This document shows positions 1 to 41,888 of a stretch of 41,888 nucleotides of DNA, one piece after another. This DNA is from Caecibacter massiliensis (GTDB lineage: Bacteria; Bacillota; Negativicutes; Veillonellales; Megasphaeraceae). Positions within the stretch are counted from its first letter, which is position 1. Each line of letters opens with the position of its first letter. The stretch covers positions 2,607,197 through 2,649,084 of the forward strand of contig LT608311.1 of NCBI GenBank assembly GCA_900095875.1. Direction: 5' to 3'. Position numbers and translations under genes: made by a program. The notes under the pieces are model-generated. The model saw nothing but the letters and a program-made list of their open reading frames with translations, was not told the DNA's origin and ran no database searches.

Positions 1-243
1 GTATGCCTTGTTCAGGTTCATCTGTGCATTGGCAAGAGCAAGACTGTCCACTTCTTTCAGCCAAGGAAACTCTTCCTTGTACTGTGCAGGAGCATTATTC
101 AGTTTCTTACCGGTTTCCTTATAGTAATCAAGGCGGTCTCCAAGCATCTTGTTATAGATGAATCGGACACAGCCGAAAGTCTTGGCAAACATAATTTTTT
201 GTTCAGCCGTTGGATAGAGCCTGTATCGGTATGCCTTATTCAC
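1..243 (-). CDS. tnpB: TnpB (IS605 OrfB), N-terminal 81 residues, cut by window edge
   Basis: GTG start at 243 opens a frame that runs to position 1 without a stop. The 81 residues begin MNKAYRYRLYPTAEQKI and continue with CVRFIYNKML and a later SLALANAQMNLNKAY. These are the N-terminal helix-turn-helix signatures of TnpB, the RNA-guided nuclease of IS200/IS605 elements and ancestor of Cas12. The RuvC-like catalytic and zinc-finger parts lie outside the window, so activity cannot be judged. The start follows the tnpA remnant stop by 7 nt, the usual coupling. An omega RNA, if present, would lie at the far end and is not visible. The family assignment is firm. Confidence 0.85.
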   Translation of the reverse strand, partial: MNKAYRYRLYPTAEQKIMFAKTFGCVRFIYNKMLGDRLDYYKETGKKLNNAPAQYKEEFPWLKEVDSLALANAQMNLNKAY

Positions 244-250
244 TATAATC

Positions 251-454
251 TCACCAGCCTTGATGTTCTATGTATTCACAATTTACGCCTAACCTCTGGA
301 AAATCTTTTTTGATCAGCCTAGAGCTGGCACTTTTATAAGCATTGATGAATTTTGATAGTTCTGTATAGAGAATACTTTGCGGCGATACTTTACCACCAA
401 AACAAGATGGTAATAGAGTAAGAATACTGAATGGTTATTGCTATCCAATTTCAT
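251..454 (-). pseudogene. tnpA: TnpA (Y1 HUH transposase) remnant, internally deleted and frameshifted
   Basis: From ATG at 454 the first ~30 residues (SNNHSVFLLYYHLVLVVKYR) match the N-terminus of IS200/IS605 Y1 transposases; this frame stops at 314. A second frame then gives ELSKFINAYKSASSRLIKK and FPEVRRKL, a block from the middle of the same family. A last short piece EYIEHQGW ends at 251 and matches the C-terminal tail. About 200 bp remain of a gene usually ~400 bp. The HUH motif and the stretch carrying the catalytic tyrosine are missing, so no functional transposase can be made. Confidence 0.8.
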
Positions 455-491
455 AGTATAATCAATTCTTTCTCATATACGACTAATTATA

Positions 492-522
492 CTACAGAAC
501 TATCTACAGAACTATCTACAGA
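492..522. repeat. 12-bp tandem direct repeat, 2.6 copies
   Basis: CTACAGAACTAT occurs twice head to tail (492-503 and 504-515), followed by a partial CTACAGA (516-522). It lies between the tnpA remnant and the hairpin end of the IS605-like element. It may be replication slippage or part of the element's end region; no function is claimed. Confidence 0.7.
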
Positions 523-562
523 GCAATGGTATGGCTCAATTACTTACGTAAATTCGCCATAC

Positions 563-604
563 CCGCCTTCATCCCCCACCTAAGAGGTGGAGGACTTCTG
601 GCGG
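563..604. other. Subterminal hairpin at IS200/IS605 element end
   Basis: The inner stem pairs 572-581 with 585-594 (TCCCCCACCT against AGGTGGAGGA, one mismatch, loop AAG). An outer CCGCC (563-567) pairs with GGCGG (600-604). The shape and the ATCCCCC...GGGGGACTTCT type of sequence are characteristic of IS605 end hairpins that TnpA recognises. It sits upstream of the tnpA remnant, the position of the left end. Confidence 0.6.
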
Positions 605-626
605 ATTAGGTTAATAGGTATCAATA

Positions 627-869
627 TTATGTAGACGGCCGGTGAGACGTTTCATCGCTTTCTTTCGATGATACATCCGATGATTCTTCCGGTTTCGTCT
701 GTGACGTATCGGTCTGTTCTGACGATGAGTCATCGTCTTTCCGGACTTCTGCCCGGAACTCCCGCAGGCTCGTTCCCAGCGCCTTTCCCAGGCCGGCAAC
801 TTTTTTGCCTCCAAAGAGGACGACGACAATGAGTAAAATCAGGATAAGTTCTTGTGTTCCCAGATGCAT
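627..869 (-). CDS. tatA: Sec-independent translocase TatA/E subunit
   Basis: 80-residue protein with a short periplasmic N-terminus, one hydrophobic helix (residues ~7-22), the FGGKKVAGLGKALG hinge followed by an amphipathic helix, then a charged Ser/Glu/Asp-rich tail. This is the full TatA architecture at normal length. TatA forms the pore of the twin-arginine pathway, which exports folded proteins. ATG at 869 has AAAGGAG upstream. It starts 14 nt after the second chromate-transporter gene and is probably co-transcribed with that pair. No tatC is in the window, so the partner must be elsewhere. Confidence 0.9.
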   Translation of the reverse strand: MHLGTQELILILLIVVVLFGGKKVAGLGKALGTSLREFRAEVRKDDDSSSEQTDTSQTKPEESSDVSSKESDETSHRPST

Positions 870-883
870 AACAGTCTCCTTTC

Positions 884-1456
884 TTATACAGGCAGGATGC
901 CCATGAGTCCCAGTACGAGGCCCAGGACGCCCGATCCGATGAGGACTTTGATGACGCCGATTTTACGGCGGATAGCCACCAGCGCCAGGATGAGGACGAG
1001 GATGGCAGCCGGACTGAAAGCCCCAAAGTCTTCCGGCACCGATTCAGTGCTCCACACGGCGAGCCAGACAAAGCTGAGGCTGGCCGCACAGATCAGTCCG
1101 ACGACAGCCGGGCGCAATCCGTTCAATACGCCGCGGATGGGACCGATATTGCCGTATTTGAAGAACACCCGGGCCAGGATGATTCCCAGAATCAGGGACG
1201 GAGCGACAAATCCGGCCGTCGCACAGACAGCACCGCCGAGACCGGCGATTTTCGTCCCGGCAAAGGTAGCCGCATTGATGCCAATCGGGCCGGGTGTCAT
1301 TTGTGAAATGGTGAATATATCGACAAATTCACTCATTGACAGCCAGTGGAAGGTATCGACCACCGATGCCTGGATGAGCGGCATGGAAGCATAACCGCCG
1401 CCGACACAGAAAATGCCGACTTTGCAGAATTCCCAGAATAATTGCCAGTAAATCAT
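884..1456 (-). CDS. Chromate transporter family half-protein (second of a pair)
   Basis: 190-residue integral membrane protein of the CHR family. It has the F.VGGGYASMPLIQ motif near residue 20 and TPGPIGINAATFAG near residue 55, then several hydrophobic segments. Short CHR proteins (~190 aa) are half-size and act as two-gene pairs in place of one ~400-aa ChrA. This gene lies 17 nt after its partner in the same orientation. Family members export chromate or related oxyanions, but many in anaerobes have no proven substrate. Likely controlled by the divergent LysR gene at 2197. Confidence 0.85.
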   Translation of the reverse strand: MIYWQLFWEFCKVGIFCVGGGYASMPLIQASVVDTFHWLSMSEFVDIFTISQMTPGPIGINAATFAGTKIAGLGGAVCATAGFVAPSLILGIILARVFFKYGNIGPIRGVLNGLRPAVVGLICAASLSFVWLAVWSTESVPEDFGAFSPAAILVLILALVAIRRKIGVIKVLIGSGVLGLVLGLMGILPV

Positions 1457-1473
1457 GATCTATCTCCCCCCTT

Positions 1474-2058
1474 TTAATCATACCTGGCATCACGCATACA
1501 TAACAGCCCGATGATGCCATCGATGAGGACCAGATACATGAGGTTCACGTCGAAGACGACATTGGCAATGAACGTAGCGGCAATGATGACCAGCGGCAGG
1601 ATGAGCTTTTTTTTGCACTGCTTCATCAGCAGATTGATGCCTACATTGACCATGAGGGCTGTAGCACCGCACTGCATGCCCCGCAGGATCATCTTGACTA
1701 TCTGGCTCTGGATAAAGAAATCATAGCAGTAAGAAATAATGCTCAAGGTAATGAGCGGCGGCAGCACCGTCGCAATGAGGGCGGTCAGTGTACCGGCGAT
1801 ACCGGCCATGCGGTATCCCAGGATGATGGCACTGTTACAGGCAATGACACCGGGCATGGACTGGGCAATGGCGACCATATCCAGCGTTTCTTTGTCGCTG
1901 ATCCAGTGGTATTCATCGACGTATTTGGCCTTGAGAAGGGGCACGATGACATAGCCGCCGCCAACGGTAAAGGCACTAATAATAAATGTGGATTTAAATA
2001 AGACCCAGAAAAAATGGGCATCCCGGCGGGGATGTTCCAATGTGGTTTCTTCTTCCAT
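1474..2058 (-). CDS. Chromate transporter family half-protein (first of a pair)
   Basis: 194-residue membrane protein paralogous to the next gene. It shares the FTVGGGYVIVPLLKAKYV motif (residues ~32-50) and SMPGVIACNSAIILGYR (residues ~68-85), the CHR signature with a slightly different glycine/proline pattern. Together the two halves would form a heterodimeric CHR transporter. ATG at 2058 is preceded by GGAGGAACT. The gene is first in an operon chr-chr-tatA read from the promoter at 2113-2118, and is divergent from the LysR gene. The exact oxyanion cannot be inferred. Confidence 0.85.
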   Translation of the reverse strand: MEEETTLEHPRRDAHFFWVLFKSTFIISAFTVGGGYVIVPLLKAKYVDEYHWISDKETLDMVAIAQSMPGVIACNSAIILGYRMAGIAGTLTALIATVLPPLITLSIISYCYDFFIQSQIVKMILRGMQCGATALMVNVGINLLMKQCKKKLILPLVIIAATFIANVVFDVNLMYLVLIDGIIGLLCMRDARYD

Positions 2059-2083
2059 CGGTAGTTCCTCCTTTATCAGACAG

Positions 2084-2118
2084 GTGCAATTGTTTCCTCG
2101 TTTCTATCTGGAATTATA
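2084..2118 (-). promoter_or_regulatory. Promoter of the chr-chr-tatA operon
   Basis: On the minus strand a perfect TATAAT lies at 2118-2113, preceded after 16 nt by TTTAAT (a weak -35). The rest of the 2059-2196 gap is very AT-rich, with overlapping palindromic stretches around 2130-2180 that could bind the divergent LysR protein. I could not fix a single LysR box. Confidence 0.5.
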
Positions 2119-2196
2119 CCAGCATTCGTGCTATATTAAAAATATAATTTTAATTTAGCAAATATATATTTTTCATATAGTAAGGAAGGGGTATCC

Positions 2197-3063
2197 ATGG
2201 ATTTACGACAACTCCGGTATTTCGTCGCCGTCGTCGAGGAAGGACAGATCACGGCAGCGGCCCGGCAGCTTCATATGGCACAGCCGCCACTATCCCAGCA
2301 GATACAGTTACTGGAAAAAGAGCTGGAAGTAGATTTGTTTATCCGGGAGCACCGTCACATGGAACTGACGGAAGCGGGAAAACTGCTCTATGAACGGGCC
2401 CGGCAGATCCTGAATCTCAGCGATTCGGCCAGGCGGGAAATCCGCGATTTCAGGCAGGGACTCAAAGGAACGCTGCACATCGGTACCGTATCGAGCTCAG
2501 GCAGTGTCATCCTCAGTTCGGCCATGCGCGATTTTCATCAGAAGCATGAAAGCGTTCATTTCGAAATTTATGATGGCAATACCTTTGAGGTCATCGATAT
2601 GCTGCACAAGGGCCTGGTTGAAATCGGCATTGTCCGCACGCCGTTCAAGGCCGGATCTTTCCATTGTAAAATACTCAACGAAGAGCCGATGGTGGCCGCA
2701 CTGCCCCGGGAACTGGACTGGTGTCCCGACCGGACTCATATTACCCTCCGGGAACTCAATCAGAAACCGCTCATCATCTACCGGCGCTTCAACCAACTCC
2801 TTCAGGATATCTGCACCAGCCAGGATATGAATCCCGTATTTTTCTGCCGCAACGACGATGCCCGTACGACCATCCTCTGGGCCAACGCCGGTCTGGGCAT
2901 CGCCGTTACGCCCGCTTCTGCCGTACATCTGGCAGCCCACGATAACCTGAGCGTGAAAATTATCGACGAACCGTCCCTGCGCACGCGCATTGCCGCCATC
3001 TGGCCCAAAGGACGATACCTGTCCAGTTTGGGAGAAAGTTTTATTCAGGCATTGCAATTATAG
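2197..3063 (+). CDS. LysR-family transcriptional regulator
   Basis: 288 residues, the normal LysR length. The N-terminal winged helix-turn-helix (MDLRQLRYFVAVVEEG, AARQLHMAQPPLSQQI, FIREHRHMELTEAG) is textbook, followed by a two-lobed effector-binding domain from about residue 90. ATG at 2197 follows AAGGAAGGGG. It is divergent from the chromate-transporter pair, and LysR proteins usually control the gene next door in response to a small ligand, so it is the probable regulator of chr-chr-tatA. The ligand is unknown. Confidence 0.9.
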   Translation: MDLRQLRYFVAVVEEGQITAAARQLHMAQPPLSQQIQLLEKELEVDLFIREHRHMELTEAGKLLYERARQILNLSDSARREIRDFRQGLKGTLHIGTVSSSGSVILSSAMRDFHQKHESVHFEIYDGNTFEVIDMLHKGLVEIGIVRTPFKAGSFHCKILNEEPMVAALPRELDWCPDRTHITLRELNQKPLIIYRRFNQLLQDICTSQDMNPVFFCRNDDARTTILWANAGLGIAVTPASAVHLAAHDNLSVKIIDEPSLRTRIAAIWPKGRYLSSLGESFIQALQL

Positions 3064-3064
3064 C

Positions 3065-3123
3065 TTGCCTTATGTGGATATTTTTGGTATACTTTATACA
3101 TAATAAATAATCGTTATTTATTA
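3065..3123 (+). promoter_or_regulatory. Promoter with a 23-bp palindromic operator at the start site
   Basis: TTGCCT (3065-3070), a 17-nt spacer and TATACT (3088-3093) make a good promoter for the gene at 3147. Directly downstream, TAATAAATAA (3101-3110) and TTATTTATTA (3114-3123) form a perfect 10-bp inverted repeat around TCG, covering about +1 to +23. A protein bound there would block transcription. The repressor is not identifiable. Confidence 0.6.
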
Positions 3124-3146
3124 CATATTCATGATGAGGTGATACC

Positions 3147-3746
3147 ATGGAAAAAACAGTACAGCAGATGTTCGCCAAACGTCGTACGAATTATACATTG
3201 GGAAAGGATGTCACCCTGCCCCAGGAAGAAATCACGGCCCGCATCGAAGCGGTCGTCCGGGAAGTCCCGTCGGCTTTCAATATGCAGTCCGGCCGCATTA
3301 TCATTGCCTACGGCAGTGCTCATGACAAAATATGGCAGATAACCAAAGACGCCCTCCGGGCGGTCGTACCGGCCGAAGCATTTGCCAATACGGAAAAGAA
3401 AATCGATTCCTTTGCCGCCGCTTACGGCACCATCCTCTATTATGACGATACGGATGTCGTGAAAAAGCTGCAGGAACAGTTCCCCCTGTATGCCGCCAAC
3501 TTCCCCACATGGGCCCAGCAGGCCAACGGCATGATGCAGTATGCCCTGTGGACACTCTTTGCCAATATGGGCCTGGCTGCCAACCTGCAGCACTACAACC
3601 CGCTCATCGACGAAGCCCTGGCCAGTGAATTCGACGTACCGGCCTCGTGGCAGCTCATCGCCCAGATGCCCTTCGGCCAGCCTCTGAGCCAGCCGGGACC
3701 GATTGAAAAACTGCCCATCGACGAACGGGTCAAAATCGTATTTTAA
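3147..3746 (+). CDS. Nitroreductase-family protein, Frm2/Hbn1-like
   Basis: 199 residues. It starts KTVQQMFAKRRTNYTLG and carries PSAFNMQSGRIIIAYG (residues ~50-65), HDKIWQ and the terminal region typical of the Frm2-like branch of FMN-dependent nitroreductases. These enzymes reduce nitro compounds or quinones with NAD(P)H. The yeast members are linked to fatty-acid signalling and oxidative stress. ATG at 3147 follows GATGAGGTG. Single gene with its own operator-bearing promoter and a strong terminator. The substrate is not deducible. Confidence 0.8.
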   Translation: MEKTVQQMFAKRRTNYTLGKDVTLPQEEITARIEAVVREVPSAFNMQSGRIIIAYGSAHDKIWQITKDALRAVVPAEAFANTEKKIDSFAAAYGTILYYDDTDVVKKLQEQFPLYAANFPTWAQQANGMMQYALWTLFANMGLAANLQHYNPLIDEALASEFDVPASWQLIAQMPFGQPLSQPGPIEKLPIDERVKIVF

Positions 3747-3768
3747 TATATAAAGACATACCAGCGCA

Positions 3769-3848
3769 GAAAAGACTGCCTTGAATCGGATTCAGACCGT
3801 TACCCAGGAAACACGGCGACGGGAATCTGATGAAGGCAGTCTTTTTTT
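3769..3848. terminator. Long bidirectional terminator hairpin
   Basis: AAAAGACTGCC (3769 on) pairs with GGCAGTCTTTT, and an inner AATCGGATTC pairs with GAATCTGAT (one G:T), around a ~28-nt loop that can itself pair CCGT with ACGG. It is flanked by A and T runs on both strands and lies between the plus-strand nitroreductase and the minus-strand MFS gene, so it would end both transcripts. It is also the end of the corrinoid superoperon. Confidence 0.8.
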
Positions 3849-3879
3849 ATCCGGAAGGCTCATTTCCTTTAAAAACCAC

Positions 3880-5079
3880 TCAGAACCACACCGTTTTCGG
3901 GTCCTCGTTGTGATAGGTGCGGTAGAGCCAGAAACTGGCCGCCAGGAGGATAGCCGACATAACGAAGAAGATAGATTTCATGCCCCACCAAGTCGCAAGA
4001 GTTCCGCCCAGAAGAGGGCCGGCCATGGATCCGAGCTGCTGGGCCGTAAAAAGCAGACCGTAAATACGTCCTTTGAAGTCTGGCGGCGTATGCTGGGCCA
4101 TGATGGCGTTGAGAGCCGGATTGATGCCGGAAAAGCAGAGGCCGATGGTGAACTGGGTCACGGAAAAGGCTGCCAGCGTATTGGGAAGGCCCTGCAGGGC
4201 TTCTCCCATAGCGGTGACAAAAATCGATACGGTGAGGATGCGGATAAAGCCTTTCTTCTGCCCTGCCTTTCCCCACAGCGGCGCGGCGATGGCACCGGAA
4301 ACACCGGACAGGGAAATGACGAATCCTGTCGTAAGGGCCAGATTGGGAATATCACCGGCCAGACTGGTGATATACGTAGACAGGACGGGCTGGAGGATGA
4401 AAATGACCATCTGGATCAGTGCTCCACATATCAGCATATTGCGCAGGAGGGGCTGGCGCAATACGTCCAGCTGGGACAGGTGGCGCGTCTTTCCGGCTTC
4501 GTCCTTTTCCGGATCGGGCGGCTCCTTGATGAAGAAGATGAACATGAGGCCGTTGATAAAGAGGAAAAAGGCGGCGATAAAGAAAGAAAAGCGCATGCCG
4601 AACAAATCGGACAGGATGCCCCCGAACAGCGGTCCCAGGACACTGCCGGCCGTCATGACCCCCTGCATGGTCCCCAGGCAGAACCCAAGCTTGTCTTCGG
4701 GAGCATAGAGTGTCATAATGGCCAGATCCATAGGCCACAATCCGTAGGCAAACCCCTGGAGGAGCCGCATGAGTGTCAGCTGTTCCGGTGAGGTGACCAG
4801 GCCGCCGCAGAAATAGCTGAGCGACAAAAACAGACAGGACCGGATAGCCATAGGCTTTTTTCCGTGGGCATCAGCCAGCTTTCCCCAGATGGGTGCCATG
4901 ATGGTACTGACCAGAAAAGTGGAGGAAAATACAATGCCCGACCAGAGGTGGACATCTCCCGGCAGAACGCCCAATTCGTCCGTGAGATAGATTGGCAGGA
5001 AGGGAATGAGCATCGTATAGCTGAATGACATAAAGAGGATGTTGCAGGTCAGAATAGCCAGAACGACTTTCCAATTCAT
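3880..5079 (-). CDS. MFS efflux transporter at the tail of the corrinoid operon
   Basis: 399 residues with about 12 hydrophobic segments. The MFS motif A appears as GKLADAHGKKPMAIRS after the second helix, and GSVLGPLFGGILSD after the fifth is the motif C found in drug:H+ antiporters. It resembles the MdtG/NorA type. ATG at 5079 has GAGGGG 5 nt upstream. It begins 26 nt after cbiC in the same direction with no terminator between, so it is probably the last gene of the operon. That context suggests export of a corrinoid, a tetrapyrrole intermediate or a metal, but this is inference; an unrelated drug exporter is possible. Confidence 0.8.
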   Translation of the reverse strand: MNWKVVLAILTCNILFMSFSYTMLIPFLPIYLTDELGVLPGDVHLWSGIVFSSTFLVSTIMAPIWGKLADAHGKKPMAIRSCLFLSLSYFCGGLVTSPEQLTLMRLLQGFAYGLWPMDLAIMTLYAPEDKLGFCLGTMQGVMTAGSVLGPLFGGILSDLFGMRFSFFIAAFFLFINGLMFIFFIKEPPDPEKDEAGKTRHLSQLDVLRQPLLRNMLICGALIQMVIFILQPVLSTYITSLAGDIPNLALTTGFVISLSGVSGAIAAPLWGKAGQKKGFIRILTVSIFVTAMGEALQGLPNTLAAFSVTQFTIGLCFSGINPALNAIMAQHTPPDFKGRIYGLLFTAQQLGSMAGPLLGGTLATWWGMKSIFFVMSAILLAASFWLYRTYHNEDPKTVWF

Positions 5080-5105
5080 AAAATCCCCTCTTTTCTGCCA
5101 GCGTA

Positions 5106-5738
5106 TCAGTACTGGCGCGTCAGTGTATAAATCAGGGCATTGCAGATAGCCGCGGCGACGTTGCTGCCGCCTTTGCGTCCCAGGGCCGTGATGTACGGGA
5201 CGCCGGCTTTCATGATTTCTTCTTTGGCATAGACGACGTTGACGAATCCTACGGGCACGGCAATGATCAGGTCCGGATCGATCCGTCTGGCTTCTATGAG
5301 CTCTTTCAGGCGCAATAAGGCCGTAGGCGCATTGCCGACGGCGATGATCAGGGGACCGGTGAGCTTTGCCGCTTTATCCATCGATGCCTGCGCCCGCGTC
5401 GTCCCCTGCTCTCTGGCCGCCTGTGCTACATCACTGTCGGCCATGTAACACACTTTGCCGGCTCCCAGTTTGTTTAGTCCCGGCGCACTGATGCCCATAC
5501 AGGCCATATTCGTATCGGTGACGATCGTACAGCCACGCTTCAGAGCTTCCAGTCCGCGCCGGACGGCGCTGGGACTGAAGCGCAGGTTCCGTACATAGTC
5601 AAAATCGGCCGTCGTATGGACGACGCGCTTGATGATGTCTTTTTCATCGGGAGGCAGGATGATGTCCCCCAGTTCCTCTTCTATGATTTCCATACTGCGC
5701 CGTTCGATATCAGCCGGCAGGATGTGTTCTACTTTCAT
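5106..5738 (-). CDS. cbiC: Cobalt-precorrin-8 methylmutase
   Basis: 210 residues beginning MKVEHILPADIERRSMEII. It moves the C11 methyl group to C12, giving cobyrinic acid. The conserved histidine proposed as catalytic in this family is in VVHTTADFDY (residue 41), and the GMSAPGLNKLG-type and PVGFVNV motifs are present (here GISAPGLNKLG). The start at 5738 is chosen because its ATG overlaps the cbiA stop as ATGA; an upstream in-frame start at 5864 would lie inside cbiA and add residues unlike the family. Last cbi gene of the cluster. Confidence 0.95.
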   Translation of the reverse strand: MKVEHILPADIERRSMEIIEEELGDIILPPDEKDIIKRVVHTTADFDYVRNLRFSPSAVRRGLEALKRGCTIVTDTNMACMGISAPGLNKLGAGKVCYMADSDVAQAAREQGTTRAQASMDKAAKLTGPLIIAVGNAPTALLRLKELIEARRIDPDLIIAVPVGFVNVVYAKEEIMKAGVPYITALGRKGGSNVAAAICNALIYTLTRQY

Positions 5739-7123
5739 CGCATTCGTTCCTTTCTGAATTGGCGGCAGGCCCCGATAAAGCGGGATGCACAGTCCGGACA
5801 GCCGCTGAAATGAATGTGGGGATACCCGGCAAAGAGCCGCCCACTGGCCACAATAGCCTGCCACTGGCGGCTGCTCCCGGCCTTATAAGCGGTACAGGAC
5901 GAACCGGAAGCCGTACTACCAGAATAGTGAAATTCATGGGCCGTCAGGGTTTTACCGCGGGGCAGCAGCAAGGTGTCGGTCCGGGCTTCCAGGGTCACAT
6001 AGCCAAAATGGCGCAGGCCGCCTGTCATATAGGTTTCGCCGGAAATGACGCCAGCCCAGGGAAGCAGCTGCCCGTCCTGGCAGCGGTAATAGTCATGGAG
6101 ATACATGAATCCCCCGCATTCGGCCAGACAGGGCATGCCCTGCCTGATGGCCTGCCGGATTGATGCGGACATGCTCCCATTGCGGCTCAGATTCTGTGCA
6201 TACAGCTCCGGATAGCCGCCACCCAGATAGAGGCCGTCACAATCGGGCAGGCTTCCATCGTGGAGCGGACTGAAGGGAATCAGCTCCGCCCCGTACGACC
6301 GTAAGGTATCCAGACTGTCTTCATAGTAGAAACAGAACGCCTCATCCCGTGCGATGGCCAGACGCACCGTATCAGCCGGAGCCGCCATGTCCGGTTCTTT
6401 CCAGGAAAGGGGCGACGCCGTTCGGGCCAGTCCCATCATAGCACTCCAATCCAGGCTCATTCTTCCTGCATCCCCTAATTTCCGCAGTATATCCTGTAAA
6501 TCGGCGATTTCAGAAGCCGTCACCAATCCCAGATGACGGCTGGAAAAGGTACAGTCCGGCATTTCCGGCAGATAACCCAGCGACCGGAGTCCCGATTCCC
6601 CTTCCCAGGCACGGCGGTAACGGGCATACACCATGGGTTTTACCCGGTTGACTATGAAACCGGCAATCCGGCTGTCTTTGCGGAATGCCGCCATCCCCTT
6701 GAGAACCGCCGCCAGTGTCAGGGCACTGCCCCGGCCATCGACGACGAGTACGACCGGCGTTTCCGTTGCAGAAGCCAGTTCATAGGCACTGGCTTCACTG
6801 CCCATACCGATGCCGTCGTAATACCCCATGGCTCCTTCCAGTATGGCAATCTCCTTTTGTCGGCCATGCCGCCCGAGAATGCGGCAGGCTGTCTCCCGGC
6901 CCGGTTCGTTCCGTCCCAGGAGGAACAGATCGAGATTATACGACGGCGTATCCAGTACGCGCCTATGGAACATGGGGTCGATATAATCGGGACCACTTTT
7001 AAAAGCGGCGGCCTGACAGGAACGCCGGCGCAGCAGTTCCAGGAGTGTACAGACGACGGTCGTCTTGCCACTGCCACTGCTGGCAGCGGCAACCATGAGT
7101 CGTGGCAGGTCCGTTATAGGCAT
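5735..7123 (-). CDS. cbiA: Cobyrinate a,c-diamide synthase
   Basis: 462 residues. The N-terminal ATPase domain has the P-loop SSGSGKTT (residues 15-22) and FKSGPDYIDP. The C-terminal class I glutamine amidotransferase has LGGGYPELYA and the nucleophile context CLAECGGFMYL (around residue 335), then HEFHYS. It amidates the a and c side chains of cobyrinate using ATP and glutamine. It ends in a rather cysteine-rich tail (HFSGCPDCASRFIG). Overlaps cbiET by 10 bp and cbiC by 4 bp, indicating translational coupling. Confidence 0.95.
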   Translation of the reverse strand: MPITDLPRLMVAAASSGSGKTTVVCTLLELLRRRSCQAAAFKSGPDYIDPMFHRRVLDTPSYNLDLFLLGRNEPGRETACRILGRHGRQKEIAILEGAMGYYDGIGMGSEASAYELASATETPVVLVVDGRGSALTLAAVLKGMAAFRKDSRIAGFIVNRVKPMVYARYRRAWEGESGLRSLGYLPEMPDCTFSSRHLGLVTASEIADLQDILRKLGDAGRMSLDWSAMMGLARTASPLSWKEPDMAAPADTVRLAIARDEAFCFYYEDSLDTLRSYGAELIPFSPLHDGSLPDCDGLYLGGGYPELYAQNLSRNGSMSASIRQAIRQGMPCLAECGGFMYLHDYYRCQDGQLLPWAGVISGETYMTGGLRHFGYVTLEARTDTLLLPRGKTLTAHEFHYSGSTASGSSCTAYKAGSSRQWQAIVASGRLFAGYPHIHFSGCPDCASRFIGACRQFRKERMR

Positions 7124-8361
7124 GACGAACTCCTTTCTCCGCCCGGGACGGGATCATAGGCGGCTGTCATAATATACACGGGATTCTGGGCCATCATCAT
7201 ATGGCTGCTGCCTACGTGACGGGACCGGGCCGTCATGACCTGGGTGATATCCAGCGTATAGTCCGGTCGGCCTGCATAATACGCCGTGACCGCCGCCAGT
7301 GTTTCTACAGTGATAGCCGTCATGACGATGCGGCAGGCCCGGTTCTTGCGGTATATTTCATCCAGTATAGCCGGTATATTCCCCTTCGTCCCGCCAATAA
7401 AGGCATATTCCGGCGCATCTGCCACACTGGGCAGTGTCCGGGCAGCATTCCCGGGAACGACGGTCACGTTGGACAAGGCAAACCGGTCTATATTGGCTGT
7501 AAGGACAGACAGGGCTTCTTCATCGATTTCAAAGGCAAAGATTTCCCCCGCCGGTGCCAGCAGTGCCAGTTCCACCGTACAGGAACCGGTGCCGGCTCCG
7601 ATATCATACATAACGGCCTGGGGAGACGGCGCCAGACGGGACAGGGCAATACTGCGGATTTCCTGCTTGGTCATAGGCGCCTTGCCGCGGATAAAAGACT
7701 CGTCGGGAAGGCCGTGGACCGGACGATGCCAGGGCCGGGCCTTATCGTTCCAGATCATCATGACGGCCAGCGAGCCCTCTTCCTTCAGCCCGGCCAGTTC
7801 TTCTGCCGTGCCCCTGGCTACGTGTTCATCTTCATAAGACAGTCGGTATCCCACGGCAACCCGGGCCTGTCCCAGACCAGCACGACAGAGCATGCGGCAC
7901 AAGGCGGCCGGCGTGTCACTGCCACCGGTAAGGCAGAATACCTTCCCATGATGGCGCACGGCTTCTGTCAGGGAATCGCGGCGGCCATGGCGGCTGACAA
8001 TATAGGTATCATGCCAGTTCGTCTGCAGGAGAGCGGCGAAATACACCAGACTGCTGATGCCGGGTATGCGGACGATATGACAGTCCGGCAAGTCCCGGAT
8101 GAGAGACGCCAGGCTGTAAAACCCGACGTCGCCCGATACGAGGACAGCCATAGGGCCGCCGTCCGGAAGGAGAGACAGGGCCAGCTCATATATTTCATCT
8201 TTTTTATACGTATATACGAGTCGTTTGCCCGCTGCCGCATACGGCTCCACCATGCGCCGGTCTCCCACCAGGACCGGGCAGGCTGCAATAGCAGAACGGG
8301 CCCGGTCTGTCAGATATTCCGGATTTCCCGGACCGATACCGATGACATAGATATCCATCAT
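7114..8361 (-). CDS. cbiET: CbiE-CbiT fusion, precorrin-6Y/7 C5,15-methyltransferase (decarboxylating)
   Basis: 415 residues. The N-terminal half (to ~200) is a CbiE-type tetrapyrrole methylase with IGIGPGNPEYLTDRA and VSGDVGFYSLA. The C-terminal half starts near GKAPMTKQEIRSIAL and is CbiT, a Rossmann methyltransferase with DIGAGTGSCTVELA. The fusion methylates C5 and C15 and decarboxylates the ring C acetate, as CobL does. ATG at 8361 (or 8358) follows GAGGAG. Lies between cbiJ and cbiA with a 10-bp overlap to the latter. Confidence 0.95.
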   Translation of the reverse strand: MMDIYVIGIGPGNPEYLTDRARSAIAACPVLVGDRRMVEPYAAAGKRLVYTYKKDEIYELALSLLPDGGPMAVLVSGDVGFYSLASLIRDLPDCHIVRIPGISSLVYFAALLQTNWHDTYIVSRHGRRDSLTEAVRHHGKVFCLTGGSDTPAALCRMLCRAGLGQARVAVGYRLSYEDEHVARGTAEELAGLKEEGSLAVMMIWNDKARPWHRPVHGLPDESFIRGKAPMTKQEIRSIALSRLAPSPQAVMYDIGAGTGSCTVELALLAPAGEIFAFEIDEEALSVLTANIDRFALSNVTVVPGNAARTLPSVADAPEYAFIGGTKGNIPAILDEIYRKNRACRIVMTAITVETLAAVTAYYAGRPDYTLDITQVMTARSRHVGSSHMMMAQNPVYIMTAAYDPVPGGERSSSCL

Positions 8362-8382
8362 TTCTTCTCCTCTCCGCCTCTC

Positions 8383-9141
8383 TCAGGAATCGTGCCAAAG
8401 GGCCTCGAGCTGCTCCTTGACGGCCTGCAGTGAATCCCCCGTTTCCGCTGGCCGCCCGACGACGATCAGCCGGGCACCGGCCATACGGGCCGCCTCCTGT
8501 TTTTCTGCAAATCCGCCCGGTTTTCCCGAATCCTTGGTAATGACATACCGGCTGTGATACTGACGGAACATGGCGGCGTTCAATTCCGTAGAAAAAGGCC
8601 CCTGCATACAGATGATATGTCCTGGCACATATCCCAGGGACAAGGCCCGGTCCAGCGAATCCCTGAGCGGCAGGATACGCACATAGAGCCGTTTCTCATA
8701 GTCCGGGATATGGGTAAACACGTCGAGATTCTTACTGCCCGTCGTGAGAAAGACCGCTCCTTCCGTATCGCTGAGAAAATCCGCTGCCTCTTCCATGGAA
8801 TAAACTGATACGGCGTCTCCATGGGGAAATGCCGGCCGTGTCACGCGGATATAGGAAACGCGGCGGCGCATACATGCCGTGCGGCAGTTGCCAGTTACGA
8901 CAGCCGCATAGGGATGACTGGCATCTACGACATGAGAAATGGCGTGCTCCAGCAGGAATCGTTCCATATCCTCTTCGGTCAGGCGGCCGGTCCACACCGT
9001 CAGCGACGGCCATGACGGAATCAGGGATGCACCGTATGCCGTGGCCACAGTGACATACGTCGGAATGCCCCGGCTTCCGGCATAAGCGGCCAGTTCCCGG
9101 CCTTCAGTCGTCCCGCCGATGATCCAAAGCGTCCCCGTCAC
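8383..9141 (-). CDS. cbiJ: Cobalt-precorrin-6A reductase
   Basis: 252 residues. It carries the family motifs in order: GGTTEGREL near the start, DASHPYA (residues ~73-79), TTGSKNL, KDSGKPGGFAEK and IVVGRP. It uses NAD(P)H to reduce cobalt-precorrin-6A to 6B. The start at 9141 overlaps the cbiH stop by 4 nt. Length and motif order are normal for CbiJ/CobK. Confidence 0.93.
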   Translation of the reverse strand: MTGTLWIIGGTTEGRELAAYAGSRGIPTYVTVATAYGASLIPSWPSLTVWTGRLTEEDMERFLLEHAISHVVDASHPYAAVVTGNCRTACMRRRVSYIRVTRPAFPHGDAVSVYSMEEAADFLSDTEGAVFLTTGSKNLDVFTHIPDYEKRLYVRILPLRDSLDRALSLGYVPGHIICMQGPFSTELNAAMFRQYHSRYVITKDSGKPGGFAEKQEAARMAGARLIVVGRPAETGDSLQAVKEQLEALWHDS

Positions 9142-9872
9142 AGCAGCGTATACCCGCGGGGCGTCACCATGTGGCCGTCTATGAGTTCTGTCTGGCTGTT
9201 GCCGATGAATACGGTCGTAAACATATCCACCGGCACATGCTGCAGTTCGCCCAGTGTCATGATCGCCGCGTCTTCTCCCTTCCGGCCAATGTGACGGACC
9301 AGGCCGGCCGGGACGGATCCATTCTGGTGCCGCAAGATGATGGCACAGGCCTTCTGGAGATAATCGGCCCGTTTGTGGCTTCCCGGATTGTACAGGCAGA
9401 TGACAAAATCAGCAGCTGCGGCACAGTCCAGGCGCTTTTCGATGGTTTCCCACGGCGTCATGAGGTCGCTCAGGGAAATGAGGCAGAAATCGTTCATGAG
9501 CGGGGCACCCAGACGGGCTGCGCCGGAACAGGCCGCCGTGATTCCCGGTATGACCGTGATATCCACGTCGGGATAGGCCGCGCCCAGCTGATAAATAAGG
9601 CCGGCCATGCCGTAGACGCCGGCGTCACCACTGGATATGAGGGCGACAGAGGCGCCCTGCTGTGCCCGTTCCAGGGCCATGCGGCAGCGGTCGGTCTCCT
9701 TGGTCATGCCCGTAATGATGTATTCTTTATCGGGATAATCGTCCCGAATGAGGTCAATGTACGTCTGATAACCGGCGATGACATCACACTCTTTTAGTAC
9801 ACAGGCGGCCCGGAATGTCATTTCATCACGCGACCCGGGACCGATGCCGATGACATATACGTTCTTCTTCAT
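9138..9872 (-). CDS. cbiH: Cobalt-factor III C17-methyltransferase
   Basis: 244 residues of the tetrapyrrole methylase fold: VIGIGPGSRDEMTFRA, ISSGDAGVYGMAGLIYQ, VIPGITAACSGAARLGAPL and FVICLYNPGSHKR, the last typical of CbiH/CobJ. It methylates C17 and drives ring contraction. ATG at 9872 lies 4 nt after the cbiG stop. No extra C-terminal iron-sulfur extension is present, so this is the short form. Confidence 0.95.
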   Translation of the reverse strand: MKKNVYVIGIGPGSRDEMTFRAACVLKECDVIAGYQTYIDLIRDDYPDKEYIITGMTKETDRCRMALERAQQGASVALISSGDAGVYGMAGLIYQLGAAYPDVDITVIPGITAACSGAARLGAPLMNDFCLISLSDLMTPWETIEKRLDCAAAADFVICLYNPGSHKRADYLQKACAIILRHQNGSVPAGLVRHIGRKGEDAAIMTLGELQHVPVDMFTTVFIGNSQTELIDGHMVTPRGYTLL

Positions 9873-9876
9873 ATGG

Positions 9877-10932
9877 TCACTCCATCATTTCAAAATTGAC
9901 GCAGAATTCTTCGCAGGCAATGGCCAGCGTCACGCCATCGCGGACGGTTTTATGCAGCAGGAGCCGTCCTCCACGGCTGGCCAGTACGGCAGCCCGTTCG
10001 CAGACATTATCGGTCCCCGTCGTTTTCTGTACGAACCGGGACGAGGCAAATCCCAGGCCCGGTGCCGCATTGAGCTGCCCGGCCGAGTAAAACTGGATGG
10101 GGATGGCATTGTTCCTGGCAAAATGCAACAGGCCCTTTTCCTGCTTCTTGATGTCAATAGTCGCTATATCGGCGACGAGGTTCAGGCCGATGCGCAGGCG
10201 CCGCAGCTCGCGCAGTACGAGGCGGCTGATGGCTTCTTCCAGCGTATCCTTGCGGCAGCCGATGCCCAGATGGATGATGCGCGGCCGGAGCACGACTGTT
10301 TCGGCAAAGGGATAACAGTCCTGGCTGAGAGTAATGGCCATGCCCAGAGGCCCCGATGGCTGCATTTCCAGTCCTTCCGGCAACGTACCTTCTACGGGAA
10401 AATCACTGTATACCCCGACGGGGCCGCCGTCCAAAAGTCCTGCCGAGAATGCCTTGGCTTCCCGCATGGACGAAATGACCATGTGATTCCGTGCCGCCCA
10501 TTCATCGACGGCAAAGAGATGGTTGACATCGGTCGCCGTCGTAATGACCGGCTGGCCATGAAGATAGCCGGCCAGTTTGCGCGTCATCTGATTGGCCCCG
10601 CCTATATGCCCCGAAAGGAGGGGAATGACGTACTGCCCTTTTTCATCGATGACCAGGACAGCCGGATCGGTCGTTTTGCTCTTTATATAAGGAGCAATAC
10701 TGCGCACGGCAATACCGGAAGCCCCGATAAAGACCAGCAGTTCTGCCCCGGAAAAGGCCTGACCGGTACAGCTGGCCAGATCCGGCTCGATTTCTTCCAG
10801 CTGGGAATCGAGCGATACAAATTTTTTCCCTGTCAATGCCCGGACCTGCCAGCCACACAGTTTCAGATACGACTGTATGGAAATACTGAGTCTGGCGCCG
10901 CGCCGGGTAAAGGAAAACAACACTGCCTTCAT
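9877..10932 (-). CDS. cbiG: Cobalt-precorrin-5A hydrolase
   Basis: 351 residues. The core GASGIAVRSIAPYIKSKTTD is followed by VIPLLSGHIGGANQMTRKLA, and the C-terminal domain has GIGCRKDT and a GLGFASSRFV-type stretch. CbiG opens the delta-lactone and releases the C2 unit as acetaldehyde, a step found only in the anaerobic pathway. Located between cbiF and cbiH. Normal single-protein form, not fused to CbiH. Confidence 0.95.
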   Translation of the reverse strand: MKAVLFSFTRRGARLSISIQSYLKLCGWQVRALTGKKFVSLDSQLEEIEPDLASCTGQAFSGAELLVFIGASGIAVRSIAPYIKSKTTDPAVLVIDEKGQYVIPLLSGHIGGANQMTRKLAGYLHGQPVITTATDVNHLFAVDEWAARNHMVISSMREAKAFSAGLLDGGPVGVYSDFPVEGTLPEGLEMQPSGPLGMAITLSQDCYPFAETVVLRPRIIHLGIGCRKDTLEEAISRLVLRELRRLRIGLNLVADIATIDIKKQEKGLLHFARNNAIPIQFYSAGQLNAAPGLGFASSRFVQKTTGTDNVCERAAVLASRGGRLLLHKTVRDGVTLAIACEEFCVNFEMME

Positions 10933-10955
10933 CGTTTCTTCACCTCTTACACGAA

Positions 10956-11711
10956 CTATTGGGACGCTTTGCGGAATCCATGAGTAAAGGATGGATCATA
11001 CAACTTACTCCGGTCGTAGGAACCATCGAGGAAATCACCGACCAGGATGAGCGCGGTCCGGGTAATACCGGCAGCTGCCGCCGTTTCCGCCAGGGTCGCC
11101 ACCGTACAGGGACAGACCCGTTCATCCGGCCAGGATGCCTTGTAGACGATAGCCGCCGGCGTGTCCTCTGCATAGCCGCCACGGATGAGCTCGTCCTGCA
11201 GCTTGTCCAGAAGACCTGTACTGAGGAAAATGACCATCGTCGCATGATGGGCGGCATAGTCGGCAATGCGCTGACCGTCTGGCACGGGAGTCCGGCCTTC
11301 CATGCGGGTGATGATGACCGACTGGCTGATGCCGGGCAGGGTGTATTCCTTGCGGACGGCAGCGGCGGCGGCAGAAAAGGAACTGACGCCGGGAACGTAC
11401 GTATAGGCGATGTGCCGCTGGTCCAGGGCATCCATCTGTTCGCGGATAGCCCCGTACAGGCTGGGATCGCCCGTATGCAGGCGGACCGTCATCCTGCCCG
11501 CTGCTTCGGCCTGTTCCATTTCCTGCAGGACGTCTTCCAACGTCATGGAGGCGCTGTTGCAGATGCGGCATCCTTCTTTGGCAAACTGGAGCAGCTCTGG
11601 ATTGACCAGCGATCCGGCATAGATGATGAGGTCTGCTTTTTCAAGCAGTTTCTGGCCCCGTACGGTAATGAGATCGACGGCTCCCGGGCCGGCTCCGACA
11701 AAATATATCAT
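10956..11711 (-). CDS. cbiF: Cobalt-precorrin-4 C11-methyltransferase
   Basis: 251 residues: IYFVGAGPGAVDLITVRG, IIYAGSLVNPELL, LHTGDPSLYGAIREQM and VPGVSSFSAAAAA, all diagnostic of CbiF/CobM. It transfers a methyl group from SAM to C11. I chose ATG at 11711 because it overlaps the cbiL stop by 4 nt and begins at the conserved N-terminus; an in-frame start at 11783 would lie within cbiL. Confidence 0.95.
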   Translation of the reverse strand: MIYFVGAGPGAVDLITVRGQKLLEKADLIIYAGSLVNPELLQFAKEGCRICNSASMTLEDVLQEMEQAEAAGRMTVRLHTGDPSLYGAIREQMDALDQRHIAYTYVPGVSSFSAAAAAVRKEYTLPGISQSVIITRMEGRTPVPDGQRIADYAAHHATMVIFLSTGLLDKLQDELIRGGYAEDTPAAIVYKASWPDERVCPCTVATLAETAAAAGITRTALILVGDFLDGSYDRSKLYDPSFTHGFRKASQ

Positions 11712-12424
11712 AGGTTCTCCTCCTGTCTTACGAGAATCACAGAAAAATACCCCGTATCGTCTGCCTTTCGTAAATCCGTGCATACCCGTTCCCCCGGAAG
11801 ACCACAGCGTTCTACCAGGGAAGCGTGCTGCAAAAGTCCTGCGTCCTGCAGTTGTTCCTTGAGGGCGCCCATATGGCGGGGTACTTTCATGAGGACCTTG
11901 CTCCCCCGTACGGCGAGAAGGTCCGGCAGATCGTCCCGTCCGGCCGGTACGATGAGAAGGGGTTCATCCTTTTCACACAGGGGCTGGCCCAGACGGGCGG
12001 CAGCCGCCGAGAAGCTGGTAATGCCCGGAATGACGACGGTTTCATAACCGCGGCGGCGGATTTCTTTCTGGATATACATGCACGATGCGTAAACCGTCGG
12101 GCAGCCGAGAGTAATGAGGGCGATATCGCATCCCCCGTCGAGGACGGCAGCCACCTTGTCTGATGCATCGCTGTGCGCTTTTCGAAGCTGATTGGCATCG
12201 CGGGTCATGGGAAAGGTCAGGGACAGGATATCCTTTTCTTCCAGATGCAGCCCTTCCTGCCGGGCCGCGGCTTCTTTCAGGATGGCGGCAGCAGTCTGAC
12301 GGCCGCTCTGGTCTTCGGGCAATGCCAGCACCGGGCAGCGGCACAGGGCATGCCAGGCTTTAAAAGTCACTAGTTCCGGATCTCCCGGCCCCATGCCGAC
12401 GCAGTATAACGTTCCTTGTTTCAT
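11708..12424 (-). CDS. cbiL: Cobalt-factor II C20-methyltransferase
   Basis: 238 residues: CVGMGPGDPELVTFKA at the N-terminus, DIALITLGCPTVYAS around residue 95 and ETVVIPGITSFSAAAARLG. It catalyses the first committed methylation after cobalt insertion. It overlaps cbiD by 4 nt. Being encoded second in the cbi block, it shows the operon is not ordered by pathway step. Confidence 0.95.
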   Translation of the reverse strand: MKQGTLYCVGMGPGDPELVTFKAWHALCRCPVLALPEDQSGRQTAAAILKEAAARQEGLHLEEKDILSLTFPMTRDANQLRKAHSDASDKVAAVLDGGCDIALITLGCPTVYASCMYIQKEIRRRGYETVVIPGITSFSAAAARLGQPLCEKDEPLLIVPAGRDDLPDLLAVRGSKVLMKVPRHMGALKEQLQDAGLLQHASLVERCGLPGERVCTDLRKADDTGYFSVILVRQEENL

Positions 12425-13557
12425 TCAGCCTTCTCCTTCTGGTGAAAGGCCAGCAGTTCCTCTGCGCGGGGAGTCTGGGCCAGCACACCGTAACGATTAG
12501 AAAACATCATGGCACCGCAGCGGATTTCGCCGTGGACCCGCTGGTCCATGTAATATTGGATTTTTCCGGCTGCCGCCGTCATGACCGGTCCGAGCAGCTG
12601 CGCTTCTATCAGTATCTCTATGGCCGTATCGGTCGTCGTACATTCATATATGCGGCGGCCCGTATCACGGCCGGCACCGCACAGCATGGCCTGGAGAGCC
12701 ATGAATTCCATGCGCCCGTCTGCATAAAGGGAATGGGTGTTCATGATGCCCATCGCCAGTTTGATGAGTTTTCCCGTATGGCCGATGAGCAGGACATCTT
12801 CAAATCCTTTATAGACGGCATAGTCGAGGAGTTCGCCGACGTAATTGCTGCAGGTGACACGCTGGGAGACATCGAGATGCAGCACATCGCGGCTGAAATC
12901 GACGCCATAGTTGCCAAAAAAAGCAAGGAGGTGGCGGACGCCGTCAGCCTTGCGGGAGTTCATTTCCGTATGGATCGTATCAATCAGAGCCTGCTCGCTC
13001 ATGGGATCGACAATGCCCGATGTCCCCAGGACCGACAGTCCCCCTTCAATGCCCAGGCGGGGATTGAACGTACGGGCTGCCAGGGTCTCTCCTCCGGGAA
13101 TGGAAATGGTGACGACCAGTCCGCCCGTATAACCGGCCCTTTGTGCTTCCCTGCGCACCGCTTCTTCTATCATGCGCCGCGGCGTCGGATTGATGGCAGG
13201 ACCTCCCTTGGGACAGGAAAGGCCATCACGGGTCACACGGCCCACACCGGGACCGCCGCAGAGGCGGATGCCCTCTCCGGTCTTTTCTACCGTTGCGAAG
13301 ACGAGCATGCCGTCGGTAATATCCGGGTCATCGCCACTGTCCTTGCGGATGGCACAGGTCACCCGGTCCGGGCCGATAGACACCTCTTCCGGCTCCAGTT
13401 CCAGACCGATACCCCGGGGCGTCATGAGGCGCACGATGGCAACGGGCATTCCCGTAAAGAGCATGCGGGCGGCAGCCTTGGCGGCAGCGGCAGCACAACT
13501 GCCGGTCGTATAGCCGCAGCGTAATTTTTTTCCTTGTACGATTTTGTAAGTATCCAT
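12421..13557 (-). CDS. cbiD: Cobalt-precorrin-5B C1-methyltransferase
   Basis: 378 residues beginning with the hallmark LRCGYTTGSCAAAAAKAA, then GGPGVGRVTRDGL and a glycine-rich LIGHTGKLIKLA motif. It methylates C1 in the anaerobic pathway. The ATG at 13557 has no clear Shine-Dalgarno sequence, unlike every other gene of the operon (upstream reads ATATACAGAAAACA), so its translation may depend on coupling or a special leader. It is preceded by a 78-nt gap with a palindrome. Confidence 0.95.
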   Translation of the reverse strand: MDTYKIVQGKKLRCGYTTGSCAAAAAKAAARMLFTGMPVAIVRLMTPRGIGLELEPEEVSIGPDRVTCAIRKDSGDDPDITDGMLVFATVEKTGEGIRLCGGPGVGRVTRDGLSCPKGGPAINPTPRRMIEEAVRREAQRAGYTGGLVVTISIPGGETLAARTFNPRLGIEGGLSVLGTSGIVDPMSEQALIDTIHTEMNSRKADGVRHLLAFFGNYGVDFSRDVLHLDVSQRVTCSNYVGELLDYAVYKGFEDVLLIGHTGKLIKLAMGIMNTHSLYADGRMEFMALQAMLCGAGRDTGRRIYECTTTDTAIEILIEAQLLGPVMTAAAGKIQYYMDQRVHGEIRCGAMMFSNRYGVLAQTPRAEELLAFHQKEKAE

Positions 13558-13635
13558 TGTTTTCTGTATATAGATTTCTGTATAGTATATACTATTTTTC
13601 TCAATTATAACATGAACTATGCCGGCCTGCTACCC
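13558..13635 (-). promoter_or_regulatory. Gap between btuD and cbiD with palindrome and possible internal promoter
   Basis: The only gap longer than 30 nt inside the superoperon. It has a perfect 14-bp palindrome ATAGTATATACTAT (13582-13595), a repeated TTTCTGTATA (13561-13570 and 13575-13584), and on the minus strand a TATAAT (13609-13604) without a good -35. No terminator hairpin is visible. It may be a second promoter or operator for the cbi genes. Confidence 0.45.
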
Positions 13636-14412
13636 TCAAAAGACGAGGACCCGGCGGCCCGAAGCCGTGACGGCCGCTTCACCGGACACGGAAAACACGT
13701 CGTGTATCATCTCCGGCGTGATGACATCCTGCGGACGGCCCTGGGCGACGATGCGGCCCTCTTTCATGACCAGCGTGCGCCGGCTGTAGCGGAGGGCCTG
13801 ATTCATATCGTGCAGGACGAGGACAATGGTCAGATGGAGCGTTTCGTTGAGCTGCTGCAAGAGTTCCAAGATATCCAGCTGGTGGCGGATATCGAGGTAC
13901 GTCGTCGGTTCATCGAGGAGCAGGATCTGCGGCTCCTGGGCCAGGGTCATGGCCAGAAAGGCCCGCTGCTGTTCGCCGCCCGATAAAGTATGTACCAGGC
14001 GGTCCCGGCAGGACCGGATGCCGGCATCGGCCATGGCTTTTTCGATAATATCCCGTTCCTGCATGGAAGGACGGCGGTAAAACGTCCGGTAGGGAAACCG
14101 GCCCAGACTGACCAGTTCGTACACGGTCATGTCTTCCGGGATATCGTGTTTCTGTGTCAGGATTGCCATGCGGCGTGCCAGCTGGCGGCGGCTGTATGAC
14201 GAAAGAGGCCGTCCCTCGAGAAAAGCCTGTCCGGACTGGGGCCGGATCATATGACAGAGCACTTTGAGGAGCGTGCTTTTGCCGCATCCATTCGGTCCGA
14301 TGATGGAGAGAAACTCTCCCGATACCACGCTCAGACTGATATCATGCAGGACCGGTACATGTCCCAGCGTTACCGATATATGGTCCAGACTCAGAGCCTG
14401 CGGTGTATCCAT
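13636..14412 (-). CDS. btuD: Corrinoid/iron-siderophore ABC transporter ATPase (BtuD-like)
   Basis: 258 residues with Walker A GPNGCGKST (39-47), Q-loop LTQKHDIP, signature LSGGEQQRAFLAMTLA, Walker B ILLLDEPTTYLD and switch histidine in VLHDMNQAL. This is the FecE/BtuD/FhuC class of importer ATPase. ATG at 14412 overlaps the permease stop as TGATG and is better spaced from AGGAGG than the GTG at 14415. The substrate is assigned as corrinoid from the riboswitch and operon. Confidence 0.9.
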   Translation of the reverse strand: MDTPQALSLDHISVTLGHVPVLHDISLSVVSGEFLSIIGPNGCGKSTLLKVLCHMIRPQSGQAFLEGRPLSSYSRRQLARRMAILTQKHDIPEDMTVYELVSLGRFPYRTFYRRPSMQERDIIEKAMADAGIRSCRDRLVHTLSGGEQQRAFLAMTLAQEPQILLLDEPTTYLDIRHQLDILELLQQLNETLHLTIVLVLHDMNQALRYSRRTLVMKEGRIVAQGRPQDVITPEMIHDVFSVSGEAAVTASGRRVLVF

Positions 14413-15395
14413 CACACGTCCCTCCTAAGAAGATACAGAAAAAACGGTGCGCCCAAAAGCGCCATGATAATGCCGACGGGCAGTTCCACCGGCGCCAGGA
14501 TGATCCGAGCCACCGTATCGCACCAGGTCACGACAGCCATGCCCAGAAGGGCCGATCCCGGTATGATATAGCGGTAATCCGTCCCTCCCAGGAGGCGGAC
14601 CATATGGGGCACGATGAGGCCGACAAATCCCAGGAGCCCGGCCACGCTGACGGCACTGGCCGCCAAAAGCGCGGCAATGGCTGTCAGTCCCAGCCGTGCC
14701 CGCTCGACCGATAGCCCCAGGCCGCGGGCCATGTCATCGCCGAGCTGCAGGAGATTGAGATAGGAAGCTCCAAACAGGGACAAAGCCAGCCCCGTCAGGG
14801 TGTACGGCACGATGAGGGTCACGTCATTCCAGCTGCGGGCAGCCAGCCCTCCTACCATCCACAGCAGGGCGCCGTGTACGCGGTCACTGTAAAAGATGAG
14901 CAGACTGGAAATGGCAGCGCCCAGAAAGGCCGACACGGCGACGCCGGCCAGGATGACGCGCACGGGCTTGATGCCATTTTTCCAGGCCAGGATGTAAATC
15001 ATGACAGCTGCCACCATGGCACCCGTAAAGGCAGCGGCCGGCATGAGATACGTATAGGCAGGAAACAGGATGAGGATGGCAATACCCGTAAGACCGGCCC
15101 CGGACGAAATGCCGATGATATGAGGATCTGCCAGAGGATTGCGCATGACCGCCTGAAGGATCGCCCCGGAAAGGGCCAGATTCATGCCGACCATAGCGCC
15201 GGTCACGGCCCGTGGCAGGCGGATATTCCAGATGATCTGACTCATGGTGCTGCTATCGGGAACGAGGAGAAACTGCAGGGCTGCCGACGCCGTAAGAGAT
15301 GCCGCCCCCTGGGTGACCGACAGGACGATACCCGTAATGGCCAGCAGGGCAAACAGCATAAGCAGGATCAGCCGCTTCAGCCAGCGCCGCCCCAT
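14412..15395 (-). CDS. btuC: Corrinoid ABC transporter permease (BtuC-like)
   Basis: 327 residues with about ten membrane segments. Typical FecCD-family motifs are IRLPRAVTGAMVGMNLALSG, MRNPLADPHIIGISSGAGL and GFVGLIVPHMVRLLGG. It would work as a homodimer with two ATPase subunits. The start overlaps the binding-protein stop by one base (TGATG) and follows GGAGGTG. Single permease gene, so a BtuC2D2 arrangement is likely. Confidence 0.9.
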   Translation of the reverse strand: MGRRWLKRLILLMLFALLAITGIVLSVTQGAASLTASAALQFLLVPDSSTMSQIIWNIRLPRAVTGAMVGMNLALSGAILQAVMRNPLADPHIIGISSGAGLTGIAILILFPAYTYLMPAAAFTGAMVAAVMIYILAWKNGIKPVRVILAGVAVSAFLGAAISSLLIFYSDRVHGALLWMVGGLAARSWNDVTLIVPYTLTGLALSLFGASYLNLLQLGDDMARGLGLSVERARLGLTAIAALLAASAVSVAGLLGFVGLIVPHMVRLLGGTDYRYIIPGSALLGMAVVTWCDTVARIILAPVELPVGIIMALLGAPFFLYLLRRDV

Positions 15396-16363
15396 CAGTG
15401 AAACACCTCCGGATAGACGGTTTTGGCCATATAAGCGACGGCCTGCGGATAATCCAGCCCCGGATTGAGGAGAAACAGATTTTCCGGCAGCACATAGACC
15501 CGCTTCTGCCGCACCGCCGTGAGGGTCTGCCAGGCAGGACTGCTTTCCACGTCCTGCCGGAGCCTTTCTTCGATTTTGTCACTCCGGCCCATAGAGGTGA
15601 TGAAAATGACATCAGGGTCCTTTTCTACGAGTGCTTCCATACTGTACGGCACCTTTTCGGCACTGTTTCCCACCTTGTCCGCCCCGTCCTGTGCTACATT
15701 AGTAAATCCCAGGATGCGGGCGGCATCGCCGGCAATGCTCTTTTCCAGTTCCAGACTGACATGGCTGGGCGTAGCGTGCAAAATGGCGACAGTCAGATGA
15801 TTGTCAGGGATTTTCTCTTTGACAGCCTGTATTTCCTTATCCATGGCAGCGATTTTTTCCTGTGCCATCTCTTCTTTTCCGTAGAGTTTTCCCACCAGTG
15901 TCAGATTCCGTTTTACATCGTCATAGGTCTTCGTCGTCAGAGCAAGAACGGTCACGCCGTTCTGTTCCAGCAGGGGGATGAGTTTCTCATGCTGATTTTT
16001 ATTGGCCAGTACCAGGTCGGGCTGGCAGGCCATGATTTTTTCTACGCTTACATTGTAGACGGGCCCGACTTCAGGGACATCAGCATATCGTTCCGGCAGA
16101 GCCGCCGCATCCGATTGGACTGAAGCCCGTCCGGCAAGATTTCCATCGACGGCATCGGCAAAATTCAGCAGCGACGTGGAAAGGACGACGATGCGCTGCG
16201 GTTTTTCTTTGATTGTCACCGTGCGGCCGGCGTCGTCAGTCACCTGGGCAAAGGCCGGACCGTCCGATGACGGCACCTGTTTTTCCGGTCCGCATCCGGC
16301 AAGTCCCAGACAGGCCAGCATCAGTCCCATACAAACAAAGACGGCAGTCATGCATTTCTTCAT
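15395..16363 (-). CDS. btuF: Corrinoid-binding lipoprotein of ABC importer (BtuF-like)
   Basis: 322 residues. A signal peptide ends in a lipobox (ACLGLAGC), so the protein is lipid-anchored. The mature part has the helical-backbone binding fold of the BtuF/FhuD class: DDAGRTVTIKEKPQRIVVLS, then QPDLVLAN. ATG at 16363 is chosen because AGGAGG lies 8 nt upstream; a GTG at 16372 is too close to it. It hands corrinoid from the receptor to BtuCD. Substrate inferred from context. Confidence 0.88.
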   Translation of the reverse strand: MKKCMTAVFVCMGLMLACLGLAGCGPEKQVPSSDGPAFAQVTDDAGRTVTIKEKPQRIVVLSTSLLNFADAVDGNLAGRASVQSDAAALPERYADVPEVGPVYNVSVEKIMACQPDLVLANKNQHEKLIPLLEQNGVTVLALTTKTYDDVKRNLTLVGKLYGKEEMAQEKIAAMDKEIQAVKEKIPDNHLTVAILHATPSHVSLELEKSIAGDAARILGFTNVAQDGADKVGNSAEKVPYSMEALVEKDPDVIFITSMGRSDKIEERLRQDVESSPAWQTLTAVRQKRVYVLPENLFLLNPGLDYPQAVAYMAKTVYPEVFH

Positions 16364-16375
16364 TCCCGACACCTC

Positions 16376-18685
16376 CTAGAATTTCTTTTGGATCCCGATC
16401 TGCCAGTTCCGGCCGCTGGCAGGATAATTGTGATACAAATCATAGCTTTCATCATTGATATTATTGATTTTACCATAAATGGTCATATCTTTGCTGGCGG
16501 CATAACTGACACTGCCGTTCCACACGACGTAGGAATTGTTGCTGTAATACGTGTCATTCCGGCCCGTGCCCGCCGTCATATCGACAGAGGCCTGCCATTT
16601 CTTGCTGTGATAGGCCACGCCGGCACGGTAGCCGTTGGGCTGGTTGTAGGTCTCATCAAAGACGAGTCCGTCTCCACTGTCCGTCCGGGTATGGATATAG
16701 GAGTAACCGGCATTCCATTCCCAATGATCATTGACCTTCTGCTTCCACGTCAGTTCCAGCCCCCGTTTATCCTCCTCATCGAGGTTTTCCGCTTCGTGGG
16801 GCGTGACGCTGCGGTTCCAGCGGATGACATGGCGCAGATGACTGTGGAAAATACTGCCTTCCAGGTACGATTTGGGGTGTATCTGATACTGGAATCCCAG
16901 CGTCTGCGTATAGCCTTCTTCCGGCTGCAGATCTTCTCTTCCCCGTGAGGATGATGTCACGTAAAACTGGTCGTTGAGACGCGGCGGCGAAAAGACGCGG
17001 CCCCAGGACGCGTAAACGTTAAAGGCGTCATTGGCCTTATAATTCATGGCCAGGCGCGGTGTACGGTGCAGGCCAAAGGTACTGTTGTCGTCGATCCGCA
17101 ATCCCGGCGTCACGGTCCACTTGCCGAAGTTGAGGGCATCCTCGGCATATACAGCCCGGTTGTGCCGTTTTTTGTCTATATAATGGGCCTCATAGTTGGT
17201 CCCCATATCTTCCGTCCATTCGGCTCCGGCCGTCACATGCTGATGGGGGCCCAGCTGCCAGTTATTCTGCCATTCCAGTCCCTGCGTCCGGGTCAGGAAA
17301 TGATTGGTCCAGAACGTGCGCTGGTAATCGTTGAAATAGCGGAAGAATCCCGGCTGGGACGAACGGGTATGGAAATTATATGTCAGGCTGTAATCGTTAA
17401 TCAGTCGTTCGATTACCTTATTAGTACTGAGGTACCAGCCCGGCAGGCGCTCTTTGCGCAGGTTCCGGGGCAGGGAGCGGGAATAGGATGGCAGGAACGT
17501 CGATCCATGGCCATGGTAATCCTGATGATAAGCCTTGAACGTAAGCGAACTATCCCTGGTCAGTTCCTGATCCAGTCTCAGGTCGAAGGACTGGCGGAAA
17601 ATATCGCCGCGGGAACGATCCGTATTGATACCATGGGGAAAGGCATAATACTGGCGCCGTTCCATACTGCCGCTGACCAGCCAGGACGTACGGTCCCGCT
17701 TCCCGCTGTTCGTAAGCGTATAGCCATGCATGCCCCACGAGCCGGTATAGGCCGAAAGAGTCGCTTCGTCGTGATCGGCTTTCTTCGTTACGATGTTGAT
17801 GACACCGCCGACGGCACCGCTGCCATAGCGGACGGAGCCGCTGCCTTTCGTCACTTCCATATGGTCGATAGCTGCTATGCCAGGCAGGCTGGTCAGATCT
17901 ACGCTTCCCCTGCCGTAGCCGCTGCCCTGGGCGTTGGCCAGGCTCTGTCCGTCGACGAGGATGAGCACCCGGTCATCACCGTTGAGCTTGACGAAGGAAG
18001 AAATACCCGGTACCTGTTCGTTGACGGTGACGCCGGTCACGCGCTGCAGTGCTTCCTGGACGGTCTGGTCCCGGTGGGTCTGGATATCTTCCCGGGTGAT
18101 GATGGTCGTATTGGACTGACGGGCCGGAACAGAGGGAACGGGCCGTTCCTTCTCCGCCCGTTTCCCTATATCGGGGAGCCTGTCCCGCAGGGCATCGAGC
18201 ATATCCGCCAGGGCACCGGCGACATGAATCGAGCCGGACGGTGCCGCGCTTTCGTCCGTCCCGGGACCGGCTGCCCGTCCGCTGCCGCCGTCGCCATGAG
18301 CCATTCCAGGACCGGCCGTTTCTGCCCGGCCAGACCGGGACGGTTCTCCTGCCGTCGCGGCGGTATGCACCGGTCCCGTATGATAGGTATTTGTCACCGT
18401 GGCCGCCATGGAAGGCGCTTGTGCGGCGTCCGTTCTTATGCGACCGCCTTCCTGACGTTCTGAAGCCAGGGGGCTTCCGCTATTGCCGTCCGTCCCTGCC
18501 GCATCCCGGCCGCCGGCACCGGACAGATCGTTGGCATTATAGACCGTAACGGTGCCGGGCTCCTGCCGTGTGTAGTTGTAGGCTATGGTAAAAAAGCCGC
18601 CTGCTGCCAGGGCCAGATAAGCCGCCGCATGGAGAGACACGGACAGACCGGCGGCGACGCGCCCTTTCTTCTTCTCCCATGTCAC
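16376..18685 (-). CDS. TonB-like inner-membrane anchor fused to a BtuB-like outer-membrane receptor
   Basis: 769 residues in one open frame. Residues ~10-36 are a hydrophobic segment with the S-V-x-x-H motif (S15, H19) of the TonB transmembrane helix, which in E. coli TonB (S16, H20) contacts ExbB/ExbD; EPGTVTVYN follows. Residues ~55-190 are a Gly/Ala/Ser/Thr-rich linker. The plug begins near 193 (TTIITREDIQTHRD, VLILVDGQSLANAQGSG, GSVRYGSGAVGGVINIVT) and a ~460-residue beta-barrel ends in a terminal Phe. No TonB C-terminal domain is present. The gene overlaps exbD by 4 nt, exactly where tonB would be expected. The N-terminus may instead be an odd signal peptide. Corrinoid is the inferred ligand. 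Confidence 0.85.
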   Translation of the reverse strand: MTWEKKKGRVAAGLSVSLHAAAYLALAAGGFFTIAYNYTRQEPGTVTVYNANDLSGAGGRDAAGTDGNSGSPLASERQEGGRIRTDAAQAPSMAATVTNTYHTGPVHTAATAGEPSRSGRAETAGPGMAHGDGGSGRAAGPGTDESAAPSGSIHVAGALADMLDALRDRLPDIGKRAEKERPVPSVPARQSNTTIITREDIQTHRDQTVQEALQRVTGVTVNEQVPGISSFVKLNGDDRVLILVDGQSLANAQGSGYGRGSVDLTSLPGIAAIDHMEVTKGSGSVRYGSGAVGGVINIVTKKADHDEATLSAYTGSWGMHGYTLTNSGKRDRTSWLVSGSMERRQYYAFPHGINTDRSRGDIFRQSFDLRLDQELTRDSSLTFKAYHQDYHGHGSTFLPSYSRSLPRNLRKERLPGWYLSTNKVIERLINDYSLTYNFHTRSSQPGFFRYFNDYQRTFWTNHFLTRTQGLEWQNNWQLGPHQHVTAGAEWTEDMGTNYEAHYIDKKRHNRAVYAEDALNFGKWTVTPGLRIDDNSTFGLHRTPRLAMNYKANDAFNVYASWGRVFSPPRLNDQFYVTSSSRGREDLQPEEGYTQTLGFQYQIHPKSYLEGSIFHSHLRHVIRWNRSVTPHEAENLDEEDKRGLELTWKQKVNDHWEWNAGYSYIHTRTDSGDGLVFDETYNQPNGYRAGVAYHSKKWQASVDMTAGTGRNDTYYSNNSYVVWNGSVSYAASKDMTIYGKINNINDESYDLYHNYPASGRNWQIGIQKKF

Positions 18686-19095
18686 GGCTCAGCCCCGCTT
18701 TCTGCAGCCAGGCCAATGCGGACGATGCCCACGCGCTTGAAGTCGTCGAGGAGGCCCATGACCGTTCCGTAATCGAGACCTTTATCGGCACGGACGACGA
18801 CGTTGAAGCGGCTGTCTTTCTGCTGCTGTTCCCGCGCCGACGCCAGCAGGCGCTCCTTATCGACGGGCGCATCGTCCAGCCATAACGAGCCATCGCGGCG
18901 CAGGGTGACGACGTACTGTGCCGCCGGCTGCTGCTCTGCCTGGGAGGCAAAGGGAAGATCGACCCCCATGGTACGCAGATCGACCATGGACAACGAGGTC
19001 ATCATGAAAAAGACGAGGAGAAAGAACATGACATCGATCATGGGGATTATCATGATCGACGGCTGCTTGAAATACCGTGGATCCCGTAAACGCAT
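18682..19095 (-). CDS. exbD: ExbD energy-transducing protein
   Basis: 137 residues: short cytoplasmic start, one membrane helix with the essential aspartate (IPMIDVMFFLLVFFMMTS), then a periplasmic domain with VVRADKGLDYGTVMGLLDD. Normal ExbD/TolR length. It couples proton flow to force on TonB, together with ExbB encoded 3 nt upstream. It ends overlapping the receptor fusion gene. Could be called TolR, but the operon context favours ExbD. Confidence 0.92.
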   Translation of the reverse strand: MRLRDPRYFKQPSIMIIPMIDVMFFLLVFFMMTSLSMVDLRTMGVDLPFASQAEQQPAAQYVVTLRRDGSLWLDDAPVDKERLLASAREQQQKDSRFNVVVRADKGLDYGTVMGLLDDFKRVGIVRIGLAAESGAEP

Positions 19096-19098
19096 GGC

Positions 19099-19713
19099 TC
19101 AGTCCTCCTTTTCCCGGGGCATCGTTTCGAGAGCCGAAAAACACAGCTCCATATCGGTGATGATCCGGTCCAGGCGCTGGGTGAAATACGAATGGATCAG
19201 CAGGGCCAGGATAGCCACGCATAGGCCGAAAGCCGTAGCAATGAGCGCTTCGCCGACGCCGCCGGTGATAGCGGCCGACTGGCCAGTCTGTACGTTGAAA
19301 ATACTAAAGGCCCGGATCATACCGCTGATGGTTCCGAGCAGGCCCAGGATCGGCCCCAGGGTCACGATGACACTGAGATAATACAGGCGGCTGCGCAGCT
19401 TTGCCATGAGAATGCCCGACTGCAGTTCGATATAAGCCCGGACATCCCTGCCCGTACGGCCGGCAAAGACGTCGCGCAGGATATAGGCCAGCCCTCCCTG
19501 GCTTTCATCGGCCAGCGTCCGCGCTTTATCGTACTGTCCCAGTTTCATATACGTGTAAAACCTTTGGGCAAAGGCTGCCCCGGCATCCATGTGGGTATAA
19601 AAAATAGCCCGTTCCAAACCGATATAGACGACAAACAATGAACACAACAGGAGGATGTACATGACAATCCCACCCTGCCGGAACAACAAAAATCCACTAG
19701 TAATCGCTTCCAT
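19099..19713 (-). CDS. exbB: ExbB proton-channel protein
   Basis: 204 residues with three membrane helices. The conserved second/third helix region reads LGPILGLLGTISGMIRAF and GGVGEALIATAFGLCVAILAL. ATG at 19713 is chosen because TAGGAG lies 8 nt upstream; a start at 19731 would contain that ribosome binding site. First gene after the cobalamin riboswitch terminator, so ExbB/ExbD here appear dedicated to corrinoid uptake. Confidence 0.92.
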   Translation of the reverse strand: MEAITSGFLLFRQGGIVMYILLLCSLFVVYIGLERAIFYTHMDAGAAFAQRFYTYMKLGQYDKARTLADESQGGLAYILRDVFAGRTGRDVRAYIELQSGILMAKLRSRLYYLSVIVTLGPILGLLGTISGMIRAFSIFNVQTGQSAAITGGVGEALIATAFGLCVAILALLIHSYFTQRLDRIITDMELCFSALETMPREKED

Positions 19714-19744
19714 ACTACCGCTCCTATACATACTGAAACAACTG

Positions 19745-19790
19745 AAACAGAAAAAAACCGCAGGGATACGTCATCCTTACGGTTTATAAC
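19745..19790 (-). terminator. Riboswitch-controlled intrinsic terminator upstream of exbB
   Basis: On the minus strand AAACCG and AGGAT pair with ATCC and CGGTTT, followed by a run of seven T. It lies between the cobalamin aptamer and exbB, so ligand binding can end transcription before the operon. Confidence 0.75.
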
Positions 19791-19799
19791 AGAACAGAG

Positions 19800-20002
19800 T
19801 CCTAATCCCCATCCCCATCGCTCGCAGGTCTGCCGGTGATTCTTTGTCAGGCAGTTCTTCTGGCTCGGATTCATGACCCTGCTGCGCCTTCCCATACAGA
19901 TATACAGTGGCGTTTCTGCAGCAGTGCTCCTCCTTACAGCGGCGGGACCGCGCCGGCTTATACCGGCTTTTCTATTGAGTCTTGCGACACCTGACAGCTC
20001 CT
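19800..20002 (-). promoter_or_regulatory. Cobalamin riboswitch (aptamer)
   Basis: The minus strand carries, in order, AGGTGTCGCAAGAC, a GCCGG stem, GGTCCCGCCGCTGTAA, GCCACTG, GGGAAGGCGCAGCAGG and the B12 box GAGCCAGAAGAACTGCC (about 19867-19851). It then has ACCGGCAGACCTGCGAGCG, the peripheral stem-loop. These are the conserved elements of the AdoCbl/MeCbl class of riboswitch. With the downstream terminator it should shut off exbB-exbD-receptor-btuFCD, and by readthrough the cbi genes, when corrinoid is abundant. A 116-aa open frame across it is not a gene. Confidence 0.9.
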
Positions 20003-20017
20003 ATGCAGTTGTATTTA

Positions 20018-20047
20018 ATGGTAGCATGGCCTCTTGCAGACTGTCAA
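20018..20047 (-). promoter_or_regulatory. Promoter of the corrinoid superoperon
   Basis: Minus strand TTGACA (20047-20042), 18-nt spacer, TACCAT (20023-20018). The start site would be near 20011, just upstream of the riboswitch aptamer. The -35 overlaps the stop codon of the preceding gene (20046-20044). Confidence 0.6.
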
Positions 20048-20874
20048 GAACGGGGCGCAATGCCACGAATGGTAATTTTCATAACATCCACAGACATTCC
20101 TGTAGTGTATTCGACAGACTGCTGTACCTCGTCCTTGACGCGGCGCAGGAGCTGGCGGATATTTTCCCCGTAATAAATGGTCAGCGTCAGGATAATGGCC
20201 AGGCCGTTGGCATGGGACAGGTAGTTCTTGGCCACCTTGACACGGTTCACCCGGGCAATACCGCTCATCCCTTTGAGCGTATGGCGGACGAGGGCAAAGA
20301 GGACATCATCGGAAAAGACCAGCTTGCCATAATAGCTGAATACGGGACGGACGACAGACTGCTCCACGCCGGATTTCCTGCCACCCCGGCCGGACAGGAA
20401 CGAACGGATGGGATCGAGGAGATAACCGTGAAAATGAGATTTCAGCTCCATCGTCGGCACGGGGATGATATGCTTGCCTTCTTTCAGGCGGATATCCCTG
20501 GCTTTGGCGATTTCCGCTGCCGAGGATACCTCTTCGATATGGATATAATCATCCGCATGAGGAAGGTGCAGGGCTTGGCAGATGCGGCATATCATATGCT
20601 TCGACGTACCCAGGATGAGAAGCCGCGGCGGCTGGATCGTAAGGAGTGCCTTGCGGACGGCTTCAGCATGGGCCGGGTCGAGGAAAATAGCCCGGCGCAC
20701 GGCCTGCATGCGGTTCGTTTCCTCCTTGGCCGACTGGCCGGCGACGATGCGGTTCTGATAAATGAGCAGGCCGTCATCGATGATACAGTCGATATTCCTT
20801 TCGTGCGCCACGACCAGGGCATGATAACTCTTCCCTGTCCCGCTGGCACCGATAAAGCCGGTAATATGCATCAT
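20044..20874 (-). CDS. P-loop ATPase fused to an Asp23/Gls24-like domain
   Basis: 276 residues. The N-terminal part is a small NTPase with P-loop GASGTGKS (9-16), an acidic IDDGLLIY strand and LLILGTSKHM. The C-terminal ~80 residues (VRHTLKGMSGIARVNRVKVA ... LTIYYGENIRQLLRRVK ... YTTGMSVDVMKITIRGI) match the Asp23/Gls24 (DUF322) fold, which in Firmicutes is linked to cell-envelope stress. Start ATG at 20874 after AAAGGATGAGGA. Third gene of a pepA-PHP-ATPase operon with a 56-nt gap. No biochemical role can be assigned; nucleotide-dependent control of envelope homeostasis is speculation. Confidence 0.75.
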   Translation of the reverse strand: MMHITGFIGASGTGKSYHALVVAHERNIDCIIDDGLLIYQNRIVAGQSAKEETNRMQAVRRAIFLDPAHAEAVRKALLTIQPPRLLILGTSKHMICRICQALHLPHADDYIHIEEVSSAAEIAKARDIRLKEGKHIIPVPTMELKSHFHGYLLDPIRSFLSGRGGRKSGVEQSVVRPVFSYYGKLVFSDDVLFALVRHTLKGMSGIARVNRVKVAKNYLSHANGLAIILTLTIYYGENIRQLLRRVKDEVQQSVEYTTGMSVDVMKITIRGIAPRS

Positions 20875-20930
20875 TCCTCATCCTTTCTTTCTGCCTGCCA
20901 TGACATAGACTGCCCTGCCGCTTCCCGGTC

Positions 20931-21731
20931 TTACGGCCGATAGGCCAGCAGCCCGTGCACATACGATTCATCTACGGCATAGGACCCGACCGTTTCCGGG
21001 AACCGGCCCGGTACGCCATGGAAATCGGAACCGCCGCTCACCAGCCAGTGATGCTCCCGGGCGATGCGCAGGAATTCGTCACAGCGGCCGCGGTTATTGG
21101 GGTGATAGACTTCCAGCCCGTCAAAGGGAAAGGCCAGGACCCGGGACAAGGTCCGCTTCAACAGTCCCGGATGGGCCAGGAAAGCCAGCCCTCCTGCCGT
21201 ATGGATCAGGTCGATACAGGCATCGACGGTCAGGCGGTGATACGGCACGTAGGCCGGGCCGCCGCGGTACAGTATCGTATCGAATACGGCTTTCACATCA
21301 GGAAAATACCCTTTGGCGACGAGCATGCGGGCAATATGCGGCCGGCCTACGGTCCCCCCTTTGGCCAGCATCCCTTCTATCTGGCCGCGGTCGATGTCAT
21401 AGCCGAGGGATACACACCGGTCGGCGATCTCCAGAGCCCGGTTCAGACGGCGCTGTTTGAATTGCCGGCAATACTCCGTCAGCTCTTTCTGATCCGGCCG
21501 GATATAGTAGCCCAGGACATGGACATCTTCCCCATCATAATCACTGCTCATTTCAATAGCCGGGATGACCCGTATGCCCGGTGCAAAAGAATGACCGGAG
21601 TAAGCAGCCACCGTATCGTGGTCGGAAATGGCCATGACCGAAAGGCCGGCCTCTGCTGCCATCTTCGTCAGCTGTTCCGGCGTATACAGGCCGTCAGAAC
21701 AGGTCGTATGCATATGCAGATCTACATTCAT
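20931..21731 (-). CDS. PHP-domain phosphoesterase
   Basis: 266 residues beginning MNVDLHMHTTCSDG, the metal-binding HxH of the PHP fold. ISDHDTVAAY, VIPAIEMSSDY, LAFLAHPGLL and SGGSDFHG follow, so all four PHP motifs are present. Related single-domain proteins hydrolyse 3',5'-nucleoside bisphosphates or ribonucleotide ends (RnaseAM/TrpH type), a plausible role here. The ATG at 21731 overlaps the pepA stop as ATGA, so this start is preferred to the in-frame one at 21755. Confidence 0.88.
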   Translation of the reverse strand: MNVDLHMHTTCSDGLYTPEQLTKMAAEAGLSVMAISDHDTVAAYSGHSFAPGIRVIPAIEMSSDYDGEDVHVLGYYIRPDQKELTEYCRQFKQRRLNRALEIADRCVSLGYDIDRGQIEGMLAKGGTVGRPHIARMLVAKGYFPDVKAVFDTILYRGGPAYVPYHRLTVDACIDLIHTAGGLAFLAHPGLLKRTLSRVLAFPFDGLEVYHPNNRGRCDEFLRIAREHHWLVSGGSDFHGVPGRFPETVGSYAVDESYVHGLLAYRP

Positions 21732-23182
21732 GACGACTGGCCCCCTTTGAGCCATTCCAGGACCGTCTTGATGCCCGTCCCGGTCGCGCCCATATAGCCC
21801 AGATCATCTTTCTTTTCCAGGAATGCCGTCCCGGCGATATCGAAATGGATCCACGGCGTCCCTTCCCTGATGAACTGACGGATAAACAGGCCGGCCGTAA
21901 TGGCTCCGGCTTCGGGACCGCCGACGTTCTTCAAATCGGCAATATCGCTCTGGAGCTGCTTTTCATATTCCCGGTCCGCCGGGAACTGCCATACCTTTTC
22001 ATGGACCCGTTCCGCCATAGTGAAAATGCGGTTCATCCATTCCTGGTCGTTGCCAATCATGCCGCTGCGCACCGTACCGAGAGCCGTCACACAGGCTCCC
22101 GTCAACGTAGCGAAATCGATGATCCGCGTCGCCCCTTTATCCTGGGCATAGGCTACGGCATCGGCCAGGACCAGCCGGCCTTCGGCATCGGTATTCTTGA
22201 CTTCCACGGTCTTGCCATTGTACATGGTAATGACATCATCGACGCGGTAGGACATGCCCGACGGGATATTTTCCGCCAGAGGCATGACGGCCAGCACATT
22301 GACGGGATACTTGAGGAGCATCAGCGCCCGGATAACGCCCAGGACCACTGCGGCTCCTGCCATATCGTCTTTCATGAACTCCAGATTGGCGTGGGACTTG
22401 AGAGACAGGCCGCCGCTGTCATAGAGAATGCCCTTTCCGACCAGCCCCAGCACATCCTTACTGTCCGGATCGCCCTGGTACAGAACCGACACCAGCTGCG
22501 GCGGATTCATACTGCCCTTGCCGACCGCTACGATGCCGCCCATATGGCGCTTTTCCAGATTCCACTTGTTGAGCGATTCGACGTGGATATTTTCGCCCTT
22601 GCACAACTCCTGTACCGAATCGGCAAACTTCCGCGGCGTCAGTTCATTAGACGGCATATTCGTCAGATCCCGGGCCAGATAAATCCCTTCATAAACCGAC
22701 GAATACACATAGCAGAGCGTATTCAATTCCTTAATCTGCAGGCTCGCCGTGATGAGATTGATATTCTTGACCAGATTGGGCGACGCCTGGGTCTTGTACT
22801 GGATAAACTCATAATTCTGGTACAACAGTCCGTCGATGAGCGATGGAATATCCATTTCCAGCGTATCGATCAAAAGAGCCAGCTCCCGGACCTTCTCCTT
22901 CCGCGCAGCCTGCAAAATCTGGCGGCCCACCCGGAAATCCTCATACGTCGCATACTGTACCGGTTTATTGTCCAGCCCTACCAGGAGATACGTATGTACC
23001 TTGCTGCCACTGGCACAATGATACACATAAAGCGAAGTATAATCCAATATATCAGGCCGCTCCTCAACAAATACCTTCAGGGCCTTTACATCCTCCTTGG
23101 GTACCCGCTGCAGGGCTTTCATCTTCTTATCGACGCCAATGACCAGCATGTCAAAGCTGCCGTTGCCGTTGCAAGTAATCAT
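21728..23182 (-). CDS. pepA: Leucyl aminopeptidase (M17)
   Basis: 484 residues. The C-terminal catalytic domain has VGKGILYDSGGLSLKSHANL, KDDMAGAA and the family signature NTDAEGRLVLADAV, which supply the two-zinc site and bicarbonate arginine. The N-terminal domain (to ~170) is divergent, as usual. The protein removes N-terminal residues from peptides, and PepA proteins may also bind DNA. First gene of the operon, with a promoter under a long inverted repeat. Confidence 0.92.
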   Translation of the reverse strand: MITCNGNGSFDMLVIGVDKKMKALQRVPKEDVKALKVFVEERPDILDYTSLYVYHCASGSKVHTYLLVGLDNKPVQYATYEDFRVGRQILQAARKEKVRELALLIDTLEMDIPSLIDGLLYQNYEFIQYKTQASPNLVKNINLITASLQIKELNTLCYVYSSVYEGIYLARDLTNMPSNELTPRKFADSVQELCKGENIHVESLNKWNLEKRHMGGIVAVGKGSMNPPQLVSVLYQGDPDSKDVLGLVGKGILYDSGGLSLKSHANLEFMKDDMAGAAVVLGVIRALMLLKYPVNVLAVMPLAENIPSGMSYRVDDVITMYNGKTVEVKNTDAEGRLVLADAVAYAQDKGATRIIDFATLTGACVTALGTVRSGMIGNDQEWMNRIFTMAERVHEKVWQFPADREYEKQLQSDIADLKNVGGPEAGAITAGLFIRQFIREGTPWIHFDIAGTAFLEKKDDLGYMGATGTGIKTVLEWLKGGQSS

Positions 23183-23213
23183 CTGTGTCCCCTCACTTCC
23201 AAACTCTTTTCAT

Positions 23214-23250
23214 ACAATTTTAGTATATCAGAAAAGACTAAAATTGTCTC
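23214..23250 (-). promoter_or_regulatory. pepA promoter under an 11-bp inverted repeat
   Basis: Minus-strand -35 GAGACA (23250-23245), 17-nt spacer and -10 TATACT (23227-23222). ACAATTTTAGT (23214-23224) and ACTAAAATTGT (23237-23247) are perfect inverted repeats, 12 nt apart, lying over the whole promoter. This looks like an operator for an unknown repressor. Confidence 0.6.
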
Positions 23251-23283
23251 TTATTTTAATAAGTTCTATAGAAAGCCCGGCAA

Positions 23284-23520
23284 CACGAACCCAACCAGCC
23301 ACCGGGCCCCTGGCGGGTGACATTGCGGGAACGGCTCCGTTCCGGCGCGGTCATCATGGACCGTGACGGATGCTGGGCGTACCTGTTGCGTCCGGCGCAC
23401 TGTTTTGTCTGAGCTAAGCGAGTTTCAGCGCGCCAGCAACAGGCACGCACGGCAAGGGCCGTGGAGCTTCCGAACCTGACAGGGGTCCAGCGGCAGGAAT
23501 CTTAATCTAGCAGCTACAAC
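23284..23520. repeat. Structured 230-bp repeat, copy 1
   Basis: First of six near-identical units. Internal hairpins in this copy: GGAACGG/CCGTTCC (23328-23343), CGGTC/GACCG (23348-23363), a long arm 23377-23448 and CACGGC/GCCGTG (23448-23463). The long arm has stems of 4, 7 and 9 bp, with one A:C mismatch here. It ends with the linker GGAATCTTAATCTAGCAG. No protein is likely encoded. Confidence 0.9.
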
Positions 23521-23745
23521 CCAACCAGCCGCCGGGCCCCTGGCTGGTGACATTGCGGGAACGGCTCCGTTCCGATGCGGTCATCATGGACCGTGACGGA
23601 TGATGGGCGTACCTGTTGCGTCCGGCGCGCTGTTTTGTCTGAGCTAAGCGAGTTTCAGCGCGCCAGCAACGGGCACGCACGGCAAGGGCCGTGGAGCTTC
23701 CGAACCTGACAGGGGTCCGGCGGCAGGCAGGCTCTTATCCAGCAG
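23521..23745. repeat. Structured 230-bp repeat, copy 2
   Basis: Directly follows copy 1 at a 230-bp period. Its left end can close a local hairpin CCAGCC (23525-23530) with GGCTGG (23542-23547). It ends with the other linker type, GGCAGGCTCTTATCCAGCAG, where similarity stops and the AT-rich toxin-antitoxin segment begins. Confidence 0.9.
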
Positions 23746-23999
23746 GCCCGTATGGCAGGTATGTCCATTACGTACTGCATCTGACTCATTCCCTTTTTCT
23801 GCCTTCAAGAATATAATGGAAATAGAAGAAGTATCGGCTCTGATACGACGCGTTTGTGTAGGCGTATCGGTAGTAGATGTAGAAGAATCAGATCCTTCTC
23901 TATATTCACTCGATACTTCTTTTTTTATAAATCTGGCTAAATTTCTTTCCAATTACCTTTTCTATAGTTCCTTCATGCTCGGGTCGTTAATAAAAAATA

Positions 24000-24025
24000 T
24001 CCCGCACGGCACAAGCCATACGGGA
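24000..24025 (-). terminator. Terminator of the toxin-antitoxin operon
   Basis: Minus strand TCCCGTATGGC, loop TTGT, GCCGTGCGGGA, then TATTTTTTATT. It lies 20 nt downstream of the toxin-like gene. The remaining 23746-23999 is AT-rich with no convincing gene. Confidence 0.75.
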
Positions 24026-24045
24026 CAAAACGATACCGGCAACGA

Positions 24046-24462
24046 CTACGTATCATTGAGTGCATCTACTTCCTCTTTAGGGAGATATACGGTCTTATTT
24101 TCGCTGATTTCATTATTGGATTGGTACTCGTTGTAATGAGAAACAATATCTTTCGTAAGGTCATCTGTAAGCTTTCCCCTGCTGTATTTTGGCAGCTCAT
24201 CATAGTCGTCAATCATGAAGCAGTTATCCATCTGTATATATCCATCTTTGGTTATTGCACTTTGCCCTTCACACCTGACAAGATGATTGGATTTAAAGGC
24301 AACCTTGTATTCCTTTCCTTGTAACGAGTCCAGTTGTCCGACCTCGATAAAGCCCAATTCACTTTTTCGAATTACGACATAGGGGTGTTTTGTTTTTGAT
24401 ATAGTGCCCGGATCATTATTGAACCGCATCCTTAACCACAAAATCTCTCCTATTTCTACCAT
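24046..24462 (-). CDS. Probable toxin partner of a Panacea antitoxin, PemK/MazF-like
   Basis: 138 residues. The N-terminus EIGEILWLRMRFNND ... KHPYVVIRKSELGFIEVGQL resembles the first strands of the PemK/MazF SH3-like barrel (G-D/E-I-hydrophobic, then K-x-P-x-V-V-I). MazF-like toxins cut RNA. The C-terminal 50 residues are charged and not recognisable. ATG at 24462 is one base after the stop of the upstream antitoxin gene. AT-rich compared with surrounding housekeeping genes. The toxin assignment is inferred from weak N-terminal similarity plus context. Confidence 0.6.
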   Translation of the reverse strand: MVEIGEILWLRMRFNNDPGTISKTKHPYVVIRKSELGFIEVGQLDSLQGKEYKVAFKSNHLVRCEGQSAITKDGYIQMDNCFMIDDYDELPKYSRGKLTDDLTKDIVSHYNEYQSNNEISENKTVYLPKEEVDALNDT

Positions 24463-24463
24463 T

Positions 24464-24970
24464 CTACGCTCCCAATCCGTCCATTACCTGCAATATATCA
24501 CTATATTGTTTCTTGTACTGCTCAGCGTACTTGGCAGTATCCATTTTGATTAACTTTAAATCCGTTCCATATTTGTGCTTGTCAACCCAGGATTCATCCT
24601 CATGGGACAACTGAATCAGTTCATCAAGAGATGCATTTTTAAAAACATCATAAAACACATTTAGAAATGACTTTGCCTGCTCCGTAATACAGATAGAACT
24701 TGAAAGTTTCTGCTTGTTGTGAAGTAAGAAACCATATCCCTTTTGAACTTCCTGAACAACGCCTCCATTGTCATAAGCCAGCAAATCGTCATCATACAAC
24801 AACTCGCCATACTTAGCTAAATAAATATTTTGGGCCAGATGCAAAAATTTATTCAATCGTGCATTGCCATCGTAGAAAGTTCTATCATTCTTATTCACTA
24901 AATTCTGCGTAAATACAGTATTATCTGTATCTTTCAATAAGAAGAATAACGCAACATCTCTTGCTTTCAT
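24464..24970 (-). CDS. Panacea-domain (DUF4065, SocA-like) antitoxin
   Basis: 168 residues. NKFLHLAQNIYLAKYGELLYDDDLLAYDNGGVVQEV matches the core of Panacea/SocA proteins, where a helix is followed by a conserved (D/E)xGPVVxxV-type motif (here YDNGGVVQEV). Panacea domains neutralise many unrelated toxins and the antitoxin gene is often first. ATG at 24970 follows AAGGAGGGG. It has its own strong promoter and, with the next gene, forms a complete two-gene module between repeat copies 2 and 3. Confidence 0.75.
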   Translation of the reverse strand: MKARDVALFFLLKDTDNTVFTQNLVNKNDRTFYDGNARLNKFLHLAQNIYLAKYGELLYDDDLLAYDNGGVVQEVQKGYGFLLHNKQKLSSSICITEQAKSFLNVFYDVFKNASLDELIQLSHEDESWVDKHKYGTDLKLIKMDTAKYAEQYKKQYSDILQVMDGLGA

Positions 24971-25069
24971 AGCTATTCCCCTCCTTATAAAAAAGCCCCG
25001 GCGCGATTGCTACATATCTGGCATGTTGGTACCTTCGCATTCGCAAAATCCGGTGCACTCTTTAATTCC

Positions 25070-25097
25070 ATTATACAGTTTAAAATACAAATGTCAA
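25070..25097 (-). promoter_or_regulatory. Promoter of the toxin-antitoxin operon
   Basis: Minus strand TTGACA (25097-25092), 16-nt spacer, TATAAT (25075-25070): a consensus promoter. The ~90-nt leader to the antitoxin ATG ends with GGGGCTTTTTTAT before the AAGGAGG. I see no clear operator. Confidence 0.75.
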
Positions 25098-25191
25098 ATA
25101 CCGATAAAACAATGCTGCGTTTTCACCGGGTCCTCCGCCAATTCATGGAGCCAATCCGTAAACACTGCTATTAACATAACACTTTAACTAG

Positions 25192-25424
25192 CACGAACCC
25201 AACCAGCCACCGGGCCCCTGGCTGGTGACATTGCGGGAACGGCTCCGTTCCGATGCGGTCATCATGGACCGTGACGGATGATGGGCGTACCTGTTGCGTC
25301 CGGCGCGCTGTTTTGTCTGAGCTAAGCGAGTTTCAGCGCGCCAGAAACGGGCACGCACGGCAAGGGCCGTGGAGCTTCCGAATCTGACAGGGGTCCGGCG
25401 GCAGGCAGGCTCTTATCCACCAGC
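25192..25424. repeat. Structured 230-bp repeat, copy 3
   Basis: First unit after the toxin-antitoxin insert. Local-hairpin type (CCAGCCA with TGGCTGG). The loop of the long arm is unchanged, but CCAGAAACGG replaces CCAGCAACGG and shortens the middle stem. Ends with the GGCAGGCTCTTATCC linker. Confidence 0.9.
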
Positions 25425-25655
25425 ACGAACCCAACCAGCCACCGGGCCCCTGTCAGGTGACATTGCGGGAACGGCTCCGGTCCGATGCGGTCATCATGGA
25501 CCGTGACGGATGCTGGGCGTACCTGTTGCGCCCGGCGCGCTGTTTTGTCTGAGCTAAGCGAGTTTCAGCGCGCCAGCAACAGGCACGCACGGCAAGGGCC
25601 GTGGAGCTTCCGAACCTGACAGGGGGCCGGCGGCTGGAATCTTAATCTAGCAGCT
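25425..25655. repeat. Structured 230-bp repeat, copy 4
   Basis: Long-range type: CCCCTGTCAGGT (25447-25458) pairs perfectly with ACCTGACAGGGG (25614-25625). It extends outward through CCGG/CCGG and CCAGCC/GGCTGG to about 22 bp with two mismatches, closing a four-arm junction. Ends with GGAATCTTAATCTAGCAG. Confidence 0.9.
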
Positions 25656-25885
25656 ACAACTCAGACAGCCACCGGGCCCCTGTCAGGTGACATTGCGGGA
25701 ACGGCTCCGGTCCGATACGGTCATCATGGACCGTGACGGATGGCGTGCGTACCTGTTGCGTCCGGCGCGCTGTTTTGTCTGAGCGAAGCGAGTTTCAGCG
25801 CGCCAGCAATAGGCACGCACGGCAAGGGCCGTGGAGCTTCCGAACCTGACAGGGGGCCGGCGGCTGGCAGGCTCTTATCCAGCAG
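25656..25885. repeat. Structured 230-bp repeat, copy 5
   Basis: Long-range type like copy 4 (CCCCTGTCAGGT and ACCTGACAGGGG, with CAGCC/GGCTG outside). The left flank is TCAGACAGCC instead of CCAACCAGCC. In the arm, GAGCGAAGCG replaces GAGCTAAGCG in the loop. Confidence 0.9.
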
Positions 25886-26122
25886 CTACAACCCAACCAG
25901 CCACCGGGCCCCTGGCTGGTGACATTGCGGGAACGGCTCCGTTCCGATGCGGTCATCATGGACCGTGACGGATGGCGTGCGTACCTGTTGCGTCCGGCGC
26001 GCTGTTTTGTCTGAGCTAAGCGAGTTTCAGCGCGCCAGCAACGGGCACGCACGGCAAGGGCCGTGGAGCTTCCGAACCTGACAGGGGGCCGGCGGCAGGA
26101 ATCTTAATCTAGCAGCTACAAC
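25886..26122. repeat. Structured 230-bp repeat, copy 6
   Basis: Last unit, local-hairpin type at the left end and with the GGGGGCCGG right end of copies 4 and 5, so it looks like a hybrid. It ends 100 bp before rqcH. Confidence 0.9.
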
Positions 26123-26221
26123 CCAGCAGGCCTCGTCTGCATTTGTACTGGCAGGGCCCGATAGAACATGATAGAATAGAGAGAAACGAAAAAAACGAAA
26201 AGAATCGATAGGAGCCTGAAC

Positions 26222-27931
26222 ATGAATCTAGACGGTATTACCCTGCATAGCATCACAAACGAACTCGTCTCCCTCCTTCAGGGAGGTGCCATATCCAAAA
26301 TTTACCAGCTCGACGCCCGGTCCCTGTATTTCCGCGTCTTCAACGACAAAGGCATCCACCACCTGGTCATCACCCTCGACGACGCACCGCGCCTCTATAT
26401 ATCCCAGACCATGCCGCCGACGCCGGACACCCCGACAGGACTGTGCATGTTCCTGCGCAAATACTATGAAAACGGCCGCATCGCCTCCATCAGCCAGCTC
26501 CACCTGGACCGCCTCATCGACATCGACATCGATGTCCTGGACATCTCCGGCCGCCTGGTGACCCGCAAAATCCACGTCGAACTCATGGGCAAATACAGCA
26601 ACGTCATCTTTACGGAAAACGGCATCATCATCGAAGCCCTCATCAAGACCGGCAAAGGAAAAAACGCCGTTCGCACCATTGCCCCCAAAGAACCGTACGA
26701 ATTCCCGCCCAATTTCCAGCGCATGGACCCTTTCGCCTTTACGCCGGCCGAACTCCGGGAAATGCTCGACATGGAAAGCAGCGAACCCCTGTACCAGTGG
26801 ATGCTCAAACGCTTCAACGGCATGAGCACCATCGTCCTCGACGAACTGGCCTTCCGCACAGACATCGACAAAAACACCCCCGTATCGGACCTGACGGGAA
26901 CACAGAAAGACGCCTGGTGCAATGCTATCGTCTCCTTTGGAAATGAACTTCAGGGCGTAAGCGGTGCCTACGTCTACACCGTCCGGGGCAAGGAAATCCT
27001 CTTTCCCATCCTCCTTTGCAGCCTGGCCCAGTATCCGCGCCGCCACTTCGACCTCATCGAAGAATACCTGAGCGACTATCAGACGGCCCACCGCAGCCTG
27101 AGCGGGGAACAGGAACAACTCCAGAAAAAAGTAGGCAAACTCATTGAAAAACAGAAGCGGAAAATCAAGCGCATCGCCGCCGAAATGAAAGAAACATCCA
27201 AGATGGACACGTACAAACACTACGGCGACCTGCTCATGATCTACGCCTACGAAAAACACGACCACGAAAAATCCGTGACCCTGCCGGACATCCTGACACC
27301 GGAGCAGGCTCCCGTCACCATTCCCCTCGATCCGGCCTACTCCATGACGGACAACGCCAACCGCTACTACAAGCGCTATACCAAGATGCGCAACCGCATC
27401 CAGAAATCGGGGGAACTGCACGAAGAAAACGCCCGCTATCTCAATTATCTCTACTCCCTGGAATACGCCCTGGAAAATGCCAGTACGAAATCGGAAATCA
27501 CCGATATTAAAGTAGAAATGCGCCAGATGGGACTCATCAAGTCCTCTTCCAAGGACAAGCTGCGCCGCGAATTTTCCCAGGATATCCTCACCGTCCGCGT
27601 AGACGGCCTCGACATCTGGATTGGCCGCAACAACCGGCAGAACGATTTCCTGACCCTCAAAAAAGCCCATCCCTACGACCTGTGGTTCCACGTAAAGAAC
27701 CGTCCCGGCTCCCACGTCATCCTGGCCTGCCACAACGCACAGCCGACCAATACCCAGCTGACCGCCGCAGCCGAACTGGCCGCCTGGTACAGCAAAGCCC
27801 GTCAGGACAGCAAGGTCGAAGTAGACTGCACCCTCGTCCGCAATGTAAAGAAACCGGCCCACGCCGTACCGGGCTACGTCGTATTCGAAGGGCAGACGAC
27901 CTATAACGTACAACCGAAAAAATGGGAATAA
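26222..27931 (+). CDS. rqcH: RqcH, NFACT-family ribosome quality control protein
   Basis: 569 residues. NFACT-N domain (1 to ~200) with the DR motif needed for alanine tailing in RqcH (HLDRL, D96-R97), a middle helical region and coiled coil (~285-430), and the NFACT-R domain (~455-560) with DIWIGRNNRQND and DLWFHVKNRPGSHVI. RqcH binds stalled 50S subunits and recruits tRNA-Ala to add C-terminal alanine tails. ATG at 26222 follows AGGAGCC. Single gene with its own terminator, immediately downstream of the repeat array. Confidence 0.93.
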   Translation: MNLDGITLHSITNELVSLLQGGAISKIYQLDARSLYFRVFNDKGIHHLVITLDDAPRLYISQTMPPTPDTPTGLCMFLRKYYENGRIASISQLHLDRLIDIDIDVLDISGRLVTRKIHVELMGKYSNVIFTENGIIIEALIKTGKGKNAVRTIAPKEPYEFPPNFQRMDPFAFTPAELREMLDMESSEPLYQWMLKRFNGMSTIVLDELAFRTDIDKNTPVSDLTGTQKDAWCNAIVSFGNELQGVSGAYVYTVRGKEILFPILLCSLAQYPRRHFDLIEEYLSDYQTAHRSLSGEQEQLQKKVGKLIEKQKRKIKRIAAEMKETSKMDTYKHYGDLLMIYAYEKHDHEKSVTLPDILTPEQAPVTIPLDPAYSMTDNANRYYKRYTKMRNRIQKSGELHEENARYLNYLYSLEYALENASTKSEITDIKVEMRQMGLIKSSSKDKLRREFSQDILTVRVDGLDIWIGRNNRQNDFLTLKKAHPYDLWFHVKNRPGSHVILACHNAQPTNTQLTAAAELAAWYSKARQDSKVEVDCTLVRNVKKPAHAVPGYVVFEGQTTYNVQPKKWE

Positions 27932-27953
27932 TCCCGGCATACCCGTACCAATG

Positions 27954-27990
27954 AAAAAGGCGCTGACCGTGAGGCAGCGCCCTTTCTTTA
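27954..27990. terminator. Bidirectional terminator between rqcH and uup
   Basis: AAAAA, GGCGCTG (27959-27965), 9-nt loop, CAGCGCC (27975-27981), then CTTTCTTT. It works on both strands between these convergent genes. Confidence 0.85.
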
Positions 27991-28025
27991 TGATTCTTAT
28001 GATTCTTATGATTCTTATGATTCTT
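27990..28025. repeat. Four perfect copies of a 9-bp repeat over the uup stop codon
   Basis: ATGATTCTT repeated four times without change. On the uup strand each unit reads GAA TCA TAA, so every copy carries an in-frame stop. The gene ends at the first; three more follow at 28006, 27997 and 27988. Confidence 0.9.
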
Positions 28026-29892
28026 TCAACTCTTCCAGTTCGCACCAGCGTTCCGTCAGTTCATCCACTTTGGCCTTTGTCTCTTCCTGTTCCTTCAACA
28101 GGCTCTCTACCGTTTCATAATCGCTGCCAGCGGCTGCAATAGCGGCGTTGAGCCCTTTGAGCAGCCCTTCATAACGGGGCAGGTCCTGGGTGATCTGCTC
28201 CAGCTCCTGTTCCTGCCGTGACGTCAGACCTTTTCTGACTGGTGCCGGCTCTGGCGGCGCTTCTTTGCCCCGGCTGTCCCCACTATCGCGGGAAAGAGCA
28301 TATTTTTTCGGTTCTTTCTGACGGAGCATCTCTTCCAGATATTCGCTGTAATCGCCGTAATAGCGGCTCCACGTACCGTCTTTGAGGACGAACAGCTTGT
28401 CGGCCACGCGGTCGAGGAAATAGCGGTCATGGGATACGACGAGGACGACGCCCTGATACGTATCGAGGTACTGCTCCAGTACGGTCAGGGTCGGGATGTC
28501 CAGGTCATTCGTCGGTTCATCCAGGAGGAGCACATTGGGCTGGTCCATGAGCAGGCGCAGCAGATAGAGACGGCGCCGTTCACCGCCGCTGAGCTTATAA
28601 ATATAGGTATACTGCATGTCTTCCGTGAACAGGAACTGTTCCAGCAGGCGCGATGCCGAAATGTGTTCGCCGAACTGATTGACTACGTAATGGCCGTGTT
28701 CCTGGACGTAATCGATGACCCGCTGGGATTCGTCAAATTCCGGGAGCTGCTGTGTAAAAAATCCGAAGCGGACGGTCTGGCCGATGGTAATCGTACCCGA
28801 AACGGGCGGCAGCTGGCCGGCGATGACCCGGAGCAGCGTCGATTTGCCGACGCCGTTTTCCCCGATGATGCCGATGCGGTCGTGTTTGACGACGTGATAG
28901 GTCACGTGGGAAAAAAGGGGCGCCTTGCCCGGATAAGAAAAGGCCACGTCATCCATGTCGATAATGGTCTTGCCCAGACGGACCGACGTATCGAAGATTT
29001 CCACATTATCGATGGGCTTGCCGTTTTCCATGGCGCACAAGGCTTCATAGCGGTCACGCCGTGCCTTCTGCTTGGTCGAGCGTGCCTGGGCGCCGCGGCG
29101 GATCCAGGCCGTTTCCCGGCGGATGAGGTTGCGCCGCTTGGCCGCTTCCGCTTCCTCCCGTTCCAGCCGGGCCTGGCGCTGTTCGAGGTAGGCTGCATAA
29201 TTGCCACTATACGTATAGACTTTTCCCCGGTCGAGTTCCAGCATCGATCCGGCGACGCGGTCGAGGAAATAGCGGTCATGGGTACTCAGGAGCAGGGCGG
29301 ACTTACTGTCGTGGAGATAGTCTTCCAGCCAGCAGATAGTCCGGTCGTCCAGGTGGTTCGTCGGTTCATCCATGATGAGCAGGTCACAGGGCAGGATCAG
29401 CGCCCGGGCCAGGCCGAGCCGTTTCCGCTGCCCGCCGGACAAGGTATCGACGGACTGGGACAAATCGGAAATCCCCAGTTTCTGGAGTACCACTTTGGCA
29501 TGCTGCTCCAGCTCCCAGGCCTGCTTTTCGTCCATTTCCCCGGTCAGTTTCAGCACGGCTTCATCATCGTCTTCTTCGACTGCCGCTTCGTAACGGCGCA
29601 GGACATCCATGACTGGCAGGTCGCCGTCAAGAACGCTTTCCAGTACGCTGCGGCCCGGCTGGAACTGCGGCTCCTGGGGAAGATAATGGATGCGCGCCTT
29701 GGGATTGCGCCAGATTTCCCCTGTATCCGCCTCGGCCAGGCCGGCAATGATCTTGAGCAGCGTCGTCTTGCCTGCCCCGTTCAGGCCGATGAGGCCCAGT
29801 TTCTGACCGCCATCGATGGAAAAAGTCACATCATCAAATAACACGCGCGTGCCATACGATTTAGCCACGCCTTCTACGGTTAATATATTCAT
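28015..29892 (-). CDS. uup: ABC-F ATPase, Uup-like
   Basis: 625 residues without membrane segments. First ABC domain: GLNGAGKTTL, LSGGQRKRLGLARAL, MDEPTNHLD. Second: GENGVGKSTL, LSGGERRRLYLLRLL, LDEPTNDLD. A charged linker (~245-300) joins them, and a C-terminal coiled coil (~555-625) is typical of Uup, which binds branched DNA and ribosomes. ABC-F proteins act on the ribosome. No antibiotic-resistance-type linker is obvious. Starts at ATG 29892; convergent with rqcH, which also acts on stalled ribosomes. Confidence 0.9.
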   Translation of the reverse strand: MNILTVEGVAKSYGTRVLFDDVTFSIDGGQKLGLIGLNGAGKTTLLKIIAGLAEADTGEIWRNPKARIHYLPQEPQFQPGRSVLESVLDGDLPVMDVLRRYEAAVEEDDDEAVLKLTGEMDEKQAWELEQHAKVVLQKLGISDLSQSVDTLSGGQRKRLGLARALILPCDLLIMDEPTNHLDDRTICWLEDYLHDSKSALLLSTHDRYFLDRVAGSMLELDRGKVYTYSGNYAAYLEQRQARLEREEAEAAKRRNLIRRETAWIRRGAQARSTKQKARRDRYEALCAMENGKPIDNVEIFDTSVRLGKTIIDMDDVAFSYPGKAPLFSHVTYHVVKHDRIGIIGENGVGKSTLLRVIAGQLPPVSGTITIGQTVRFGFFTQQLPEFDESQRVIDYVQEHGHYVVNQFGEHISASRLLEQFLFTEDMQYTYIYKLSGGERRRLYLLRLLMDQPNVLLLDEPTNDLDIPTLTVLEQYLDTYQGVVLVVSHDRYFLDRVADKLFVLKDGTWSRYYGDYSEYLEEMLRQKEPKKYALSRDSGDSRGKEAPPEPAPVRKGLTSRQEQELEQITQDLPRYEGLLKGLNAAIAAAGSDYETVESLLKEQEETKAKVDELTERWCELEELKES

Positions 29893-30036
29893 CGTCAGTC
29901 ATCCTTTTATTTCAGTTTCTCCTCCATTATAAAGGGATGGAAAAGAAAATGCCAGCCTTCTTCAAACTTCAAACTATCCCTAACCACTGACCACCCGCCA
30001 CGCTCCGTCATCCTTTCCCTTCCTGAAAAGTATTGC

Positions 30037-30071
30037 CATATGTTGACATATGCGGTAAAATAAAATAATCT
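30037..30071 (+). promoter_or_regulatory. putP promoter with palindrome over the -35
   Basis: TTGACA (30043-30048), 17-nt spacer, TAATCT (30066-30071). CATATGT (30037-30043) and ACATATG (30046-30052) form a perfect inverted repeat overlapping the -35, a likely repressor site. Confidence 0.6.
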
Positions 30072-30107
30072 ATGGTATTGCATTTTTTTACAAAGGAGTT
30101 TTCATTC

Positions 30108-31613
30108 ATGTTTCAGACAAATATTGTCGTTTTGAGCGCCTTTGCCCTCTATCTCCTGGCCATGCTGTCCATCGGTGTCTACTACTCCCGGTCCCAGCAG
30201 CGCCTCAGTGACTATATTCTGGGCGGACGCAGTCTCGGCCCGTGGATTACTTCCATGAGTGCCGAAGCCTCGGATATGAGCGGCTGGATGCTCATGGGCC
30301 TGCCCGGTTTTGCTTATGCCATCGGTATTTCCGCATTCTGGACGGCCTTTGGTCTCTGTCTGGGGACCTTCCTCAACTGGCACTTCGTATCGCGCAGACT
30401 GCGTAATTATACAGAAGTGGCCAACAACAGCCTCACCATGCCGGACTACCTGAAAAACCGGTTCCATGATGAAAAGAATATCATCCGCCTCATTTCTGCC
30501 ATCTTCATCCTCATCTTCTTCCTGATTTACACGTCATCGGGATTCGTCGCCGGCGGCAAGCTGTTCCAGACCGTCTTTGGCCTGGACTACTTCCACGCCC
30601 TGCTGATTGGGGCCGGCGTAGTCGTCGTCTATACCTTCCTGGGCGGTTTCATGGCCGTCTGCTGGACCGACTTCATCCAGGGCTGCATGATGTTCCTGGC
30701 CATCGTCCTGGTCCCCGTCGTAGGCGTCATCAGCTACGGCGGCCTGGGGCCCGTACTGGACCGGGTCGCTACTGATTCGCCACAGCTGCTCCAGCTCGTA
30801 CCGGACACCAGCATGACCGGCATCATCGCCATCATCTCGGCCATCGGCTGGGGCGTCGGCTACTTCGGCCAGCCCCACATCCTGGTGCGCTTCATGGCCA
30901 TCGGAGACCCCATGGAACTGAAAAAAGCCAAACACATCGCCATGACCTGGGTCATCATTTCCCTGGCCGCAGCCGTATTCGTCGGCCTCGTCGGCAAAGT
31001 CGTCCTGCAGACGCCGCTTGTCGGAGCCGATTCGGAAAAAGTCTTCCTCATCATGAGTCAGGAACTCTTCCCGCCTTTCCTGTCGGGCCTCATCTGGTCT
31101 GCCGTCCTGGCCGCCATCATGAGTACGGCCTCGTCCCAGCTTCTGGTCACGGCATCGGCTATTTCCAAAGATATGTACCATACGTTCATCAACACCAAAG
31201 CCAGTGACAAAGAACTGATCTACGTCAGCCGTTTCACCGTCCTCGTCGTGGCGGCACTGGCTATCTACCTGGCCCTCGACCCCAATAACTATATCCTGAC
31301 CATGGTAGCCTACGCCTGGGCCGGATTCGGGGCAGCTTTCGGTCCCTGCATCCTCCTGTCTCTGTTCTGGAAACGGATGACCAAAAACGGGGCCCTGGCC
31401 GGCATCATCGTCGGCGGCCTCACGGTCCTCATCTGGAAACAGTTCGCCTGGTTCGGCCTCTATGAAATCGTGCCGGGCTTCATCTTCTCCCTGGTGGCCA
31501 TCTATCTGGTCAGCAAATGGGACGCACCGCCCAGTGCCGAAATCCAGGCTGAATTCGACCGGGCCGTCAGCCTGAAACAGAAAATCACCGTACTCAAAAA
31601 TGAAGACGAATAA
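30108..31613 (+). CDS. putP: Sodium/proline symporter
   Basis: 501 residues, about 13 membrane helices, sodium:solute symporter family. It has DYILGGRSLGPWITSMSAEASDMSGWMLMG-type substrate and Na+ site motifs, FVAGGKLFQ, the GGFMAVCWTDFIQG signature and SSQLLVTASAISKD. These place it with PutP rather than with pantothenate or glucose carriers. ATG at 30108 follows AAAGGAG; an in-frame start at 30072 has no such site. No proline-catabolic genes are nearby. Confidence 0.88.
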   Translation: MFQTNIVVLSAFALYLLAMLSIGVYYSRSQQRLSDYILGGRSLGPWITSMSAEASDMSGWMLMGLPGFAYAIGISAFWTAFGLCLGTFLNWHFVSRRLRNYTEVANNSLTMPDYLKNRFHDEKNIIRLISAIFILIFFLIYTSSGFVAGGKLFQTVFGLDYFHALLIGAGVVVVYTFLGGFMAVCWTDFIQGCMMFLAIVLVPVVGVISYGGLGPVLDRVATDSPQLLQLVPDTSMTGIIAIISAIGWGVGYFGQPHILVRFMAIGDPMELKKAKHIAMTWVIISLAAAVFVGLVGKVVLQTPLVGADSEKVFLIMSQELFPPFLSGLIWSAVLAAIMSTASSQLLVTASAISKDMYHTFINTKASDKELIYVSRFTVLVVAALAIYLALDPNNYILTMVAYAWAGFGAAFGPCILLSLFWKRMTKNGALAGIIVGGLTVLIWKQFAWFGLYEIVPGFIFSLVAIYLVSKWDAPPSAEIQAEFDRAVSLKQKITVLKNEDE

Positions 31614-31622
31614 TAGGTAGCA

Positions 31623-31657
31623 AAAAGGACTGTCGCATGAAGACAGTCCTTTTTTTA
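31623..31657. terminator. Bidirectional terminator after putP
   Basis: AAAAGGACTGTC (31623-31634), loop, GACAGTCCTTTTTTT. It ends putP on the plus strand and the dynamin operon on the minus strand. Confidence 0.9.
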
Positions 31658-31666
31658 GTGGCTGAT

Positions 31667-33406
31667 TCAATCCAGTACGCGCAGGTCCGCTTCGTCCTGA
31701 CGGACGATTTGTTTCAACTGTTCCACCAGCTGCTGCAAATCCTGCACGCTCCGGCCGGCGAAGTTCTTTTCGACGAAATCCCGTTTGGCTTCAGTCTGGG
31801 TAGCCTGGCAAATTTCTTCCAGATACGTTTTCAAGGCTGGAAGCAGCGTCGCTCCCGTCTTGTCCCGTACCATGCCCAGTACTTCCCGTACCTGCTGGCG
31901 CTGCTGTGTCTTGACCTTCCTGCTCCTGGCATAGCCCGTGACCAGCCCGACGGCGGCCCCGGCCAGGAGGACCGGCGGCATGATAGTGCTCACGGCCGCT
32001 CCCAGTGTGACGTGGGCCGCAGCCGGCGCGACGACAGCCGAATAGATGGACAGGGCACCTCCGGCAGCACCGGCGGCCAGGACGGAATTTTTCACCGATT
32101 CCATGCCGGTATTTTCCTGCATCGAAAGGGAAAGCCGCGCCATTTCCATCTGGTTCTTTTCCTGCTCCTGTTCATACATGCGCGACAATTCGGCATCAAT
32201 CCCCGAAAGCCGTCCCTGCCAGTCCGATCGTATCGTTTCCGACAACTGCTGCAGATACCCCTCTATTTCACTGCGGATCCGTTCCTGGGACAGGACCTGA
32301 CGCAGCGTCTGCTGGAACTCGTCCTGGGACGAACTGCTGAAGGCATTGCCCGACCCGATCTGGCTGTACAGGGCCCCTTCCGCCCGGCTCAGGAACGTAT
32401 GCTGCAGCCACTCTCTCGTCTGGCTCAGCGCCTTTTCGGACAGCATCTTCCCGTTGTACTGGATCTGCTCATCCAGTTCCATATACGTGTGGAGCTTCCG
32501 TTCAATCTGATCCAATGCCTGGCGGTGCAGGAGTTTCATCTTATCCTCCAGTACCCGTGCCGATTTCATGATACTGTCCAGCTGCACATCATCGACATGG
32601 CGTTCGATGTGCTCGTCCAGATACGTATACAGATCGGTAAACCCCGATTCGTCCTGGAGCTGCTGGTCGGCCTGCATGACCCCTTCGTAGGCCTTGCGGG
32701 CCGACAGGGGGAAAATCTCTTCCAGATAGATTCCCAGCGAGTCATCGAGATAATCGACCAGATCCTGCGGGTCGCCGTCCACCTGATCGATGCGGTTGAT
32801 GACCGCCACGATAGGCTTGCCCATCTGGGCCACCTGGCATACCCGTTCATTGACATCGCTCTGGCCCAGATAATTGCCATTGAATACCCAGAGGACCACA
32901 TCGACGGACTGGAAATAGTCAGTCGTGCGCGATTCATTGGCCGTCGTAATCGTTTCCAGCCCCGGCGTGTCGATGAGGCAGATATGGCGCAGGCCCTGCA
33001 GGTTCCGGCCGACTTCCACATAATCGCAGTGACCGAAGAAATCCTGATCGTTGTGATGCTCTTCTAACAGGCCGTATATGTCGCTCACAGACCCTTCCCG
33101 TTCTGTCCCGTCCCGGAAATGCAGGACGGCCTTTTCTTCCGGCGAATAGGCAATCTTCATGATGCACGCCGTCGTTTCCGTCGCATCCGTCGGGGAAATG
33201 TCACCCCCGGCAAAGGCGTTGATCAACGTCGATTTCCCCGCTTTGACCTCGCCGATGATGGCGGCATGGAGCGGCTGTTCGACTTTGGCCCGCAGCAGCT
33301 GCAGGTCGCGGTACACCGGGTACAGGCCGGGAAAAGCTTCGTCACCGAACAGGGGCGACTGCTCAGCCCGGGCCAGCAGCCCGTCTATATAAGTTCTAAC
33401 GTCCAT
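31667..33406 (-). CDS. Dynamin-like GTPase, first type
   Basis: 579 residues. GTPase domain with P-loop GEVKAGKS (52-59), a TETTA switch (77-80), DTPG (146-149) and NRID (204-207), as in bacterial dynamin-like proteins. A long helical stalk follows, and a Gly/Ala-rich hydrophobic stretch (~450-505) suggests membrane insertion. Such proteins remodel or tether membranes. ATG at 33406 follows AGGAGG, which overlaps the stop of the upstream gene. Third gene of an operon with a second, different dynamin. Known pairs include the Campylobacter DLP1/2 and LeoABC-type loci; which role applies here is unknown. Confidence 0.85.
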   Translation of the reverse strand: MDVRTYIDGLLARAEQSPLFGDEAFPGLYPVYRDLQLLRAKVEQPLHAAIIGEVKAGKSTLINAFAGGDISPTDATETTACIMKIAYSPEEKAVLHFRDGTEREGSVSDIYGLLEEHHNDQDFFGHCDYVEVGRNLQGLRHICLIDTPGLETITTANESRTTDYFQSVDVVLWVFNGNYLGQSDVNERVCQVAQMGKPIVAVINRIDQVDGDPQDLVDYLDDSLGIYLEEIFPLSARKAYEGVMQADQQLQDESGFTDLYTYLDEHIERHVDDVQLDSIMKSARVLEDKMKLLHRQALDQIERKLHTYMELDEQIQYNGKMLSEKALSQTREWLQHTFLSRAEGALYSQIGSGNAFSSSSQDEFQQTLRQVLSQERIRSEIEGYLQQLSETIRSDWQGRLSGIDAELSRMYEQEQEKNQMEMARLSLSMQENTGMESVKNSVLAAGAAGGALSIYSAVVAPAAAHVTLGAAVSTIMPPVLLAGAAVGLVTGYARSRKVKTQQRQQVREVLGMVRDKTGATLLPALKTYLEEICQATQTEAKRDFVEKNFAGRSVQDLQQLVEQLKQIVRQDEADLRVLD

Positions 33407-33415
33407 GAAATCCTC

Positions 33416-35401
33416 CTAATGAGAAAAAATAATGTCCTGGACCCGGAGCGGTATCACCTGCAGCCGGCCCAGGCCGTCCAGTTTCTGGAGATGCTCCATG
33501 ACGGTCTGTGTCTGATCTGACGGCCCGTAGAGCTCGGCATACGTCGATTCCCGCAGAGAATCGATGGAACCTCCCGACTTTTCGATATAATCCTGGTACT
33601 CCCTTTCCAGCTTCTTCCGGACATCGGCCATCTGGTCTTCAAACCGCCTCTGTATCTTATCGGCCATACTGGAACCAAACGTACGGGACAGGAATTTGGC
33701 CACGCTTTTGCCAATATCCGTCGCTGCCAGTCCGGCAAAGATAAGCCCTACGGGGCCGAGCAGTGCCGCCGCCCCGATGGCCAGGGCTCCTCCCAGGGCC
33801 AGCTGGGCACTGCCCTGACCGCTCAGATCATCGGACAGATTGGCCCTGCCGATGACGCCCTGCTGATTGAGGCAGACGGTCATTTCATCCTCCTTCAGAG
33901 AGGGAAATTCCTTGAAAGGCGCTTTTTGCAGATGACGGCGGTAGAGGTCCATGAGCTGGCGGCTATGGGCCTCTACCAACTCATGGAGGCGCCGTTCCAG
34001 CGATTCCGGGCAGATGATCTGTTCCAGGATATACTCGTTGCGGTAATCCGTCTCCATATCCCAGAGCTCATCTTCCACACGGCCCGCTTCCCGATGGATG
34101 CGCTTCGCTTCCTGGTCCTGGAACGTCTCCAGATCCTGCTTCAGCCGGTCCAGGATTTCCGACGAATCCTTGTTCCAGGCAGCGATCTTCGCCTCCCGCT
34201 GACCGCTCACTTCGGCGAGGAGCAAAGAGGCCTGCCCCGCCTCCTGGCGGATGTGATCCAACAAATCGCGGCAGCCGCGGAGCTTGCTGCGGATCTGGAT
34301 GTCCAGGGCGTCGGCAAAGAGCGTCCGGTTCAACAACCGCAGGAGAGCCGGCAGATTGCTTCGTTCCAGCAGGGCTTCCGCTTCCTGCCGCTCTGTTTTG
34401 CTGATACCGTCCTGATGCAGCATATCTTCCGCCTGCCGGGCTTCCCTGGCCGAAATAGGGACGATTTCCGTGAACAAGTCCCCATAGAACCGCCGTGCTT
34501 CCGCCAGCACATCGTCTGGATTCTGGCCGTTCTGCCGCACGATATCCATGCGGTTGACGACGGCAATGATGTTATCGGGATGCTTTTCATATTTCTCACA
34601 AAGCCGGCGCAGCTCCGTATGGTCGCCGGCACTGGCAATCTTATCCCCCGGCAGGATCCAGATGACGCCATCGGCCTTGGAGAAATATTCTTCCGCGCTG
34701 GCAACGATCATATCGTCCAGTTCCTGCCTGAGGCCCGGCGTATCGACGAGGCGGTAATGGCTCAGGATATCACTGTGGCCGACCGGCCAGGACGCTTCGA
34801 TGACCTGCGACTGGTACAGGCCGTACTTGCGCAGTTCCCGCTGCTTTTCTTCCAGTACTTCGAGGGGCACTTTTTTCTTCTTGAACTCCCGCAGTTCCTG
34901 ACGGATCGCCCGTTCCGAATCTTTCCGCTTCTGTTCTTCCCCTTCGATATATGCCTGGGCTTCGCCGGCGGTCATCGACCGGCAGGACCCGTCTTTGAAG
35001 GTGAGCGTACAAGAGGCATCCAAGTCCGCATCATGGAACACATCGATTTTCCACGTCTTCGGCAGGAAATCCTCTGCTGCCGCCTGCTGGCCCAACAGGG
35101 CATTGATCAGCGTCGATTTCCCGTTCTTGCCACTTCCCATGACAAAAAGCATAAAATTCTCATTCAGCCGTTCCGCCAGCTGATGAATGGCCGTACACGT
35201 TTCCTCTATGACCTGGATATAATCGTGAAGCCGGACAGTCTTTGCGCCACAAGCCGTATGGATGGCCTCCAGCTCGCGGGTGATATCGTCGAGATGAGCC
35301 AGCATCTGCTGCTGGACATGCCGGCGGATACGCTGATTATACCCGTCTTCCACATCATCATAGAGGGACTGCACCGCGGCAAACGTATCCTTAGAAATCA
35401 T
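33416..35401 (-). CDS. Dynamin-like GTPase, second type
   Basis: 661 residues. An N-terminal ~85-residue helical segment precedes the GTPase domain: P-loop GSGKNGKS (89-96), DTPG (220-223), NRMD (283-286). Between P-loop and DTPG lies a long charged insertion (EGEEQKRKDSER ... EFKKKKVPLEVLEEKQRE). The stalk ends in a hydrophobic hairpin (LALGGALAIGAAALLGPVGL). It is clearly different from the downstream GTPase, so the pair is probably a hetero-oligomer. ATG at 35401 is preferred to GTG at 35404 for spacing from GGGGGA. Starts 3 nt after the coiled-coil gene. Confidence 0.85.
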   Translation of the reverse strand: MISKDTFAAVQSLYDDVEDGYNQRIRRHVQQQMLAHLDDITRELEAIHTACGAKTVRLHDYIQVIEETCTAIHQLAERLNENFMLFVMGSGKNGKSTLINALLGQQAAAEDFLPKTWKIDVFHDADLDASCTLTFKDGSCRSMTAGEAQAYIEGEEQKRKDSERAIRQELREFKKKKVPLEVLEEKQRELRKYGLYQSQVIEASWPVGHSDILSHYRLVDTPGLRQELDDMIVASAEEYFSKADGVIWILPGDKIASAGDHTELRRLCEKYEKHPDNIIAVVNRMDIVRQNGQNPDDVLAEARRFYGDLFTEIVPISAREARQAEDMLHQDGISKTERQEAEALLERSNLPALLRLLNRTLFADALDIQIRSKLRGCRDLLDHIRQEAGQASLLLAEVSGQREAKIAAWNKDSSEILDRLKQDLETFQDQEAKRIHREAGRVEDELWDMETDYRNEYILEQIICPESLERRLHELVEAHSRQLMDLYRRHLQKAPFKEFPSLKEDEMTVCLNQQGVIGRANLSDDLSGQGSAQLALGGALAIGAAALLGPVGLIFAGLAATDIGKSVAKFLSRTFGSSMADKIQRRFEDQMADVRKKLEREYQDYIEKSGGSIDSLRESTYAELYGPSDQTQTVMEHLQKLDGLGRLQVIPLRVQDIIFSH

Positions 35402-35404
35402 CAC

Positions 35405-36007
35405 TTATCCCCCTATGATGCCTTTTATGGTATACCCGGCCAGAGCCGCCAGTATGACGAAATTGATGCCGGCCAGCACCTTGAGTGTCGTCAATTTAGA
35501 AGAAAGGGCCGCATCATATGCCGCCAGCGTTTTCACCTGTTCCAGATGCTCTGCATTGATCTTTTTCTCCATGTCAAGCGAATGATGGAATACCAGCTTT
35601 ACACCCTGCCGGATATCATCCAGTTCTTTCTTCTGTTCCTCGCCCTGATGCTGCAAAGACTTCACGTTTTCTATGCGCCGTTTCTCTGACTGCTGCAGCC
35701 ATCGGGAAACCATATCATTGCGGTTCCCTATCTCTTTCAGCAGCTCAGACTGCTGTTCCTGCCAGGAACTGATAAAATCAGCAAAACGCTGCATATTATC
35801 CAGAGCATGCTGGGAAACATCAGCATACATCGCCTCTGCCTTTTCTATATCCTTCACCAGCCTGGGCGAATCCTTCTTCAGCGCCTGCAGCGACTCGTTC
35901 AGCTCTTTTACAGAAGCCAGTGCCGAATCGCGCACCACCGACTCCGTTATCTCCTTCGTCACCGATGAAATGACCTTCGTAAACTCCTGTTCCAGCTCTT
36001 TGGACAC
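35405..36007 (-). CDS. Coiled-coil protein with C-terminal membrane anchor, unrecognised
   Basis: 200 residues, almost entirely helical with heptad character and many charged residues, ending in one hydrophobic helix (~residues 178-196, VLAGINFVILAALAGYTIKG). Topologically a tail-anchored rod. I do not recognise a family. First gene of the dynamin operon, 3 nt before the second-type dynamin, so it may be a membrane receptor or scaffold for the GTPases. GTG at 36007 is chosen because AAGGTG is well spaced from it; another GTG at 36016 overlaps that site. Confidence 0.7.
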   Translation of the reverse strand: MSKELEQEFTKVISSVTKEITESVVRDSALASVKELNESLQALKKDSPRLVKDIEKAEAMYADVSQHALDNMQRFADFISSWQEQQSELLKEIGNRNDMVSRWLQQSEKRRIENVKSLQHQGEEQKKELDDIRQGVKLVFHHSLDMEKKINAEHLEQVKTLAAYDAALSSKLTTLKVLAGINFVILAALAGYTIKGIIGG

Positions 36008-36026
36008 GACTATCACCTTTCTTCAC

Positions 36027-36089
36027 CCCGGCACGCAGCGGCCGGGTAATATATATCCATATTATACATCAGACTGCTGTAATGATGAA
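36027..36089 (-). promoter_or_regulatory. Promoter and leader hairpin of the dynamin operon
   Basis: Minus strand TATAAT (36066-36061) with TTCATC 17 nt upstream (36089-36084) as a weak -35. The leader contains the hairpin CCCGGC...GCCGGG just before the ribosome binding site, at roughly 36027-36047. Confidence 0.5.
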
Positions 36090-36141
36090 GCCTGTATATG
36101 CGATTACTTGGAGGAGGCTTCAATGGATGTCGTTTCCTACA

Positions 36142-36195
36142 TAAAATGAAGCACGAGTATCATAACCGCAATCATCATACTCGTGCTTCATTTTA
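36142..36195. terminator. 19-bp perfect palindrome with 16-nt loop
   Basis: 36142-36160 (TAAAATGAAGCACGAGTAT) pairs without mismatch with 36177-36195. A-rich at one base of the stem and T-rich at the other, it could terminate either strand. The stop codon of the DUF1848 fragment is inside its right arm. Confidence 0.7.
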
Positions 36196-36468
36196 CAGAA
36201 GTGGTTCGGTATCTCTGCCGTAGGGCGTGATGGTAAACTGGAAATAACAAGGCAATCTCTTCCATTCCTCTATATACGGCAGCATGGGTGCCGCGTTCTT
36301 GGTCCAGAAGACGAAGCAGGCTACATCGTCGGGCAAAAGGGAGACACGGCTGATCTGCTTCGTATTGAAGGGATTGGGCACGAGGACAAAGCCTTCGCGG
36401 AGGCGGCGGAAGAACCAGGTACTATAAAACGCCGGTATATCGGTCCGGCGGCTGGCACTGATGATCAT
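36193..36468 (-). pseudogene. DUF1848 family protein, truncated to the first 91 residues
   Basis: Starts with the diagnostic MIISASRRTDIPAFYS, then NPFNTKQISRVSL, FVFWTKNAAPML and YFQFTITPYG, all from the first third of DUF1848 proteins (normally ~300 aa, with later cysteine motifs). The frame then ends in EPLL and a stop lying inside a 19-bp palindrome. The C-terminal two thirds are not in the window. Start 36468 matches the family N-terminus; an upstream TTG at 36498 is possible. Probably non-functional. Confidence 0.75.
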
Positions 36469-36544
36469 ACCCGAATCATTCCCTTCTTTACCTGACAACC
36501 TGCCAGTTCAACCAGAGCATGTTTGAAACATCAGACGCCAAACG

Positions 36545-37345
36545 TCACCCTTTATAATTTTCCGGATAGATGGTGATATCATAGTGATTCTTATCCCATT
36601 CGTGCGTAATCTGATGCTTGTATGGCGCCAACGCATCAATGAGAACTTCATAGGCTTTGGTCCCCTGGTAGATACCTTCATCGGAAATATCGACTTTATA
36701 GCCATTTTCATGGGAATAGATGCCACCGGCATGATAGCCGCTTTCAGCGCCGCCAGTGATGACGAAGGAAATGCCCGCCTGATGTGCTTCTGTATTCAGA
36801 CGATCCAGGAAAGCAATGGTCGAACTCTGGAAATGGGCCGTATCGGTCGTCCAGTTGCTGTCCCACGGCGTATCCATGCCTTCGGTACTGCTCCACTTAC
36901 GCAGGTTGCTCTTGCCAAAATCACGGCGGTACGAATAGGCATCGGCAATCGCCGCATCATAGGAATCATGTTGATACTGGTATTGGTACTGATCTTCATA
37001 TTTCTGGCGGTTCCAGGCCGTGACCGGCGTAGCCATGTGCTGCGATCCGGCATAGTGATACTTGACCGTATCCGGCGTAATCGTCCCAGGATTGTCAATA
37101 TTAGCAAAGGCTGATGCCGGAATCAGGGCATGAACGCGCGCCTTGAGCCGGTCACCAATCTTGTCGGATTCGTTATGATTGGTTGTGGTTTTCGTTTTTT
37201 CTCTGGCTTTGTCCAGCTGCCGGGCCTGTGCCAAAGCGGCAACGGCCGGAGATACCGTTTCCGATTCCCTGACCTGTGCTGCCGATGCAGTGACAGCCCC
37301 CATAAGACAGCAAAAAAACAGGATTGCGATGATAGTCTTCTTCAT
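36545..37345 (-). CDS. Secreted LAS-type (M15-like) peptidase
   Basis: 266 residues. Signal peptide with KK and a hydrophobic core, likely cut after TASA (residue ~22). Charged low-complexity region to ~70 and a YQYQYQH stretch near 120. In the C-terminal half, GGAESGYHAGGIYSHENGYKVDI contains the SxxxxxH and HxxGxxxD arrangement of M15 D-Ala-D-Ala peptidases (H212, D219), and HEWDKNHYDI supplies a later histidine (H254). This predicts a zinc enzyme acting on peptidoglycan in the periplasm. The match is by motif only. Confidence 0.65.
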   Translation of the reverse strand: MKKTIIAILFFCCLMGAVTASAAQVRESETVSPAVAALAQARQLDKAREKTKTTTNHNESDKIGDRLKARVHALIPASAFANIDNPGTITPDTVKYHYAGSQHMATPVTAWNRQKYEDQYQYQYQHDSYDAAIADAYSYRRDFGKSNLRKWSSTEGMDTPWDSNWTTDTAHFQSSTIAFLDRLNTEAHQAGISFVITGGAESGYHAGGIYSHENGYKVDISDEGIYQGTKAYEVLIDALAPYKHQITHEWDKNHYDITIYPENYKG

Positions 37346-37472
37346 TGAATTCCCCCTTAAAATGCTGAAAGTATGTGTATGACATTGGGTTACTTTTTTA
37401 CGAATAACATTTTAATTATACTATACTTAGGGGAATTTGAAAAATCGGGCAAATCGGGTCGGGTTCCGTGTT

Positions 37473-38105
37473 CTATGATAATTGAGATAAATCATGCAAC
37501 GCTTTATCACACCAAATAACACAATCATCATATTTTCTTTGCTGTAAAAAACATTGCGACTTGAGTGTATACCAAATTTCTCGTTCTGATGCAGTTTTTC
37601 GTGTAATGCCCTGCCCATTATTGAAATATCCGGGAACGTCGGAAAGATTGGCTGGCGTTATCAGGCTAAGGTAGGTATCTGCACGCTGATAATCCACTTT
37701 TGATCCTAATTTTCCTTTTAGCATCAATCGCACCGTAGTAAAAATAATTTTATGGAACGGAGAATACAAGCTATCCGTATGGTGGCGGATGATATACTCT
37801 ACCTGATGCAGATAGAGTTCCTTATCTGTTTGGTTATCGTCGAACTGTTTTAAATAAACTTGATACAAGGACCATCCCATTTTATCATCGAGAATCTGTA
37901 ACTCAGGATAATTATGATGAAAAATCTTATATAGAGCTAAGCATTCCGTATAGTGTTTTTCTTTATACAGACTATTCATATAATAGATATAATCTCCAGA
38001 TGATATGGTATTAGAATTGCAATCCTCTTTCTGCATTTCCCAGATTGAACAGATTTTCCCATACTGTTGGTCATTGTATAAACTTTTCAAATCACATCCA
38101 GACAT
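37473..38105 (-). CDS. Helical-repeat (TPR-like) protein, unknown function
   Basis: 210 residues, AT-rich codons unlike the neighbours. Repeated amphipathic pairs such as LYNDQQYGKICSIWE, LYKEKHYTECLALYKIF and CFLQQRKYDDCVIWCDKAL follow the TPR pattern (W/L-x2-L/I/Y-G/A...). No signal peptide or catalytic motif. It stands alone between two gene-poor AT-rich stretches. Perhaps a mobile or defence-related remnant, but nothing in the sequence proves it. ATG 38105 with GAGG 10 nt upstream. Confidence 0.55.
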   Translation of the reverse strand: MSGCDLKSLYNDQQYGKICSIWEMQKEDCNSNTISSGDYIYYMNSLYKEKHYTECLALYKIFHHNYPELQILDDKMGWSLYQVYLKQFDDNQTDKELYLHQVEYIIRHHTDSLYSPFHKIIFTTVRLMLKGKLGSKVDYQRADTYLSLITPANLSDVPGYFNNGQGITRKTASEREIWYTLKSQCFLQQRKYDDCVIWCDKALHDLSQLS

Positions 38106-38653
38106 GATTTCACAACCTCGGATAAATCTCCTATTTCACCTTATCAAAAAATACACTCTATCTGTTCCGCATTATCAGGTACAAGAGCAAAGTCCTGTAT
38201 CTCCTGACTCCATTGCTCGTATAGTGATTGTAAATGAAGATTTTGCAAATGCTCTGCGTTCTCTTTTTTTTTCCATCGAAATTACCCTGCCCCATCGGAC
38301 ACTTCCTGATTCTAAATTTTTGCAATATCACAACGATGTGATTTTCAAGCGGTAATCCCAATTTTCATTGTATTTTATCGCATAAAACAATCATATTATT
38401 CCTCACTTGTCAAGCTTTTTTTCTAAATTAGCCCAAATCTTAATTTTCGTCTAATCTAGACATTTACCATTGTAGTTTTTGATACGTTTGTATCAATGAA
38501 TGCTATATATAAGCGAATATACATAAAAGCACTGCCCAGTAAAGGCAGTGCTTTTATGGTGTTACATTTTTAGGTTTTTCCTTCTTTTTCTTAAAATAAA
38601 ATTTTTGCTGATTGTCCGGGGAAATTGGATTTTTTTGCCGGACAGGGTAACGG
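38106..38653. other. AT-rich region without a convincing gene
   Basis: About 550 bp. Short frames on both strands lack ribosome binding sites or family features. It holds an inverted repeat TTGATAC/GTATCAA (38479-38496) and the terminator at 38525-38555. The plus strand near 38380-38450 is T-rich. Confidence 0.6.
38525..38555. terminator. Terminator of the sigma-factor operon
   Basis: AAAAGCACTGCC (38525-38536), 7-nt loop, GGCAGTGCTTTT (38544-38555). About 100 nt downstream of the last minus-strand gene; symmetric, so also usable on the plus strand. Confidence 0.85.
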
Positions 38654-38908
38654 TCAGGCTCCTTTTTCTTCTTCACCTTCTTCCAGCCAGGTGCACGGTT
38701 CCAGCGGTGTGTCCGGCTTGATATAGATGTCGGGACGGTGGCATGCTTCGACGCCTTTTGCCCGGAGTCCCCGTTTCGTATTTACGAAATAAAAGGTCCC
38801 ATCGGGATAGTTCGTATCTAAGATGCATTCGGCATAAAATTTCAACTGCACTTTTTTATCCAGATGCTTCCACAGGGGATGGGTGAGTTCAATCAGAGAT
38901 TGTATCAT
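38654..38908 (-). CDS. Small hypothetical protein
   Basis: 84 residues: MIQSLIELTHPLWKHLDKK, then FYFVNTKRGLRAKGVEACHRPDIYI and an acidic end. No family recognised. ATG at 38908 has AGGAGG 8 nt upstream, better than an in-frame ATG at 38944. It follows the sigma-factor gene on the same strand with a gap of 16 nt, so they are probably co-transcribed. Confidence 0.65.
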   Translation of the reverse strand: MIQSLIELTHPLWKHLDKKVQLKFYAECILDTNYPDGTFYFVNTKRGLRAKGVEACHRPDIYIKPDTPLEPCTWLEEGEEEKGA

Positions 38909-38924
38909 CGGTTTCTCCTCCTTT

Positions 38925-39545
38925 CTACGTAGGCTGTATATCATACGGCGTCAGCCAGTCGCGTAATTTCTGGATGGCTTTGCCGTAGATTTTGGAGATG
39001 TATTGATGGGTCACGCCGAAATGGGCGCCCAGTTCACGGACGGTCTTGTTTTCGTAGATCCGGCCGGTGACAATCTGCCGTTCTCTCGGTGGCAGGTTCT
39101 GCAAGGCTTTCTGCAGAATCTGATTCCGTTCGGTCTCGATAGCTGCTTCAGCCGGGCCGGGTGCATCATCAGCCATCGCATCTGGCAGGTCGGTCCATTG
39201 GCCGCCGCTGTCGATGCTCTGGCCATAATGACGGCGGTCGTAGGCCATGCGTGCCGTTTCGTTGCGCACGTACCGATGGATTTCCTTTTTTAGGAAATAG
39301 TGAAGCTGCTGCAGGCTGGGGAAAGGGGTGCCATCCCACCGGCAGACAGCTTCATGAAGTCCGCGCAGAGCGGCCTGCCGGGCTTCGGAGAGGTCCGTAT
39401 AATACGATACATACCGGGAGCTGACCGCGCCCATGAGCGGCCCGTACTGCTCTGCCAGCTGGGAAAAGGCCGCCGTGTCACCGTCCTTGGCGCGGGATAA
39501 TACGTCTAAAGTCCATTTCCATTGTACCTTATTTTCATTTGTCAT
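38925..39545 (-). CDS. Sigma-70-like transcription factor
   Basis: 206 residues. Region 2-like segment (AAFSQLAEQYGPLMGAVSSR ... ALRGLHEAVCRWD) and a C-terminal region 4 helix-turn-helix (LPPRERQIVTGRIYENKTVRELGAHFGVTHQYISKIYGKAIQKLRDWL). Resembles small phage-like or sporulation-type sigma factors rather than ECF types. ATG at 39545 after AAAGGAGAGAG. Encoded in a compact locus with DUF2922, DUF1659 and an amidase. It could direct this locus. No anti-sigma gene seen. Confidence 0.8.
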   Translation of the reverse strand: MTNENKVQWKWTLDVLSRAKDGDTAAFSQLAEQYGPLMGAVSSRYVSYYTDLSEARQAALRGLHEAVCRWDGTPFPSLQQLHYFLKKEIHRYVRNETARMAYDRRHYGQSIDSGGQWTDLPDAMADDAPGPAEAAIETERNQILQKALQNLPPRERQIVTGRIYENKTVRELGAHFGVTHQYISKIYGKAIQKLRDWLTPYDIQPT

Positions 39546-39574
39546 TCTACAAAAAACTCTCTCCTTTCACCGGC

Positions 39575-39625
39575 AAAAAACAGGGCGGTAACACAATACA
39601 GACACATCTATTGTGTTACCGTCCC
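39575..39625 (-). terminator. Terminator after the DUF2922 gene
   Basis: Minus strand GGGACGGTAACACAATA pairs with TATTGTGTTACCGCCC (39583-39625), followed by TGTTTTTT. A very stable hairpin directly upstream of the sigma-factor gene, so sigma expression needs its own promoter or readthrough. Confidence 0.8.
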
Positions 39626-39637
39626 TTATGCTTGCGC

Positions 39638-39862
39638 TTATTCCAGGGTTTCTACCTGGCGGGTGACTACCTGGGAGCTCTTGAGCGCCATCAGGTCCCC
39701 GTTGGCAGTAGCAAATATCTTGCCGTCGATGACGGCTTTGACTGCGTTTTCTACGGTCTCTTTATCGAGGCCCGGTTTCGGGTTGCGGATGCTGTACGAT
39801 ACGGTCTTGCCTTTCGGGTCGATCAGTACCAAACTAAGCGTCCGCGTTTCTTTTTTAGCCAT
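39638..39862 (-). CDS. DUF2922 family protein
   Basis: 74 residues beginning MAKKETRTLSLVLIDPKGK, with SIRNPKPGLDKETVENAVKAV, a good match to the short DUF2922 family common in Firmicutes and usually paired with DUF1659. Function unknown. ATG at 39862 with GAAAGGAG upstream; an in-frame ATG at 39931 lies inside a leader repeat and is not preferred. Confidence 0.8.
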   Translation of the reverse strand: MAKKETRTLSLVLIDPKGKTVSYSIRNPKPGLDKETVENAVKAVIDGKIFATANGDLMALKSSQVVTRQVETLE

Positions 39863-39880
39863 TTCTTTCTCCTTTCCGCC

Positions 39881-40051
39881 GGCCGCACGGCTGGCGGCTT
39901 CTTTCACCTGCCTCACCCGATCTGGCACCATCTCGTGCGATTCAGGTTAGAAAACGCCGCCCGTCGTGTGGCCTATATGCTAATTTTTTTTGTATAAATA
40001 GTCGATTCGACGAACCGGCTTCGACGAACGAACTACGACCAACGAATTACA
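39881..40051. repeat. Leader repeat, copy a (upstream of DUF2922)
   Basis: Starts GGCCGCACGGCTGGCGGCTT, includes CTGCCTCACCCGATCTGGCA, CGTCGTGTGGCCTATATGCT and TGTATAAATAG, and ends in GACGAACCGGCTTCGACGAA. Copies b and c carry ~70 bp more between two ACCATCT direct repeats; copy a seems to be the version deleted between them. Confidence 0.85.
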
Positions 40052-40107
40052 GTCTTTCCGTCGAACCGGCCACTAGCTGCCAGCCGCTGACTGCTAACTG
40101 CTATCTC

Positions 40108-40323
40108 TTACCCCTCAATGACATTTTCGGTGACTTCGGAGATGCGGATGAGCGCATCTTCCTGCAGTCCGGCCAGTGCTTCTGCTGCGCCGTAGACGGC
40201 GGTAGCATCGGCATTGCCCTTCAGATTCTTGAAGGTGATCTGACGGGTCTTTTCGTTGTCGTCGGCATCCCGGTAGGATACGACGAGTTTCAACTTATTG
40301 GATAAGTTACTACGTTCTGCCAT
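40108..40323 (-). CDS. DUF1659 family protein
   Basis: 71 residues: SNLSNKLKLVVSYRDADDNEKTRQ-type start, then TFKNLKGNADATAVYGAAEALA and a beta-strand end. Matches the DUF1659 family, the usual partner of DUF2922. Function unknown. ATG at 40323 has GGAGGAAAAGGA upstream; the 31 residues added by a start at 40416 lie in the leader repeat. Confidence 0.8.
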   Translation of the reverse strand: MAERSNLSNKLKLVVSYRDADDNEKTRQITFKNLKGNADATAVYGAAEALAGLQEDALIRISEVTENVIEG

Positions 40324-40340
40324 TCCTTTTCCTCCTCTCC

Positions 40341-40580
40341 GGCCGCACGGCTGGCGGCTTCTTTCACCTGCCTCACCCGATCTGGCACCATCTGCCGCGT
40401 CGTCGTCAGTCGCCATAGCGCCGCTATGACTCCCTCCATCCTCCTTGCAGTTGGTACCATCTCGTGCGATTCAGATTAGAAAGCGCCGCCCGTCGTGTGG
40501 CCTATATGCTGATTTTATTTGTATAAATAGTCGGTTCGACAAACCGGCTTTGATGAACGAACTACGAACCACAACCAACG
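40341..40580. repeat. Leader repeat, copy b (upstream of DUF1659)
   Basis: Full-length form with an internal hairpin CATAGCGCCGCTATG. Sequence order is the same as copy a. Ends 17 nt before the DUF1659 start on the minus strand. Confidence 0.85.
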
Positions 40581-40589
40581 GCCCCGCCG

Positions 40590-40712
40590 ACGATTCAGGC
40601 GGGAAACCGCCATCGGTCGTGGGTCCTAATTGCTAATTTTTGTATGAAAATATGCGGTTCGACGATCCGGCTTCGTCAAACTTCAAACATCAAACTTCAA
40701 ACTGCCTTTTCT
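40590..40712. repeat. Leader repeat, degenerate copy d
   Basis: Has CGATTCAGG, CGTGGGTCCTAATTGCTAATTTTTGTAT and GACGATCCGGCTTCGTCAAAC, the distal half of the leader repeat, followed by CTTCAAACATCAAAC tandem pieces. It lies between the amidase stop and copy b. Confidence 0.65.
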
Positions 40713-40753
40713 CTCCCTTTCCACTAACCACCAGCCGCTAACGGCGGCCCTTC

Positions 40754-41290
40754 CTACGCCGCTTTTCCTTCCACCTGGCCCATGTACTGGATGATGCCCG
40801 TTGCTATGGCGTCGGCTGTCTGGCCTTTCCTGGCCTGATAACGCTGTATGTCGTCATCGTTGTCGATGAAGCAGACTTCTACGAGGACTGCCGGCATGGA
40901 TGTGCTGTTGATGACCAGGAGGTTCATGTTTTCCTTAATGCCCCGGTCAGGCAGTTCCAGTGCGGCACAAACATTCTGCTGTATGGCATGGCCTGCCATG
41001 ACGCTGTGCGGGGTATAGCTCACGAAGGTCTCCGTGCCCGTGGCGTGCCTGTTGAAGGCGTTGAAATGGATGGACACGAAGAGGTCGGCCTGCCAGCGGT
41101 TGGCATTGCAGATGACGCCAAAGAGGTCGTCGTTCTGCTCGACGATATTGCGGATCCGGTGCTGGTCGAGGCGTTTCGAGACGAGCCAGGCAAGGTCCCG
41201 GGCCAGCTGTGCTTCTGTCAGGGCCAGATGGTCATTGACGGCTCCCGGGTCACGGAACATATCATGGCCGGGATTGAGGTAAACAAACAT
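40754..41290 (-). CDS. N-acetylmuramoyl-L-alanine amidase (Amidase_3)
   Basis: 178 residues, catalytic domain only. YLNPGHD (H9), E26 in LTEAQLARDL, SIHFNA (H75) and the catalytic VEVCFIDN (E138) give the zinc site and catalytic glutamate of the AmiC/CwlV family. It cuts the amide bond between N-acetylmuramate and the stem peptide. No signal peptide or binding repeats, so it may be a phage-type endolysin or depend on another exit route. ATG at 41290 after AAGGAG. Confidence 0.88.
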   Translation of the reverse strand: MFVYLNPGHDMFRDPGAVNDHLALTEAQLARDLAWLVSKRLDQHRIRNIVEQNDDLFGVICNANRWQADLFVSIHFNAFNRHATGTETFVSYTPHSVMAGHAIQQNVCAALELPDRGIKENMNLLVINSTSMPAVLVEVCFIDNDDDIQRYQARKGQTADAIATGIIQYMGQVEGKAA

Positions 41291-41537
41291 ATTCGCTCTC
41301 CTTTCTTCGGGGAAATTCGACGCGCCTGCGCTCAGCAGGCTTGCGGGAACGCATATTGAGTGTCACTTCATCGCCGATGGCAATGCCCGTCACCGGCCGG
41401 GATGAAGCCGCCGGACAGGGACAGGTGGTACTGGTACGACAGGCCGCATAGGGCCTGAGCGATACCAGCATCTCGATAGCCTGACGCACGAAATAGACGA
41501 TGCGTTCTTTGGGAAAATGTCGGATAAATGGATTCAT
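41262..41537 (-). CDS. Small hypothetical protein overlapping the amidase start
   Basis: 91 residues: MNPFIRHFPKERIVYFVRQA then a Cys/Pro/Ser-rich middle (ACRTSTTCPCPAASSRPV) and a basic end. ATG at 41537 has AAAGGAG 8 nt upstream, better than an upstream ATG at 41645 in the leader repeat. It overlaps the amidase by 29 bp. No family recognised; the basic tail may be only the amidase leader read in another frame. Confidence 0.5.
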   Translation of the reverse strand: MNPFIRHFPKERIVYFVRQAIEMLVSLRPYAACRTSTTCPCPAASSRPVTGIAIGDEVTLNMRSRKPAERRRVEFPRRKESEYVCLPQSRP

Positions 41538-41594
41538 AAGCATGTCTCCTTTCACTCTATAAGGGGGACGGATTTCGTCACTTGGCAACCAATC

Positions 41595-41800
41595 GGCCAC
41601 ACGGCAGGAAACTTCTTTCCCCTGCCTCACCCAATCTGGCACCATCTGCCGCGTCGTCGTCGGTCACCATAGCCCCGCTATGGCTCCCTCCATCCTCCTT
41701 GCAGCTGATGCCATCTCGTGCGATTCAGGATAGAAAGCGTTTCCCGTCGTGTGGCCTGTAATGCTATTTTTTGTAAAGATAGTTGGTTCGACGAACCGGC
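41595..41800. repeat. Leader repeat, copy c
   Basis: Full-length form, more diverged (GGCCACACGGCAGGAAACTT start), with hairpin CATAGCCCCGCTATG and GTTCGACGAACCGGC end. It lies 58 nt upstream of the small gene at 41537. The rest of the window to 41888 has no supported gene. Confidence 0.8.
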
Positions 41801-41888
41801 AGTGTAGCAAGCTACCCCTGCGAAGGACCGCTTCTCAGGGACGGCAAAGATACCCTGCACGTCGAACCGGCTTCGTCAAACATCAAAC

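Follow-up and report, generated by a model that had tools for sequence, protein, structure and literature searches.

In the canonical Ton system of E. coli, an inner-membrane motor of ExbB and ExbD drives TonB, which powers the uptake of nutrients such as vitamin B12 through the outer-membrane receptor BtuB by way of a non-covalent contact between the TonB C-terminal domain and the TonB box of the receptor. The S-H-L-S residues of the TonB anchor helix have been described as the motor-binding motif, and the strand that follows the helix as a motor box that the same authors find in all TonBs (PMC12204202). How TonB energises receptors is disputed, including whether it pulls or rotates and whether it must bind and let go in each cycle. 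Pulling through TonB unfolds about 50 residues of the BtuB plug before the non-covalent contact breaks (PMC5413942). A disordered stretch of 127 residues can replace TonB domain II and still support growth and colicin uptake, with H20 essential, although the same study reports that a disordered domain II transduces force poorly in the Tol system and lowers colicin sensitivity (PMC10666116). We describe here a locus in which the inner-membrane half of TonB is continuous with a BtuB-like receptor. No report of a natural fusion between a TonB anchor and a receptor was found in an open-access library, as judged from titles and the beginnings of abstracts; PMC11658791, PMC8767330 and PMC8928145 were consulted in addition to the papers cited for specific points.

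The window analyzed is a stretch of 41,888 nucleotides from Caecibacter massiliensis (GCA_900095875.1, contig LT608311.1, positions 2,607,197 to 2,649,084). An open reading frame of 769 codons on its minus strand begins with a GTG start that overlaps the exbD stop by 4 nt. The features of the locus are as follows.

13636..14415, minus strand, btuD-like ABC ATPase (PF00005)
14412..15395, minus strand, btuC-like permease of the FecCD family (PF01032)
15395..16372, minus strand, btuF-like periplasmic binding lipoprotein (PF01497, with a lipobox)
16376..18685, minus strand, fused TonB-anchor/BtuB-like receptor gene, 769 aa
16379..17770, minus strand, residues 306-769, β-barrel, 22 strands by our count of the predicted model, closest solved fold E. 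coli BtuB
17771..18112, minus strand, residues 192-305, plug domain
18113..18247, minus strand, residues 147-191, pre-plug segment found in all five fusions, with a predicted short helix at 157-169 (low confidence), standing where separate receptors have their signal peptide and TonB-box region
18248..18523, minus strand, residues 55-146, linker, predicted disordered and fast-evolving
18524..18550, minus strand, residues 46-54 (VTVYNANDL), motor-box-like strand
18578..18685, minus strand, residues 1-36, TonB-type transmembrane anchor with S15, H19 and L26
18682..19095, minus strand, exbD (PF02472)
19099..19731, minus strand, exbB (PF01618)
19833..20009, minus strand, cobalamin riboswitch upstream of exbB (RF00174, 92.7 bits, E=6.8e-22, full model)

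The riboswitch is the only Rfam match in the window at gathering score. Two ORFs just beyond btuD (window 11708-13557, minus strand) read like cobalamin biosynthesis genes, CobI/CbiL-like and CbiD-like, as named by eye without a search. Within the fusion, Pfam assigns the Plug domain to residues 191-295 and the TonB-dependent barrel to residues 323-743, and no TonB C-terminal domain (PF03544/PF13103) is found, with no TonB_C match at E<=1. The AlphaFold2 model (mean pLDDT 73, from an alignment of 28 sequences) shows an N-terminal helix at residues 4-29, very low confidence from 25 to 189 (pLDDT below 50), as expected of a disordered linker, and then a confident plug and barrel. Its nearest solved structures are E. 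coli BtuB, the first being the BtuB:TonB complex 2GSK. The initial annotation, which had reported a TonB-type helix with S15 and H19 in SVSLH running in frame into a plug and barrel without a TonB C-terminal domain, is thus correct in its observation. One detail differs, as the linker from the end of the helix to the plug is about 155 residues in this protein (155-190 across the five fusions) and not about 135.

We then asked whether the N-terminus is genuinely TonB-like or only a hydrophobic leader, the comparison with TonB profiles having been proposed in advance as a check. A profile was built from about the first 56 residues of 12 separate TonBs, with no linker and no fused member, and run over 1028 ORFs of 80 aa or more from the window and 42 of the retrieved loci, not all of them. 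At E<=10 it returned its 12 members, the broken TonB of genome G006 (genomes of the genus examined here are numbered G000 to G014) and the five fusions (E 1.6e-7 to 1e-5, the window protein being the weakest at 1e-5), and nothing else, although the set contains many receptors and lipoproteins with signal peptides. A profile of the whole separate TonBs also finds the fused N-termini in 5 of 5 genomes, more weakly (E 8e-9 to 1.7e-3). S15, H19 and L26 occupy the positions of S16, H20 and L27 of E. coli TonB and are invariant in 5 of 5 fusions. The fourth SHLS position, S31 in E. coli, is G in the fusions, but also in 4 of 4 nearest separate TonBs. VTVYNANDL aligns with VTMVTPADL of E. coli TonB; this motor-box assignment rests on sequence only, its function not having been assayed.

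The distribution of the fusion was examined next. In a search of 15 genomes of the genus (Megasphaera), 14 had matches. Five of them (G000, G002, G005, G006 and G009) carry the intact full-length fusion, always in the order exbB-exbD-[tonB:btuB]-btuF-btuC-btuD. In four others (G001, G011, G013, and G012 as far as its contig goes) the same place holds exbB-exbD-tonB-btuB as separate genes, and the more divergent G004 has the same order. G007, G008, G014 and G003 have btuB-F-C-D without exb genes in the stretch retrieved, and in G003 several of these frames are broken. G010, a draft genome of 82% completeness, has no Plug or TonB match and only a sub-threshold ExbD match, and is possibly a species that lost the Ton system. 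The neighboring genus also has separate tonB and btuB behind exbB-exbD (G015, and G016 as far as its contig goes), with the ABC genes upstream instead of downstream, so separate genes are most likely ancestral. The five fused receptors are split from the other 23 receptors (22 in a second tree, from which only the G004 receptor was removed) with support 100 in both trees, consistent with one fusion event; a label of 83 in the first tree belongs to another split. Of 20 receptor regions retrieved, 13 entered the alignment (A2), and seven (L122, L126, L129, L134, L135, L137 and L139) were left out because the longest ORF had a doubtful start or was the wrong frame. The broken G003 receptor was not used. 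In searches of 17 family, 61 order and 380 class genomes, only these five showed the fusion, within the limits of those searches. The class search with one query (A1) gave matches at E<=1e-70 in 132 of 380 genomes, with at most two candidates scored per genome, and among the best-scoring matches only these five had a match starting before position 100. A class search with another query (A3) gave matches at E<=0.01 in 290 of 380 genomes, with no frame over 357 aa among the best-scoring of them, but the frames examined all score above the known fusions, so independent fusions elsewhere are not excluded.

Selection on the fused gene was estimated over five species pairs. dN/dS is 0.08-0.20 for residues 1-52, 0.28-0.71 for the linker (computed on residues 54-146), 0.10-0.20 for the pre-plug segment (one pair saturated), 0.05-0.16 for the plug and 0.07-0.12 for the barrel, with synonymous sites near saturation in the distant pairs. 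The anchor region is thus close to the barrel whereas the linker changes much faster. As a control, the signal peptides of a second TonB-dependent receptor were compared in G000-G006, G000-G009 and G006-G009, where they are 40, 34 and 69% identical against 72, 75 and 97% for the fused anchors of the same pairs. The 34 and 69% count a seven-residue longer start in G009, without which they are about 44 and 88%. BtuF signal peptides are 29-39% identical in pairs with G000 (gap columns counted), but 84 and 95% in the two closest pairs, where the anchor is 78 and 97%. The control is therefore clear only at the larger distances. The G006 orthologue of a second G000 receptor (L113:3171-5060) is interrupted, with a TGA in the match and two ORFs in its place.

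An inventory of the tonB genes, also called for beforehand, was made in the fused genomes. G002, a single contig of 99% completeness, and G005, in 170 contigs and 99% complete, show one Plug, one ExbD and one ExbB each at E<=0.01, and no TonB_C. TonB_2 gives nothing in G002 and only noise at E=0.38 in G005, and the fusion is the only match to the 12-member TonB profile in both, even at E<=10. In these two species, no other protein that these profiles recognise could link an ExbB/ExbD motor to the receptor. G000 and G009 have a second exbB-exbD-tonB set, so there the fusion need not be self-sufficient. The same applies to G006, which at first seemed to be a third fused genome lacking TonB, until its second tonB was found to be interrupted by a run of N in the assembly. 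There are also very large TonB-dependent receptors, with frames of about 1300-1850 aa and the plug near the N-terminus, at L118:5319-10067 (a locus of G014) and L119:602-5392 (G008), with similar long frames in G001, G003, G004, G006 and G007. In the two scanned whole, the barrel match ends at residues 843 and 882, leaving about 700 residues after it with no Pfam match at E<=0.01. Another large receptor of G014 appears split into two overlapping frames (L118:105-791 and 772-5094), the first with the plug side and the second with the barrel, possibly by a frameshift or as a phase-variable gene.

Relative to the separate genes, the fusion lacks the TonB C-terminal domain, a recognisable TonB box and any ordinary receptor signal peptide. 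A TonB-box motif, by a pattern of our own, occurs in 0 of 5 fusions and in 18 of 23 separate receptors. Its absence alone proves little, because the 5 separate receptors without it include 2 of the 4 nearest (G011 and G012), and a very degenerate box is not excluded; GSIHVAGA was considered as such a box and is not matched by the motif search, but is not ruled out. No 15-residue stretch of the linker reaches signal-peptide hydrophobicity (best 0.59-1.19, against 1.48-2.29 for the signal peptides of separate receptors), and the TonB-like helix is the only export signal seen in the protein. A signal-peptidase site removing the anchor had been named as a result that would count against the fusion. 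AxA-like residues (A25-L26-A27) lie inside the helix, but the same or similar residues stand in the separate TonBs, which must stay anchored to work; cleavage was neither predicted with a dedicated program nor measured, and these residues leave room for cleavage. With respect to BtuB, the protein scores best against NCBIfam TIGR01779, but at 178.5 bits it falls short of the cut-off of 599.7, as does the separate homologue of G013 at 245.4 bits. The riboswitch and the BtuF-, BtuC- and BtuD-type genes downstream supply the cobalamin context, whereas transport of cobalamin itself was not assayed.

We favor, with fairly good confidence, the view that this protein is a self-energised vitamin B12 receptor. 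In this view the anchor helix would sit against ExbB/ExbD in the inner membrane, and the chain would cross the periplasm as a disordered linker of 155-190 residues and end as the plug and barrel in the outer membrane. Proton flow through ExbB/ExbD would move the anchor and motor box, and the force would run along the covalent chain directly into the N-terminus of the plug, opening it and letting cobalamin into the periplasm, where BtuF and BtuCD would take it up. The covalent link would thus replace the contact between the TonB C-terminal domain and the TonB box. What the analysis itself establishes is the gene architecture and its counterpart as separate tonB and btuB, the conservation and selection, the failure to find another TonB in two species, a complete receptor fold (as predicted), and the riboswitch and operon; that the anchor is not cleaved, that the chain spans both membranes, that force is transmitted directly and that B12 is the substrate are inferences, no complex prediction and no experiment having been made. 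At 0.4 nm per stretched residue, the figure used in PMC5413942, the linker would be 62-76 nm long. This is far more than the roughly 20-25 nm needed to cross the periplasm, so slack must be taken up by winding, by structure in the linker or by the motor; the 118-residue linker of E. coli TonB (47 nm, PMC5413942) poses the same question. A disordered linker would also have to overcome the poor force transduction reported for a disordered domain II (PMC10666116). Assembly by BAM of a barrel whose N-terminus is held in the inner membrane has no precedent known to us, and how it would proceed is unknown. Because the link is permanent, the usual step in which substrate exposes the TonB box and recruits TonB cannot apply, and the pre-plug segment shared by the five fusions is, speculatively, a candidate for a replacement switch. 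The interpretation in the initial annotation, a receptor wired to its own ExbB/ExbD and bypassing free TonB, is supported by this comparative evidence. Its alternative of an in-frame event joining tonB and btuB is how the gene most likely arose, but the product is conserved and under selection.

Among other explanations, the best surviving, although unlikely, is that the TonB-like helix now serves only as an unusual signal peptide, which is cleaved to leave a receptor that works like any other with a free TonB. The AxA-like residues, the lack of another export signal, and the presence or apparent presence of another tonB in 3 of 5 fused species are in its favor. However, no other TonB was found in G002 and G005, no TonB-box motif is seen in 5 of 5 fusions, and the motor-contact residues, together with the motor box beyond the candidate cleavage residues, are under purifying selection. 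In addition, the N-terminus still scores as TonB while no ordinary signal peptide does, and the linked exbB-exbD pair is kept even where it is the only pair found. Slightly more doubtful is that the chain is made as one protein but cut in the linker, the fusion being mainly a way of exporting the receptor and transport being passive or driven by something else. The predicted disorder of the linker could make it protease-sensitive, but the freed anchor would have no C-terminal domain and no evident use, yet is under selection, and the freed receptor would have no known TonB in G002 and G005. An assembly or sequencing artefact, or a decaying accidental fusion, is very unlikely and already contradicted: although reads were not examined and the G006 tonB shows that assemblies in this genus can be faulty, the outcomes named beforehand as refuting, a fusion in one strain alone or a frameshift or assembly join, are respectively excluded and made very unlikely by five species with intact frames, orthologues 68-70% identical to the window protein, low barrel dN/dS and the same 4-nt overlap with exbD in all five.

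It is more likely than not that this is a single natural polypeptide with a functional inner-membrane anchor at one end and an outer-membrane β-barrel at the other, driven by its own ExbB/ExbD, in a Ton system with no free TonB, no TonB C-terminal domain and no TonB box, in which transducer and receptor never separate. A natural system in which the transducer cannot let go, and which in two species has no other TonB that could be found, would rule out any general requirement for cyclic dissociation, shuttling or C-terminal dimerisation. It would fix the stoichiometry at one anchor per receptor and show that force through the chain into the plug is enough, which could help settle how TonB powers uptake. 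It would also present a new problem for barrel assembly, and it gives the field a ready-made covalent construct to test.

The locus can finally be compared with each of the closest described systems. With the canonical Ton system of E. coli it shares the anchor helix with S, H and L at matching positions, the motor-box-like strand, a long periplasmic linker, the plug and 22-strand barrel, and the cobalamin context, but TonB and receptor are one chain. Lacking a defining feature of TonB, the globular C-terminal domain, and one of TonB-dependent receptors, the TonB box, the protein is a member of neither family in the strict sense, while working, on the best reading, like both at once. The operons of G001, G011, G013, G012 and G004 have homologous genes in the same order, but tonB and btuB are two genes, with an intact TonB C-terminal domain and a receptor signal peptide. 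In the myxobacterial myxochelin receptor MxcH (NCBIfam NF038079), a TonB part also appears joined to a receptor. The profile, which is matched by L039:6804-7565, seems to begin with a TonB C-terminal domain: that of a separate TonB matches positions 7-84, and the plug region of receptors matches from about position 124 on. This would be the complementary half-fusion, with the C-terminal domain and not the anchor and motor box, although it was seen only as a profile match and no MxcH protein was examined. Finally, force transducers with a replaced C-terminal domain carry an anchor with the SHLS motif, a predicted motor box and a linker leading to a new C-terminal part (PMC12204202); there the new part is a vWA domain, whereas here it is the outer-membrane receptor itself.
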